NCBI GenBank assembly: GCA_002425225.1
Contig: DILV01000004.1
Coordinates: forward strand, 1-49,766
Direction: 5' to 3'
DNA length: 49,766 bases
Origin: Thiothrix sp. UBA5583
Lineage (GTDB): Bacteria; Pseudomonadota; Gammaproteobacteria; Thiotrichales; Thiotrichaceae
Below the pieces are notes generated by a model. It saw only the letters and a program-made list of their open reading frames with translations, was not told the DNA's origin and made no database searches. Below are positions 1 through 49,766 of the stretch, one piece after another (position 1 is the stretch's first letter; each line of letters begins with the position of its first letter). Position numbers and translations under genes: made by a program.

Positions 1-1426
1 CCACGGGAAATCCCAAAGAGCCACGTTTCTCTAATAGATTCAGTTCTGCCGCGTTGGATTGTAACAGGCTGTGATAGTCGAAGAGGTGTTGGTGGATTAG
101 TTTGAATAGTACAGGCTCATGTTCGTGGCTTTCCGCTTGTAGGTGGTCACGTATGACCGCGTGCAGGTAATGCGACTCCTCTTGTTTTGTCCAGAAAGAA
201 TAAGCGGTCAATTCATGTAAGCTGATGACGGCTGCGCCGCCCAGAAAGGTTTCACATAAGTTGAGGAACAAGGTTTCATCCAGCCAGCGCGTGTAGGAGG
301 CAACCCGTAAAGCGCGGCGCGTCGTATCCGGTAAATGGCTGATGAAACGGGCAAGCATTTCCGGCTCTTTGCCACCGTATTCATCCGCTTGTGGGGTGAG
401 GTTGCGCCGTTTGCAGCTTTCGTATTGGTCAACCTGCAAGTTGAGGTAGAACGGAATGCCTTTAGCACTCTCCACAATCCGCGCCCGTATGTCATTTTCG
501 ACCACGGGAACGGTTTGCAGGAAGTTGTCAGCATCGGTGTCTGTCAGGTGTTCCAATGGGCAGGGCGTGATGATGACTTGCCATTCTTTGGGGTCTTGCT
601 GCGCCCATGCCAGTGCTTCGCGCCCCAAAATGACATGCAAGACGGCAGGCGATTCGCTGACCAACTTGCGTACCCACTTATCAATCAACAGGTCAGTTTT
701 GCTGGGCTGGTCACGCCACAAGGCTTCGTAAGTGTCGTACAGGAACACAACACACCGCTGGGGAGCATTGATTTCGTTATGCAGCCAGTCATCGACATCA
801 GCACCAAAAAATCCGAGTAATTTGTCTTCCAGTTCGTAGGCGGAGAATCCTTCCAACCCGACCAATAGTTCTGTGCCGCGTGTTTCCATCCAGCGTTGCA
901 AAATACGCTTTTCATCAACTTTGTGCAGGCGTTCGAGTGCTTTCCCCAATAGTGGTAAGCCACTCAATGCTTCAGCCGTTGCTGCCAAACCTTGTAACAA
1001 GTCATGTGGTTGTTTGAACAATTCGGGATAGCTGGTTTCCAAGTTACGCCCTGCTTGTGTGATGGCAAAGTAACGCGCAAATGCGGTATCAAACGCAGGA
1101 AACCAGAGCTTGCCGTTAGCTGCCAATTGCAGACGCAGTGCCATTAGTGCAGCAATGGGGTTACGCTTGTTGCTGTCTTCAAAGTTGATTTTTGCCCATG
1201 CGAGTTGGCGTTCTTCACTATTGGGCAGGCTGTCGAGATGTTTTTCAAACTGCCCGCACAATGCCGATTTGCCTTGTCCACCTACACCATAGAAGTTCAA
1301 CACACGGTATTTATTTTGATGTTGCTGGGTGGCGACCTGTTGGGCAAACAATTCACGCGCTTCATCGCGGTCAGTGAATACGCGATTTGCCTTGAAGCTG
1401 GCAGGGCGGTGGCTAGGCGTTGGCAT
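1..1426 (-). CDS. STAND-type P-loop NTPase, N-terminal part (runs off the left edge)
   Basis: An uninterrupted minus-strand frame runs from an ATG at 1426 to the window edge, giving about 475 residues with no stop seen. Near residue 50 is a clear Walker A, NFYGVGGQGKSAL, in the GxGGxGKS form typical of STAND/NB-ARC-like NTPases. Near residue 235 a hydrophobic strand ending in acid, RCVVFLYDTYEAL, fits Walker B. A second strand, AVLHVILGREAL, follows and fits the STAND sensor-1 region with its conserved R. Helical sequence follows, as expected for the winged-helix and arm regions. There is no N-terminal effector domain, so any effector or TPR/WD repeat sensor would be at the unseen C-terminus. 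STAND proteins act as signal-sensing switches, many in phage defence. The exact role here cannot be read. It lies beside an HNH nuclease pair in ssrA-flanking accessory DNA. The start has only a weak GAGA-like ribosome site. Confidence 0.8.
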   Translation of the reverse strand, partial: MPTPSHRPASFKANRVFTDRDEARELFAQQVATQQHQNKYRVLNFYGVGGQGKSALCGQFEKHLDSLPNSEERQLAWAKINFEDSNKRNPIAALMALRLQLAANGKLWFPAFDTAFARYFAITQAGRNLETSYPELFKQPHDLLQGLAATAEALSGLPLLGKALERLHKVDEKRILQRWMETRGTELLVGLEGFSAYELEDKLLGFFGADVDDWLHNEINAPQRCVVFLYDTYEALWRDQPSKTDLLIDKWVRKLVSESPAVLHVILGREALAWAQQDPKEWQVIITPCPLEHLTDTDADNFLQTVPVVENDIRARIVESAKGIPFYLNLQVDQYESCKRRNLTPQADEYGGKEPEMLARFISHLPDTTRRALRVASYTRWLDETLFLNLCETFLGGAAVISLHELTAYSFWTKQEESHYLHAVIRDHLQAESHEHEPVLFKLIHQHLFDYHSLLQSNAAELNLLEKRGSLGFPV

Positions 1427-1599
1427 GTGAGTCTCGTGATGCGATATGTTGAAAATAGCATCAGTCTATCAAAATCTACGATGAGAGCAGTGGCCTATTT
1501 TTTTGGATGTAGGTTGATCAGACGTTGCTTGCCAAAGTATGGTAAAACTATCGCTATTCTGTTGCTTAACGTCTTGTCAGGCTATGTCGAGGTTTTATT

Positions 1600-1833
1600 A
1601 TGGAACGTGCTTACGAAGAAGTCATTGATTTCATTGCTGGTGGCACGACACCCGGCAAAATTATTGCGTTCCGCCCGTCCGAAGCATCCAAGGCACGGGT
1701 AAGTGAACTAATCTACAAATCCAAGAATGCTAGTATTTCTTCCGAAGAAAAGGATGAGCTTAGCCACTACATGCAATTGGAACACCTGATGCGCTTGGCA
1801 AAAGCCCGCGCCCAGCGGTATGTGGTGCAATGA
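1600..1833 (+). CDS. Small conserved-type protein upstream of the HNH nuclease
   Basis: This 77-residue, charged, probably all-helical protein has no signal peptide or membrane segment. A GAGG ribosome site precedes the ATG by about 8 nt. The stop overlaps the next start as ATGA (1830-1833), so it is translationally coupled to the HNH nuclease gene. I recall similar small proteins next to HNH endonucleases in cyanobacteria and sulfur bacteria, but I cannot confirm this by search. The pairing could be a toxin-antitoxin-like cassette or simply a conserved partner. No catalytic motif is visible and no function is assigned. Confidence 0.7.
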   Translation: MERAYEEVIDFIAGGTTPGKIIAFRPSEASKARVSELIYKSKNASISSEEKDELSHYMQLEHLMRLAKARAQRYVVQ

Positions 1834-2216
1834 GTTCGACTTACATCAGTGCAGACTTGCGCCGCGTGGTTACAGCGCGGGCAGGTAATACCTGTGAATA
1901 TTGCCGGATTCATGAGGACGATACGTTTTTTGGTTGTCACATTGACCATGTAATCAGCGAAAAGCATGGCGGCTTGACGACTGAGGAGAATTTAGCCGTT
2001 GCTTGTTCTCCCTGTAATTTGTACAAGGGCAGCGACGTTGGTTCTGTGACAACAGCCGGTGTTTTTACACGTTTTTTTCATCCACGCACCGATGATTGGC
2101 ATGAGCATTTTGTATTGGTGGGGGCGGTGCTAGAAGCCCGCACAGCAATCCGGGGTGATAATGCCCCAGCCTATTTTCAAAGCGTTTGGTTTGTAGCTCA
2201 ATGTCGCGGTCGTTGA
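1830..2216 (+). CDS. HNH endonuclease, C-terminus probably replaced at a deletion junction
   Basis: The 128-residue product carries a complete zinc-supported HNH core: CEYC near residue 23, the HIDH catalytic segment near 37, the Asn of ENLAVAC near 54, and CSPCNLYKG near 59. These are the expected C-x2-C, DH, N and C-x2-C-N-x2-K elements of McrA-like HNH nucleases. The frame matches this family up to about residue 106 (near base 2150). Homologues usually continue with a helical tail of roughly 25-40 residues. Here the last 20 residues are unrelated and are antisense to the start of another gene (2150-2247). I infer a deletion that fused two convergent genes tail to tail. The catalytic core is intact, so activity may remain. 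Confidence 0.78.
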   Translation: MSSTYISADLRRVVTARAGNTCEYCRIHEDDTFFGCHIDHVISEKHGGLTTEENLAVACSPCNLYKGSDVGSVTTAGVFTRFFHPRTDDWHEHFVLVGAVLEARTAIRGDNAPAYFQSVWFVAQCRGR

Positions 2217-2247
2217 TTTTGACCATCAGTGAGTCGAACATACCCAT
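2065..2247 (-). pseudogene. 5' remnant of a gene beginning MGMFDSL, fused into antisense HNH sequence
   Basis: The first 33 residues (MGMFDSLMVKIND, then a charged stretch ending HYHPG) read like a genuine protein start and resemble a family I remember as beginning MGMFDS. A good ribosome site, AAGGA, lies 7 nt upstream of the ATG at 2247, and a TATACT -10-like box lies at 2280-2285. After about base 2150 the frame enters the antisense of the HNH gene and becomes a low-quality Pro/His/Asn-rich tail of 27 residues. The initiation signals seem intact while the body is lost, so I call it a truncated gene. Whether the 60-residue chimera is made is unknown. Confidence 0.5.
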
Positions 2248-2584
2248 GTGTCAATCCTTCTGGCAATGTGGATACGGCAAGTATAGGGCATCTATGCAGG
2301 TGATGAATGGGCTAATTCTCATCAGGTAGCTGCCCAGCTCCATCAGGTCGGATTCAATGTTGGGTTCAATTCTGATGATTGCGTATCTCTCATGGCTTGG
2401 CGTTGCGGGTTGCGGTATCGGTCAAACGGTATCGGCTCCTATGGGTAGGGTAGATACCGTGCAGGATACCGCAAAAAAACGGGCTGGTATGGTTCTGGTG
2501 GGACTATATGGAACAGTAACGCGGCTCTAAGGCCGCGTTCTGTATGGGTTTTCGGTACTGCATGGGTCTGCTGATACCGTAAAT
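2248..2584. other. Intergenic stretch between accessory genes and the ssrA 3' end
   Basis: About 340 bases hold no confident gene. A 57-codon frame at 2357-2530 (plus) has a lipobox-like segment LGVAGC, but its start signal is poor and it ends inside a hairpin. The hairpin at 2518-2539 (AACGCGGC/GCCGCGTT, 8 bp, 6-base loop) is the clearest element. It lacks a strong T-run and could be a weak terminator. No integrase is recognisable, although this is the flank where an ssrA-integrated island would carry one. Confidence 0.4.
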
Positions 2585-2949
2585 TGGTGGAGGCGGCGGG
2601 AATTGAACCCGCGTCCGCAAACCCTCCATCTGAAGGCTACTACATGTTTAGTCAGTCTTTTATTTAACCCGATCACCACCGACAGACAGGCTGCTCACGG
2701 GCTGTCCCAATACTGTTTAGTGGTTTGGCCTTGGGCGAGCCTCCCGCACGATCTTATGATTGGATGATGCCTGAATATTCGTACTGCATAAGCACAGTAG
2801 CGATCAGACAGCTTTCAACCGGTTATTAAGCGGCGAGAGCGTAAGAGTCGTCGTTTGCGACTATTGTTTGTGACTAGTGTTTGAGTGGTCATCACACCCA
2901 CTACATGCTCCCCAGACTTTGTGATCCACGTCGAAGCCAAGTCGCCCCC
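2585..2949 (-). ncRNA. ssrA: tmRNA (transfer-messenger RNA)
   Basis: The 365-nt gene has all the tmRNA hallmarks. The 5' end GGGGGC (at 2949) pairs with GCCTCC before the encoded ACCA at 2585, including one G-U pair, as in known tmRNAs. The T-arm GGGTTCAATTCCC lies just inside the 3' end, and the D-loop-like TTGGCTTCGACG follows the 5' end. The internal tag frame (2823-2858) starts at GCA after AGTC and encodes ANDDSYALAA followed by two TAA stops. tmRNA with SmpB rescues stalled ribosomes and marks the product for ClpXP. The 3' end is a common integration site for genomic islands, which fits the accessory genes immediately beyond it. Confidence 0.97.
2823..2858 (-). other. tmRNA proteolysis-tag reading frame (ANDDSYALAA)
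   Basis: The resume codon GCA follows AGTC as in Escherichia coli. The ten codons end in LAA, the ClpX recognition end, and are followed by TAATAA. Compared with the E. coli tag ANDENYALAA, residues 4 and 5 are Asp-Ser. Confidence 0.93.
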
Positions 2950-2982
2950 GGAACTGTTTTCAGCAAAGCTGTTGAATGCGCG

Positions 2983-3011
2983 ATTATATGCTTTGACGTC
3001 TGGTATGTCAT
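2983..3011 (-). promoter_or_regulatory. ssrA sigma-70 promoter
   Basis: A -35 ATGACA (3006-3011), 17-bp spacer and perfect -10 TATAAT (2983-2988) lie upstream of the tmRNA. The expected start near 2976 leaves a leader of about 27 nt to be removed during 5' maturation, as is usual for tmRNA. Confidence 0.75.
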
Positions 3012-3050
3012 GTAGTTCCGTATCCGGTGGCGGCAAGTATCTGACAGGCG

Positions 3051-3542
3051 TTAGTGACGTAGGTTAAAAACGATTTGCCCAGCGTCGGTCAACAGCTTGT
3101 GGCGGATAAGCCAGTGACGGGCATCTTCTGCATCTTGATGAAACCAGTCGGCAGCAGAACCCAGGCGGAAGGTATATCCCCAGTTATCCATGTCCTGCAA
3201 CATGCGCCCGCTGCCCATACCGGGAATCAGGTCGGCGAGCAGGATTTGCAGGTAGCAGACAGCATCTTCCTCATCGGTTTCTCCGCCTGCATCGGTATGC
3301 AGGTTTTGCCGCCGTTGCTCATCCATGCAGATGATGTGGCAGCTTTCATGCAGGATAGAGTGAACCGGCGTATCAGGGCGAGCCAGCACACTCAGGCCGA
3401 TGATTCCGGCTTCTGCTTCCTTCCAGTAGCTACCGGGAATTTCTACTCCAGCAGGCAGTTGCTCGAAGTGCAAACCGAAACGTGCCAGTAATGCAACCAC
3501 AGGCTGTCTACCAAGTTCACTCAGGCGCAAGACTTCGCTCAC
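3051..3542 (-). CDS. Conserved hypothetical protein with an HExxH motif
   Basis: The 163-residue protein is soluble, with no signal peptide. The segment SILHESCHII near residue 65 contains HExxH, the zinc-binding signature of gluzincin-type metallopeptidases. Acidic residues downstream (GGETDEEDA) could supply a third ligand. Peptidase activity is only an inference. The GTG start overlaps the stop of the upstream CopD-like gene as GTGA, so the two are co-transcribed and translationally coupled. The gene ends about 100 bases before the tmRNA gene in the same orientation. I do not recognise a named family beyond the metallo-motif. Confidence 0.65.
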   Translation of the reverse strand: MSEVLRLSELGRQPVVALLARFGLHFEQLPAGVEIPGSYWKEAEAGIIGLSVLARPDTPVHSILHESCHIICMDEQRRQNLHTDAGGETDEEDAVCYLQILLADLIPGMGSGRMLQDMDNWGYTFRLGSAADWFHQDAEDARHWLIRHKLLTDAGQIVFNLRH

Positions 3543-3997
3543 GCCAAAAACCTGCCAGCACTGGCAATGGCGACAGTCAACAGGCCAATCGCCAGGTTGA
3601 TGCCAATCAGAACACGGATTTTGGCAAGGGCTTTGCCTGCTTCCTGCCAGCGCATTCCTAATACATAGTCATGCAGACGACGATAGGGCACAAAGTACAC
3701 AAACATGAAAATGCCCATCATGACCAGACCAAGGCCATTCATGGCGTGGACGAACAATGGGGCATTTGCCATGCCGCCGAACCTGTTGAACAACATCCAG
3801 TAGCCAGTAGCGAGGATTAGGGCAACAGCCGCCCAAACCCAAGGGAAAAAGCGTGCAAATACCTGTGACCACAGTGGCAGGCGTTGGGGTGGCTCCAGAA
3901 TGCTGGCAGCAGCAGGGCGCAGAGCTACATAGGCAAAAAACATGCCTCCAACCCAAATGACAACAGACAAAATGTGTAAAGCAATCGCAATCGACAC
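3539..3997 (-). CDS. CopD-family integral membrane protein
   Basis: The 152-residue protein has four hydrophobic helices: residues 1-25, about 48-70, 80-103 and 125-150. It begins SIAIALHILSVVIWVGGMFF, the His/Trp-rich first helix typical of the CopD/YndJ-like family. Relatives are linked to copper resistance or handled as small membrane proteins of unknown role. The GTG start has an AAGGAA ribosome site. It is coupled to the HExxH gene downstream. Substrate and role are not evident. Confidence 0.75.
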   Translation of the reverse strand: MSIAIALHILSVVIWVGGMFFAYVALRPAAASILEPPQRLPLWSQVFARFFPWVWAAVALILATGYWMLFNRFGGMANAPLFVHAMNGLGLVMMGIFMFVYFVPYRRLHDYVLGMRWQEAGKALAKIRVLIGINLAIGLLTVAIASAGRFLA

Positions 3998-4052
3998 AGC
4001 AAGGGGTTCCTTTGTGAAATTAAGCCCATCATTTTACACCGAAAGACAGTAG

Positions 4053-6248
4053 TTACAGCAACTTGAAACGTTGTAACAAGGATGCCAGTTTGCCGGAAGG
4101 TGCTGTTTGACTGTTGCCAGATTGGTAGTAGTAATAATTGGCATAGTCATAGCCAAAATTTCCTCCCCGGCGCATGTCTACGCGATTCAGCAAAATGCCG
4201 GAAAGGTTGGCATGGGATTGGCGCAGCCGTTTGAGGGCGTTACCGAGGGTACTCAAGTGGGTGCTTTCTGCACGGACTGTTACCAGAGTGGTATCCGCCA
4301 GGGATGCCAGAATGACCGCATCTGCCAGGCCCAGTACCGGCGGGCCGTCAATCAGAATCAGGTCATAGGCATCACGGGCTGTTGCCAACAGACTTTCCAT
4401 CTGGGCTGATGAAATCAGTTCTGCGGGATCGTCTGGTAGCGTACCGGCGGGGATCAGACTAAGGTTGTTGATGCCGGTTGCTTGCACCATTGCGGTGGTA
4501 TCACCGTAGCCTTCTAGGTAATTGGAGAGGCCGGTTTCGTTGGTAATACCCAGTGTTTTGTGCAGGGATGGATTGCGCAGGTCGGCGTCGATCAGCAATA
4601 CCTTGTTGCCTGCATTGGCGTAGGCGCAGGCAAGATTGGAGGTAGTGGTGGATTTGCCTTCACCTGCATGGGCGCTGGTGACAAAAATGATGCCTTTGCT
4701 GCCATCTTGCAGGACAAAACGCAAGGCAGTACGCAAGGAACGGAAGGATTCGGCAATACTGGAACGTGGTTCTTTGACAGCGAGCATTGCCAATTGGTCT
4801 GGGGTGTAGTCCTGCACGGCGGGGACAATACCGAGTACAGGCAAAGCGGTGGCGCGTTCCAGTTCGGCAACGTCTTTTACCCGGTCATCCATGAAATCAC
4901 GCAGGAAGGCTGCTGACATACCAAGCAATAAACCCAGCAGTGTGCCGAAAGCCAGATTGGTCGAAAGGCTAGGCTTGAATTTCTTGAGTGGAACCTGCGC
5001 CTTGTCGATGATGACAACGTTATTAGCTGCCATACCACCTGCCACACTTATTTCCTTCATGCGTTGCAGCAGGCTTTGGTAGAGTTCCTGATTGGTTGTG
5101 ACTTCGCGCTGGAGAGTATTGTAAGCGATGGACTTGTCCTGTTCCTGCATGGCGGCGGCTTTGGCTCTGGCAATGCTTTCGTGTACCAGCGATTCTTCTT
5201 TTTTGATGGCTTCCAGTTCACTGTTGATGCTGGTGAGTTTGGTGGCAATTTCTGCATCAATCTCATTTTCCAGATTGCGGATTTGTTGGCGTAATTCTGC
5301 GGTGGATGATTTTTGGGTCTTTAATTGGTCAAGGCGCTGAGCCAGTGTTTGCAGGTAGGCAGAGTTGTCCTTGAGGATACCAATGCGCTCAGCGGCTGGA
5401 CGAGCCTTGTCAGACAGCACAGCGAGCTTGCTTTCCTTGTCAAAACGCTCCTGCTGGATTTGTGATAGTTTTTCGGAGAAAGTTTGCACATTCATGGAAG
5501 ACGTGGTGACATCTTTACCATCAATCTGAATGATTTCATGTTCCTGGGCGTATTGGGTTAGGCGTTTTTCTGCTTCTTCCAGCTTATTTTTGGCCTCTTG
5601 TACGCTACCGGACAGGTAAGTTTGTGCATCAGTCGCGGCGGAGGAGCGGCGTTCCATGTTCATGGCATGGAAGGTGGCGGCAACCGCGTTGGCAATCTGG
5701 GCGGCCTGTTCCGGGCTGGAGGATTCGTAATGGATGGCAACCAGCCGCGAGTTTTTGACTGGTTCGACACTCAGGTTGTCAATCAGTTGTTCTTCAAGGA
5801 CAGTTTGCTTGACGCGGGGATCATCGCTGCCAAACCATTGCTTGATTTTGCCTATCAGGGAACTGGGTGGTGTGTTCTCATGCAGCTTGAGGGTTTCAAT
5901 GACTTTGGCCGCCAAAGCACGGCTGCGGATCAATTCAAATTGTGTCTGGTAGAAGTCGCGGGTATCGCGGATGTCGCCACTGTTGTTGAGATCGGATTCA
6001 CCAAATTTGATTGTGGTTCCTTCCCGCTCAATTTGCAATGTCGTGGTTGAACGGTAAACATTGGCGCTGAGCAGTGTGTACAGTAAGGTCAGCAGCACGG
6101 TCACACCAGCAATCAGGGCTATCAAGCGTTGTTGCCTGACCAGTGTCTTCCAGAAATCACGCAGATCCAGCGTATCCCTTGGTTTGGTCTCGGGGCGCTG
6201 CTGCTGGTTGCTGCGGTATGGAAGGTTGTTGCGGTTGTCTTGTTGCAT
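4053..6248 (-). CDS. Wzc-like polysaccharide co-polymerase and tyrosine autokinase
   Basis: The 731-residue protein joins a Wzz chain-length domain to a cytoplasmic BY-kinase. TM1 lies near residues 42-62 and TM2 near 430-450, with a long coiled-coil periplasmic region between them. The kinase carries Walker A (SAHAGEGKST, near 525), Walker A' (VLLIDADL, near 550) and Walker B (LILIDGPP, near 629). The tail has a Tyr cluster, YDYANYYYY, near 700 as the autophosphorylation site. In Wzy-dependent systems such proteins set chain length and drive export with an outer-membrane Wza. No Wza or phosphatase gene is in this window. It is the last gene of the EPS locus in the direction of transcription, and ends about 55 bases before the CopD-like gene. 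Confidence 0.92.
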   Translation of the reverse strand: MQQDNRNNLPYRSNQQQRPETKPRDTLDLRDFWKTLVRQQRLIALIAGVTVLLTLLYTLLSANVYRSTTTLQIEREGTTIKFGESDLNNSGDIRDTRDFYQTQFELIRSRALAAKVIETLKLHENTPPSSLIGKIKQWFGSDDPRVKQTVLEEQLIDNLSVEPVKNSRLVAIHYESSSPEQAAQIANAVAATFHAMNMERRSSAATDAQTYLSGSVQEAKNKLEEAEKRLTQYAQEHEIIQIDGKDVTTSSMNVQTFSEKLSQIQQERFDKESKLAVLSDKARPAAERIGILKDNSAYLQTLAQRLDQLKTQKSSTAELRQQIRNLENEIDAEIATKLTSINSELEAIKKEESLVHESIARAKAAAMQEQDKSIAYNTLQREVTTNQELYQSLLQRMKEISVAGGMAANNVVIIDKAQVPLKKFKPSLSTNLAFGTLLGLLLGMSAAFLRDFMDDRVKDVAELERATALPVLGIVPAVQDYTPDQLAMLAVKEPRSSIAESFRSLRTALRFVLQDGSKGIIFVTSAHAGEGKSTTTSNLACAYANAGNKVLLIDADLRNPSLHKTLGITNETGLSNYLEGYGDTTAMVQATGINNLSLIPAGTLPDDPAELISSAQMESLLATARDAYDLILIDGPPVLGLADAVILASLADTTLVTVRAESTHLSTLGNALKRLRQSHANLSGILLNRVDMRRGGNFGYDYANYYYYQSGNSQTAPSGKLASLLQRFKLL

Positions 6249-6331
6249 GGTCAGGTTACATTACTAAAGTAAAAACTGGCGGAAATACAAATATTCAAGA
6301 GCGGATTGTAGCAACTCTTGAGCAAAGCATA

Positions 6332-7426
6332 CTAACCGGATTTTTCCGGTGTCCGGTAGAGCGAGTTGATAAATCGCCGTAAAGGTGTTTCCACCCACTG
6401 GAATGAAAGTATGGCTGTTCCTGTCAGTACAATGACAAACAGGTAAAAGTGCAGGGCGCTGTTGTCAGGAATCCAGCCCGCTACGACTTTTTCATAAATA
6501 CCATGTAGGGGTTTTTGCAGGATATACAGGGAAAAACTGGCCTCACCCAGCAAAATCATCCATTTGTGTTGTAAATACTGGCTGAGGTGACTGGTATTGA
6601 GAGCCAGTAACACAATAAAAACCAGAAACAGGGGGGCAATCAGGCCATTGGTATAATCAAAACGGATACCGGTTGTAGCGATCAACGGCTGGCGGGCAAT
6701 CAGCAACAAGACAATCAGGGCAATGCAGGCCAACAGACCAGCATGATTGAGCAAAGGAGAGGAATAAGATTGCAATTTACCTTCCAGTAGCCATACACCA
6801 GCGATGAAGCCAATGACAAAGGTATTAAGGTGCATGATGGGGCTGTAGTAAATGAAATCATGTAATGCGGAAAAGGGGGCATAGTCGTGCGTGTTCAACA
6901 GCACGGTGTGTGCCACCTGGGTGCTGAGCCAGAGTACAACGCTGCCAATTATCAGTGCTTTGAGATGATGGCGTTTGGCAACCAGTAGGAGCAAGGGGAA
7001 GAACAGGTAAAAAAATGCTTCCACGGAAAGCGACCAGCCCGGAGAGTTGAGTGTCAGTGGATAGCCGGGAATCCATGCCTGCAACATGCTGATACCAAGG
7101 CCGACGGTCAGGGGATCACTGCCAGCCTCGTTGAATTTGGCAGCAATCATCACCAGCAATGCCAGCAGGTAGATAGGGTAGATGCGGGCAAACCGTGCCA
7201 GCCAGTAACGTCCACTGGCAAAGGGTTGGTTGTTGTCAGGCCGGTAATAGGCAATAGCCATGATAAAACCGGACAAAACATAAAAATAACTGACAGCGAT
7301 TGGACCTGCGGTCAATACCGGGTTGAGTAACGGCAAATTGGCAGGGAACACATTGACCCCGTAATGGAAGAAAACGACACTTAGCGCAGCGATATAGCGG
7401 GTGAAGGTAAGTTGGTCAATTTTCAC
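6332..7426 (-). CDS. Acyltransferase-3 family membrane protein
   Basis: The 364-residue protein has about ten membrane helices and the family start LTFTRYIAALSVVFFHYG, in which the RxxAxxxVxxxH pattern holds the conserved Arg and His. It most likely adds acetyl or similar groups to the polysaccharide made by this locus. The start is a GTG at 7426, 12 bases after the stop of the sugar-transferase gene, with a weak ribosome site. It is followed by the Wzc-like gene after about 80 bases. The acyl group and acceptor sugar are unknown. Confidence 0.88.
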   Translation of the reverse strand: MKIDQLTFTRYIAALSVVFFHYGVNVFPANLPLLNPVLTAGPIAVSYFYVLSGFIMAIAYYRPDNNQPFASGRYWLARFARIYPIYLLALLVMIAAKFNEAGSDPLTVGLGISMLQAWIPGYPLTLNSPGWSLSVEAFFYLFFPLLLLVAKRHHLKALIIGSVVLWLSTQVAHTVLLNTHDYAPFSALHDFIYYSPIMHLNTFVIGFIAGVWLLEGKLQSYSSPLLNHAGLLACIALIVLLLIARQPLIATTGIRFDYTNGLIAPLFLVFIVLLALNTSHLSQYLQHKWMILLGEASFSLYILQKPLHGIYEKVVAGWIPDNSALHFYLFVIVLTGTAILSFQWVETPLRRFINSLYRTPEKSG

Positions 7427-7438
7427 AGGTTAGCCAGC

Positions 7439-8845
7439 TCAGTAGGCATTCCTGTCATGCAGGGTCTTGAAAGCAGTAACAAAAATAATTTTCATATCCA
7501 GACCCAGGCTCCAGCGGCGAATATATTCCATGTCATATTCCACCCGTTTTTGCATTTTGAACAGGGTATCCGTTTCACCACGCCAGCCATTAACTTGTGC
7601 CCAGCCGGTAATGCCAGGTTTCATCAGGTGGCGTAACATGTAACCGGGAATGATCTGCTTGTATTCTTCGTTATGCGCGACGGCATGAGGTCGTGGGCCG
7701 ACAATCGACATGTTGCCCTGCAATACGTTGAAAAACTGGGGGAGTTCATCCAGCGACGTCTTGCGCAGAAATGAGCCTACCGGGGTAACACGATGGTCGT
7801 TGCGGGTGGCTTGCCGGATGTTGTTGCCATTTTCACATACTGTCATGGTGCGGAATTTCCAGACCTGGAATTTTTCGCCTCGCAAACCATGTCGCGTCTG
7901 TTTGAACAACACAGGCCCCGGTGAAGTCAGCTTGATCGCTGCCGCTATCAGTAACATCAGAGGTGATACCAGCAACAGCAGCAAGGAACCAATGATCAGG
8001 TCTTCCATGCGTTTGAGGGCAGTATGCTGGACTGACAGGGGGGCTTCATGGACGCAGAGGACAGGAGTGTCAGCAATCTCCATGTAGCGGCTATGCAAGA
8101 GTGAGGTTGTAAAGTGGTCAGGAATGAGGCGGATTGGGGTGATGCTGTCAGTGAGTGAACGGATCAGGCTGAGGGCTGCTGAATGCTGGTTGCTTGTCGG
8201 AGCCAGATAGATTTGATCCCATTCCCCGCAACGGGCTGCTTCCAGCAACTCCTGCTTGCCCCCGATACGGGCATAATGTCTGGGCAGATCCAGCGGCTTT
8301 TCTTCATTACCCAGTTCATAAAAACCGGCAATCTGAAAACCGGATTCGGGTTTTTGTTCCAGCGCACGGGCAAAGCGCAAGCCCTGTTCAGTAATGCCTG
8401 CGATAGCGATGGTGCGGTTGTTGATACCGACTTGTTTGAGGCGGGCTTGTAGCGTGCGCAAGGTGTAACGGTTGGCAATCAACAGGACGGGCGTCATAAA
8501 GAGCCAGCTTATAAGGACAAACCGGGAGAAGTCATCAGAGGTTTTTGCTGCAAATATGACAAACACGACCAGCAGGAAAGTTGTCAGCCATGTCACCAGT
8601 AAACGGATGACTTCATCGCGCAGAAACGGGCGAGCACTCCATGAGGTATAGATGTCTGTAAAGCGGGCAATCAAACCAAACAGGAGGGACGTGCCCAACC
8701 CGGCAGCAAGATAGCCTGCTGTGTTGTGGGCATAAGCGCTGTCATAGAAGGAACCCAGCGCCAGAACACCTAGAATGACCAGTGTATCTGCACTGCGGTA
8801 GATCAGTTCGGAGCTGATTTTCTTGTCTACCTTCATGTTTTCCAT
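7439..8845 (-). CDS. Undecaprenyl-phosphate sugar phosphotransferase (WcaJ/EpsB type)
   Basis: This 468-residue initiating enzyme transfers a hexose-1-phosphate to undecaprenyl phosphate and starts the repeat unit. The N-terminal half has four hydrophobic helices and a CoA-binding-like domain with degenerate Rossmann motif. The C-terminal 195 residues are the bacterial sugar transferase domain: a membrane re-entrant helix, then LFKQTRHGLRGEKFQVWKFR, and later ELPQFFNVLQGNMSIVGPRPH. These are complete catalytic motifs. The ATG at 8845 has GAGG 10 nt upstream. Preference for glucose or galactose cannot be read. A 314-base gap separates it from the main EPS operon, so it likely has its own promoter. 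Confidence 0.92.
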   Translation of the reverse strand: MENMKVDKKISSELIYRSADTLVILGVLALGSFYDSAYAHNTAGYLAAGLGTSLLFGLIARFTDIYTSWSARPFLRDEVIRLLVTWLTTFLLVVFVIFAAKTSDDFSRFVLISWLFMTPVLLIANRYTLRTLQARLKQVGINNRTIAIAGITEQGLRFARALEQKPESGFQIAGFYELGNEEKPLDLPRHYARIGGKQELLEAARCGEWDQIYLAPTSNQHSAALSLIRSLTDSITPIRLIPDHFTTSLLHSRYMEIADTPVLCVHEAPLSVQHTALKRMEDLIIGSLLLLLVSPLMLLIAAAIKLTSPGPVLFKQTRHGLRGEKFQVWKFRTMTVCENGNNIRQATRNDHRVTPVGSFLRKTSLDELPQFFNVLQGNMSIVGPRPHAVAHNEEYKQIIPGYMLRHLMKPGITGWAQVNGWRGETDTLFKMQKRVEYDMEYIRRWSLGLDMKIIFVTAFKTLHDRNAY

Positions 8846-9159
8846 TCAACTGTTATCCTCTGTCTGGCGGTCATGCTTTCAGACTGCCACGGAATTTTGT
8901 TGTCATTAGGTAACTTGCAGCGCGAAATCTTACAGGTGTGATGTAAAAAAACAACACCTCACGTAAAAGTTTTTCACCAGACAGACGAAAGGCTGGGAAT
9001 CTCCATCTGTTTGTTGTGCAAGCATATTTAATATAAACAGCCTTTTTTGACACTCAGGGCTGCTGAAAACTGCCCTTAATATAGCCTATATATGGCTTCT
9101 TTGTCGCAGAAAAAACACAAGCGGCAGCGTTTTCTTGATCAATTTGCCAAATCCCGCGA
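8846..9159. other. Intergenic region inside the EPS locus, probable promoter for the sugar-transferase gene
   Basis: No gene is supported here. An AT-rich patch near 9020-9040 reads TATATTAAATA on the minus strand and is a candidate -10 region about 180 bases before the sugar-transferase start. No JUMPstart/ops element is seen. Two tiny frames (a 60-codon minus frame and a 23-codon plus frame ending at 9163) lack supporting features. Confidence 0.4.
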
Positions 9160-9993
9160 TTAGCCCGGCAGGCGTGATGTACTATCTGTTTCCCACCGAT
9201 AATTGCGCAGGTTACGATATTGCCAGGTAGCCCGCAGGCGGATGAATAACGTAATTGATAAATATACTGATGCTGGGATGAAGTCCCGGCTAAACAGCTT
9301 GTTGCGCAGGATACTGCTGTAAGGTTTTTGCTCTGTTTGGGAGCACAAACCGGATGTCGCCAGTTGCATGTTACCCAGCCGTGCCCGCGTCTTGATCTTG
9401 ATCAGAGAGGTCAGGGTATGCGGGGCGGCAATGAAAATTTGCGCACCGGCAATGTTGCGGCGTTCATGCCGTGCAAACTGGCAGCGGACAAAACCGTCAT
9501 CATTGATCACTTCCGGGAAACGGGCAAAGCGTTGGTGGCCTGCCTCACTGACAACATAGCTGCATGTGGCGACCACACCTTCACGGATGTAAGGGAGTTG
9601 TAACCAGATGTGGTAAAACTGCCGGACAAACCAAGATGAACGGGAAGTATCAATCACGGGTTCCGGTGCTGCCAGCAATGTCTCGCCATTTTTCATGCCG
9701 GTTACGATGGTCTGGATAGCGTTGGCAGACAGGCGTGTATCTGCATCAATGTAGAACACGGGCCAGCTCGTAATGTGTTTTTCAGCCTCATTCAGGGCAT
9801 TGACCTTGGATGGTTTGGCAATATCCAAGCAAATGGCTTGCGGATATTCATTGCGTACAATCTCGGCGGTGTTGTCACTACAGCCGTTGCAGGCCACAAT
9901 CAGGGTATCCAGCCCCGGCTGATCCATGAGGCTGTCAAGACAGCGGCGGATGACAGTTGCTTCATTATGGGCGGGTACAATCACGCTTGCCAT
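9160..9993 (-). CDS. Family 2 glycosyltransferase
   Basis: A GT-A enzyme of 277 residues when started at ATG 9993 ([12 protein letters not shown]). The longer frame from 10044 would lie inside the upstream gene, and the TGATG overlap at 9991-9995 argues for the shorter form. Visible motifs are the N-terminal SVIVPAHNE strand, the nucleotide-site Asp region, and FYIDADTR as the DxD metal site. The C-terminus has a hydrophobic stretch near residue 240 that may touch the membrane. It is the last gene of the long EPS operon. The sugar it transfers is unknown. Confidence 0.87.
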   Translation of the reverse strand: MASVIVPAHNEATVIRRCLDSLMDQPGLDTLIVACNGCSDNTAEIVRNEYPQAICLDIAKPSKVNALNEAEKHITSWPVFYIDADTRLSANAIQTIVTGMKNGETLLAAPEPVIDTSRSSWFVRQFYHIWLQLPYIREGVVATCSYVVSEAGHQRFARFPEVINDDGFVRCQFARHERRNIAGAQIFIAAPHTLTSLIKIKTRARLGNMQLATSGLCSQTEQKPYSSILRNKLFSRDFIPASVYLSITLFIRLRATWQYRNLRNYRWETDSTSRLPG

Positions 9994-10919
9994 CAGCGGT
10001 ATCCCCGTAGCCAGTCGGCACGCTGTGCGTACACCATCTGCCATTGTTTGCGTTGTTCGGAATGCGGTTTGAACAGGGTGTGCAACAGGTGTTTGTTGAG
10101 CACATACCAGTACAGCAGGAAATGTTGCAGGGGGCGTTGCCAGCGGGGGGCATGACGGTTGGCAAGTTCCACTTTGCCCTTGAGCAGCTTGACCATCTTG
10201 GCGGAAAAGTTGTTATGGCTGACGCCACCGTGATGGATAATGCGGGCATCCGGGGTGACAATCGGCTGATGTCCGTAAGCTCTGGCTCGCAGGCAATAAT
10301 CGGCTTCTTCCGCATACATGAAGAAGCTGGCATCTAAGCCATCCAGTTTGTCCCATAGCTCACGGGTAGTCAGGAAAAAACAGCCAGATACAATGTCGAC
10401 TTTCTTGACGGTATCGCGTTGCCAGCAGCCGTAATTGACCCGGTTGAACAGGCAACTGTGGCTGAACAGCTTGCTTAAGCCCAGGGCGCTGAACAGCAAC
10501 GTGCTGAGGGTGGTTTCAGCCCAGGCGTGCTGGCTGTTAAGGCTCAGGTCATTGTTCAGGGTAACGCCACTCCAGATACCGTTACCGGGGTGTTGTTCGG
10601 CGAATTGCAGCAAGCGGTCAATGGCATTGTCGAGAATGACGGTATCAGGATTGAGCAGCAGTAAATATTTCCCCTGTGCTTGTGTTACCCCGGTACGTAC
10701 ACCTCCGGCGAACCCCGGATTTTGCCCGGAATCAATCAGCTTGATGTCGGGAAACTGTTCGCGGATGACCTTGACTGAATCATCCTGTGAGGCATTGTCC
10801 ACCACGATGATTTCAAAGCGGGTTTGCCGGGTTTCACGCAAGACGGATTCCAGTGCCCGTTGGATGAATTTGGCTGTGTTGTAGGAAACCAGGATGATGC
10901 TCAGCTCAGGTGTGCTCAC
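9993..10919 (-). CDS. Family 2 glycosyltransferase, rhamnosyltransferase-like
   Basis: The 308-residue protein starts at a GTG overlapping the previous stop as GTGA. It has [13 protein letters not shown] at the N-terminus, [11 protein letters not shown] near residue 40, [10 protein letters not shown] as the DxD-like site near 90, and the late [18 protein letters not shown] motif. The last motif is characteristic of WbbL-type rhamnosyltransferases. Given that the same operon makes dTDP-L-rhamnose, transfer of rhamnose is a reasonable inference. Linkage and acceptor are unknown. Confidence 0.88.
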
Positions 10920-11374
10920 GCCAGCCTCCCGTAAGCAATGGTCTGGATGCCGGATTTCAATATTTTTGCCGGATTGCCGCCCACAATGGAGTTGGCAGGA
11001 ACATCTTTGGTGACAACACTGCCAGCACCGACAATCACCTGATCACCGATGGTCACGCCGGGCAGGACAATGGCGCCGCAACCGATAAAGCAGTTTGCCC
11101 CGATTTTGGTCACTTGCTCAAAACTGCCGCCATGCCGCCGGGTTGCATAGTCATGCGCCAGAATGATGGAATCAAACGCGATATAGGTTTTTTCACCAAT
11201 TTCGAGGCAGCGTGGATTGGTTTTGTCCAGGCGTGCCTTGAAGGAAATGCGCACATCCGGGGCAATTTTCATCCCGTACAAGGTGCGGAAGTACCAGGTG
11301 CGCAGCCACAGCAGGCTGTCCCGGAACCACACCAGCCACATGTAAACTCGCTGGTTGACAAAACGTAGTCTCAT
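10916..11374 (-). CDS. Hexapeptide-repeat O-acetyltransferase (WcaF/LacA type)
   Basis: The 152-residue protein has left-handed beta-helix repeats, visible as I-G-x-x-x-x spacings in [20 protein letters not shown] and onward, then the [24 protein letters not shown] ending shared by serine and colanic-acid acetyltransferases. The catalytic His is probably in [12 protein letters not shown]. The ATG overlaps the polymerase stop (ATGA). With the membrane acyltransferase it suggests an acetylated polysaccharide. Confidence 0.87.
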
Positions 11375-12669
11375 AAGCGTTCGCCATCGGTTGGTTGTGT
11401 GCCTGAATCCGGCAAGCTGCCGGTTTCATCCCAAGTGTAATAACGTGCCCAGCCAATCATCCCCAGTGCAAAGAAAAACATGGGCTGGAGTTTGCCAAAA
11501 TAATCAACGGTAAAGCCGATCAGGATCAGGGATAAAAACGACAGCAGCCAGGCTGTCACCATCCAGCGGGTTGCCTCAGTATGTTTCCAGCTATGATTCA
11601 AGGTGCTGAAAGTGGCATACAGGCTGGCAAGCAGCAGCAGGAATGCGGCAAAAATTCCGTGTTGCAAGGTCAACAGCAGCCAGAAACTGTCAATACTGTT
11701 GCCAAACCAGTCAGTGATCCAGTATGGGCGTGTCCAGTCGTGCAGGCCAGGGCCGATCAGGCCAATGCCCATAATCGGGTTGTCTGCGATGTCATCCATG
11801 CTGTGTTCCCACTGCATCATGCGGAAATAGCCAGTATTCGGGTTAAAGGTCAGGTACGAAATCAGGATGCCGAAAAAGCCCCGGTTGGAAAATGCATTGA
11901 TCAGCATGGCTCCGGCAATGCCACCGAAAAACAGGGCAATCCACAAACGGCGGGCACTATGCCAGAAGCGGGTTAAAATAGCGATACCTGATTGAAAAAT
12001 AAGGGATAGCAGGGGGGCGGAAGACAAAGTGGTAATCATGGAAATCACCAGTCCGACCACATTCAACCCTACCAGCAAGCTGCGCGAGCGTAACCACCAC
12101 AGGAAAGCAAACGGGAAGAACAAGGCCAGCAGGGAACCATACAGGATGGGATGCTCAAACAGGCTGGTTGCCCGCATGATACCGCCACGGATGTAGTAAT
12201 GCGTATACAAACGGTAGTCGAGTGCATCATGCCCGGTCAGCCACTTGGCAATGTCATGCATGAAGCGGTGCTGGGCAAAGGCTTCATAGATGGCAAACAG
12301 GGTCAGGGATGTCAGAATGATGATAAATAGCCGATTGATATGGAAAAAGCGTTCCGGGGTGGTAATAAACAGGCGTGCCAGCCAGAAGGCTCCCAAGGTT
12401 TCAATCGCGTAAATGCCGGTGGATTCCACCGATTGTTGCAGCCCGTGGTTATGCCAGATGCTGGCAAAGGCCAGTATTATCAGCCCGATCAGCAGCACAT
12501 CCACCAGATCGGCCTGTTCCAGCAGGGTTTTGATGTTCAGCAATGCGTACAGCAGGGTAACACCCAGCACAATCCGGTACGGCTCAATACGCACCGATCC
12601 CGCCATGGTGTAAAACTCCACCGGGATGAATACGGATATGACGAACAGGATGGCAAGTAGTCGCAGCAT
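11371..12669 (-). CDS. Wzy-like O-antigen/EPS polymerase
   Basis: The 432-residue integral membrane protein has about 11-12 helices and a large periplasmic loop near residues 290-330 containing [24 protein letters not shown]. This resembles the conserved loop of the O-antigen ligase/Wzy (Wzy_C) family, NPxxGxG. It would polymerise undecaprenyl-linked repeat units in the periplasm. It follows the flippase by 8 bases and overlaps the acetyltransferase start. Sequence alone cannot separate polymerase from ligase. The Wzx/Wzc context favours polymerase. Confidence 0.82.
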
Positions 12670-12677
12670 GATAATCC

Positions 12678-13961
12678 TTATGATAGCCGTCCCTGGTCAT
12701 TTAGCAGGCGATTTTTGAAGAAAAACACTATTACCCCCCCCGTCAACACCAGATTGGCGAGCAAGGTCGCGCCCGCAGCACCTTCAATGCCATAGTGCGG
12801 AATCATCAGCAGATTGGCGATAATGTTCACGACCAGCGCACTCATGAGCAGGATATTCAGGTAACGTACCTGTTCCTGAATGATGAACATGAAAGAAAAC
12901 GTCAGGCTCATCGCCCGTACAAACTGTGCTACCAACAGGATGGCCAGTGCCATGCCCGCCTGTACATATTCCAGGCTGAAAACTGCCAGGATGAAATCAC
13001 TGGTCATCAGTAACAGCAGGGTTACGATACCGAGTACACCTGCTACCAGCCCGGTTGCCTGCCAGAAAAATCGCCGGGTCTGTTCCGGCTGCTGCTTGTG
13101 GATTTTCAGCAGACGCGGGTAAATGGTGGCATCCAGCGCCCCCAGAAAAAACAGGCTCACAAATGACAGGCGTGCCGCGACCGTAAACAGGGCGACATCT
13201 TCGTTGCTGAGTAGCAAACCAGTCAGCAGGGTGTCTGCCCACAGCATCAGGAAGGAAAAAAAGGAAACCGGCGCGAGAGGCAAGGACTGTTGCAGCACAT
13301 CCCGTACCTTGAACGGTGTACTGACGGCAGGTGACAAGTCCTGCCACCACGGGCGCAACCAATGGAATGACCACAAACCTGCCAGCAACAAGGAGGCGAT
13401 ATACAACCACAAATAATGCTGGTTTTGGGTGAAGATCATCCAGAACACAACAATCAGCAGCATGTAAGTGACTGCCGGAAGCGCGTTTTGTACCAGCAGG
13501 GATTGGGACGTATGGCGGATGGCTTTCAGGAAGGCCGAGTTCAGCATCACCAGATTGAAAAACAGGATACCGCTACCTGCCGCCAATAATGGCAACAACT
13601 GGATGGCATCATCAAACAGCAGGTGTTGCGTCAACGGGGCAAACACGAGCCAGCCCAGCATAAACACCACACTGCTGAGCAGAACCAGCCGGTAGGCAGC
13701 CTGCAAGTATTGCCCCTGTTGACGTTGTTCCGTTTCAGGGATGCGGGCAACATCCCGCACCAGCCATTGCTCGACCCCCAAACGGCTAAACAGGGAAATA
13801 CCCGTCACCAGCGTCATCAGCATGAACACCATCCCGGCCTCATGCATCGGCAAGTTGCGGGTCAGGGTAATGGCTACGGCGAAATTCAGACCTACCCCGG
13901 CAAAACGTGCGATGGTCGACAAGGCACTGGTTATTAGCAGGGAATGGTTTTGCAGGTTCAT
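12678..13961 (-). CDS. Wzx-like oligosaccharide flippase
   Basis: The 427-residue MOP/PST-family transporter has about 12 helices. The N-terminal region has ALSTIARFAGVGLNFAVAITLTRNL and a GVEQWLVRDVAR loop, both typical of polysaccharide flippases. It would flip the lipid-linked repeat unit across the inner membrane. The start overlaps the PssE-like stop as ATGA, and the polymerase gene follows directly. Confidence 0.88.
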   Translation of the reverse strand: MNLQNHSLLITSALSTIARFAGVGLNFAVAITLTRNLPMHEAGMVFMLMTLVTGISLFSRLGVEQWLVRDVARIPETEQRQQGQYLQAAYRLVLLSSVVFMLGWLVFAPLTQHLLFDDAIQLLPLLAAGSGILFFNLVMLNSAFLKAIRHTSQSLLVQNALPAVTYMLLIVVFWMIFTQNQHYLWLYIASLLLAGLWSFHWLRPWWQDLSPAVSTPFKVRDVLQQSLPLAPVSFFSFLMLWADTLLTGLLLSNEDVALFTVAARLSFVSLFFLGALDATIYPRLLKIHKQQPEQTRRFFWQATGLVAGVLGIVTLLLLMTSDFILAVFSLEYVQAGMALAILLVAQFVRAMSLTFSFMFIIQEQVRYLNILLMSALVVNIIANLLMIPHYGIEGAAGATLLANLVLTGGVIVFFFKNRLLNDQGRLS

Positions 13962-14455
13962 GCCGGTTTGCCGCCCTGTTTGGGGAAGCGGATGGCCTGA
14001 TCAATGAAATCAACCAGGGTTTGTCGGCGTGCTCCGGGTGTTTGTGTGGCTGCTTGCAGGTCGTGTTGCCGTTCCAGCAGGGCATACAGTTCGTCCTGGC
14101 TGGTGGCGGTATATACGCCAGACAGTTTGCCCATCCACGCTAATCCGTCCAGTTGATGGTCATTGCGGTGTTCGCCCAAAGCGTGTTGGCGATTCATGAC
14201 GATGATGGGTTTGCGGTTTTCCAGTGCTGTGATGATGTTGCCCATGCCTGCGTGCGAAATGATCAGGCTGGCAGCTTGTAGATGCTGGTTGAAGGTATCC
14301 GTGGTCATGAAGCGTTCCCAGCGCAAATGCTGCGGCAGGTACTCGCCACCGGCAATCTGGGCGATACCTGCCATCTGGTGCTGTCCCACCCATTCATCCA
14401 CGCTGCGGATCAGGCGGTCGAATGGAAATTGCGTACCTACGGCGACAAAGATCAC
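13958..14455 (-). CDS. PssE/Alg13-like glycosyltransferase catalytic subunit
   Basis: The 165-residue protein corresponds to a GT28 C-terminal domain: MIFVAVGTQFPFDRLIRSVDEW at the start and IISHAGMGNIITALENRKPIIVMNRQ near residue 75, the UDP-sugar binding HAGxG..E motif. Such proteins pair with a membrane PssD/Alg14 subunit, which is the next gene upstream (14452-14919). The GTG start overlaps that gene's stop as GTGA. Rhizobial PssD/PssE transfer glucuronic acid. The sugar here is not known. Confidence 0.87.
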   Translation of the reverse strand: MIFVAVGTQFPFDRLIRSVDEWVGQHQMAGIAQIAGGEYLPQHLRWERFMTTDTFNQHLQAASLIISHAGMGNIITALENRKPIIVMNRQHALGEHRNDHQLDGLAWMGKLSGVYTATSQDELYALLERQHDLQAATQTPGARRQTLVDFIDQAIRFPKQGGKPA

Positions 14456-14919
14456 AGGACTGCTCCCTTGAACAGGATGTCCTGCCCGTTACTCAGGTGT
14501 TCCCATTGGGTCAGGAATACATCAGCACGTTTTTGGGCAAGGCGACCGGCACGGGAAATCTGTTTCACATTGGCGATACTGTCTACCCAGATGGTGCGGA
14601 TACCGAGCAGGCTGCCGAGCCAGACAGCCACAAACCCAGGGGCGGCGCCGGTGGAGAGGATGGCTTGCGGGCGTTCTTTCAGCAGCACATACAGCACCTG
14701 CAAAGCGCAGGGAATCAGCTTCCACTTGTCATCTGCACTCACATCGGTGACGGAATACACCTTTTTGCCCTTGAGCGTACTGGCTGTGCCGAACAGGTCG
14801 CCGGGCATGGCGTAAACAATATGGTAACGTCCTTCCAACCCCTGACACAGGCGGGTCAGTTGTATCCAGTGACCTCCGGGAGAGGAAATGGCCAGCAACT
14901 TGGGAAGGGTTGTGTTCAA
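14452..14919 (-). CDS. PssD/Alg14-like glycosyltransferase membrane subunit
   Basis: The 155-residue partner of the PssE-like protein starts KLLAISSPGGHWIQLTRL, where SPGGHW is the family hallmark, and continues with ILSTGAAPGFVAVWLGSLLGIRTIWVDS, which includes a membrane-associating helix. The probable TTG start at 14919 overlaps the methyltransferase stop (TTGA). The two subunits together make one glycosyltransferase. No ATG nearby gives the full N-terminal motif. Confidence 0.86.
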   Translation of the reverse strand: MNTTLPKLLAISSPGGHWIQLTRLCQGLEGRYHIVYAMPGDLFGTASTLKGKKVYSVTDVSADDKWKLIPCALQVLYVLLKERPQAILSTGAAPGFVAVWLGSLLGIRTIWVDSIANVKQISRAGRLAQKRADVFLTQWEHLSNGQDILFKGAVL

Positions 14920-15872
14920 GTGGGTTTCCTCAAATAGAATGCAGCCTGATCGCCCTGATTGATTGCGTTTAATTCACGTGAACGTTGTTCAAAGGCGCGG
15001 ATTTCCTTGGCAGTAAACAGGGCATTTTGCGGCGATTCTGCCCATGAACGCGGGTCACGCAAGGGAATGTCCTGCTCGTATTGCTTGCTGCCCCAGAATT
15101 GCAGGGCAAACGAGTCATACACGACCTGTTCGAGCTGAAAGCCTGTTTGTGCCGCCAGTGCCTGCATACTGTTGAGCGAATGCAGGAACAGATGGCGTGG
15201 GGCATCCAGTTGCACCCAGTTGACCCCGTATTCCTGCCATGCCCAGGAAGACACGGTGGGAACCCGCACCAGTGCCATACCGCCGGGTGCTAGGATACGG
15301 AATGCCTGTTGCAGGTTGGCTTGCTGCTCAGGCAGGTGCTCAAAGGAATGGTGAAACATCACCAGATCCCATTGCCCGGTTTCACTGAAAATATCGCGTT
15401 TTTCGATGTGCAAGCCGTTGGGGTAACTGATGTCTGCACGGTTGAACGGGTCGATGCCCAACAGATGCTGAAAGCCAATCTCACGCAGGGAATGCAGCAA
15501 ATGACCTGCACCACAACCCACATCCAGAATGCGCGATGTCGGATTGATTCCGGCAGGGCGCAAGCTGGCCAGTTTGGCATTGGGGGAGAGGAAATGCATG
15601 ATGCGCCCAAGCTGGCAGTGCCCGGTGGCAGCCCAGGTGTCGCGCATCCGCAGCAGCTTTTGTTTCAACGCACTACCGCTGTTACCGACACCGCTGTAGG
15701 AATAGTAATTGTCAGGGTAATAATCTCCCAGATTGCCGGGAATGCTGGCAATTTGCAGACAGCCACAATCGGCACACTGGAAATAAGGGTGCTCATCACG
15801 CAGGCCGAGCATCATTTCCTTGGCTACGTAAGCGCGGTGTGCACCTTCACTGCCACAGATACGGCATTTCAT
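14916..15872 (-). CDS. Class I SAM-dependent methyltransferase with N-terminal zinc-ribbon
   Basis: A 318-residue protein when started at ATG 15872 (MKCRICGSEG), which overlaps the rfbB stop as TGATG. The longer frame to 15944 is unlikely. CxxC pairs near residues 3-6 and 34-37 form a likely zinc ribbon. The SAM site is RILDVGCGAGHLLHSL near residue 115, and the post-motif WDLVMFHHSFEHL follows. This architecture occurs in sugar C- or O-methyltransferases of polysaccharide clusters. Placed between rhamnose genes and glycosyltransferases, it probably methylates a nucleotide sugar or the repeat unit. Confidence 0.85.
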   Translation of the reverse strand: MKCRICGSEGAHRAYVAKEMMLGLRDEHPYFQCADCGCLQIASIPGNLGDYYPDNYYSYSGVGNSGSALKQKLLRMRDTWAATGHCQLGRIMHFLSPNAKLASLRPAGINPTSRILDVGCGAGHLLHSLREIGFQHLLGIDPFNRADISYPNGLHIEKRDIFSETGQWDLVMFHHSFEHLPEQQANLQQAFRILAPGGMALVRVPTVSSWAWQEYGVNWVQLDAPRHLFLHSLNSMQALAAQTGFQLEQVVYDSFALQFWGSKQYEQDIPLRDPRSWAESPQNALFTAKEIRAFEQRSRELNAINQGDQAAFYLRKPT

Positions 15873-16939
15873 CAGGTTTTGTCCCCATGTGTACCGAATA
15901 GCTGGATGCCTTCCTGCCAGAATTCCGGTCTTGCCAGATACCATTCCAGTGTTTTTGCCAGGCCAGACTGGAAGGTTTCTGCCGGTTCATAACCCAGTTC
16001 GCGGCAAATCTTGCTGTTGTCGATGGCGTAGCGGCGGTCATGACCGGGGCGGTCTTGCACGTAGGTGATGTGCTGACGGTGCGGCACATGCGGTGAAGCA
16101 GGGAAGCGGCTATCCAGCAGGGCGCACAGTTCATGGATCAGGCTCAGGTTGGCCTGCTCGTTATTGCCACCAATGTTGTAGGTTTCCCCCACCCGCCCGG
16201 TGCGGATGATCAGGTCGATCCCCCGGTTGTGGTCGTCCACGTACAGCCAGTCGCGTACCTGTTGCCCATCACCGTAGATGGGTACGGGCTGACCTTGCAG
16301 CAGCCGGGCAATTGCCAGCGGGATCAGCTTTTCCGGGTACTGGTAAGGGCCGTAGTTGTTGGAACAATTGCTGGTACTGGTCTGCAAGCCATAGGTATGC
16401 TGGTAAGCCCGCACGATATGGTCGGAAGCCGCCTTGCTGGCAGCATACGGCGAGTTGGGAGCATACGGTGTGATTTCGGTGAATGCCGGGTCAGTAGGCG
16501 ACAATGTGCCATACACCTCGTCAGTGGAGACGTGGTGGAAACGGTGGGCAAAACCGGGCTTTTCTTCCAGCCAGACTTTTTTTGCCGCTTTCAGCAGGCT
16601 GTGCGTACCGTCAATATTGGTTTTCAGGAAAGCATCCGGCCCGTAGATGGAACGGTCAACGTGCGACTCGGCAGCAAAGTGCACGAGGGTGTCGATGTTT
16701 TCTTCACGCAGCAAGGTTTCCACCAGTGGCTGGTCGAGGATGTCACCGTGTACAAAACGGAAACTGCTCTGGCTTTCCAGCGGTTGCAGGTTCTCGTAAC
16801 GGCCTGCGTAGGTCAGCGCATCCAGCACAACCAGCCGTGTATCCGGGTACTGTTGCAGCCAGTAGTGGACGAAATTGGTGCCGATGAAACCTGCTCCGCC
16901 AGTGACGAGCAGGTTACGGGGTTGATGTGTCATAGTCAT
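15872..16939 (-). CDS. rfbB: dTDP-glucose 4,6-dehydratase
   Basis: RmlB, 355 residues, is a short-chain dehydrogenase-type enzyme converting dTDP-glucose to dTDP-4-keto-6-deoxyglucose. It shows NAD-binding TGGAGFIGTNFVHYWL, HFAAESHVDRSI, the STDEVYGTL motif with the active Asp-Glu, and YAASKAASDH with the catalytic Tyr-Lys. SNNYGPYQYPEKLIPL is also present. Length is normal. It lies third-step-adjacent in an operon order rfbA-C-D-B and overlaps rfbD by ATGA. Confidence 0.96.
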   Translation of the reverse strand: MTMTHQPRNLLVTGGAGFIGTNFVHYWLQQYPDTRLVVLDALTYAGRYENLQPLESQSSFRFVHGDILDQPLVETLLREENIDTLVHFAAESHVDRSIYGPDAFLKTNIDGTHSLLKAAKKVWLEEKPGFAHRFHHVSTDEVYGTLSPTDPAFTEITPYAPNSPYAASKAASDHIVRAYQHTYGLQTSTSNCSNNYGPYQYPEKLIPLAIARLLQGQPVPIYGDGQQVRDWLYVDDHNRGIDLIIRTGRVGETYNIGGNNEQANLSLIHELCALLDSRFPASPHVPHRQHITYVQDRPGHDRRYAIDNSKICRELGYEPAETFQSGLAKTLEWYLARPEFWQEGIQLFGTHGDKT

Positions 16940-17811
16940 GTTGTTGGAATCTGTTGTTTCAATTCAGTCAGCATCTGCCGCAGGCTCACGCGCCAATGGG
17001 GGAACGTGTAACCCAGCAGTGTTTCGGTTGTGCGTTTGTCCATCACGCTGTAGGCCGGGCGGCGGGCAGGGGTCGGGTATTCTGCCGTGCGCAAGGGCTT
17101 GACCGGCACTGCCTTGTTGAGTAGCCCCAAGGCCAGTGCTTCTTCCTGAATGGCAATGGCAAAATCGTACCAGCTTGCCACACCCTGGTCGGAGCAATGG
17201 AAGATACCCTGCGGCTTTTGCGCGATGAATGACCATAGTGTGGTTGCCAGCGTGTGTGTCCAGGTCGGTGTACCACTCTGGTCAGCGACCACCCCCAGCG
17301 AGTCACGTTCTGCCATCAGGCGCAGCATGGTCTTGACGAAGTTATTGCCATAAGCTGAATACAGCCAGGAAGTACGCACAATGGCAGCACTTGGGCATAG
17401 TGTCTGTACGGCTTGTTCGCCTGCCAGCTTGCTTGCACCATACACGCCCAGTGGCTGGGCGGCGGCTTCCGGCAGGTAGGGCGAGGATTGCAGCCCCTCA
17501 AACACAAAATCGGTGGAAACGTGCAACAGGTAGATGTTCCGTTGGCTGGCTGCCTGTGCCAGTGTTGCCGCTGCATGGTGGTTGATGGCATAGACACGTT
17601 CTGTTTCGCTTTCAGCCTTGTCTACAGCGGTATAGGCGGCGGCATTGATGATGGCATCCGGCTGCTGGGCATCCAGTACGGTATTGACCTGCTGCGGCTG
17701 GGTAATGTCCAGTGATTCATGGTCAGTCGGGATCAGGGTGACATGCGCAGGGCAGGTGGCTTGCAATTCGGAGCCGAGTTGCCCGTTTGCGCCGGTAATG
17801 AGGATTTTCAT
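16936..17811 (-). CDS. rfbD: dTDP-4-dehydrorhamnose reductase
   Basis: RmlD, 291 residues, carries out the last step to dTDP-L-rhamnose. The N-terminal [16 protein letters not shown] is the NAD(P)H-binding motif. INAAAYTAVDKAE and YGASKLAGEQAV (catalytic Tyr/Lys) are intact. Overlaps rfbC and rfbB by ATGA on both sides. Confidence 0.96.
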   Translation of the reverse strand: MKILITGANGQLGSELQATCPAHVTLIPTDHESLDITQPQQVNTVLDAQQPDAIINAAAYTAVDKAESETERVYAINHHAAATLAQAASQRNIYLLHVSTDFVFEGLQSSPYLPEAAAQPLGVYGASKLAGEQAVQTLCPSAAIVRTSWLYSAYGNNFVKTMLRLMAERDSLGVVADQSGTPTWTHTLATTLWSFIAQKPQGIFHCSDQGVASWYDFAIAIQEEALALGLLNKAVPVKPLRTAEYPTPARRPAYSVMDKRTTETLLGYTFPHWRVSLRQMLTELKQQIPTT

Positions 17812-18356
17812 GGGAAAGTGATGGCCTCCTGCCAGCTTTTGCCTTGCGCATCCTTGCCGGATACCAGTGGGGGTTGTCCGTTAGCCAATGGCCAGTCAAT
17901 AGCCAAGGTCGGGTCATCCCAGCGGATGCAATGTTCGTGTTGTGGGGTGTAAAAATCCGTGCACTTGTAGAGGAATTCGGCGGATGCACTCATCACGTAG
18001 AAGCCGTGGGCGAAACCGGGCGGAACCCACAGCATGTGATAGTTTTCATCGGACAATTCTGCACCCACCCATTGCCCAAAAGTAGGCGAGGAACGGCGTA
18101 GGTCGACGGCGACATCAAATACTTTGCCGCTGGTGACTCGTACCAGTTTGCCTTGTGCCTGTTCTGTCTGATAGTGCAGCCCGCGCAGGATGCCTTGACG
18201 GGAGCGGCTGTGATTATCTTGTACGAACGACAAATTCAGCCCCAGTTCGGCAAATTTGCCTGCGTGCCAGCTTTCCATGAAAAAGCCACGGGCATCACCG
18301 AACACGGCGGGTTCAATAATCTTCACATCAGGAATGCGGGTGTCGATCAGTTTCAT
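17808..18356 (-). CDS. rfbC: dTDP-4-dehydrorhamnose 3,5-epimerase
   Basis: RmlC, 182 residues, a cupin that epimerises C3 and C5 of the 4-keto-6-deoxy sugar. Signature stretches are [32 protein letters not shown] with the catalytic His, and [14 protein letters not shown]. Length is normal. The start overlaps the rfbA stop as ATGA. Confidence 0.96.
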
Positions 18357-19237
18357 GCCAGTAATCCTGCCAGATAATCGCCATAGCCGCTCTTTCGCAG
18401 TGGTTCTGCCAGATGCAGCAGTTGTTCACTGTCGATGTAACCCATGCGCCATGCCACTTCTTCCGGGCAGGCAATTTTCAGCCCCTGCCGATCTTCAATC
18501 ACGCGGATATAGTTGGAAGCGTCCAGCAGCGAGGCATGAGTTCCAGTATCCAGCCAGGCCGTGCCGCGCTTGAGCATTTCCACCTGCAACAGGCCACGCT
18601 CTAGGTACATCTGGTTGACGGTGGTGATTTCCAACTCACCGCGTGGGGAAGGGCGCACTTCGCGGGCAATATCCACTACCTGATTATCGTAGAAATACAA
18701 ACCGGTGACGGCGTAAGGGGAGCGCGGTTTGAGCGGCTTTTCCTCGATACTTAACGCCTTACCGTTGGCATCAAACTCAACCACCCCGTAACGTTCCGGG
18801 TCTTTGACGTAGTAGGCAAACACGGTCGCCCCGTGTTGCTGGCGGCTGGCTGCTTGCAAGCGACTGGACAAACCTTCGCCGTAGTAAATGTTGTCTCCCA
18901 GAATCAGGGTGGCGGGGGCATTGCCAAGGAATTCCGCACCAATCAGGAAGGCTTGTGCCAGCCCTTCCGGTTTGGGTTGCACCGCATACTGGATGTTCAG
19001 ACCCCACTGGGAACCATCGCCCAACAAGTGCTGGAACTGGCTGGAATCCTCCGGGGTGGTGATGATCAGGATGTCGCAGATACCCGCCAGCATCAGCACT
19101 GTCAGCGGGTAGTAAATCATGGGCTTGTCGTAAACCGGCATGAGCTGCTTGCTGACGGCACGAGTCAACGGGTAGAGGCGGGTGCCGCTGCCCCCGGCGA
19201 GGATGATGCCCTTGCGTTGAATGCTTGTTGTATGCAT
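18353..19237 (-). CDS. rfbA: Glucose-1-phosphate thymidylyltransferase
   Basis: RmlA makes dTDP-glucose from dTTP and glucose-1-phosphate. The preferred start is ATG 19237 ([10 protein letters not shown]), giving 294 residues. A longer TTG frame to 19270 adds an unlikely extension. Motifs are [31 protein letters not shown] at the nucleotide site and ILGDNIYYG at the metal site. As the first gene of the operon it follows a divergent intergenic region of about 190 bases (19238-19428). The operon promoter should lie there, but I cannot pick it with confidence. Confidence 0.95.
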
Positions 19238-19428
19238 AAGTTCGGCGGCTCTTGGCCTGAGTTGGTACAAAGTGGCTAATTGTAGACAAATGCACGGAAA
19301 TTTCAGCTTATTCCGGCGACCGGATGCACATCAGTAGGGTTTATCCGGCTATCGACACAGGGTAGGCGCATCAGTAGCTTGTGCTACACTCGGGCAACCG
19401 ATAACAAACAGTAATGGTGAGGGTTGCA

Positions 19429-19776
19429 ATGGATAATCCAGGCACATGGCTTGAACATCTCAAACATCCGATGGTACTGGCAGGTTTTGTCCTGTTTGTG
19501 CTGATTGGTTTACTGAAAGTATTTATGGGCAGCAAGGATTTGAGCGAAGCAAATGAGCGTTTGCTGCATAAAGGCATGAATTTTGTATTTGTGCTGGGTG
19601 TGTTGATCATTGTCGGCGGTTTTGCTTTCAGTATCATGAAACCTTCCCCGGCAACGCCGTTAGCCGCAGGTGGCAATGCCCCGGCAGCACCCGTGACAAC
19701 CGGACACCAAAGTCCGGTCGTGTCAGGCAGCCAAGGCGATGTCAATATCAATTTCGGCACACCACCTGCCAAGTAA
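19429..19776 (+). CDS. Two-helix membrane protein of unknown function
   Basis: 115 residues when started at ATG 19429, which has GGTGAGG 6 nt upstream. Two transmembrane helices (about residues 15-35 and 53-75) flank a short charged loop. A low-complexity Ala/Pro tail follows and ends in SGSQGDVNINFGTPP, probably an exposed segment. The gene is divergent from rfbA and upstream of phoB. A TGCTACACT sequence (TACACT at 19385-19390) could be an extended -10. No family recognised. Confidence 0.72.
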   Translation: MDNPGTWLEHLKHPMVLAGFVLFVLIGLLKVFMGSKDLSEANERLLHKGMNFVFVLGVLIIVGGFAFSIMKPSPATPLAAGGNAPAAPVTTGHQSPVVSGSQGDVNINFGTPPAK

Positions 19777-19845
19777 CGGCTTTGCCGGAGGTCAACAAGC
19801 GCGGTGGTTTGCCAAGCGCCAATAAGACGGCAGGAAAACACCGAC

Positions 19846-19863
19846 CTGTCACGAAACTGACAC
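19846..19863 (+). promoter_or_regulatory. Pho box upstream of phoB
   Basis: CTGTCACGAAACTGACAC contains two 7-bp CTGNCAC repeats separated by 4 bp, the PhoB-binding layout. A -10-like TTAAAT lies at 19874-19879, 10 bp after the box. This is the geometry in which PhoB replaces a -35 element. It implies autoregulation of phoB. Confidence 0.8.
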
Positions 19864-19912
19864 ACTTCTCAGGTTAAATCGCTGAATAAAATGGACTTCT
19901 TACAGGTTTAAC

Positions 19913-20599
19913 ATGAGTACGATCCTGATTGTTGATGATGAACAGCCTATCCGCAGTATGGTGGGCTTTGCTTTGGGGCGGGCGGGTTTCGAGTTGCGCG
20001 AAGCTGCCGATGCCGAACAAGCCTATGCTGAAATTGATCGCCAGCGCCCCGAGCTGATCCTGATGGACTGGATGCTGCCCGGCGCGAGTGGGCTGGACAT
20101 CGTGCGGCGTTTGCAGCGCAACGCGGAAACGCAGGATATTCCGGTCATCATGCTGACAGCCCGCACGGAAGAAAGCGACAAGATCAACGGTTTCAGCGCT
20201 GGGGTTGACGATTACATCAGCAAGCCGTTTTCTCCGGCTGAGCTGATTGCACGGATTCAGGCGGTATTGCGCCGCAGCCGTAATACCCAACCTGCCGAAT
20301 CGCTGGAATTTGCAGGGCTGGCGCTTGATCCGCTCAGTCACCGCGTGACAGCCAACGGGGTGGAACTGGAGTTTGGCCCGACCGAATTCCGCCTGCTGAA
20401 ATTTTTCATGCAGCACCCTGATCGGGTGTATACCCGCGAGCAACTGCTGGACAACGCCTGGGGGCGCAATGTGTATGTGGAAGAGCGCACGGTGGATGTG
20501 CATATCCTGCGCTTGCGTAAAGCACTGGCTCCGCATGGTTGCGACCACTATATCCAGACAGTGCGCGGGGCAGGCTACCGGTTTTCGCCGACAGCTTAA
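19913..20599 (+). CDS. phoB: Phosphate regulon response regulator PhoB
   Basis: The 228-residue OmpR-family regulator closely follows E. coli PhoB. The receiver domain has the acidic pocket IVDDEQPIRSM, phosphoacceptor Asp in LILMDWMLPGASGLD, MLTARTEE and DDYISKPFSP. The winged helix contains GPTEFRLLKFFMQHPDRVYTREQLLDNAWGRNVYVEERTVDVHILRLRKAL and a VRGAGYRFS end. It acts in the cytoplasm as a DNA-binding activator. Its usual partner PhoR is not the next gene. Instead the downstream gene has its own Pho box and codes for a glycosyltransferase. PhoR must be elsewhere, or signalling uses another kinase. Confidence 0.94.
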   Translation: MSTILIVDDEQPIRSMVGFALGRAGFELREAADAEQAYAEIDRQRPELILMDWMLPGASGLDIVRRLQRNAETQDIPVIMLTARTEESDKINGFSAGVDDYISKPFSPAELIARIQAVLRRSRNTQPAESLEFAGLALDPLSHRVTANGVELEFGPTEFRLLKFFMQHPDRVYTREQLLDNAWGRNVYVEERTVDVHILRLRKALAPHGCDHYIQTVRGAGYRFSPTA

Positions 20600-20605
20600 A
20601 CACAA

Positions 20606-20623
20606 CTGTCACACAATCGTCAC
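20606..20623 (+). promoter_or_regulatory. Second Pho box, upstream of the GT4 gene
   Basis: CTGTCACACAATCGTCAC again shows two 7-bp half-sites 4 bp apart (CTGTCAC and TCGTCAC). It starts 7 bases after the phoB stop. The second half-site is less perfect and the -10 is not convincing, so this is somewhat weaker than the first box. Confidence 0.65.
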
Positions 20624-20683
20624 TGTCTTGCAGCATTGCCCCCGCAGAATGTGCAGTATATCCACTGCCAGACGTGAATTCTT

Positions 20684-21880
20684 GTGTCAAAACCTCTGCT
20701 TCAGCTTGTCCATGCCAGCACCCGCCTGACGGTTGTCACCGAGACGTGGCCGCCGGAAATCAATGGAGTGGCGCATACCATCAGTCGGATGGTGGAAGGT
20801 TTGCGGGGGCGTGGTGGCTACCAGATCCAGTTGGTGCGCCCACGTCAGTTGGCACGTGAAAAAGCCCGCCGCGAAGATGGTTTCCATGAATACCTCGTCA
20901 ACGGCCTGACCCTGCCTTTTTACAAGGAAGTGCGCCTGGGCTTTCCGCAATACCATGCCCTCAAGCGCCTGTGGAAGAAACAGCGCCCGGACATCGTGCA
21001 AATCGTCACTGAAGGCCCGCTAGGCTATTCGGCGATGAAGGCGGCGAAAAAACTCGGCATTCCGGTCATCAGTGATTTCCACACCAATTTCGACCAGTAC
21101 AGCCGTTACTATCGTTTGAGCGGTTTTTTCAATCTGGCAAAACGCTATTTGCGTCACGTCCACAACCAGACGCTGGTCACGCTGGTTCCCACCCGTGAGC
21201 TGCAACAGCAACTGGCTGCGAGCGGTTATACCAGGGTCGGCATTCTGGAACGCGGTATTGATACCCGCCAGTTCAACCCTCAGCGGCGCAACCTTGCCTT
21301 GCGCCAGCGTCTGGGGGTGCGTGACGACCAGTTGCTGGTGACGCTGGTATCACGCATGGCGCAGGAAAAAAACCTGGATCTGGCGTTTGTGGCGTTCCGC
21401 ACCATCCAGCAACACGTGCCGGATGCGCAATTCCTGCTGGTCGGTGATGGCCCGGAACGCAAACGCTTGCAGGAAGCCCATCCTGACTGCCTGTTCGCCG
21501 GGATGCAGACCGGCACGGCACTGGCAGAACACTATGCCAGCGGCGACCTGTTTCTGTACCCCAGTACCAGCGAAACCTTCGGCAATGTAGTGCTGGAAGC
21601 GATGGCCAGCGGTCTGCCGGTCGTAACTTTCCATTATGCCGCTGCCTACGAACACATCCGCCACGCTGACAACGGCATGGCAGTACCACTGGATGACAAC
21701 GCCGCTTTCATTGATGCCAGCCTTGCGTTGGCGCGTGACCCCGTTTTGCGCCAGCAACTGGGCGAATGTGCCAGCCAGACCGCGCTTGGTCTGAGCTGGG
21801 AAAAGGTGGTGGAGCGGCTGGATAACACGATTCAAACTGTCTTGCGCGAGGTGCGCCATGAAACTGCTCCATCAGCTTAA
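20684..21880 (+). CDS. GT4-family glycosyltransferase, probable lipid glycosyltransferase of the Pho response
   Basis: The 398-residue GT-B enzyme starts at a GTG at 20684. It has TETWPPEINGVAHTISRMVEGL at the acceptor side, SDFHTNFDQYSRYY, LERGIDTRQFNPQ, VSRMAQEKNLDLA, FLLVGDGPERKRL, and the donor-site motif SETFGNVVLEAMASGLPVV with the conserved E-x7-E. The N-terminal pattern is shared with SqdX/MgtA-type enzymes that glycosylate diacylglycerol. The Pho box in front and the PAP2 phosphatase directly behind (23-nt overlap) support a role in replacing phospholipids with glycolipids under phosphate limitation. This specific role is inference. Confidence 0.85.
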   Translation: MSKPLLQLVHASTRLTVVTETWPPEINGVAHTISRMVEGLRGRGGYQIQLVRPRQLAREKARREDGFHEYLVNGLTLPFYKEVRLGFPQYHALKRLWKKQRPDIVQIVTEGPLGYSAMKAAKKLGIPVISDFHTNFDQYSRYYRLSGFFNLAKRYLRHVHNQTLVTLVPTRELQQQLAASGYTRVGILERGIDTRQFNPQRRNLALRQRLGVRDDQLLVTLVSRMAQEKNLDLAFVAFRTIQQHVPDAQFLLVGDGPERKRLQEAHPDCLFAGMQTGTALAEHYASGDLFLYPSTSETFGNVVLEAMASGLPVVTFHYAAAYEHIRHADNGMAVPLDDNAAFIDASLALARDPVLRQQLGECASQTALGLSWEKVVERLDNTIQTVLREVRHETAPSA

Positions 21881-22391
21881 CGACCGTGAAATTCCCCTGT
21901 GCCTGCTGTTCAACCGCATCAATCACTTGAAGCCGGTCAGTCTGTTGTTTGCCGCCGTCAGCCGTTTGGGCAATGGTGTGTTCTGGTACGTGCTGATGTT
22001 GATGTTGCCGCTGCTGTACGGCTGGGAAGCTGTGCAGGTTTCGCTGCACATGGGGCTGGTGGGATTGGCGGGGGTATTGATTTACAAATGGCTGAAAACC
22101 TCCACAGAACGGGTACGCCCCTACCACCATAACGGTGACATTTTCCAGAATGTGGCAGCACTCGACCAGTTTAGTTTTCCCTCCGGGCATACCTTGCACG
22201 CGGTCAGCTTTAGCTGGGTATTGCTGCATTACTACCCCGAATGGGGCGTGCTGGTCATCCCGTTTGCGCTGCTGGTGGCGTTGTCGCGGGTAATTCTGGG
22301 GCTGCATTACCCCAGTGACGTGCTGATCGGGGCATTCCTGGGCGCGGGGCTGGCACAAGGCAGTGTTTGTCTGTTGTCCTGCGTGTTTTAA
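21858..22391 (+). CDS. PAP2-family membrane phosphatase
   Basis: The 177-residue membrane protein has all three PAP2 phosphatase motifs: KWLKTSTERVRP near residue 75, FPSGHT near 107 and SRVILGLHYPSD near 144, with catalytic His residues in the last two. About five helices surround them. Substrates of this family include phosphatidic acid and undecaprenyl diphosphate. Overlap with the GT4 gene (GAGGTG ribosome site inside it) suggests a joint product, with the phosphatase supplying diacylglycerol for glycosylation. Confidence 0.88.
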   Translation: MKLLHQLNDREIPLCLLFNRINHLKPVSLLFAAVSRLGNGVFWYVLMLMLPLLYGWEAVQVSLHMGLVGLAGVLIYKWLKTSTERVRPYHHNGDIFQNVAALDQFSFPSGHTLHAVSFSWVLLHYYPEWGVLVIPFALLVALSRVILGLHYPSDVLIGAFLGAGLAQGSVCLLSCVF

Positions 22392-22403
22392 GGAGGATTC
22401 ACC

Positions 22404-23078
22404 ATGACCTTGCAACCCGTTACCCTGGAAGGCCGTTTGGTAAGGCTGGAGCCACTGGTCGAATGGCATTTTTCCGAGCTGTTTCAGGCAGCCCGTCGTG
22501 ATGCCCGCATCTGGCAATACATGTTCTACGGTGACATGAGCGAACGCAGCAACATGGAAGCCTTTCTCGTCAATGCCATCCGCTTGCGTGAAGCGGGGAC
22601 TGACCAGCCGTTTGCAGTGATCGACAAGGCGTCAGGCCGTGCCATCGGCAGTACCCGTTACCGCGACATTTGCATGAAACACATGAAGCTGGAAATCGGC
22701 GGCACATGGTATGCACCCGAATTCCAGCGCACCGGCATCAACCTTGAAAGCAAATACCTGTTGCTGCGCCATGCGTTTGAAACCTTTGGCATCTTGCGGG
22801 TACAGTTCAAGACCGACATCCGCAATGCAGCATCGCGCAAATCGCTGGAAAAAATGGGGGCAGTACAGGAAGGCATTTTGCGCCGCAGTGCCATCATGCC
22901 GGATGGAGTCATCCGCGATACAGCTATCTACAGTATTCTGGACACCGAGTGGGGGATGGTGAAACAGGGCATTGAAGCCCGCCTGCAACGCCATGCCTCA
23001 CGCCCGCTTTTATCGCTACTGGAATCAGGACATTACCTTGGACATGGAACCACACAATCCCACAACAACAAGCATTGA
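22404..23078 (+). CDS. GNAT-family N-acetyltransferase (RimJ/RimL-like)
   Basis: The 224-residue protein matches the Acetyltransf_3 type: LEGRLVRLEPL at the start, AIGSTRYRDI, LEIGGTWYAPEFQRTGINLESKYLLLRHAFE over the acetyl-CoA pyrophosphate site, and QFKTDIRNAASRKSLEKMGAVQEG at the end. A strong AAGGAGG ribosome site lies 13 nt after the PAP2 stop. The last 35 bases overlap the start of ppk1. The acceptor is unknown. A structural protein or small molecule is possible. Its presence between PAP2 and ppk1 suggests co-expression only. Confidence 0.85.
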   Translation: MTLQPVTLEGRLVRLEPLVEWHFSELFQAARRDARIWQYMFYGDMSERSNMEAFLVNAIRLREAGTDQPFAVIDKASGRAIGSTRYRDICMKHMKLEIGGTWYAPEFQRTGINLESKYLLLRHAFETFGILRVQFKTDIRNAASRKSLEKMGAVQEGILRRSAIMPDGVIRDTAIYSILDTEWGMVKQGIEARLQRHASRPLLSLLESGHYLGHGTTQSHNNKH

Positions 23079-25152
23079 CGCACCAGCCCGTAAGGATGTG
23101 CCGCTGGATAACCCGGATTTCTACATCAACCGCGAACTGAGCCTGCTGGCTTTCAACTGCCGGGTACTGGAGCTTGCCAGTGACCCGCAGATTCCATTGC
23201 TGGAACGCCTCAAGTTTCTGTGCATTTCCAGTTCCAACCTTGACGAGTTTTTTGAAGTACGGGTAGGGCGGCTAAAACAGCAGGTGGGGCTGGAAATTGC
23301 CGCACTGGGGGCAGATAGCTTGTCGCCTACTGCGGTGTTACGCCTGATCCACCAGAATGCCAGCGATCTGGTGGATCGCCAGTACAAGCTGCTGAATGAA
23401 ACCCTGATCCCCGCCTTGCGTCAGGAAGGGGTGTATTTCGTGCGCCGCACCCATTGGGATGAGCGCCAGCGTGCCTGGCTGTCGGATTATTTCGACCATG
23501 AACTGATGCCGCTGCTCAGCCCGCTGGGGCTGGATCCGGCACATCCGTTTCCCAATGTCATCAACAAAAGCCTGAATTTCATCGTCAGCCTGCAAGGCAC
23601 GGATGCTTTCGGGCGTGAAATCGACACCGCCATTGTGCAAGCACCGCGCAGTTTGCCGCGCATCATCCGCTTGCCTGCCGGGATGGCAGCGACGGAAAAC
23701 TGTTTCGTGTTCCTGTCGTCGATCCTGCACGCCTTTATCGGGCGGCTGTTTCCGGGGATGGAAGTGCTGGGCAGTTACCAGTTCCGCCTGACCCGCAACA
23801 GCAACATGTTTGTCGACGAGGAAGATACCGACGACTTGCTGGAAGCCATGCAGGGCGAACTGCCGCAGCGCAATTACGGCGAGGTGGTGCGGCTGGAAGT
23901 TTCCGACCATTGCCCGCAGGACAACATCGACTACCTGATGGAACAATTCGACCTGCAAGCCCGTGATGTTTACAACGTTAACGGCCCGGTCAACCTCAAC
24001 CGCCTGATGGCGATCAGCGATCTGGTGGAGCGCCCGGAGTTACGTTTTCCCCCTTTTCGCGCTACCCCACCGATTACGGAACGCTACCCGGAGATTTTTG
24101 AGCGTATCCGCCATACCGATGTGCTGTTGCATCACCCTTACCAGAGTTTCCAGTCGGTGATTGATTTCATTGGGCAGGCTGCCAGTGACCCGAATGTGCT
24201 GGCACTGAAAATGACCCTGTACCGCACCGGCAAAAAATCCGCCATTGTTGAGCATCTGGTGCGGGCAGCCCGTGCAGGCAAGGAAGTCACGGTGGTGGTG
24301 GAACTGCGGGCGCGTTTCGATGAGGAAGCCAACATCAACCTGACCAACCAGTTGCAACGTGCCGGGGCGCATGTGGTGTATGGCGTGGTGGGTTACAAGA
24401 CCCATGCCAAGCTGTGTCTGGTGGTGCGGCGTGAAAGCCAGCAGTTGCGCCGTTACGCCCATCTGGGTACGGGTAATTACCATCCCGGTACTGCGCGTAT
24501 TTATACCGATTTCGGCTTGCTGACCAGCAACCCCGACATCACCGAAGATGTGCACAAGGTATTCCTGATGCTGACCGGGTTGGGCAATATTCAGGGCATG
24601 AAGTCGCTGCTGGTGGCACCTTTCACCCTGTACAACAGCATCCTGCAAAAGATTGCGCGGGAAATCAGCCACGCCCGTGCGGGTATGCCTGCATTGATCC
24701 GTGCCCGCATGAATTCGCTGATTGAGCCGCAGACTATCCACGCGCTGTATCAGGCGTCACAGGCCGGGGTACGGGTGGAACTGGTGGTACGAGGGATTTG
24801 CTGCCTGCGCCCCGGCATTCCCGGCGTGTCGGACAATATCCATGTGCGTTCGGTGATGGGGCGCTTTCTGGAACACCCGCGTGTGTTCTACTTCCTGAAT
24901 GCGGGGGAGGAGGAGGTGTATTGCTCCAGTGCTGACTGGATGCCGCGCAATTTCTTCCGCCGGGTGGAAGTGGCTTTCCCGATCCTCAACCCCAAACTGC
25001 GGCAGCGGGTGATCCACGAAGCGTTTGAGCTGCACTTGCAGGATAATACCCAAGCGTGGGAATTGCAGGCGGATGGGGCATACCTGCGCTGCCAGCCGCA
25101 AGAGGGTGAAGAGGCGCTGACGGCACAGTCGGCGTTGTTGCAGGCATTTTAA
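23044..25152 (+). CDS. ppk1: Polyphosphate kinase 1
   Basis: 702 residues from ATG 23044 (MEPHNP), close to the 688 of E. coli PPK. Upstream in-frame codons (TTG 22972, ATG 22993) look worse. It reversibly builds polyphosphate from ATP. The N-domain starts FYINRELSLLAFNCRVLE. The catalytic PLD-like halves show LKMTLYRTGKKSAIVEHL, VELRARFDEEANI, THAKLCLV (the autophosphorylated His region), YAHLGTGNYHPGTARIYTDFGLLT and VYCSSADWMPRNFFRRVE. The start lies inside the GNAT gene, so it belongs to the same transcript behind the Pho boxes. The stop overlaps the convergent RMD1 gene by 4 bases. Confidence 0.95.
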   Translation: MEPHNPTTTSIDAPARKDVPLDNPDFYINRELSLLAFNCRVLELASDPQIPLLERLKFLCISSSNLDEFFEVRVGRLKQQVGLEIAALGADSLSPTAVLRLIHQNASDLVDRQYKLLNETLIPALRQEGVYFVRRTHWDERQRAWLSDYFDHELMPLLSPLGLDPAHPFPNVINKSLNFIVSLQGTDAFGREIDTAIVQAPRSLPRIIRLPAGMAATENCFVFLSSILHAFIGRLFPGMEVLGSYQFRLTRNSNMFVDEEDTDDLLEAMQGELPQRNYGEVVRLEVSDHCPQDNIDYLMEQFDLQARDVYNVNGPVNLNRLMAISDLVERPELRFPPFRATPPITERYPEIFERIRHTDVLLHHPYQSFQSVIDFIGQAASDPNVLALKMTLYRTGKKSAIVEHLVRAARAGKEVTVVVELRARFDEEANINLTNQLQRAGAHVVYGVVGYKTHAKLCLVVRRESQQLRRYAHLGTGNYHPGTARIYTDFGLLTSNPDITEDVHKVFLMLTGLGNIQGMKSLLVAPFTLYNSILQKIAREISHARAGMPALIRARMNSLIEPQTIHALYQASQAGVRVELVVRGICCLRPGIPGVSDNIHVRSVMGRFLEHPRVFYFLNAGEEEVYCSSADWMPRNFFRRVEVAFPILNPKLRQRVIHEAFELHLQDNTQAWELQADGAYLRCQPQEGEEALTAQSALLQAF

Positions 25153-26003
25153 TGCCCCCGAAAAAACAGCTCGTATAGCGTCAAACCGATTTCCACCACA
25201 ATCAGGATGACGATGTACCATTCCACCCGATGGCTGCGCTGGGCTTGCAACAAGTCCAGCAGGGTTTCGGCGGTGTTGGAAATGACTTCGAGTTTGCGTT
25301 CCAGTGCCAGATGGCGTTCCCGCAGCTCGAATTCGTCTTCCAGTCGCAGGTAAAGCCCTTCGAGTTCAGGGCGTTCCCACAGCAGGTCTGGTTTGTCGGC
25401 AACTTCGGCACGCCCCACACTGCGCTGCTGGCTGAGCAGGGAATCACCAATGTAACTGAGTAATTCGCGCATTTTGCGCCCGCCTTGCCCGCGTTTGCTC
25501 AGGTTTTGCGCCAGCGGTTCGATCTGTTCAAAGGTTTTGGCAACCCGTGCTTCGTCATCCGACAGTACGGAACTGCGGGCGAGCATTTCCGCCACCAGTT
25601 GCAGGCGCTGGATGGAAGTATCATGCAGCCACAGGCAACCTTGCGCATCAATGCCTTCCAGTACGCTGGCATCAATCCGCAGGTTGATCTGCTCGTTTTC
25701 AGGCCAGGTACGCGGTTCGCTGGTCAGGGTCAGCAAGCGTTCCTGAAATTGTGCTTCCTGTTCGTTGCTCATGCCGACGAAAACCGCCACACCGTAACGC
25801 AGTAAAACCACGCAGCCACCGCCAGGAATGGCAACGGTCAGCGGGTTGATGGCAAGGATTTCATCGGCGCGGAACGGCTTGGTGTCAATGCGGCTACCGA
25901 TCAGGGTAGCACGGATGCGGATACTGGTATCGGTTTGCGGGTTGAGGTGCAGATTATTGATGTTGTTCATTGCCGTGTTGTACTGGTTGGGGATGCCGAT
26001 CAC
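25149..26003 (-). CDS. RMD1/YagE (DUF155) family protein
   Basis: The 284-residue protein carries the RMD1 pattern: [23 protein letters not shown] near residue 60, then a helical region with [47 protein letters not shown], which ends in a single C-terminal membrane helix. Relatives occur in mitochondria (RMND1, Rmd1) and bacteria, with roles linked to membrane organisation. The bacterial function is not established. The start is GTG 26003 or ATG 25970, as neither has a clear ribosome site. Confidence 0.85.
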
Positions 26004-26074
26004 TCACCGTGGATACATTCTACTTTCAAGAAAAGGAAAAAGCTCTCTACGCAGGAGTTGTCATAGCACTTTTT

Positions 26075-26098
26075 TTGATTTAGCCCAACAATCCCAGA
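26075..26098. repeat. IS-end-like sequence, copy 1 (degenerate)
   Basis: These 24 bases match the final 24 bases of the window (49743-49766) at 20 positions. All four differences are transitions. The sequence looks like an IS3-family terminal repeat of the TGATCTG...CCCGGA kind. The following ~130 bases hold no intact frame, so this appears to be a decayed element end. Confidence 0.45.
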
Positions 26099-26220
26099 CA
26101 CCCACAAGAAGTGAGTGCACTAGACTCGGCACTTGAGGTGAAAAGAGCAAGCGGCTGAAATAGCCAAACTCAAATGGAAACTCTGGGTGACTCAGGAAGG
26201 GGTTGATGAGCTAAACCACA

Positions 26221-26244
26221 AAAGGCACTCCGAAGAGTGCCTTT
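26221..26244. terminator. Hairpin terminator behind the sulfur globule gene
   Basis: AAAGGCACTC and GAGTGCCTTT form a perfect 10-bp stem with a 4-base loop. T-rich flanks on both strands allow bidirectional use. It is 32 bases past the stop of the minus-strand sulfur globule gene. Confidence 0.8.
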
Positions 26245-26275
26245 GTGTTATCTGTGTGTGCTTTTGTACTGTCGA

Positions 26276-26710
26276 TTACTGGGCAGTAACCGGTGCAGCA
26301 GGTGCTTGTGCAGCAGGCATCACTGGAGCGCCGTAGCCTTCTTTGGCGAAGTTGTTGTAGCCGTAACCATTGCCAGCGCCGTTGCCATAACCGTAACCGT
26401 TGCCAGCACCGTACCAGTCGCCATTGCCTTTGCCGTTGGCAGCCATGTCAGTGTTCATGTCGCTCTTGCCTTTGCCTTTGAAGTTGATGCTGAATTCAAC
26501 TTCGCCGTCAGCATTGCCTTTGCCACGCCCCCAGCCGTTGGCATCACCAGCACCGTTGCCGTAGCCTTGACCGTTGGTAGCAGCAGTGGTTGTGCCATTG
26601 CCGTAGCCGTTGCCATAACCAGAACCGTTGTCGAAACCGTCGAAGAATTCAGCGGAAGCAGCACCGGACAGAGCGATCAGGGCAGCGAATGCGATAGCTT
26701 GTAATTTCAT
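26276..26710 (-). CDS. Sulfur globule protein
   Basis: The 144-residue precursor has a clear Sec signal peptide (MKLQAIAFAALIALSGAASA, cut before EFF). The mature part is Gly/Asn/Tyr-rich with repeats of YGNG, GYGNGAGNGYGY and related units. An internal acidic/hydrophobic segment (GEVEFSINF) and an Ala/Pro tail follow. Composition, size and export signal fit the sulfur globule proteins that coat periplasmic sulfur inclusions in Allochromatium, Beggiatoa and Thiothrix. A strong ribosome site, CTAGGAGA, and an own promoter and terminator make it a monocistronic, probably highly expressed gene. Identification rests on composition rather than a catalytic motif. Confidence 0.82.
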   Translation of the reverse strand: MKLQAIAFAALIALSGAASAEFFDGFDNGSGYGNGYGNGTTTAATNGQGYGNGAGDANGWGRGKGNADGEVEFSINFKGKGKSDMNTDMAANGKGNGDWYGAGNGYGYGNGAGNGYGYNNFAKEGYGAPVMPAAQAPAAPVTAQ

Positions 26711-26754
26711 GGGTTAATCTCCTAGCAAATTTGTTTAAACTTCAGTATGTGAAT

Positions 26755-26783
26755 ATAATAATATTATAAGATTCTAATGTAAA
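26755..26783 (-). promoter_or_regulatory. Promoter of the sulfur globule gene
   Basis: A -35 TTTACA (26778-26783), 17-bp spacer and -10 TATTAT (26755-26760) lie about 45 bases before the start codon in an A/T-rich stretch. A further TATAAT at 26763-26768 overlaps the spacer and is an alternative -10. Confidence 0.6.
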
Positions 26784-26900
26784 GAGGAATTCTGCACTTT
26801 TTTGCAAATTTGTGCTGACCGGTTTGCTGATTGTGGGGCTCGCGCCTGGAATGCATGGTGTCCTTGTGTAAGTAGCCTCACGCTGTGGCAGAATACCGCC

Positions 26901-28739
26901 ATGCAACCAACCCAGACCACACCATTCGACCCGCAGGATTTCCTTAAAACCGTGCCGCACAAGCCTGGTGTGTACCGGATGCTGAGCGCTACTGGTGAAA
27001 TTCTTTATGTCGGCAAAGCCAAGGATTTGCGTAACCGACTCGCTAGCTATTTCCGGGGAACCATTGCCAACTCGCGCACCTTTGCGATGGTGCGGCAAAT
27101 TTGTCAGGTGGAAATTGCCCTAACCAACACCGAGGCAGAAGCCTTGTTGCTGGAAAGCAACCTGATCAAGAAACATTCGCCGCGTTACAATATCCTGCTC
27201 AAGGATGGCAAAGGTTATCCCTATATCCACATTTCTACGGAACAGGCATACCCGCGAATCCAGTTTTACCGGGGTTCGCGCAAGATTCCGGGGCAGTTCT
27301 TCGGGCCTTATCCCAGCGTAGGCGCAGTGCATCAGGCTTTGCACCTGATGAAAAAACTGTTTCGGGTGCGGCAATGTGAGGATAGTTATTTCGCCAACCG
27401 TTCGCGCCCCTGTCTGGAATACCAGATCAGGCGTTGCAGTGGCCCTTGTGTAGGCTTGATCGGCAAGGATGAGTATGCACAAAGCATCCGCCATGCCGTC
27501 CAGTTTCTGCAAGGTCGCAGTCAGGATGTGATCAACGAACTGGTGCAGAAAATGGAAGCGGCGGCTGTTACGCTCCAGTTTGAAAAGGCGGCTGAATACC
27601 GTGACCTGATTGAAAGTTTGCGGCATATTTCCCAGCAGCAATATGTTAGTGGCAGTAATGGTAATGTGGATGTAGTAGCGATTCATGCGGATTCCGGCAT
27701 TGCCAGTGTGCAGGTTGTCACAGTACGGAATGGCAATAATCTGGGCAACCACAACTTTTTCCCCAATTTGCCGGATGAGAGTGCCGGTGCAGAGGAAATA
27801 CTGGCTTATTTCCTTGCCCAGTATTACCTGAATCATGATGTCCCCGGCGAAATTCTGGTGTCAGTACTGCCGGAAGAGACGGAGGTGCTGGAAGAAATGT
27901 TGACCCTGAAGCAGGGGCGCAAGGTTGCCATTCGCCAGCCACAAAGGGGTGAGCGCAGCAAATGGGTAGAGCTGGCAGTGCGTAATGCCGAACAGGCGTT
28001 GCAGATGCAATTGCTCTCCAAGGCTGGAATGCAACAACGCCTGTTTGCCTTGCAGGAAGCGTTGGGTTTGGCGGACATTCCCGCCCGCATGGAATGTTTT
28101 GACATCAGCCACACGCAAGGGGAAGCAACGGTTGCCTCCTGTGTGGTGTTTGATCTGAATGGCCCGGCCAAGTCGGAATATCGGCGTTATAATATCGAGG
28201 GTATCCAGCCAGGGGACGATTACGCTGCTATGCATCAGGCATTGACCAGACGGTTTCGTCGGGCAACAGCGAACGAAGGCAAACTCCCTGATATTCTTTT
28301 CATCGACGGTGGCAAAGGGCAGGTTGCACAAGCACTTGATGTTCTTGCAGAATTGCAGGTAACAGGAGTGGATGTGGTCGGTGTTGCCAAAGGCGAGGGA
28401 CGCAAACCGGGGTTGGAAACCCTGATTATTGAGCAAGGGAATGGGCGTCTGGTATTGCCGGAGTATTCCAAAGCCTTGCACCTGATTCAGCAAATACGTG
28501 ATGAAGCCCACCGTTTCGCCATTACTGGACATCGGGCACGGCGGCGGAAGGCGCGTACCCAATCCCCCCTGGAACAGATCGACGGGCTGGGGGCAAAGCG
28601 ACGTCAGGTATTGCTCAAACAGTTTGGTGGCTTACGGGCAATCGAACGTGCCAGCGCGGAAGAGCTGGCGAAAGTGCCCGGTATCAGTCAGGAACTGGCG
28701 CGGCGGATTTACGATTTTTTTAACGGGGAAGAGAATTGA
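26901..28739 (+). CDS. uvrC: Excinuclease ABC subunit C
   Basis: 612 residues from ATG 26901 (MQPTQTTPF). The longer frame to 26802 adds an unlikely leader. UvrC makes both incisions in nucleotide excision repair with UvrA/UvrB. Order of domains: GIY-YIG nuclease (KPGVYRMLSATGEILYVGKAKDLRNR, residues 15-40), a Cys-rich segment, UVR domain (LVQKMEAAAVTLQFEKAAEYRDLI, near 215), RNase H-like endonuclease with the ECFDISHTQGE and DILFIDGGKGQ acids, and tandem HhH at the C-terminus. It is followed by pgsA after one base, the same order as in E. coli. Confidence 0.97.
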   Translation: MQPTQTTPFDPQDFLKTVPHKPGVYRMLSATGEILYVGKAKDLRNRLASYFRGTIANSRTFAMVRQICQVEIALTNTEAEALLLESNLIKKHSPRYNILLKDGKGYPYIHISTEQAYPRIQFYRGSRKIPGQFFGPYPSVGAVHQALHLMKKLFRVRQCEDSYFANRSRPCLEYQIRRCSGPCVGLIGKDEYAQSIRHAVQFLQGRSQDVINELVQKMEAAAVTLQFEKAAEYRDLIESLRHISQQQYVSGSNGNVDVVAIHADSGIASVQVVTVRNGNNLGNHNFFPNLPDESAGAEEILAYFLAQYYLNHDVPGEILVSVLPEETEVLEEMLTLKQGRKVAIRQPQRGERSKWVELAVRNAEQALQMQLLSKAGMQQRLFALQEALGLADIPARMECFDISHTQGEATVASCVVFDLNGPAKSEYRRYNIEGIQPGDDYAAMHQALTRRFRRATANEGKLPDILFIDGGKGQVAQALDVLAELQVTGVDVVGVAKGEGRKPGLETLIIEQGNGRLVLPEYSKALHLIQQIRDEAHRFAITGHRARRRKARTQSPLEQIDGLGAKRRQVLLKQFGGLRAIERASAEELAKVPGISQELARRIYDFFNGEEN

Positions 28740-28740
28740 T

Positions 28741-29292
28741 ATGGTGTTCAACCTGCCGCTGATGCTGACGTGGTTACGGATTGTGTTCATTCCATTGCTG
28801 GTGTACCTGTTTTATCTGGATGAGCCTTGGGCTCCACTGGCTGCTGCAACCGTGTTCGGCATTGCAGGTCTGACAGACTGGGCGGATGGCTATCTGGCAC
28901 GTTTGTGGCAACAGGAGTCCCGTTTTGGGGCTTTCCTTGACCCGGTAGCTGATAAGCTGATTGTGGCAGTTGCCCTGATTCTGCTGGTGGAACGCGAAGC
29001 CCATGTGTGGATGACCTTGGCGGCAGTCGTCATTATTGGGCGAGAAATCACCATTTCTGCCTTGCGTGAATGGATGGCGGAAGTCGGGGCGCGAGGCAAG
29101 GTGGCGGTGGCTTTTATCGGCAAGCTCAAGACGACGGCGCAGATCGTTGCCCTGATCTTCTTGTTGTATAATCAGGACTTGTTTGGTTTGCCCTTGCGGG
29201 AATGGGGTTTGGTTGCTCTGGCAGTGGCTACCTTGTTGACGGTCGTTTCTATGCTGCAATACCTGCGCAGCGCTTTTTCTGCCATACCCTGA
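28741..29292 (+). CDS. pgsA: CDP-diacylglycerol-glycerol-3-phosphate 3-phosphatidyltransferase
   Basis: 183 residues from ATG 28741, which follows the uvrC stop with a one-base gap. A frame opening at 28498 lies inside uvrC and is not used. This membrane enzyme makes phosphatidylglycerophosphate, the first committed step to phosphatidylglycerol and cardiolipin. The CDP-alcohol phosphotransferase signature DG-x2-AR-x8-G-x3-D-x3-D is complete in DWADGYLARLWQQESRFGAF and the following LDPVADK. About five helices are visible. Confidence 0.95.
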   Translation: MVFNLPLMLTWLRIVFIPLLVYLFYLDEPWAPLAAATVFGIAGLTDWADGYLARLWQQESRFGAFLDPVADKLIVAVALILLVEREAHVWMTLAAVVIIGREITISALREWMAEVGARGKVAVAFIGKLKTTAQIVALIFLLYNQDLFGLPLREWGLVALAVATLLTVVSMLQYLRSAFSAIP

Positions 29293-29300
29293 CATGAAAA

Positions 29301-29326
29301 AGCCCTTTGCCGCAAAGCAAAGGGCT
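29301..29326 (-). terminator. Rho-independent terminator of the OmpA-HhH operon
   Basis: AGCCCTTTGC and GCAAAGGGCT form a perfect 10-bp stem with a 6-base loop. On the minus strand it is followed by TTTTTC, so it mainly ends the minus-strand operon. It sits between that operon and the end of pgsA and may also serve pgsA. Confidence 0.85.
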
Positions 29327-29345
29327 GGTACAGCGAGGGATGGTT

Positions 29346-29936
29346 TTATTGCTGTCCGTTGATCAACAGGTTTTGGTATTCCTGCAAACGTGCCCATTCA
29401 CCCTTGGCAGCAAGCTCTGCCTGATAAGGCCAGCTATTCGGGTCGTGCATTCTGAACTGACTTCCGGCTGCTTCCAGCAAGGGTTTGATCGCATCCGGTG
29501 TCATGGCTGCCAACTGCTCAAAGTTTTGGATACCGGCAGTATTCAATACCTGTTCGATTTTGGGACCGATACCTTCCAGCTTTTTCAGGTCATCCTTGCG
29601 ACCCCCACCAATTCCGGCAATGCTGGCAGCTACACTGGTAGCAGTGGCAGCAGCATCAGATACCGCTGTTGTCGCACTACGGGGAATTTCCGAGGTACGT
29701 GGGCGTGCCGGAACATCATTACCACTGGTGCGCAGCAGGCTGTTGATGTCGGCGGTGTAGCCGCCCTCCCGTGGTATGGGGCGATTTTTGTAACCGTAAT
29801 CAGCGGAAGTATCAACGGTGCAGCACAAGCCCATCTTGCGTAGCAGCCAGCACAACAACATGCCCAGCAGGAAAGCCAGTAATAACAGGATGATGATTTC
29901 CATGCTGGCAGTACCAAACGTGTAAGTTGGATTCAT
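29346..29936 (-). CDS. Membrane-anchored helix-hairpin-helix protein
   Basis: The 196-residue protein has one N-terminal transmembrane helix (residues 12-33, with the AFLLGMLLCW core), a Ser/Thr/Arg linker, and a C-terminal helix-hairpin-helix-like domain (DLKKLEGIGPKIEQVLNTAGIQ, near residue 118). The domain resembles those often annotated as nuclease-like, but no nuclease residues are present. The start follows the 43-aa peptide stop by 3 bases, with its ribosome site GGGAGGA inside that gene. Homologous HhH tails occur beside OmpA-type genes. The function is unknown, perhaps binding an envelope or nucleic-acid partner. Confidence 0.78.
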   Translation of the reverse strand: MNPTYTFGTASMEIIILLLLAFLLGMLLCWLLRKMGLCCTVDTSADYGYKNRPIPREGGYTADINSLLRTSGNDVPARPRTSEIPRSATTAVSDAAATATSVAASIAGIGGGRKDDLKKLEGIGPKIEQVLNTAGIQNFEQLAAMTPDAIKPLLEAAGSQFRMHDPNSWPYQAELAAKGEWARLQEYQNLLINGQQ

Positions 29937-29939
29937 CGT

Positions 29940-30071
29940 TTAGTCCTCCCGAGCGGATTTGTTGCGGAAATAGCAAAACAGAAAACCTAGCAGAAACGCA
30001 ACTGCCAGCATGATGATGACATCCAGACTGGCGCTGGTCATGTCGTAACGGCTTGTAATGTCTTTGAACAT
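29940..30071 (-). CDS. 43-residue single-span membrane peptide
   Basis: This small frame, ATG 30071 to TAA 29940-29942, encodes a short polar start, one hydrophobic helix (SLDVIIMLAVAFLLGFLFCYF) and a charged end. It sits between the OmpA-like gene (stop 30086, 14-base gap) and the HhH gene (3-base gap). The helix is strikingly like that of the HhH protein: both share AS(L/M)(D/E)xII, AFLLGxL and a following C. This argues that it is a real gene derived by duplication and that the two may interact in the membrane. Confidence 0.7.
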   Translation of the reverse strand: MFKDITSRYDMTSASLDVIIMLAVAFLLGFLFCYFRNKSARED

Positions 30072-30085
30072 GGTTACAACTCCAA

Positions 30086-31138
30086 TCAGTTTTTCACAGG
30101 GTTAATTTCAACCCGGCGGTTTTTCTTGCGGCCTTCTTCGGTGTTGTTGTCTGCCACCGGCTTGTCTGCCCCTTCGGAGGATGCCTTGATGCGGTCTTTG
30201 GGTGCGCCCAGATCAACCAGCATTTTCTGGAGCATTTCAGCCCGCTTTTTACCAAGTTCCTTATTCTTGTCAGGTTTGCCCTTGTTGTCGGTATGCCCGA
30301 CGATAGTAACAGTGGCAGAACTGTTGTCTTTCAGGAATTTGGCAACTTTCTCGAAGTAGGCCTTGGTGTCATCCGCCAGTTGTGGATTGGCTGAACCGGT
30401 TGGGAAATGCAGGCTGGCAGGGCCAATGTTACTACCATTGGCAGATGGGGCAGCTTCCATTGTGATTTTGTCCGCATCTGCTTTGGCTTTTTCAGCAGCC
30501 GCTTTATCAGCGTCAGCTTTGGCCTGTTCGGCAGCAGCCTTGTCTGCATCTGCTTTGGCTTTTTCAGCAGCCGCTTTATCAGCGTCAGCCTTGGCCTGTT
30601 CAGCAGCCGCTTTATCAGCGTCAGCCTTAGCTTGATCTGCTGTGGCTGAGCCGTTTTCGTCAGGATCAAGGTAGCTGGCAATCTTGTTGCCATTGGCATC
30701 TGCTGCATCATCTACTTTGCCGTCACCATTGGGGTCAGGATTTTCAGCTTTGGTCAGGACACCATCACCATCGTCATCATCATCGAGTGCGTCGATTTTG
30801 CCGTCACCATCCGTGTCTTGTGGTGTACGTGCGATTTCAACTGCATCGGGAATCCCATCCCCATCAGAGTCTTTTTTGGTTGGATCAAGGCCAAGCGTTT
30901 TTTCTTTTGCATCAGGAATCCCATCCCCATCAGCATCCATTTCCGGGACAGGTGCTGCTTTATCCTTGTTTGCATCTTGTCCAGACATTGCTAAACCAGC
31001 GTTGGCAGCACCTGCTGCAACCTGTGTGACCGCTTTGTCTGCTTCGCAGAACCCTTTGACTTTGCAGGTGTACCACCACCAGCTACCGACACCCCAGATG
31101 CCAGCTAGCAGTAATACAATTAATGATTTCAGTTTCAT
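30086..31138 (-). CDS. OmpA-family protein with calcium-type repeats
   Basis: 350 residues from ATG 31138 (MKLKSLIVLLLAG), preceded by AAAGGAG. A signal or anchor helix is followed by a Cys-pair segment (TCKVKGFC). Thrombospondin type 3-like repeats follow (residues about 70-150), seen as DADGDGIPD, DSDGDGIPD, DTDGDGKID and DDDDGDGV, which are typical Ca2+-binding loops. An Ala/Lys/Asp repeat linker precedes the OmpA C-terminal domain (TVTIVGHTDNKGKPDKNKELG, RIKASSEGADKPV, GRKKNRRVEI), which binds peptidoglycan. It is likely an envelope-spanning linker protein. It heads an operon with the 43-aa and HhH genes. Confidence 0.88.
   Translation of the reverse strand: MKLKSLIVLLLAGIWGVGSWWWYTCKVKGFCEADKAVTQVAAGAANAGLAMSGQDANKDKAAPVPEMDADGDGIPDAKEKTLGLDPTKKDSDGDGIPDAVEIARTPQDTDGDGKIDALDDDDDGDGVLTKAENPDPNGDGKVDDAADANGNKIASYLDPDENGSATADQAKADADKAAAEQAKADADKAAAEKAKADADKAAAEQAKADADKAAAEKAKADADKITMEAAPSANGSNIGPASLHFPTGSANPQLADDTKAYFEKVAKFLKDNSSATVTIVGHTDNKGKPDKNKELGKKRAEMLQKMLVDLGAPKDRIKASSEGADKPVADNNTEEGRKKNRRVEINPVKN
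30472..30630 (-). repeat. In-gene 36-bp repeats in the OmpA-like linker
   Basis: The linker is built from the 12-residue unit DADKAAAE(Q/K)AKA, four full copies plus partial ones on both sides. Q and K alternate between copies, so the true period is 24 residues (72 bp). Such near-identical DNA repeats can gain or lose copies by slippage. The boundaries are approximate. Confidence 0.75.
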
Positions 31139-31256
31139 GCAGGGGAAACTCCTTTGGTTAGGGATTGTGAGAGTTACTGAAGCATACATTTGTTTATAGT
31201 ATGCGATACATTGAATTACAACCAGAGAAGATGGCAGAAAAAATAGAACGAAAGGC

Positions 31257-31282
31257 ATAAACACAACGATGATTGTGTTTAT
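31257..31282. other. Perfect inverted repeat between rhodanese and OmpA-like genes
   Basis: ATAAACACAA and TTGTGTTTAT pair over 10 bp around a 6-base loop. It is 57 bases past the rhodanese stop and 119 before the OmpA-like start, both on minus. It could end the sdh transcript or bind a regulator. The T-run needed for a standard terminator is absent. Confidence 0.5.
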
Positions 31283-31339
31283 AAATCATGGTGATATTTA
31301 TTATTTTTACTTTATTTAAGAGGGCGTTGCAAGTACCGG

Positions 31340-31762
31340 TCAGCACTGTTCCCACGGTAGTCCATGAAAGCGCCAACCGCCCAGTGTTCCCCGGTGGTGA
31401 TTCTCGTCACGTTCACCCTCAAAACCTTCGTCTACATGCATGACGCGCTGGAATCCGGCATCCAGCAAAGCCCCCGCTGCTTCGTGTGAACGCTTGCCAC
31501 TGCGACAAATCAGTACGACGGCAGTATCCTGTTTTGGGTTGCCATCCTTGAAACGCTTTTCTACCAGATTCTGGACTTCCGGCACAAAATTGGGGTTTAC
31601 ATCCCAGTCGGGTTCATCAATCCAGGCAATGTGCACGGAACCGACCGGATGCCCGACAAACAGGTATTCCATGGCAGAACGAATATCAACCAGAACGCTA
31701 CGCGGGGTTTCCTGCAACAGGGCATAAGCCTGCTTGGGGGAGAGGTTTTGTACCTCAGACAT
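31340..31762 (-). CDS. Rhodanese-like domain protein
   Basis: 140 residues from ATG 31762 (MSEVQNLSPKQAY), with a GGAG site 9 nt upstream. A longer frame to 31834 overlaps the SdhE-like gene heavily. It is a single rhodanese domain with VLVDIRSAMEYLFVGHPVGSVHIAW at the start and the active loop VLICRSGKRSHEAA, where Cys is the sulfur acceptor. It may move sulfane sulfur, a plausible need in a sulfur oxidiser. The start overlaps the SdhE-like stop by 8 bases, so it ends the gntR-sdh operon. Confidence 0.87.
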   Translation of the reverse strand: MSEVQNLSPKQAYALLQETPRSVLVDIRSAMEYLFVGHPVGSVHIAWIDEPDWDVNPNFVPEVQNLVEKRFKDGNPKQDTAVVLICRSGKRSHEAAGALLDAGFQRVMHVDEGFEGERDENHHRGTLGGWRFHGLPWEQC

Positions 31763-32039
31763 GGTTGTTGTCTCCACTGCTGTTGTCATCATGTGCACGT
31801 ATTTTGGCAATGATAGCGCAAATCCCGGCGTCACGTGATTCCCGATTGCCGATTAACCAGTCGAGAATTTCCTGATCCTTGGCTTTCAGCAGACGCTCGA
31901 AGGCAAACTGTTCCCCCATGTCCAGATCAGCAAAACAGTCATGCAGGAAATTACCTAAGGGACGATCCAGTACTTGCAGGGTTCGGCGACAAGCCCAGCG
32001 TAAACGTACCATGCGTTCAGCATGGAACGCTTCAGTCAT
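31755..32039 (-). CDS. SdhE-like protein lacking the RGxxE motif
   Basis: The 94-residue protein aligns with SdhE/YgfY: RLRWACRR near residue 12 matches E. coli HWACRR, and FERLLKAKDQEILDWLIG matches FIRLLECDDPDLFNWLM. The signature RGxxE, needed in SdhE for flavinylating SdhA, reads RTLQV here, so both Gly and Glu are lost. It overlaps the canonical sdhE (32032-32268) by 8 bases and the rhodanese by 8. It is best seen as a divergent tandem paralogue. A lost-function copy, a different client flavoprotein, or a partner of the canonical factor are all possible. Confidence 0.8.
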   Translation of the reverse strand: MTEAFHAERMVRLRWACRRTLQVLDRPLGNFLHDCFADLDMGEQFAFERLLKAKDQEILDWLIGNRESRDAGICAIIAKIRAHDDNSSGDNNHV

Positions 32040-32268
32040 GGGCGTGCCTCAGTTTTTCGATCAGGTCAGTGTACATGGTTGGTACGGGATCTAATCCAAG
32101 TATCATGCCAAACAGCAAGGGATCCTGCATGTCGAGCAATTCATCAAGCTGCTGGATTTCGTCCGGGGTAGCTGCGGGGTAGTGAGCTTCCAGGTAATGC
32201 TGAAAAATCACGTCAAGTTCTTTCATGCCGCGCCGACAGCGCATTTTCAAACGGGAAAGTTCGCTCAT
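32032..32268 (-). CDS. sdhE: Succinate dehydrogenase flavinylation factor SdhE
   Basis: The 78-residue protein has the intact RGxxE signature in CRRGMKELD near residue 12 and the helical ending LDELLDMQDPLLFGMILG. Known SdhE proteins promote covalent FAD attachment to SdhA. It follows sdhB by about 60 bases that hold a repeat element, and overlaps the paralogous gene downstream. It is slightly shorter than E. coli SdhE (88 residues), by its C-terminus. Confidence 0.9.
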   Translation of the reverse strand: MSELSRLKMRCRRGMKELDVIFQHYLEAHYPAATPDEIQQLDELLDMQDPLLFGMILGLDPVPTMYTDLIEKLRHAHD

Positions 32269-32293
32269 GGTGCCATCCTTTATTATTTCTTGT

Positions 32294-32328
32294 CCCCCGC
32301 TCCCCTTGAGGGAGAGGGGGCTAGGGGT
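32294..32328. repeat. REP-like G/C-rich palindromic element, copy 1
   Basis: This element, between sdhB and sdhE, has a CTCCC/GGGAG hairpin and a CTAGGGGT end. Its reverse complement aligns with the element behind acnB (49664-49699), both beginning ACCCCTAGCCCC. It is an interspersed non-coding repeat. A role in mRNA stability or differential expression of sdhE is possible. Confidence 0.6.
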
Positions 32329-32329
32329 C

Positions 32330-33109
32330 TCACCGCCGTTCGATCATCTTTTTCTTCAGTTCGCCAATGGCCTTGGCTGGGTTCAGACCTTTCGGGCAGG
32401 TATTGGTACAGTTCATGATGGTATGGCAACGGTACAGGCGGAACGGATCTTCAAGGTTGTCGAGACGTTCACCGGTTGCTTCATCACGACTGTCCACCAC
32501 CCAACGGTAGGCTTGCAGCAGTACTGCCGGGCCGAGGTAACGGTCACTGTTCCACCAGTAGCTGGGGCAGGAGGTGGAACAGCTTGCGCACAGGATACAC
32601 TCGTACAGGCCATCCAGTTTCTTGCGGTCTTCCGGTGATTGCAGGTGCTCACGGTCAGGTGGAGCAGGTGTCCGGGTTTGCATCCACGGCTTGATGGAAG
32701 CATATTGCGCATAGAAATGGGTCAGGTCAGGAACCAGGTCTTTCACCACGGACATGTGTGGTAATGGGCTGATCTGGAGATCGCCATCAAACGCACCAAT
32801 CGCCTTGATACAAGCCAGCGTGTTGGTTCCACCGATATTCATCGAGCAGGAACCACAAATCCCTTCACGGCAGGAACGGCGGAAGGTCAGGGATGGGTCA
32901 ATCTCGTTCTTGATCTTCAACAGCGCATCTAGCACCATCGGCCCGCACTTGTCGAGGTCGATTTGGTAGGTATCCCAGCGAGGGTTCTGCCCGCTATCCG
33001 GGTCGTAACGGTAGATGCGGAAGTTTTTCACTCGGGTCGCACCGGCAGGCGCAGGCCAGGTTTTGCCTTCCTTGATCACAGAGTTGGCAGGTAACTTGAA
33101 TTCAGCCAT
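32330..33109 (-). CDS. sdhB: Succinate dehydrogenase iron-sulfur subunit
   Basis: 259 residues. The plant-type [2Fe-2S] site is CREGICGSC with a later Cys in NTLAC. The [4Fe-4S] site is [12 protein letters not shown]. The [3Fe-4S] site is [14 protein letters not shown]. It carries electrons from SdhA to quinone at the inner membrane. It follows sdhA by 11 bases. An N-terminal extension of about 25 residues compared with E. coli SdhB is present. Confidence 0.97.
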
Positions 33110-33120
33110 GACACTTCCCC

Positions 33121-34908
33121 TTAGTAAACCCGTTTTTTCGGTGCGATGTATTCAACTTCATCCGTCAGCGTGTAGGTGTGGACGGGGCGGTAGTCGATCT
33201 TGACTTTGCCGGATTCATCTACCCAGGCGACAGAGTGCTTCATCCAAGTGTCGTCATCACGATCCGGGAAGTCTTCACGGGCATGTGCGCCACGGCTTTC
33301 TTCACGGTTGAGGGCGCAGTTGATGGAGACCTGGGCGCAATCCAGCAGGTTCGCCAACTCAAAGGTTTCCATCAGGTCAGAGTTCCACACCAGGCTGCGG
33401 TCAGAAACGTTGACATCATTGAAGCTGGTATAAATGTCATTCATTTTCGCCACACCTTCCTGCATGGAGTCACCCGTGCGGAATACGGCAGCGTGTTTCT
33501 GCATGGTGCGCTGCATATTGTCGCGGATTTGTGCAGTTGTCAGCTTGCCGTTAGCCTGATGGATGCGTTTGAAACGATCCATTGCTTTTTGTACGCCTGA
33601 TTCTGGCAGGTTGTGTTGTACTGCCCCCGGTGTCAGGGTTTCGGCACAACGGTTAGCGGCAGCACGCCCGAACACTACGATGTCGAGCAGCGAGTTGGAG
33701 CCAAGGCGGTTGGCACCGTGGACGGATACGCAAGCACATTCGCCAATGGCCATCAGACCGGGAACCACGCTGTCAGGGTTCCCATCCTTTAGGGTGACAA
33801 CTTCGCCATGATAGTTGGTAGGGATGCCACCCATGTTGTAATGCACGGTTGGCAGTACTGGAATCGGTTCTTTGGTTACGTCCACACCGGCGAAGATTTT
33901 TGCACTTTCGGCGATACCTGGCAGGCGTTCGTGGATAACTTCCGCACCCAGATGTTCCAGATGGATATGGATATGGTCTTTCTGCGGACCAACCCCACGG
34001 CCTTCGTTGATTTCCACGGTCATGGCACGGCTTACTACATCACGCGAAGCCAGATCTTTGGCGTTCGGTGCATAACGTTCCATGAAACGCTCGCCCTGTG
34101 AATTGGTCAGGTAGCCGCCTTCACCCCGCACGCCTTCGGTAATCAGGCAGCCGGAGCCGTAGATGCCGGTGGGGTGGAACTGGGTAAATTCCATGTCCTG
34201 CAAGGGCAGGCCAGCGCGAGCGACCATGCCGTTACCGTCACCAGTACAGGTATGGGCAGAAGTGGCAGAGAAGTAGGCACGACCGTAACCACCGGTTGCC
34301 AGCACCACTTGCTGGGCACGGAACAGGCGCAGGATGCCGTTTGCCAAGTCCCATGCCATCACGCCACGGCACACGCCATCTTCGTCCATGATCAGGTCGG
34401 TGGCGAAATGCTCGATGAAGAATACCGCATTATGACGCAGTGATTGCTGGTACAGGGTATGCAGGATGGCGTGACCAGTACGGTCAGCCGCAGCGCAAGT
34501 ACGCTGGGCAATGCCTTTGCCGAATTCGGTGGTCATGCCGCCGAACGGGCGCTGGTAAATACGACCATCTTCGGTGCGAGAGAAGGGTACACCTTGGTGT
34601 TCCAGTTCGATAACTGCCGGGATGGCTTCGCGGCACATGTATTCGATGGCATCTTGGTCGCCCAGCCAGTCGGAACCTTTTACGGTGTCATACATGTGCC
34701 ATTGCCATTTGTCCGGCCCCATGTTGCCAAGTGCGGCAGACATACCACCCTGTGCCGCCACGGTATGGCTGCGAGTTGGGAAGACTTTGGTGATACAGGC
34801 TGTGGACAAGCCTTTTACCGCCATCCCGAAAGTGGCACGCAAACCCGCGCCGCCCGCACCTACCACTACAACGTCATAGGTATGGTGTTCAATCTTGTAT
34901 TCGGTCAT
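33121..34908 (-). CDS. sdhA: Succinate dehydrogenase flavoprotein subunit
   Basis: 595 residues. FAD-binding [15 protein letters not shown] near residue 15, the FAD-linking His in [41 protein letters not shown], the substrate-site HPTGIYGSG and [20 protein letters not shown]. It oxidises succinate to fumarate with covalent FAD, the step served by SdhE in the same operon. Length and motifs are standard. Confidence 0.97.
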
Positions 34909-34928
34909 TGTGTCTTAAGCTCCCTTAA

Positions 34929-35309
34929 TCAGCCCGCAAATGCAACACGTAAAACACTCAGAATGCTGCTGGTTCCCAGCAAGACCAGTACCAGTTTCAT
35001 GGCGACCAGCGCTGTTACCTTCACGCCATCATGATGGATATAGTCTTCGATAACCACAGTCAGCCCCTGGCTGGCGTGGAAGAAAGCGGTGAACACAAAC
35101 AGGGTCAGCATGGTGGTGGTGAAAGGTTTGGCAAACCAAGCGGCAACCGTGGCGTAATCAGCACCCACGTGGGAAGCGACGGCAAAGGCAACCCACAGGG
35201 TCAATGGAACGAGTGCCACCGCAGTCATGCGCTGCATCCACCAGTGTTTCACGCCGTCACTGGTACTGCCTAGGCCACTGGCCCGTTTGAAAGGCGTCAA
35301 CAAACTCAT
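34929..35309 (-). CDS. sdhD: Succinate dehydrogenase membrane anchor SdhD
   Basis: 126 residues from ATG 35309, which has a GAGGAG site 8 nt upstream. A TTG six bases earlier is not needed. Three membrane helices are seen, with WWMQRMTAVALVPLTLWV and FHASQGLTVVIEDYIH, whose His is a likely haem or quinone-site ligand. It follows sdhC by 22 bases. Confidence 0.93.
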   Translation of the reverse strand: MSLLTPFKRASGLGSTSDGVKHWWMQRMTAVALVPLTLWVAFAVASHVGADYATVAAWFAKPFTTTMLTLFVFTAFFHASQGLTVVIEDYIHHDGVKVTALVAMKLVLVLLGTSSILSVLRVAFAG

Positions 35310-35331
35310 CAGCAAAACTCCTCAACAGGCT

Positions 35332-35709
35332 TCAGGCAACAATCCACAGCAGGACAGTCAGAACAAACGATGCACCTACCACAATCTTGCCGCTTAGGTA
35401 GACGGTAGGTAGGTCAAAACCGAAACCGGTATCCCACATCAGGTGGCGGATACCGTTGGACAGGTGATAGAACAGCGCCCATGTCCAGCCAAATAACACT
35501 ACTTTGCCTAAAAAAGAGCCAAGAATGGCATTGGCAGCGTTGAAGGTTTCAACCCCTCCGGCAAGTGCAGACAGCCAGTACGTAACCAGCAGCGTACCCA
35601 CTGCCAGCACGATACCTGTGCCACGATGCAGGATGGATAGCACCGAAGTGATTTGCGGTTTGTAAATTTGCAAATGCGGCGACATTGGTCGGTTTTGCGT
35701 GTTCTTCAT
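35332..35709 (-). CDS. sdhC: Succinate dehydrogenase cytochrome b556 subunit SdhC
   Basis: 125 residues from ATG 35709 with a GGGGAA ribosome site. The SdhC signature SPHLQIYKPQITSVLSILHRGTG is complete. The haem-ligand region HLSNGIRHLMWDTGFGFDL contains the conserved His. Three helices. It starts 40 bases after gntR in the same direction, so the operon probably begins with the regulator. Confidence 0.95.
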   Translation of the reverse strand: MKNTQNRPMSPHLQIYKPQITSVLSILHRGTGIVLAVGTLLVTYWLSALAGGVETFNAANAILGSFLGKVVLFGWTWALFYHLSNGIRHLMWDTGFGFDLPTVYLSGKIVVGASFVLTVLLWIVA

Positions 35710-35749
35710 GGATATTCCCCGTTGGTACAAATTCTGCGTAACACTGCTC

Positions 35750-36439
35750 TCAAACTTCGGATGGTGACACTTTATCCAGCATCTTGCAGGCATAATCCCG
35801 TGATGCCCTGATATGATGACGCATCAGGGTTTCTGCCATTTCCCCGTCACGTCGCTCAATAGCCGCCACAATCAGGTTGTGTTCCTGAAATGCCTGTTCA
35901 CTGCGGTTGAAGCTGGCCTTGAGACGGAAGCGGTAAAACCGCACTAGGTCGTACAAGTCCTGGCACAACATGCGGATCAGGCGCGAATTCTTGCTTCCCT
36001 GGATGATGGAAAAGTGAAAATCGAGATCAACATCTTGCTGGGAATAGTTATGGTGTTGATCAATTTCCGCTTTATGCCGTTCCAAGATACGTCGCAGCCG
36101 CGCCACTTCATCCTCTGCCATGTTCTCTGCTGCCAACCGTGCAGCCATGCCTTCCATCGCTTCGCGTATCTGGTAAATTTCCATCAACTGCGAAGTCGAG
36201 AATCCGATGATGCGTGCACCAATATTGGGCTTGCGCGTCACCAGATTGCAATTTTCCAGTTTGCCAATCGCCTCCCGCAATGAACCCCGGCTTACGCCAT
36301 AGGCTGTGGCTAGTTCGGGTTCACTAATTTTTTTGCCAGCCGGGAGTTCCCCTTCCAGGATGGCACGGCGCAGATCAAGGAAAAGCTTGTCTGCAATCGT
36401 AACCGGCTCCTGTAACTTACATGCCGTTGCAAATGCCAT
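35750..36439 (-). CDS. GntR/FadR-family regulator, probable TCA-cycle regulator
   Basis: 229 residues from ATG 36439 (MAFATACK), which has GAGGAG 5 nt upstream. An ATG 12 bases earlier has none. The winged helix (residues 15-80) includes ISEPELATAYGVSRGSLREAIGKLE. The C-terminal FCD domain contains DLDFHFSII, an EHNLIVAAI helix and LMRHHIRASRDY, the usual acid/His metal-ligand set. The gene leads the sdh operon and faces sucA. TGTCGACA-type palindromes at its own promoter, at sucA and before sucB fit a FadR-type operator. Autoregulation and control of sdh, sucA and sucB are inferred. The effector may be a carboxylate. Confidence 0.88.
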   Translation of the reverse strand: MAFATACKLQEPVTIADKLFLDLRRAILEGELPAGKKISEPELATAYGVSRGSLREAIGKLENCNLVTRKPNIGARIIGFSTSQLMEIYQIREAMEGMAARLAAENMAEDEVARLRRILERHKAEIDQHHNYSQQDVDLDFHFSIIQGSKNSRLIRMLCQDLYDLVRFYRFRLKASFNRSEQAFQEHNLIVAAIERRDGEMAETLMRHHIRASRDYACKMLDKVSPSEV

Positions 36440-36455
36440 GGTGCTCCTCATATTT

Positions 36456-36633
36456 TGTCGACATATTGTCTGTTATGTTGACAATAATACCCTGAAACAG
36501 CGTTTTTTCAAGCGAAACATCCTGACATTGTTGACACTTTCAAGTTATAATGTCGACATCATAACGAGAAAGTGACAGTGTATGACTTGAAAAACAGCCT
36601 TGCATTGCAGCATTTGACATCAAGATGTCGACA
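36456..36633. promoter_or_regulatory. Divergent gntR-sdh/sucA control region with five operator palindromes
   Basis: TGTCGACA occurs at 36456-36463, 36551-36558 and 36626-36633. The one-base variant TGTTGACA occurs at 36476-36483 and 36529-36536. Minus promoter: TTGAAA (36506-36511), 16 bp, TATTAT (36484-36489), with a variant site directly beyond the -10. Plus promoter: CTGACA (36522-36527), 18 bp, TATAAT (36546-36551), with a variant site in the spacer and a perfect site starting on the last T of the -10. The arrangement predicts repression of both promoters. Confidence 0.75.
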
Positions 36634-36702
36634 ATGCACTATTTTGCTGCGATGCGTCAAGTCAGGAGTGTTTGATATTTACCATCAAAGTAGGTTGAAA
36701 AG

Positions 36703-39546
36703 ATGAATAAAGGTGAAGGGCAGGCTACGGCCTGGAATGCTGATACACAACTCGACGGCAACAGCATTTTATATTTGGAGGAAATGTACGAGCGTTACCT
36801 GGAAGAGCCTGCGTCAATTCCAGCGAGCTGGCAGCACTATTTTGATGCATTGCCACAAGTCAACGGGCAGGAACGGGATACCCGCCATTCTTTGGTGCAA
36901 GACTATTTCCGAGCCTATGCTGCCAAACCCCAGGCGTTCGCTACTCCATCTGCTGGTGGAGCCGATCTGGAGCATGAGCGCAAACAAGTTAAAGTATTGC
37001 AGCTTATCAATGCTTACCGTTTCCTTGGGCACTTCCATGCCAAAACTAACCCACTAGATGAGGCCGCACCCTCTTTCGTCAAAGAGCTGACCCTAGCTCA
37101 TCACGGGCTTGGTGAGGGAGATCTCAAAACCACTTTTAACACGGGATCACTGGTTGGTCCTGATCAGATGACCTTGCGTGACATCGTAGCGCAACTGGAA
37201 GCAACTTACTGTGGACATGTCGGCGTGCAATACATGCACACCACCAGCACCGAGCAGAAACGCTGGGTTCAGCAGCGTCTGGAAAGTATCCGCTCCAAAG
37301 CTGAGTTCAGCAAGGAAGAGAAGCTCGAAATCCTCGACCGTCTCACGGCTGCCGAAGGTCTGGAACGTTACCTGCATACCAATTACGTCGGTCAGAAACG
37401 CTTCTCGCTGGAAGGTGGTGAAAGCATGATTCCGATGCTGAACAGCCTGATCCAGCACGCCGGTAGTCTGGGAGCACAGGAAATGGTAATCGGCATGGCA
37501 CACCGTGGTCGCTTGAACGTGCTGGTCAACGTGCTGGGCAAAGCTCCATCCCTGCTGTTCGGCGAGTTTGAAGGTAAGTATGCCAATGTGGGCGACCGTA
37601 CTGGTGATGTGAAATACCACATGGGTTTTGCCTCTGACATGATGACACCGGGTGGTCAGTTGCACGTGGCGATGGCATTCAACCCGTCGCATCTGGAAAT
37701 CGTCGGTCCAGTGGTGGAAGGTGCGGTACGCGCCCGTCAGGATCGCTGGGATGAAGGTTCCGGCAACAAGATCATTCCAGTGGTGTTACACGGTGATGCT
37801 GCATTTGCCGGTCAGGGCGTCAACATGGAAATGCTGCAAATGGCAGACACCCGTGGCTACCGCACTTACGGCACGATCCATATCGTCATCAATAACCAGG
37901 TTGGTTTCACCACCAGTGCAGCAGCAGATGCACGTTCCACCTATTACTGTACCGATGTCGCCAAAATGGTTGACTCGCCCGTGTTCCACGTCAATGGCGA
38001 TGACCCTGAAGCTGTGGTGCTGGTGACGAAAATTGCCATGGATTACCGCAACACCTTTAAAAAGGATGTGGTGATTGATCTGGTGTGCTACCGCCGCCAC
38101 GGTCACAACGAAGCGGATGAGCCTTCCGCTACCCAGCCGGTCATGTACCGCAAAATCCGTTCCCTGCCGACCACCCGTGAACTCTATGCCCGCCAGCTTG
38201 CGGCTGAAGGTGTCATCAGTGCAGAAGAAGCGAAGGAACGTGTGCAACGTTGCCGCCAGCAATTGACCGAAGGTGCACCTACCGTACCGCACCTGCTGGA
38301 CAAGAGCGAAGCGCAGAATCCGCATCCGGTCAACTGGAAACGCTTTGTCGGCGGAACCTGGGACATGCCGGTGGATACCACCATCGACGCCGAGTCCGTC
38401 AAAACACTAGGTGAGAAGCTGACCGTCCACCCGGAAGGTTTCAAGCTCAACTCCCGTGTTGCGCGTATTGTCGCAGACCGCAAGAAAATGGCTGCCGGTG
38501 AGCAACCGATGGATTGGGGTTTCTGTGAAAATTTGGCTTATGCCACCCTGATTGATGAGGGCTATCCTATTCGCCTGTCGGGTGAAGACTGCGGTCGTGG
38601 TACCTTCTTCCATCGCCACGCAGTATTCCACGAGCAGGAAACCGGCGAAACATTCATCCCGCTGCAACACTTGTCTGAGGCGCAACTGCCGTTCGTGGTT
38701 ATCGACTCGTTGCTGTCCGAAGAAGCGGTATTGGGCTTTGAATACGGTTACGCCACTACCGAAGCCAACACCCTGACTATTTGGGAAGCGCAATTCGGTG
38801 ACTTTGCCAACTGTGCGCAAGTAGTTATCGACCAGTTCATCAGTTCCGGTGAACAGAAGTGGGGGCGTTTGTGTGGTTTGGTGATGTTGTTGCCGCACGG
38901 CTTTGAAGGGCAGGGGCCTGAGCACTCTTCCGCGCGTCTGGAGCGTTACCTGCAACTGTGCGCCCAGGACAACATGCAGGTCTGTGTGCCAAGTACCCCG
39001 GCGCAAGCCTTCCACATGCTGCGTCGCCAGATGTTGCGTGACTACCGCACACCACTGATCGTAATGACACCGAAGAGCCTGCTGCGTCACCCGTTGGCTG
39101 TCAACAGCATGGAAGACCTCACTGAGCGTGGCTTCCAGAACGTGATTGATGAAATCGACGCAATTGACCCGCAAAAAGTTACTCGCTTGGTCATGTGCAG
39201 TGGCAAGGTTTACTACGATTTGCTGGAAAAGCGTCGTGCAGAAAAGCTTGAGCATGTTGCCATTGTGCGTGTAGAGCAACTCTATCCGTTCCCGGAAGCG
39301 GACATGAATGCCATGCTTGACCGTTACCCCAATGTTGATGTCAATGTCTGGTGTCAGGAAGAGCCGCTCAATCAGGGCGCATGGCTGAGTATCCAGCCGT
39401 CCCTGCGTCAAGTGCTGGGTGGTCTGGCTCGTCTGGATGTGGCAAGCCGTCCGGCGTCTGCTTCACCAGCGGTGGGTAGCCCCAAGGTTCACGCCAAGCA
39501 GCAGCAATCATTGGTCAACTCTGCATTGGGAATTATCACGCCATAA
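36703..39546 (+). CDS. sucA: 2-oxoglutarate dehydrogenase E1 component
   Basis: 947 residues. The thiamine-diphosphate enzyme decarboxylates 2-oxoglutarate and loads the succinyl group onto SucB. It has the N-terminal YLEEMYERYLEEPASIPASWQHYF helix for complex assembly, IGMAHRGRLNVLVNVLGK, GDAAFAGQGVNMEMLQM, HIVINNQVGFTTS, and the CYRRHGHNEADEPSATQP TDP/Mg region. The C-terminal part is a transketolase-type Pyr domain. Ribosome site AGTAGG. First gene of the plus-strand TCA block, behind the GntR operators. Confidence 0.97.
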   Translation: MNKGEGQATAWNADTQLDGNSILYLEEMYERYLEEPASIPASWQHYFDALPQVNGQERDTRHSLVQDYFRAYAAKPQAFATPSAGGADLEHERKQVKVLQLINAYRFLGHFHAKTNPLDEAAPSFVKELTLAHHGLGEGDLKTTFNTGSLVGPDQMTLRDIVAQLEATYCGHVGVQYMHTTSTEQKRWVQQRLESIRSKAEFSKEEKLEILDRLTAAEGLERYLHTNYVGQKRFSLEGGESMIPMLNSLIQHAGSLGAQEMVIGMAHRGRLNVLVNVLGKAPSLLFGEFEGKYANVGDRTGDVKYHMGFASDMMTPGGQLHVAMAFNPSHLEIVGPVVEGAVRARQDRWDEGSGNKIIPVVLHGDAAFAGQGVNMEMLQMADTRGYRTYGTIHIVINNQVGFTTSAAADARSTYYCTDVAKMVDSPVFHVNGDDPEAVVLVTKIAMDYRNTFKKDVVIDLVCYRRHGHNEADEPSATQPVMYRKIRSLPTTRELYARQLAAEGVISAEEAKERVQRCRQQLTEGAPTVPHLLDKSEAQNPHPVNWKRFVGGTWDMPVDTTIDAESVKTLGEKLTVHPEGFKLNSRVARIVADRKKMAAGEQPMDWGFCENLAYATLIDEGYPIRLSGEDCGRGTFFHRHAVFHEQETGETFIPLQHLSEAQLPFVVIDSLLSEEAVLGFEYGYATTEANTLTIWEAQFGDFANCAQVVIDQFISSGEQKWGRLCGLVMLLPHGFEGQGPEHSSARLERYLQLCAQDNMQVCVPSTPAQAFHMLRRQMLRDYRTPLIVMTPKSLLRHPLAVNSMEDLTERGFQNVIDEIDAIDPQKVTRLVMCSGKVYYDLLEKRRAEKLEHVAIVRVEQLYPFPEADMNAMLDRYPNVDVNVWCQEEPLNQGAWLSIQPSLRQVLGGLARLDVASRPASASPAVGSPKVHAKQQQSLVNSALGIITP

Positions 39547-39563
39547 ACTTGAGGGGAGATATT

Positions 39564-40682
39564 ATGCCGCTTATGAAGCATTATCAGGATGCCATCAGCG
39601 AGGGTGTGATCCAGCAAGATCCCGCCCAACTTGAAGGTATCAGGGTGTTGCAGAAAGTTTGGGACGAGTTGCTTACGCCACGAACCAAAACCGTGGCTTC
39701 ACGCAGCTTGCTCGCTGTATTTTCCAGGCGGAATAACGTTGCCCCTGTCGTTGAACCTGTGCGCGGCGCTTACTTGTGGGGCGGCGTCGGGCGCGGCAAG
39801 ACGTGGTTGATGGATATGTTCTATTCGCGCATTCCGCTGACTGAAAAGCGGCGGATGCACTACCACCATTTCATGTTCTTCATTCATGAAGAGCTGAAAA
39901 AACTCGCGATGCATCGTAATCCTCTGGATATGCTGGTAGCAAACTGCTCTAAGGAAGTACACCTGTTGTGCATCGACGAATTTCACGTCATGGATATTGT
40001 CGATGCCATGCTGCTGCACGGTTTGCTGGATGCGATGGGTAGACATGGCATTACCTTGGTGACGACTTCCAATCGCACGCCCGACGATTTGTACCTGAAT
40101 GGCTTGCAACGTGAACGTTTCTTGCCCGCAATCGCCTGGTTGAAACGGCACACTCATGTGGTCGAGTTGGATAACCACATCGACTACCGCATGTTAAAAC
40201 ACGTCAGCCATGACAGCTTTCTGGAAGATGAAGCTGCCATTTTGGTGGAGCATGAGCTAGAAAAGCATTTTGCCAAATTGGCAAAAGGGCATATCCATGT
40301 CGGCAAGGACATCGAGGTGCAAGGACGGATTCTGCCTGCCCATCGGGTGGCAGATAACATTATCTGGTTTGATTTTAATACCTTGTGTGAAACGGCTCGT
40401 TCTACACGCGATTACATCGAATTGGCTGAGCGCTTTGAATACATCATGCTTTCTGGTTTACATGTGATGAATGAAGAGCATGAAGAGGCTGCCCGACGTT
40501 TTCTCAATCTGATTGACGAGCTATATGATCGTGGTGTGCAGTTCATTTTTCCGACTGCCATCGCCCTGGAGGATCTTTACAAAGGGCAAAAGCTCAAGTT
40601 TGAATTTCAGCGTGCATTGAGCCGGTTGAATCAGATGAAGGGTGCTGAGTGTCAGCAGATGAAGTTGGGCGCGGTAGGCTGA
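39564..40682 (+). CDS. zapE: ZapE/AFG1-like P-loop ATPase
   Basis: 372 residues from ATG 39564 (MPLMKHYQD), with a GGGGAG site. E. coli ZapE has 375. Walker A is YLWGGVGRGKTWLMDMFY near residue 67, Walker B is LLCIDEFHVMDIVDA near 135, and TTSNRTPDDLYLNGLQRERFLPAI follows. AFG1 proteins act in mitochondrial protein quality control, and ZapE acts at the bacterial divisome. Its place between sucA and sucB is unusual. It starts 17 bases after sucA and probably shares its transcript. Confidence 0.92.
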   Translation: MPLMKHYQDAISEGVIQQDPAQLEGIRVLQKVWDELLTPRTKTVASRSLLAVFSRRNNVAPVVEPVRGAYLWGGVGRGKTWLMDMFYSRIPLTEKRRMHYHHFMFFIHEELKKLAMHRNPLDMLVANCSKEVHLLCIDEFHVMDIVDAMLLHGLLDAMGRHGITLVTTSNRTPDDLYLNGLQRERFLPAIAWLKRHTHVVELDNHIDYRMLKHVSHDSFLEDEAAILVEHELEKHFAKLAKGHIHVGKDIEVQGRILPAHRVADNIIWFDFNTLCETARSTRDYIELAERFEYIMLSGLHVMNEEHEEAARRFLNLIDELYDRGVQFIFPTAIALEDLYKGQKLKFEFQRALSRLNQMKGAECQQMKLGAVG

Positions 40683-40685
40683 AAT

Positions 40686-40754
40686 CCTTAAAATGTCGAC
40701 AATTTAAGGGATTAATCCTTTAAAACTTCTGCAAACGCGCGTACAATGTCGACA
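40686..40754 (+). promoter_or_regulatory. sucB promoter with two TGTCGACA operators
   Basis: Perfect TGTCGACA sites lie at 40694-40701 and 40747-40754. The first is at the centre of a 24-bp near-perfect palindrome (40686-40709). The likely promoter is TTTAAA (40719-40724), 17 bp, TACAAT (40742-40747). The second operator begins on the last T of the -10, exactly as at sucA. The upstream palindrome could alternatively help end the zapE transcript. Confidence 0.72.
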
Positions 40755-40848
40755 ATCAAAGGTTGGATAGTAACTGATGCGTCTGTACGCATATCCATTG
40801 TATGCTAGATGGGCGCTTTGCAATAAGTACAAAAGAGGATGTGTATAA

Positions 40849-42060
40849 ATGAGCAGTGAGATTCTGACACCGGTACTGCCGGAGTCCGTCGCCGATGCGA
40901 CCGTGGTTGCATGGAGCAAAAAGCCCGGTGATGCCGTCAAACAAGACGAAGTACTGGTTGAAATTGAAACCGACAAAGTGGTGCTCGAAGTACCAGCCCC
41001 CGCAGATGGCGTATTGATCGAAATCGTGCAAGATGCCGGTGCAACTGTTACCAGCAGCCAGTTGCTGGGTCGCATGGAAGTAGGCGCTGTCGCTGCTGCA
41101 CCTGCTCCTCAAGTTGCAACTGCCCAGGCTGAAGCACCTGCTGTGCCTGCCGCTGATCCTCAAACTGCTCCCGCCGCCCGCAAGCTGATGGCTGAAAACA
41201 ACCTTTCTGCTTCTGATGTGGAAGGTTCTGGTAAGCAAGGCCGTATCCTCAAGGAAGATGTGCAAGCTGCTGTTGCTGCCAAACCAGCCGCCGCTCCCGC
41301 GCCTGAGGCATCTGCCGCTCCCGCGCCTGCTCCAACAGTTGTGGTTGCCGCTTCCGGCTCCCGCATGGAACAGCGTGTGCCGATGACCCGCCTGCGTGCC
41401 CGCATTGCCGAGCGCCTGATGTACGCCAAATCCTCAACTGCGATGCTGACCACTTTCAACGAAGTCGACATGAAGCCGTTGATGGACATGCGCAACGAAT
41501 ACAAAGACGTATTCGAGAAAAAACACAAGGCGAAACTGGGTTTGATGTCCCTGTTCGTCAAGGCAGCCGCTGTCGCGCTGCAACGGTTCCCTGAAATCAA
41601 TGCCTCCATCGATGGCAATGATATTGTTTACCACGGCTACTGTGACATCGGTATCGCCGTTTCCTCAGATCGCGGTCTGGTGGTTCCTATCCTGCGTAAT
41701 GTTGAAAACATGGGTCTGGCTGGCATTGAATCCGGCATTGCCGGTTATGCTGCCAAAGCCCGTGAAGGCAAGCTGGATATGAATGACCTGTCCGGCGGAA
41801 CGTTCACCATAACCAACGGGGGCGTTTTTGGGTCGTTGCTATCAACCCCAATTCTAAACCCTCCTCAAAGCGCGATCCTGGGGATGCACTCGATCCAGAA
41901 GCGCCCTGTCGTTGTTAATGACCAGATCGTTATCCGCCCGATGATGTACGTGGCTCTGTCTTACGACCACCGCATTGTTGACGGTCAAGGTGCTGTTACT
42001 TTCCTCAAAACCATCAAGGAACTGGTCGAAAACCCGGTTCGCCTGATTTTGGAAGTGTGA
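40849..42060 (+). CDS. sucB: 2-oxoglutarate dehydrogenase E2 component (dihydrolipoyl succinyltransferase)
   Basis: 403 residues. The lipoyl domain has [17 protein letters not shown] with the modified Lys. An Ala/Pro linker precedes the peripheral-subunit-binding domain ([30 protein letters not shown]). The catalytic domain ends with [20 protein letters not shown], containing the His and Asp-Gly active-site motif. It forms the complex core between SucA and Lpd. A GAGG ribosome site precedes the ATG. Confidence 0.97.
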
Positions 42061-42065
42061 GGTAA

Positions 42066-43508
<1,443 letters not shown>

Positions 43509-43530
43509 AAAAATCATTTCATAAACGCTC

Positions 43531-43566
43531 AACGCCACGGTCTGCGATGCGCAGATACGTGGCGTT
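43531..43566. other. Long imperfect hairpin between lpdA and sucC
   Basis: AACGCCACG (43531-43539) pairs with CGTGGCGTT (43558-43566), and TCTGCG (43541-43546) with CGCAGA (43550-43555), giving a 15-bp stem with small bulges. A smaller hairpin follows (CACCGC/GCGGTG, 43579-43596). There is no clean T-run. It may separate sucB-lpdA from sucCD or stabilise mRNA ends. Confidence 0.6.
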
Positions 43567-43615
43567 TGTGCGAATATACACCGCGTTTTTGCGGTGAAAC
43601 CAAAAGGAACGAAGG

Positions 43616-44785
43616 ATGAATCTACACGAATACCAAGCCAAAGCCGTATTCCGCCAATACGGGATGCCTGTCCCTAATGGTACGGTAGCAACAACAGCGG
43701 CTGAAGCAGAAGCAGCGGCAGCCTCCTTGAGTACTGTGAAAGTTGTGGTGAAAGCCCAAGTTCACGCCGGTGGTCGCGGTAAAGCCGGTGGTGTGAAACT
43801 GGTTAGTACGCCCGCCGAAGCGGCTGAGGTGGCGGGTAATTTGTTGGGCAAAAATCTGGTTACTTACCAGACTGACAAAAATGGTCAGCCGATCAATACC
43901 ATCCTGATCGAAGAAACCTGCAACATCGCCCGTGAATTGTACCTCGGTGCAGTACTTGACCGTTCCAGCCGTCGCGTGGTCATTATGGCGTCCACCGAAG
44001 GTGGCATGGAAATCGAAAAGGTTGCCCACGAAACCCCGGAAAAAATCCTTAAAACCGCGATCGACCCACTGGTTGGTGTCATGCCTTACCAAGGGCGTGA
44101 ACTGGCGTTCGGTTTGGGTTTGAAAGGCGACCAGATCAAGCAGTTCACCAACCTGCTGAGCGGTCTGGGTAAGTTGTTCAAGGAGCGTGATCTGTCGCTG
44201 GTGGAAATCAACCCGCTGGTGGTGACTGCTGAAGGCAACCTGCTGTGTCTGGATGGCAAAGTTAACATTGATAGCAACGCGCTGTACCGTCAGCCTGCCT
44301 TGCTGGAAATGCGTGACAAGTCTCAGGAAGATGCGCGTGAAATCGAAGCTTCCGAATGGGATCTGAACTACGTTGCACTCGAAGGCAACATCGGTTGCAT
44401 GGTTAACGGTGCGGGTTTGGCGATGGCAACGATGGACATCATCAAGCTCTCCGGTGGTCAACCTGCCAACTTCCTCGACGTAGGTGGTACAGCTACCGCA
44501 GAACGGGTTGCGGCTGCGTTCAAAATCATCCTCTCTGACAGCAACGTCAAAGGCATTCTGGTCAACATTTTCGGTGGCATCGTGCGCTGCGACCTGATCG
44601 CGGAAGGCATCATCAAGGCCGTGCAGGAAGTCAATGTGAGTGTGCCAGTCGTGGTGCGTCTGGAAGGCAACAACGCTGAAAAAGGTCTGGAATTGCTGGA
44701 TAAAAGTGGTTTGGCAGTTGTTACTGCCAATGATCTGGGCGATGCTGCCCGCAAGGTTGTCGCTGCCGTAGGAGAAGCCGCATGA
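43616..44785 (+). CDS. sucC: Succinyl-CoA synthetase beta subunit
   Basis: 389 residues, with an ATP-grasp N-domain: [45 protein letters not shown] (metal ligands) and, in the C-domain, [16 protein letters not shown]. It is coupled to sucD by an ATGA overlap. An AAGGAACGAAGG leader serves as the ribosome site. Confidence 0.97.
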
Positions 44786-45657
44786 GCGTATTAGTCAACA
44801 AAGACACCAAAGTCATTTGCCAAGGTTTCACTGGCAAGCAAGGCACTTTCCATTCCGAACAAGCGATTGCTTACGGCACAAACATGGTCGGTGGTATCAC
44901 ACCAGGCAAGGGCGGTTCTGAGCATTTGGGTTTGCCGGTGTTCAATACCGTGCGCGAAGCGGTCGAGCAAACGGGAGCGGATGCCAGCGTTATCTACGTT
45001 CCCGCGCCATTCTGCAAAGATTCCATCATTGAAGCCGCCTACGCAGGCATCAAGCTGATCGTATGTATTACTGAAGGCATCCCCGCACTGGATATGCTGG
45101 AAGCCAAGATCGTGGTCGATAGCCTCGGTGTGCGCCTGATCGGGCCAAACTGCCCCGGCATTATCACACCGGGTGAGTGCAAGATCGGTATCATGCCGGG
45201 TCACATTCATCGTCCTGGCAATGTTGGTATTGTGTCCCGTTCCGGCACCTTGACTTACGAAGCGGTCAAGCAAACCGGCGAATGGGGGCAAAGCACCTGT
45301 ATCGGTATCGGTGGCGACCCGATTCCAGGTACCAACTTCATTGATGCTTTGACCTTGTTCCAAGCTGACCCACAAACTGAAGTGATCCTGATGTGTGGTG
45401 AAATTGGCGGCTCAGCGGAAGAAGAAGCAGCGGAATTCATTAAAGCCAACGTGACCAAGCCAGTGGTTTCCTACATCGCAGGCGTTACTGCTCCCAAAGG
45501 TAAGCGCATGGGGCACGCTGGTGCGATTATTGCGGGTGGTAAAGGCACAGCGCAGGAAAAGTATGCTGCACTGCAAAACGCGGGCGTGTATACTGTGCAA
45601 TCTCCAGCCGAGCTGGGTAAAGGTGTCGCTGCTGCTTTCGCTGCCCTCAAGGGATAA
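44782..45657 (+). CDS. sucD: Succinyl-CoA synthetase alpha subunit
   Basis: 291 residues. CoA-binding [15 protein letters not shown] at the N-terminus and the phospho-His loop [22 protein letters not shown] near residue 245. It makes ATP or GTP from succinyl-CoA with SucC. Length is normal. Confidence 0.97.
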
Positions 45658-45694
45658 AACTTCTTCTTATTGATTTTTGCTTTGGAGTGCCCTC

Positions 45695-46999
45695 ATGACC
45701 AAACAGACCGTTACGCTGACGGATAATGCTACTGGCAAACAAATTGAGCTGGATGTCTTGCATCCTTCAGTAGGGCCACAGTGCATCGACATCCGCAAGT
45801 TGCACAAGGAGCTGGGTTATTTCACCTATGACCCCGGTTTCATGTCAACAGCCAGTTGCTCCAGCCAGATTACGTATCTGGATGGGGATGAGGGCACATT
45901 GCTCTATCGCGGCTACCCGATAGAGCAATTAGCAGAACACAGTACTTTTCTGGAAGTGTGTTATCTGCTGTTGAATGGAAATTTGCCAAACGCGATGGAA
46001 CTGGCGGATTTTGAATACATCATCACACGTCATACGCTGCTGCATGATCAGGTGCAAGGTTTCTACCGTGGTTTCCGCCGTGATGCACATCCGATGGCAA
46101 CGATGGTGGGGGTGGTCGGGGCGCTGTCTGCGTTCTACCACGATGATCTGAATATTCATGACCGCGAGCAACGCAAGCGTTCTGCGCACCGTTTGATTGC
46201 GAAAATGCCGACGATTGCGGCATGGAGCTACCGTTATTCGATGGGTTTGCCGTTTAACTACCCGCAAAACCGTTTGAAGTATGCTGAAGATTTCCTGCAT
46301 TTGATGTTTGCTGTGCCGACTGAGCCTTATGTGGTTGATCCGCTGATGGCGAAAGCGCTCGATGTGATCATGATCTTGCACGCGGATCATGAGCAAAATG
46401 CGTCTACGTCTACGGTACGTCTGGCTGGCTCTTCGGAAGCTAACCCGTTTGCGGCAGTTTCAGCAGGGATTGCTTCATTATGGGGGCCTGCGCACGGTGG
46501 CGCCAACGAAGCAGTGATCAACATGTTGCGTGAAATCGAGAAGTCTGGTCAGCCGTTGTCGCATTGGATTGCACGGGCAAAAGACAAGAACGACCGTTTC
46601 CGTTTGATGGGTTTTGGGCATCGGGTGTATAAAAACTATGACCCACGTGCCAAGATTATCCGTGAGTTGGCGAACCAGATTCTGGATCGTTTGCCACCGG
46701 GCAATCCCAATCAGAAGCTGTTCGATATTGCGCGTGAACTGGAACAGGTTGCGTTGAACGATGACTATTTCAAAGCGCGTAATCTGTACCCGAATGTGGA
46801 TTTCTATTCCGGGGTGATTTTCCTGAGCATGGGAATTCCGGTCAGTATGTTTACGGTCATGTTCGCACTGGCACGTACCATCGGCTGGATTTCGCAGTGG
46901 AATGAAATGATGGGTGACGAGGAGTCGCGCATCGGTCGTCCACGCCAGTTGTACATGGGTGCGGAACGCCGCGATTACGTACCAGTGGATAAGAGATAA
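45695..46999 (+). CDS. gltA: Citrate synthase (type II)
   Basis: 434 residues from ATG 45695 ([10 protein letters not shown]), after a TTTGGAG site. An earlier TTG at 45677 is not needed. Hexameric, NADH-sensitive type, as judged by length and the N-terminal extension. Active-site motifs are [33 protein letters not shown] and [16 protein letters not shown]. It condenses acetyl-CoA with oxaloacetate. It lies 37 bases after sucD with no obvious terminator. Confidence 0.96.
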
Positions 47000-47015
47000 A
47001 GAAACCGGGTTTCTT
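46999..47015 (+). other. Short hairpin between gltA and acnB
   Basis: AAGAAAC and GTTTCTT pair over 7 bp with a 3-base loop. It begins at the gltA stop codon. Too weak for a confident terminator. It may tune read-through to acnB. Confidence 0.35.
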
Positions 47016-47050
47016 ATAGATTTCATGTTGTTTTGAGGAGATTGATTGTA

Positions 47051-49654
47051 ATGTTGGAAGCGTACCGCAAACACGTTGAAGAACGCGCTGCCCAAGGCGT
47101 TCCCCCTAAGCCACTGGATGCCGCGCAAACCGCAGCACTGGTTGAATTGCTGAAAAACCCGCCTGCGGGTGAAGAGGCGTTTCTGGTTGATCTGCTGGAA
47201 AACCGCGTACCTGCCGGTGTCGACGAAGCCGCTTATGTGAAAGCCGGTTTCCTCGCAGCAGTTGCCAAGGGCGAAGTGAACTGTGGTCTGGTGAGCCAGG
47301 TTCGCGCCGTCGAGGTGCTGGGCATGATGCTGGGTGGTTACAACGTGCAACCGCTGATCGCTGCGCTGGACGTGCCTGCAACGGCTGATGCTGCTGCCAC
47401 CGCTCTGTCACACACGCTGCTGATGTTTGATGCATTCCACGACGTGGAAGCCAAAGCGAAAGCAGGTAATGCTGCCGCACAGAAAGTCATGGAATCATGG
47501 GCTGCTGGTGAGTGGTTTACTTCCAAGCCTGAAGTGGCTGAGAAAATCACTGTTACTGTATTCAAGGTTCCCGGCGAAACCAACACTGACGACTTGTCGC
47601 CTGCACCGGATGCATGGTCACGCCCTGACATCCCACTTCATGCCAACGCGATGCTGAAAATGCCGCGTGACGGTATCGAGCCAGAAGTACCGGGTTCGGT
47701 TGGTCCGCTGAAGCAAATTGAAGCGGTTAAAGCGAAAGGCTTTCCGGTTGCTTACGTCGGTGACGTGGTAGGTACAGGCTCTTCACGTAAGTCTGCCACC
47801 AACTCTGTGCTGTGGTTCTTTGGCGATGATATGCCGGGGATTCCTAACAAGCGTGCGGGTGGTTACTGTTTCGGTAGTAAGATTGCCCCAATCTTCTTCA
47901 ACACGATGGAAGACGCTGGTGCATTGCCAATCGAGATGGATGTTGCCCAAATGAACATGGGTGACGTGGTTGATGTGTATCCGTATGAAGGCGTTGCCAA
48001 GCGTCATGGTACGGATGAAGTTATCTCCACTTTCGGTCTGAAAACCCAGGTGCTGTTGGACGAAGCCCGTGCGGGTGGTCGCATCAACCTGATTATTGGG
48101 CGTGGTTTGACGGCGAAAGCGCGTGAATCACTGGGTTTGCCACCCGTTAACCTGTTCCGCTCGCCTGAACAGCCTGCTGATACGGGCAAAGGCTATACAC
48201 TGGCGCAAAAAATGGTTGGCAAGGCTTGCGGTCTGCCGGGTGTACGCCCTGGTATGTACTGCGAACCGAAAATGACTACGGTGGGTTCACAGGATACTAC
48301 TGGCCCGATGACCCGTGACGAGCTGAAAGACTTGGCTTGCTTGGGCTTCTCTGCCGATCTGACCATGCAGTCTTTCTGCCATACGGCTGCTTATCCTAAG
48401 CCGGTTGACGTGGTAACTCACCACACGCTGCCAGATTTCATCATGACCCGTGGTGGTGTTTCTTTGCGCCCTGGTGATGGTGTTATCCACTCTTGGTTGA
48501 ACCGTATGTTGTTGCCGGATACTGTGGGTACAGGTGGTGACTCGCATACCCGTTTCCCGATCGGGATTTCCTTCCCGGCGGGTTCTGGTCTGGTAGCGTT
48601 TGCTGCTGCGACGGGTGTTATGCCGTTGGATATGCCGGAATCTGTTTTGGTACGTTTCACTGGCAAAATGCAACCAGGCATCACGCTGCGTGACCTCGTT
48701 CATGCCATTCCTCACAAAGCGATCCAAATGGGTCTGCTGACGGTTGAAAAGAAAGGCAAGAAGAACGTGTTCAACGGCACAGTGTTGGAAATCGAAGGTT
48801 TGGATCACCTGACGGTTGAGCAAGCCTTTGAACTGTCTGACGCTTCTGCGGAACGTTCTGCTGCTGGTTGTACTGTTGCGCTGTCTGAAGCATCGGTTGC
48901 TGAATACCTGCGTTCCAACATCGTGATGCTGAAATGGATGTTGTCCGAAGGCTATGGCGACCCGCGCACCATCGAACGTCGTATCGGCAAGATGGAAGAA
49001 TGGCTGGCGAACCCAAGCCTGATGCGTGCGGATGCGGATGCAGAATACGCAGCCGTGATCGAAATCAATATGGATGAGATCAAAGAACCTATCCTGTGTG
49101 CACCGAATGACCCGGATGATGCACACCTGTTGTCTGAAGTAGCTGGCCGCAAAATTGATGAAGTCTTCATCGGTTCTTGCATGACCAACATCGGTCACTT
49201 CCGTGCGGCGGGCAAGTTACTGGATGCTGCCAACAAGCAAATCCCAACCCGTATGTGGATTGCCCCACCAACCAAGATGGATGCGGCGCAGTTGAGTGAT
49301 GAAGGTTACTACAACATCTACGGTCGTGCCGGTGCGCGGATGGAAATGCCGGGCTGTTCACTGTGCATGGGCAACCAAGCACGGATTCAGGAAGGCTCTA
49401 CGGCAGTTTCTACCTCTACCCGTAACTTCCCGAACCGTCTGGGGACTAATACTGACGTGTTCTTGGCTTCTGCTGAACTCGCGTCTGTGGCAGCGGTTCT
49501 GGGTAAATTGCCAACCGTTGCAGAGTACATGGAATATGCCAACAAGCTCAACAGCATGTCGGCTGACATTTACCGTTACCTGAACTTTGACAAGATGGAA
49601 AACTACCAGAAGGCTGCGGCGAAAGTTGTGCCGATTCCGGTAGTGGCTGGGTAA
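47051..49654 (+). CDS. acnB: Bifunctional aconitate hydratase 2 / 2-methylisocitrate dehydratase
   Basis: 867 residues from ATG 47051 ([16 protein letters not shown]). An upstream start at 47033 is not needed. It has an AcnB-type N-terminal HEAT-like domain, then the swivel domain ([18 protein letters not shown]), then the catalytic [4Fe-4S] part. Cluster Cys residues are in [15 protein letters not shown] and [16 protein letters not shown]. Other motifs include [19 protein letters not shown]. It converts citrate to isocitrate. It ends the TCA block before a REP-like element. Confidence 0.97.
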
Positions 49655-49663
49655 AAAGCCATC

Positions 49664-49699
49664 ACCCCTAGCCCCTCTCCCGCGTAGCGGGCGAGGGGA
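49664..49699. repeat. REP-like palindromic element, copy 2
   Basis: Starts 9 bases after the acnB stop. ACCCCTAGCCCC matches the reverse complement of the sdhB-sdhE element. A CCCGC/GCGGG stem with a TAG-type loop is inside. It can act as an mRNA 3'-end stabiliser. Confidence 0.6.
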
Positions 49700-49742
49700 A
49701 GCAAGAAGCGCCATTGGTCGAGGTGTTAAGTCTAATGGCGTA

Positions 49743-49766
49743 TTGATCTGGCCCAGCAATCCCGGA
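49743..49766. repeat. IS-end-like sequence, copy 2, cut by the window edge
   Basis: 20 of 24 bases match 26075-26098. An insertion element may continue beyond the edge. Just before it, CGCCATT (49709-49715) and AATGGCG (49734-49740) form an inverted repeat. Confidence 0.42.

Follow-up and report, generated by a model that had tools for sequence, protein, structure and literature searches.

A PmiR-like GntR regulator and its predicted operators at TCA-cycle promoters of Thiothrix and related genera

The sdh-suc locus and its palindromes

In this work, we followed up a 49,766-nucleotide stretch of DNA from Thiothrix sp. UBA5583 (contig DILV01000004.1; the window), in which a regulatory gene, gntR1, heads the sdh operon and diverges from sucA-zapE, with sucB-lpdA lying beyond. 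Seven palindromic sites, numbered here as predicted operators, occupy two control regions, one between gntR1 and sucA and one before sucB. The features are listed below, with operators given without strand and invariance referring to 16 Thiothrix genomes.

32330-33109, minus strand: sdhB (NCBIfam), downstream of gntR1
33121-34908, minus strand: sdhA (NCBIfam), downstream of gntR1
34929-35315, minus strand: sdhD (NCBIfam), downstream of gntR1
35332-35793, minus strand: sdhC (NCBIfam), downstream of gntR1
35750-36451, minus strand: gntR1 (protein P0001, 233 aa), GntR winged helix-turn-helix plus FCD, PmiR-like, head of the sdh operon
36456-36463: operator 1, TGTCGACA, between the gntR1 promoter and the gntR1 start; 8/8 bases invariant
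36476-36483: operator 2, TGTTGACA, adjoining the -10 of the gntR1-sdh promoter; 4/8 bases invariant, mean identity 0.967, lost in genome G050
36484-36511, minus strand: predicted gntR1-sdh promoter, TTGAAA-16-TATTAT, 10/12 consensus matches
36522-36551, plus strand: predicted sucA promoter, CTGACA-18-TATAAT, 11/12 consensus matches
36529-36536: operator 3, TGTTGACA, within the sucA promoter spacer, 53 bp from operator 2; 8/8 invariant
36551-36558: operator 4, TGTCGACA, beginning at the final T of the sucA -10; 8/8 invariant
36626-36633: operator 5, TGTCGACA, downstream of the sucA promoter; 8/8 invariant
36703-39546, plus strand: sucA (NCBIfam equivalog above cut-off)
39549-40682, plus strand: zapE (NCBIfam equivalog above cut-off)
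40694-40701: operator 6, TGTCGACA, distal half of the sucB pair
40719-40747, plus strand: predicted sucB promoter, TTTAAA-17-TACAAT, 9/12 consensus matches
40747-40754: operator 7, TGTCGACA, beginning at the final T of the sucB -10 and 53 bp away from its partner, operator 6
40849-42060, plus strand: sucB (NCBIfam)
42072-43508, plus strand: lpdA (NCBIfam)

All seven sites described by the first-pass annotation were recovered, and the five copies of TGTCGACA in the window all fall within the two control regions. That this clustering exceeds chance was borne out: none of 100 dinucleotide shuffles of the window reached five copies (mean 0.77), and in the 417 bp of the two regions 0.0065 copies would be expected (P(≥5) ~1e-13). 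The described geometry, in which operators overlap or abut the -10 at sucA, sucB and gntR1-sdh, was likewise found, the promoters being predicted by match to consensus only. Scanning the window for TGTYRACA revealed no site upstream of sucC, gltA or acnB, as had been claimed; its other two occurrences, at 39099 and 45843, are inside the sucA and gltA open reading frames (ORFs).

Reach and conservation of the sites

Across the genome, the bare octamer TGTCGACA is close to chance frequency (65 copies, where the shuffles predict about 55), and its genome-wide over-representation was rejected; the signal lies in promoter clustering and in the longer core ATTGTCGACAAT, the latter with 254 matches at up to two mismatches versus 76 with a reversed control. 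We read the contexts of 58 of the 65 copies, namely those flanked by A/T on one or both sides. Named metabolic genes or gntR2, a second GntR/FCD paralog, are preceded by 22 of these; the other 36 have no such target, and 34 of them lie within an ORF. Further sites in this genome precede aceA, glcB, mqo, icd, pckA, acsA, two symporter genes, phaC, phaE/phaB, nuoA, nqrA, ppa, glnA and gntR2, those at glnA, ppa, nqrA and glcB being known from this genome alone. A simple gene caller puts three of the 22 sites (actP, phaC, gntR2) within its longest ORF, and there, going by the sequence, we placed the start downstream of the site; the second glcB site is just within coding sequence. Over 16 Thiothrix genomes, the perfect 12-mer occurs 59 times, five times in coding sequence and 54 times before targets (mqo, icd/aceK, two symporters, phaC, acsA, gntR2, aceK, sucB, nuoA). 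Coverage of the TCA cycle is nevertheless uneven, since sucC, gltA and acnB have no sites and three of eight GntR1-positive genomes outside Thiothrix have no sucA site.

Conservation at orthologous genes agreed with the earlier reading. In the gntR-sucA region of 16 Thiothrix genomes, 36 of 40 operator bases are invariant, compared with 48 of 154 in the remaining spacer, and all three TGTCGACA copies persist in 16/16. The sucB pair is present in all 26 genomes of Thiothrix, Thiolinea and Thiofilum; its proximal operator shares one base with the -10 in 22 and abuts it in four, TTGAC occurs within the 34 bases before this operator in 20 of the 26, and most show TATAAT at the equivalent position.

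To follow the arrangement more widely, we searched 63 genomes of the order for two operators 51-54 bp apart. Such pairs occur in 25/25 genomes with GntR1 and 2/38 without it (reversed control, 0/63), in line with the anticipated co-occurrence, which follows one clade and so is not phylogenetically independent. Nearly all pairs (76/78) are at target promoters, the other two (G007, G055) being in ORFs without a target; one genome in which no GntR1 was detected (G041, 67% complete) has a pair before sucB. For sucA, 30 of the 63 genomes were examined, of which G004 gave no sucA match and two regions end at contig ends: sites were found in 5/8 GntR1-positive genomes outside Thiothrix and 0/21 GntR1-negative ones. 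The spacings, too, are ordered. Twelve of them in genome G000 are phase-locked near 10.3 bp, and 0 of 20,000 simulations (15 bp jitter, periods scanned from 10.2 to 10.8) were as strong; in this set, which leaves out the phaE/phaB pair, the mqo spacing (165) fits 10.3 but not 10.5, and the gntR2 spacing relies on a TGTTAACA site (R = 0.876 when dropped).

GntR1, its paralog and competing readings

With both its winged helix-turn-helix (PF00392, 56.3 bits, cut-off 27) and its FCD domain (PF07729, 102.9 bits, cut-off 24.3) above the cut-offs in a Pfam profile search, GntR1 belongs to the FadR/FCD subfamily of the GntR family. Its residues D144, H146, H191 and H213, which we take to be the metal-binding Asp/His residues of FCD, are unchanged across 17 orthologs. 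The best PDB match is 7xp0/7xp1 (E 3.7e-63), presumably structures of PmiR. Identification with named regulators was tried and rejected for PdhR (54.7 bits against an NCBIfam equivalog cut-off of 330), FadR (20.3 and 22.5 bits against 249.2 and 189) and LldR, NanR, CsiR and PhnR, every score falling under its NCBIfam cut-off. Orthologs are found in 16/16, 1/1 and 8/9 genomes of groups g1, g7 and g8, respectively. The gene adjoins sdhC in 15/15 Thiothrix relatives and also in Thiofilum; this neighbourhood is absent from every g8 locus read, yet there the operator-like sites at the gntR1 promoter and the sucB pair are both kept.

The paralog gntR2, present in every GntR1-positive genome, has a perfect site in its own promoter and adjoins prpB (gntR2 ORF end at about C40:35260, prpB match start at 35235). 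PrpD was absent from all Thiothrix searched, and the idea, drawn from its absence, that the lineage has no methylcitrate cycle was dropped upon finding prpB beside gntR2. From this neighbourhood, gntR2 is likely the true methylcitrate regulator of the lineage, and it may read the same sites as GntR1. In a tree, gntR2 groups with 7xp0, while GntR1 groups with a prpC-linked regulator (support 88/83, with a long-branch warning). Because GntR1 adjoins sdh and sucA and prpB adjoins gntR2, we class GntR1 as a paralog rather than as PmiR itself. Which of the two owns the sites is inseparable within GntR1-positive genomes, as all carry gntR2 with its perfect promoter site.

In a further reading, possible if less than probable, both paralogs compete for a shared operator code and so integrate propionate (2-methylisocitrate) and TCA (e.g. 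isocitrate) signals. Core motifs at the gntR2 and TCA promoters are very similar, as are the recognition helices (SRGSLREAI, GRGPLREAL and SRGPLREAI); however, the wings differ (KPNIGAR versus VPHAGAR), which may tune specificity, and in most relatives the gntR2 promoter site has a CA/TG or TA centre. This reading overlaps with the one we prefer, and extends it.

We consider it unlikely that gntR2, as a prpB-linked regulator of PmiR/PrpR type, is the main reader, with GntR1 minor or specialised and TCA control an offshoot of the response to propionate. Its position beside prpB, the shared motif in its promoter and a match to 7xp0 slightly better than that of GntR1 would fit such a role, but none of the six GntR1-negative relatives carrying a gntR2-type relative alone has a sucA site, only one of 12 g2 genomes (G007) has a pair, located inside an ORF, and the expanded regulon follows the GntR1 clade.

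Conservation by itself names no protein, and an unlinked regulator of an unrelated family, confined to these genera, might in principle bind the palindrome. That the motif equals the one predicted for the PrpR/PmiR subfamily makes this highly improbable, as does a class-wide pair search: 11/366 genomes outside the family matched (reversed control, 6/369), a noisy result from which only four matches were used, those in which a PmiR-like gntR immediately follows the pair. Finally, chance or non-regulatory palindromes, an idea to which the near-chance genome-wide count of bare TGTCGACA lends itself, are contradicted by promoter position, conservation and coherent targets, and their likelihood is negligible. 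The SalI hexamer, GTCGAC, lies within the core.

A proposed regulon and its known relatives

Taken together, the comparisons support the first-pass reading that the GntR protein of the sdh operon acts on these sites, with binding and repression as predictions; its link to sdh, sucA and sucB stood, while the seven-site extent proved too small, upwards of a dozen other target promoters having been overlooked. On sequence grounds, GntR1 is probably a PmiR paralog turned broad, lineage-specific regulator of oxidative metabolism, the sites being its predicted operators in Thiothrix, Thiolinea and Thiofilum. We infer that GntR1 dimers bind ATTGTCGACAAT-like palindromes, repress and work in pairs: at the sucB and gntR1-sdh promoters, one dimer would cover the -10 end and start region and a second would sit 52-54 bp upstream, five helical turns away on the same DNA face, so that the two might hold the promoter in a clamp or a loop, keeping RNA polymerase out. 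Besides repressing its own gene, GntR1 would control 2-oxoglutarate and succinate dehydrogenases, isocitrate dehydrogenase/AceK, the glyoxylate shunt and Mqo, along with PEP carboxykinase, acetate uptake and activation, NADH dehydrogenases and PHA synthesis. Since its relative PmiR reportedly senses 2-methylisocitrate, isocitrate, citrate or another tricarboxylate may, speculatively, serve as its inducer.

Rather doubtful as a whole is the fuller scenario of a duplicated methylcitrate repressor, one copy of which took over the TCA, glyoxylate, acetate, PHA and NADH-dehydrogenase network, with both copies retaining a single operator code and a sensor of propionate and one of TCA intermediates competing on helically phased, promoter-straddling pairs through a two-dimer clamp on RNA polymerase. 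Thiothrix is known from wastewater and sulfidic springs. Our literature search found no published description of a TCA-cycle regulator in these sulfur-oxidising filamentous bacteria. GntR1 would provide one such candidate, its operator code being exact, its targets listed and its geometry put as a rule, and would bear on mixotrophy and PHA storage in Thiothrix. It may also exemplify natural rewiring that follows gene duplication, from local methylcitrate repressor to wide regulator, with the sister kept by prpB and under a like motif.

Among known systems, the GntR/FCD-type methylcitrate operon repressor PrpR/PmiR of Pseudomonas aeruginosa (PA0797) is the closest solved relative. In the available part of its report, it has the predicted motif ATTGTCGACAAT, binds its own upstream region by EMSA and exerts negative control (PMC9765439). 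The same palindrome is present at GntR1-linked promoters, where GntR1 is predicted to bind it. Unlike PrpR/PmiR, GntR1 has sdh and suc as neighbours instead of prp, and the genes it is predicted to control serve the TCA cycle, glyoxylate shunt, acetate use, respiration and PHA. SdhR is also a GntR-family protein named for sdh, but differs in subfamily (HutC) and in palindrome, given in an excerpt of its report as the 26-bp TCTTATGTCTTATATAAGACATAAGA (PMC4494728). Knockout of the Neisseria meningitidis GntR NMB1563 changed 141 genes and raised the prpB-prpC operon, according to a partial account (PMC4423775); it is set beside GntR1 for these knockout effects, part of which is tied to the sRNA Bns1. 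As outlined in the accessible text of PMC5343134, PdhR of Shewanellaceae extended its control beyond a single local operon to sdhCDAB, gltA, aceAB and others; like GntR1 it is a GntR-family regulator with an expanded regulon, though of another subfamily and with another target set.

Sites, predicted promoters and conservation in the window

The window, 49,766 bases long, is one complete contig (C12) of the 3.55-Mb genome G000; a sequence search recovered all seven sites where the first-pass annotation had placed them, five copies of TGTCGACA and two of TGTTGACA.

Minus strand: gntR1 (35750-36451, first gene of the sdh operon), sdhC, sdhD, sdhA, sdhB
Plus strand: sucA, zapE, sucB, lpdA, sucC, sucD, gltA, acnB
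Operators 1-5: predicted sites in the gntR1-sucA divergent region
Operators 6-7: predicted pair before sucB

The hexamers of the predicted promoters were rechecked in sequence and are as claimed, including where they touch operators 2, 4 and 7. The clustering is likewise beyond chance: five TGTCGACA copies in the window were reached by 0 of 100 shuffles, and only 0.0065 would be expected in the two regulatory regions.

The sites are conserved at the orthologous genes. When the divergent gntR1-sucA region was aligned across 16 Thiothrix genomes, the five operators had 36/40 invariant bases (mean identity 0.993) and the promoter hexamer bases outside them 20/23, versus 48/154 (mean identity 0.724) for the remaining bases. 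Operator 2, lost in G050, is the least fixed of the five. Directly 3' of operator 5, the block TGCACTATTTTGCTGC (36633-36650), which resembles an NtrC box, is kept in Thiothrix, with 20 of 27 bases invariant at 36634-36660. A similar sequence, TGCACAATTTTGGTGC, occurs upstream of glnA (L109), where a predicted operator lies between it and a sigma-54-like sequence. In two Thiothrix relatives (L067 in G054, L074 in G055) the operators are retained despite sucA being missing or only a fragment match within 5 kb of the divergent promoter, and in Thiothrix fructosivorans (L127) the record that carries the gntR1-sdh/sucA locus is 446 kb long and labelled plasmid pTfr446.

Wider predicted targets

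The predicted operator network is larger than the seven sites of the window. Genome-wide, TGTCGACA occurs 65 times in G000, the chance number, but allowing up to two mismatches gives 254 copies of ATTGTCGACAAT versus 76 for the reversed control. Copies flanked by A/T on at least one side numbered 58; inspection of all their contexts placed 22 upstream of genes named by NCBIfam, 34 within an ORF (simple caller) and 2 in intergenic positions without a named target.

Copies upstream of named genes in G000
Window's copies: 5
pckA: 3
mqo: 2
aceA: 1
sodium/substrate symporter small subunit: 1
ActP-like symporter: 1
phaC: 1
nqrA: 1
icd (monomeric): 1
nuoA: 1
ppa: 1
glcB: 1
acsA: 1
glnA: 1
gntR2 (second GntR/FCD gene): 1

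A second site, TGTCAACA/TGTTGACA, is found at aceA, nuoA and glcB (at glcB just within the coding gene), and an additional pair of TGTTGACA sites lies between phaE and phaB. Class I (phaC) and class III (phaE) PHA synthase genes both occur in G000, each with operators (L049, L202).

Searching by sequence rather than gene name, we found 59 exact matches to the 12-mer ATTGTCGACAAT in the 16 Thiothrix genomes versus none for the reversed control. All were assigned: 5 lie within unrelated coding sequence and 54 at mqo, icd/aceK, two symporters, phaC, acsA, gntR2, aceK, sucB or nuoA, often at constant distance from the gene (mqo 31-35, icd 93-95, small-subunit symporter 170-173 bases).

Operator spacing and co-occurrence with GntR1

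In 63 genomes of the order, two operators were scored as a pair if their starts lay 51-54 bp apart. Pairs co-occur with this regulator, being present in 25/25 GntR1-bearing genomes versus 2/38 without it (G007 and G041, the latter 67% complete with its pair before sucB) and in 0/63 for the reversed control (Fisher p = 1.4e-15, but related genomes are not independent). There are 78 distinct pair places; 64 loci were inspected, one holding two places, and the other 13 were assigned by coordinate (10 gntR1 promoters plus aceA, gntR1-sucA and sucB of G000 itself), which together put 76 of 78 at target promoters.

Targets of the 64 pair loci inspected
sucB: 25
phaE: 12
gntR1 with or without sucA: 9
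nuoA: 5
aceK: 4
aceA: 3
pckA: 2
acsA: 1
isocitrate-dehydrogenase-like gene: 1
no target: 2

A pair precedes sucB in 26/26 genomes of Thiothrix, Thiofilum and Thiolinea (our g8, whose records include Thiolinea disciformis and Thiothrix eikelboomii by name), its distal operator 52-54 bp upstream of the proximal one. In 22 of these genomes the final T of the -10 is also the first base of the proximal operator, and in 4 the two elements abut; TTGAC occurs within the 34 bases preceding that operator in 20. An operator over the -10/start region is in the classical repressor position. Twelve consecutive operator spacings of G000 (20, 53, 22, 75, 53, 52, 165, 22, 104, 53, 73 and 63) are phase-locked, with a period near 10.3 bp (R 0.886, reached by 0 of 20,000 jittered sets), which predicts dimers on one helix face. 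At least three tandem operators, in steps of roughly five or two turns, stand before sucB at L203 (G039) and before PmiR-like gntR genes at L258 (G408) and L263 (G148).

Across the class, pairs were found in 14/369 genomes; of the 366 genomes outside the family, 11 had one. The reversed control matched in 6/369. In four of the 11 (two from one genus) the pair lies directly 5' of a PmiR-like gntR whose product is 46-59% identical to GntR1, one of these genes being followed by a citrate/methylcitrate-synthase-like gene, judged from translation.

Proposed assignment to GntR1 and known systems

G000 encodes three FCD proteins. GntR1 and the gntR2 product both match PDB 7xp0/7xp1, PmiR of P. aeruginosa, far above any other structure, and shared use of the same predicted operators by gntR2 is the main rival to GntR1 as their reader. 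In a tree, gntR2 groups with 7xp0 and with a regulator linked to prp; GntR1 groups with a different one, linked to prpC (support 88/83; the program warns of long branches). Upstream of sucA outside Thiothrix (30 genomes entered), sites occur in 5/8 genomes with GntR1 versus 0/21 (22 loci) without, including 0/6 having only a gntR2-type relative; a weak match (31%) is present in G029, one of the 15 scored as having neither. In G000 the prpB match starts from C40:35235 and the gntR2 ORF ends near C40:35260 (L050, C40:34490-36086), so the two adjoin, as they do by coordinate in other Thiothrix genomes; gntR2 is thus likely the methylcitrate regulator. Since searches of Thiothrix, Thiolinea and Thiofilum genomes found no PrpD, the methylcitrate dehydratase step in Thiothrix may use another enzyme.

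The gntR1 gene adjoins sdh in Thiothrix and Thiofilum, not in the Thiolinea loci inspected, where its promoter nevertheless retains operator-like sites and sucB its pair, which argues for action in trans. The annotation's proposal that GntR1 reads the sites is therefore retained as the best assignment.

Most likely, GntR1 would repress its target promoters and its own, and would be released from the operators by a small acid. PmiR is said, in the title of Cui et al. 2022, to sense 2-methylisocitrate; because of this, and of targets around isocitrate (icd, aceK, aceA), isocitrate or citrate would be the first ligand candidate. The candidate FCD metal ligands of GntR1 are invariant.

No published description of this regulon was recognised in the open-access literature searched; an earlier prediction in Suvorova et al. 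2012, the likely source of the motif ATTGTCGACAAT, is possible. The regulator family, the motif and the spreading of a GntR regulator to the TCA cycle are already known; new, as sequence predictions, are the much larger target set, the paralog split and the strict spacing rule. According to PMC9765439, P. aeruginosa PA0797 has the predicted motif ATTGTCGACAAT, which equals the motif of the predicted Thiothrix operators, binds its own upstream region by EMSA, and prp is repressed. Shewanella PdhR (PMC5343134) is likewise a GntR regulator extended to the TCA cycle.
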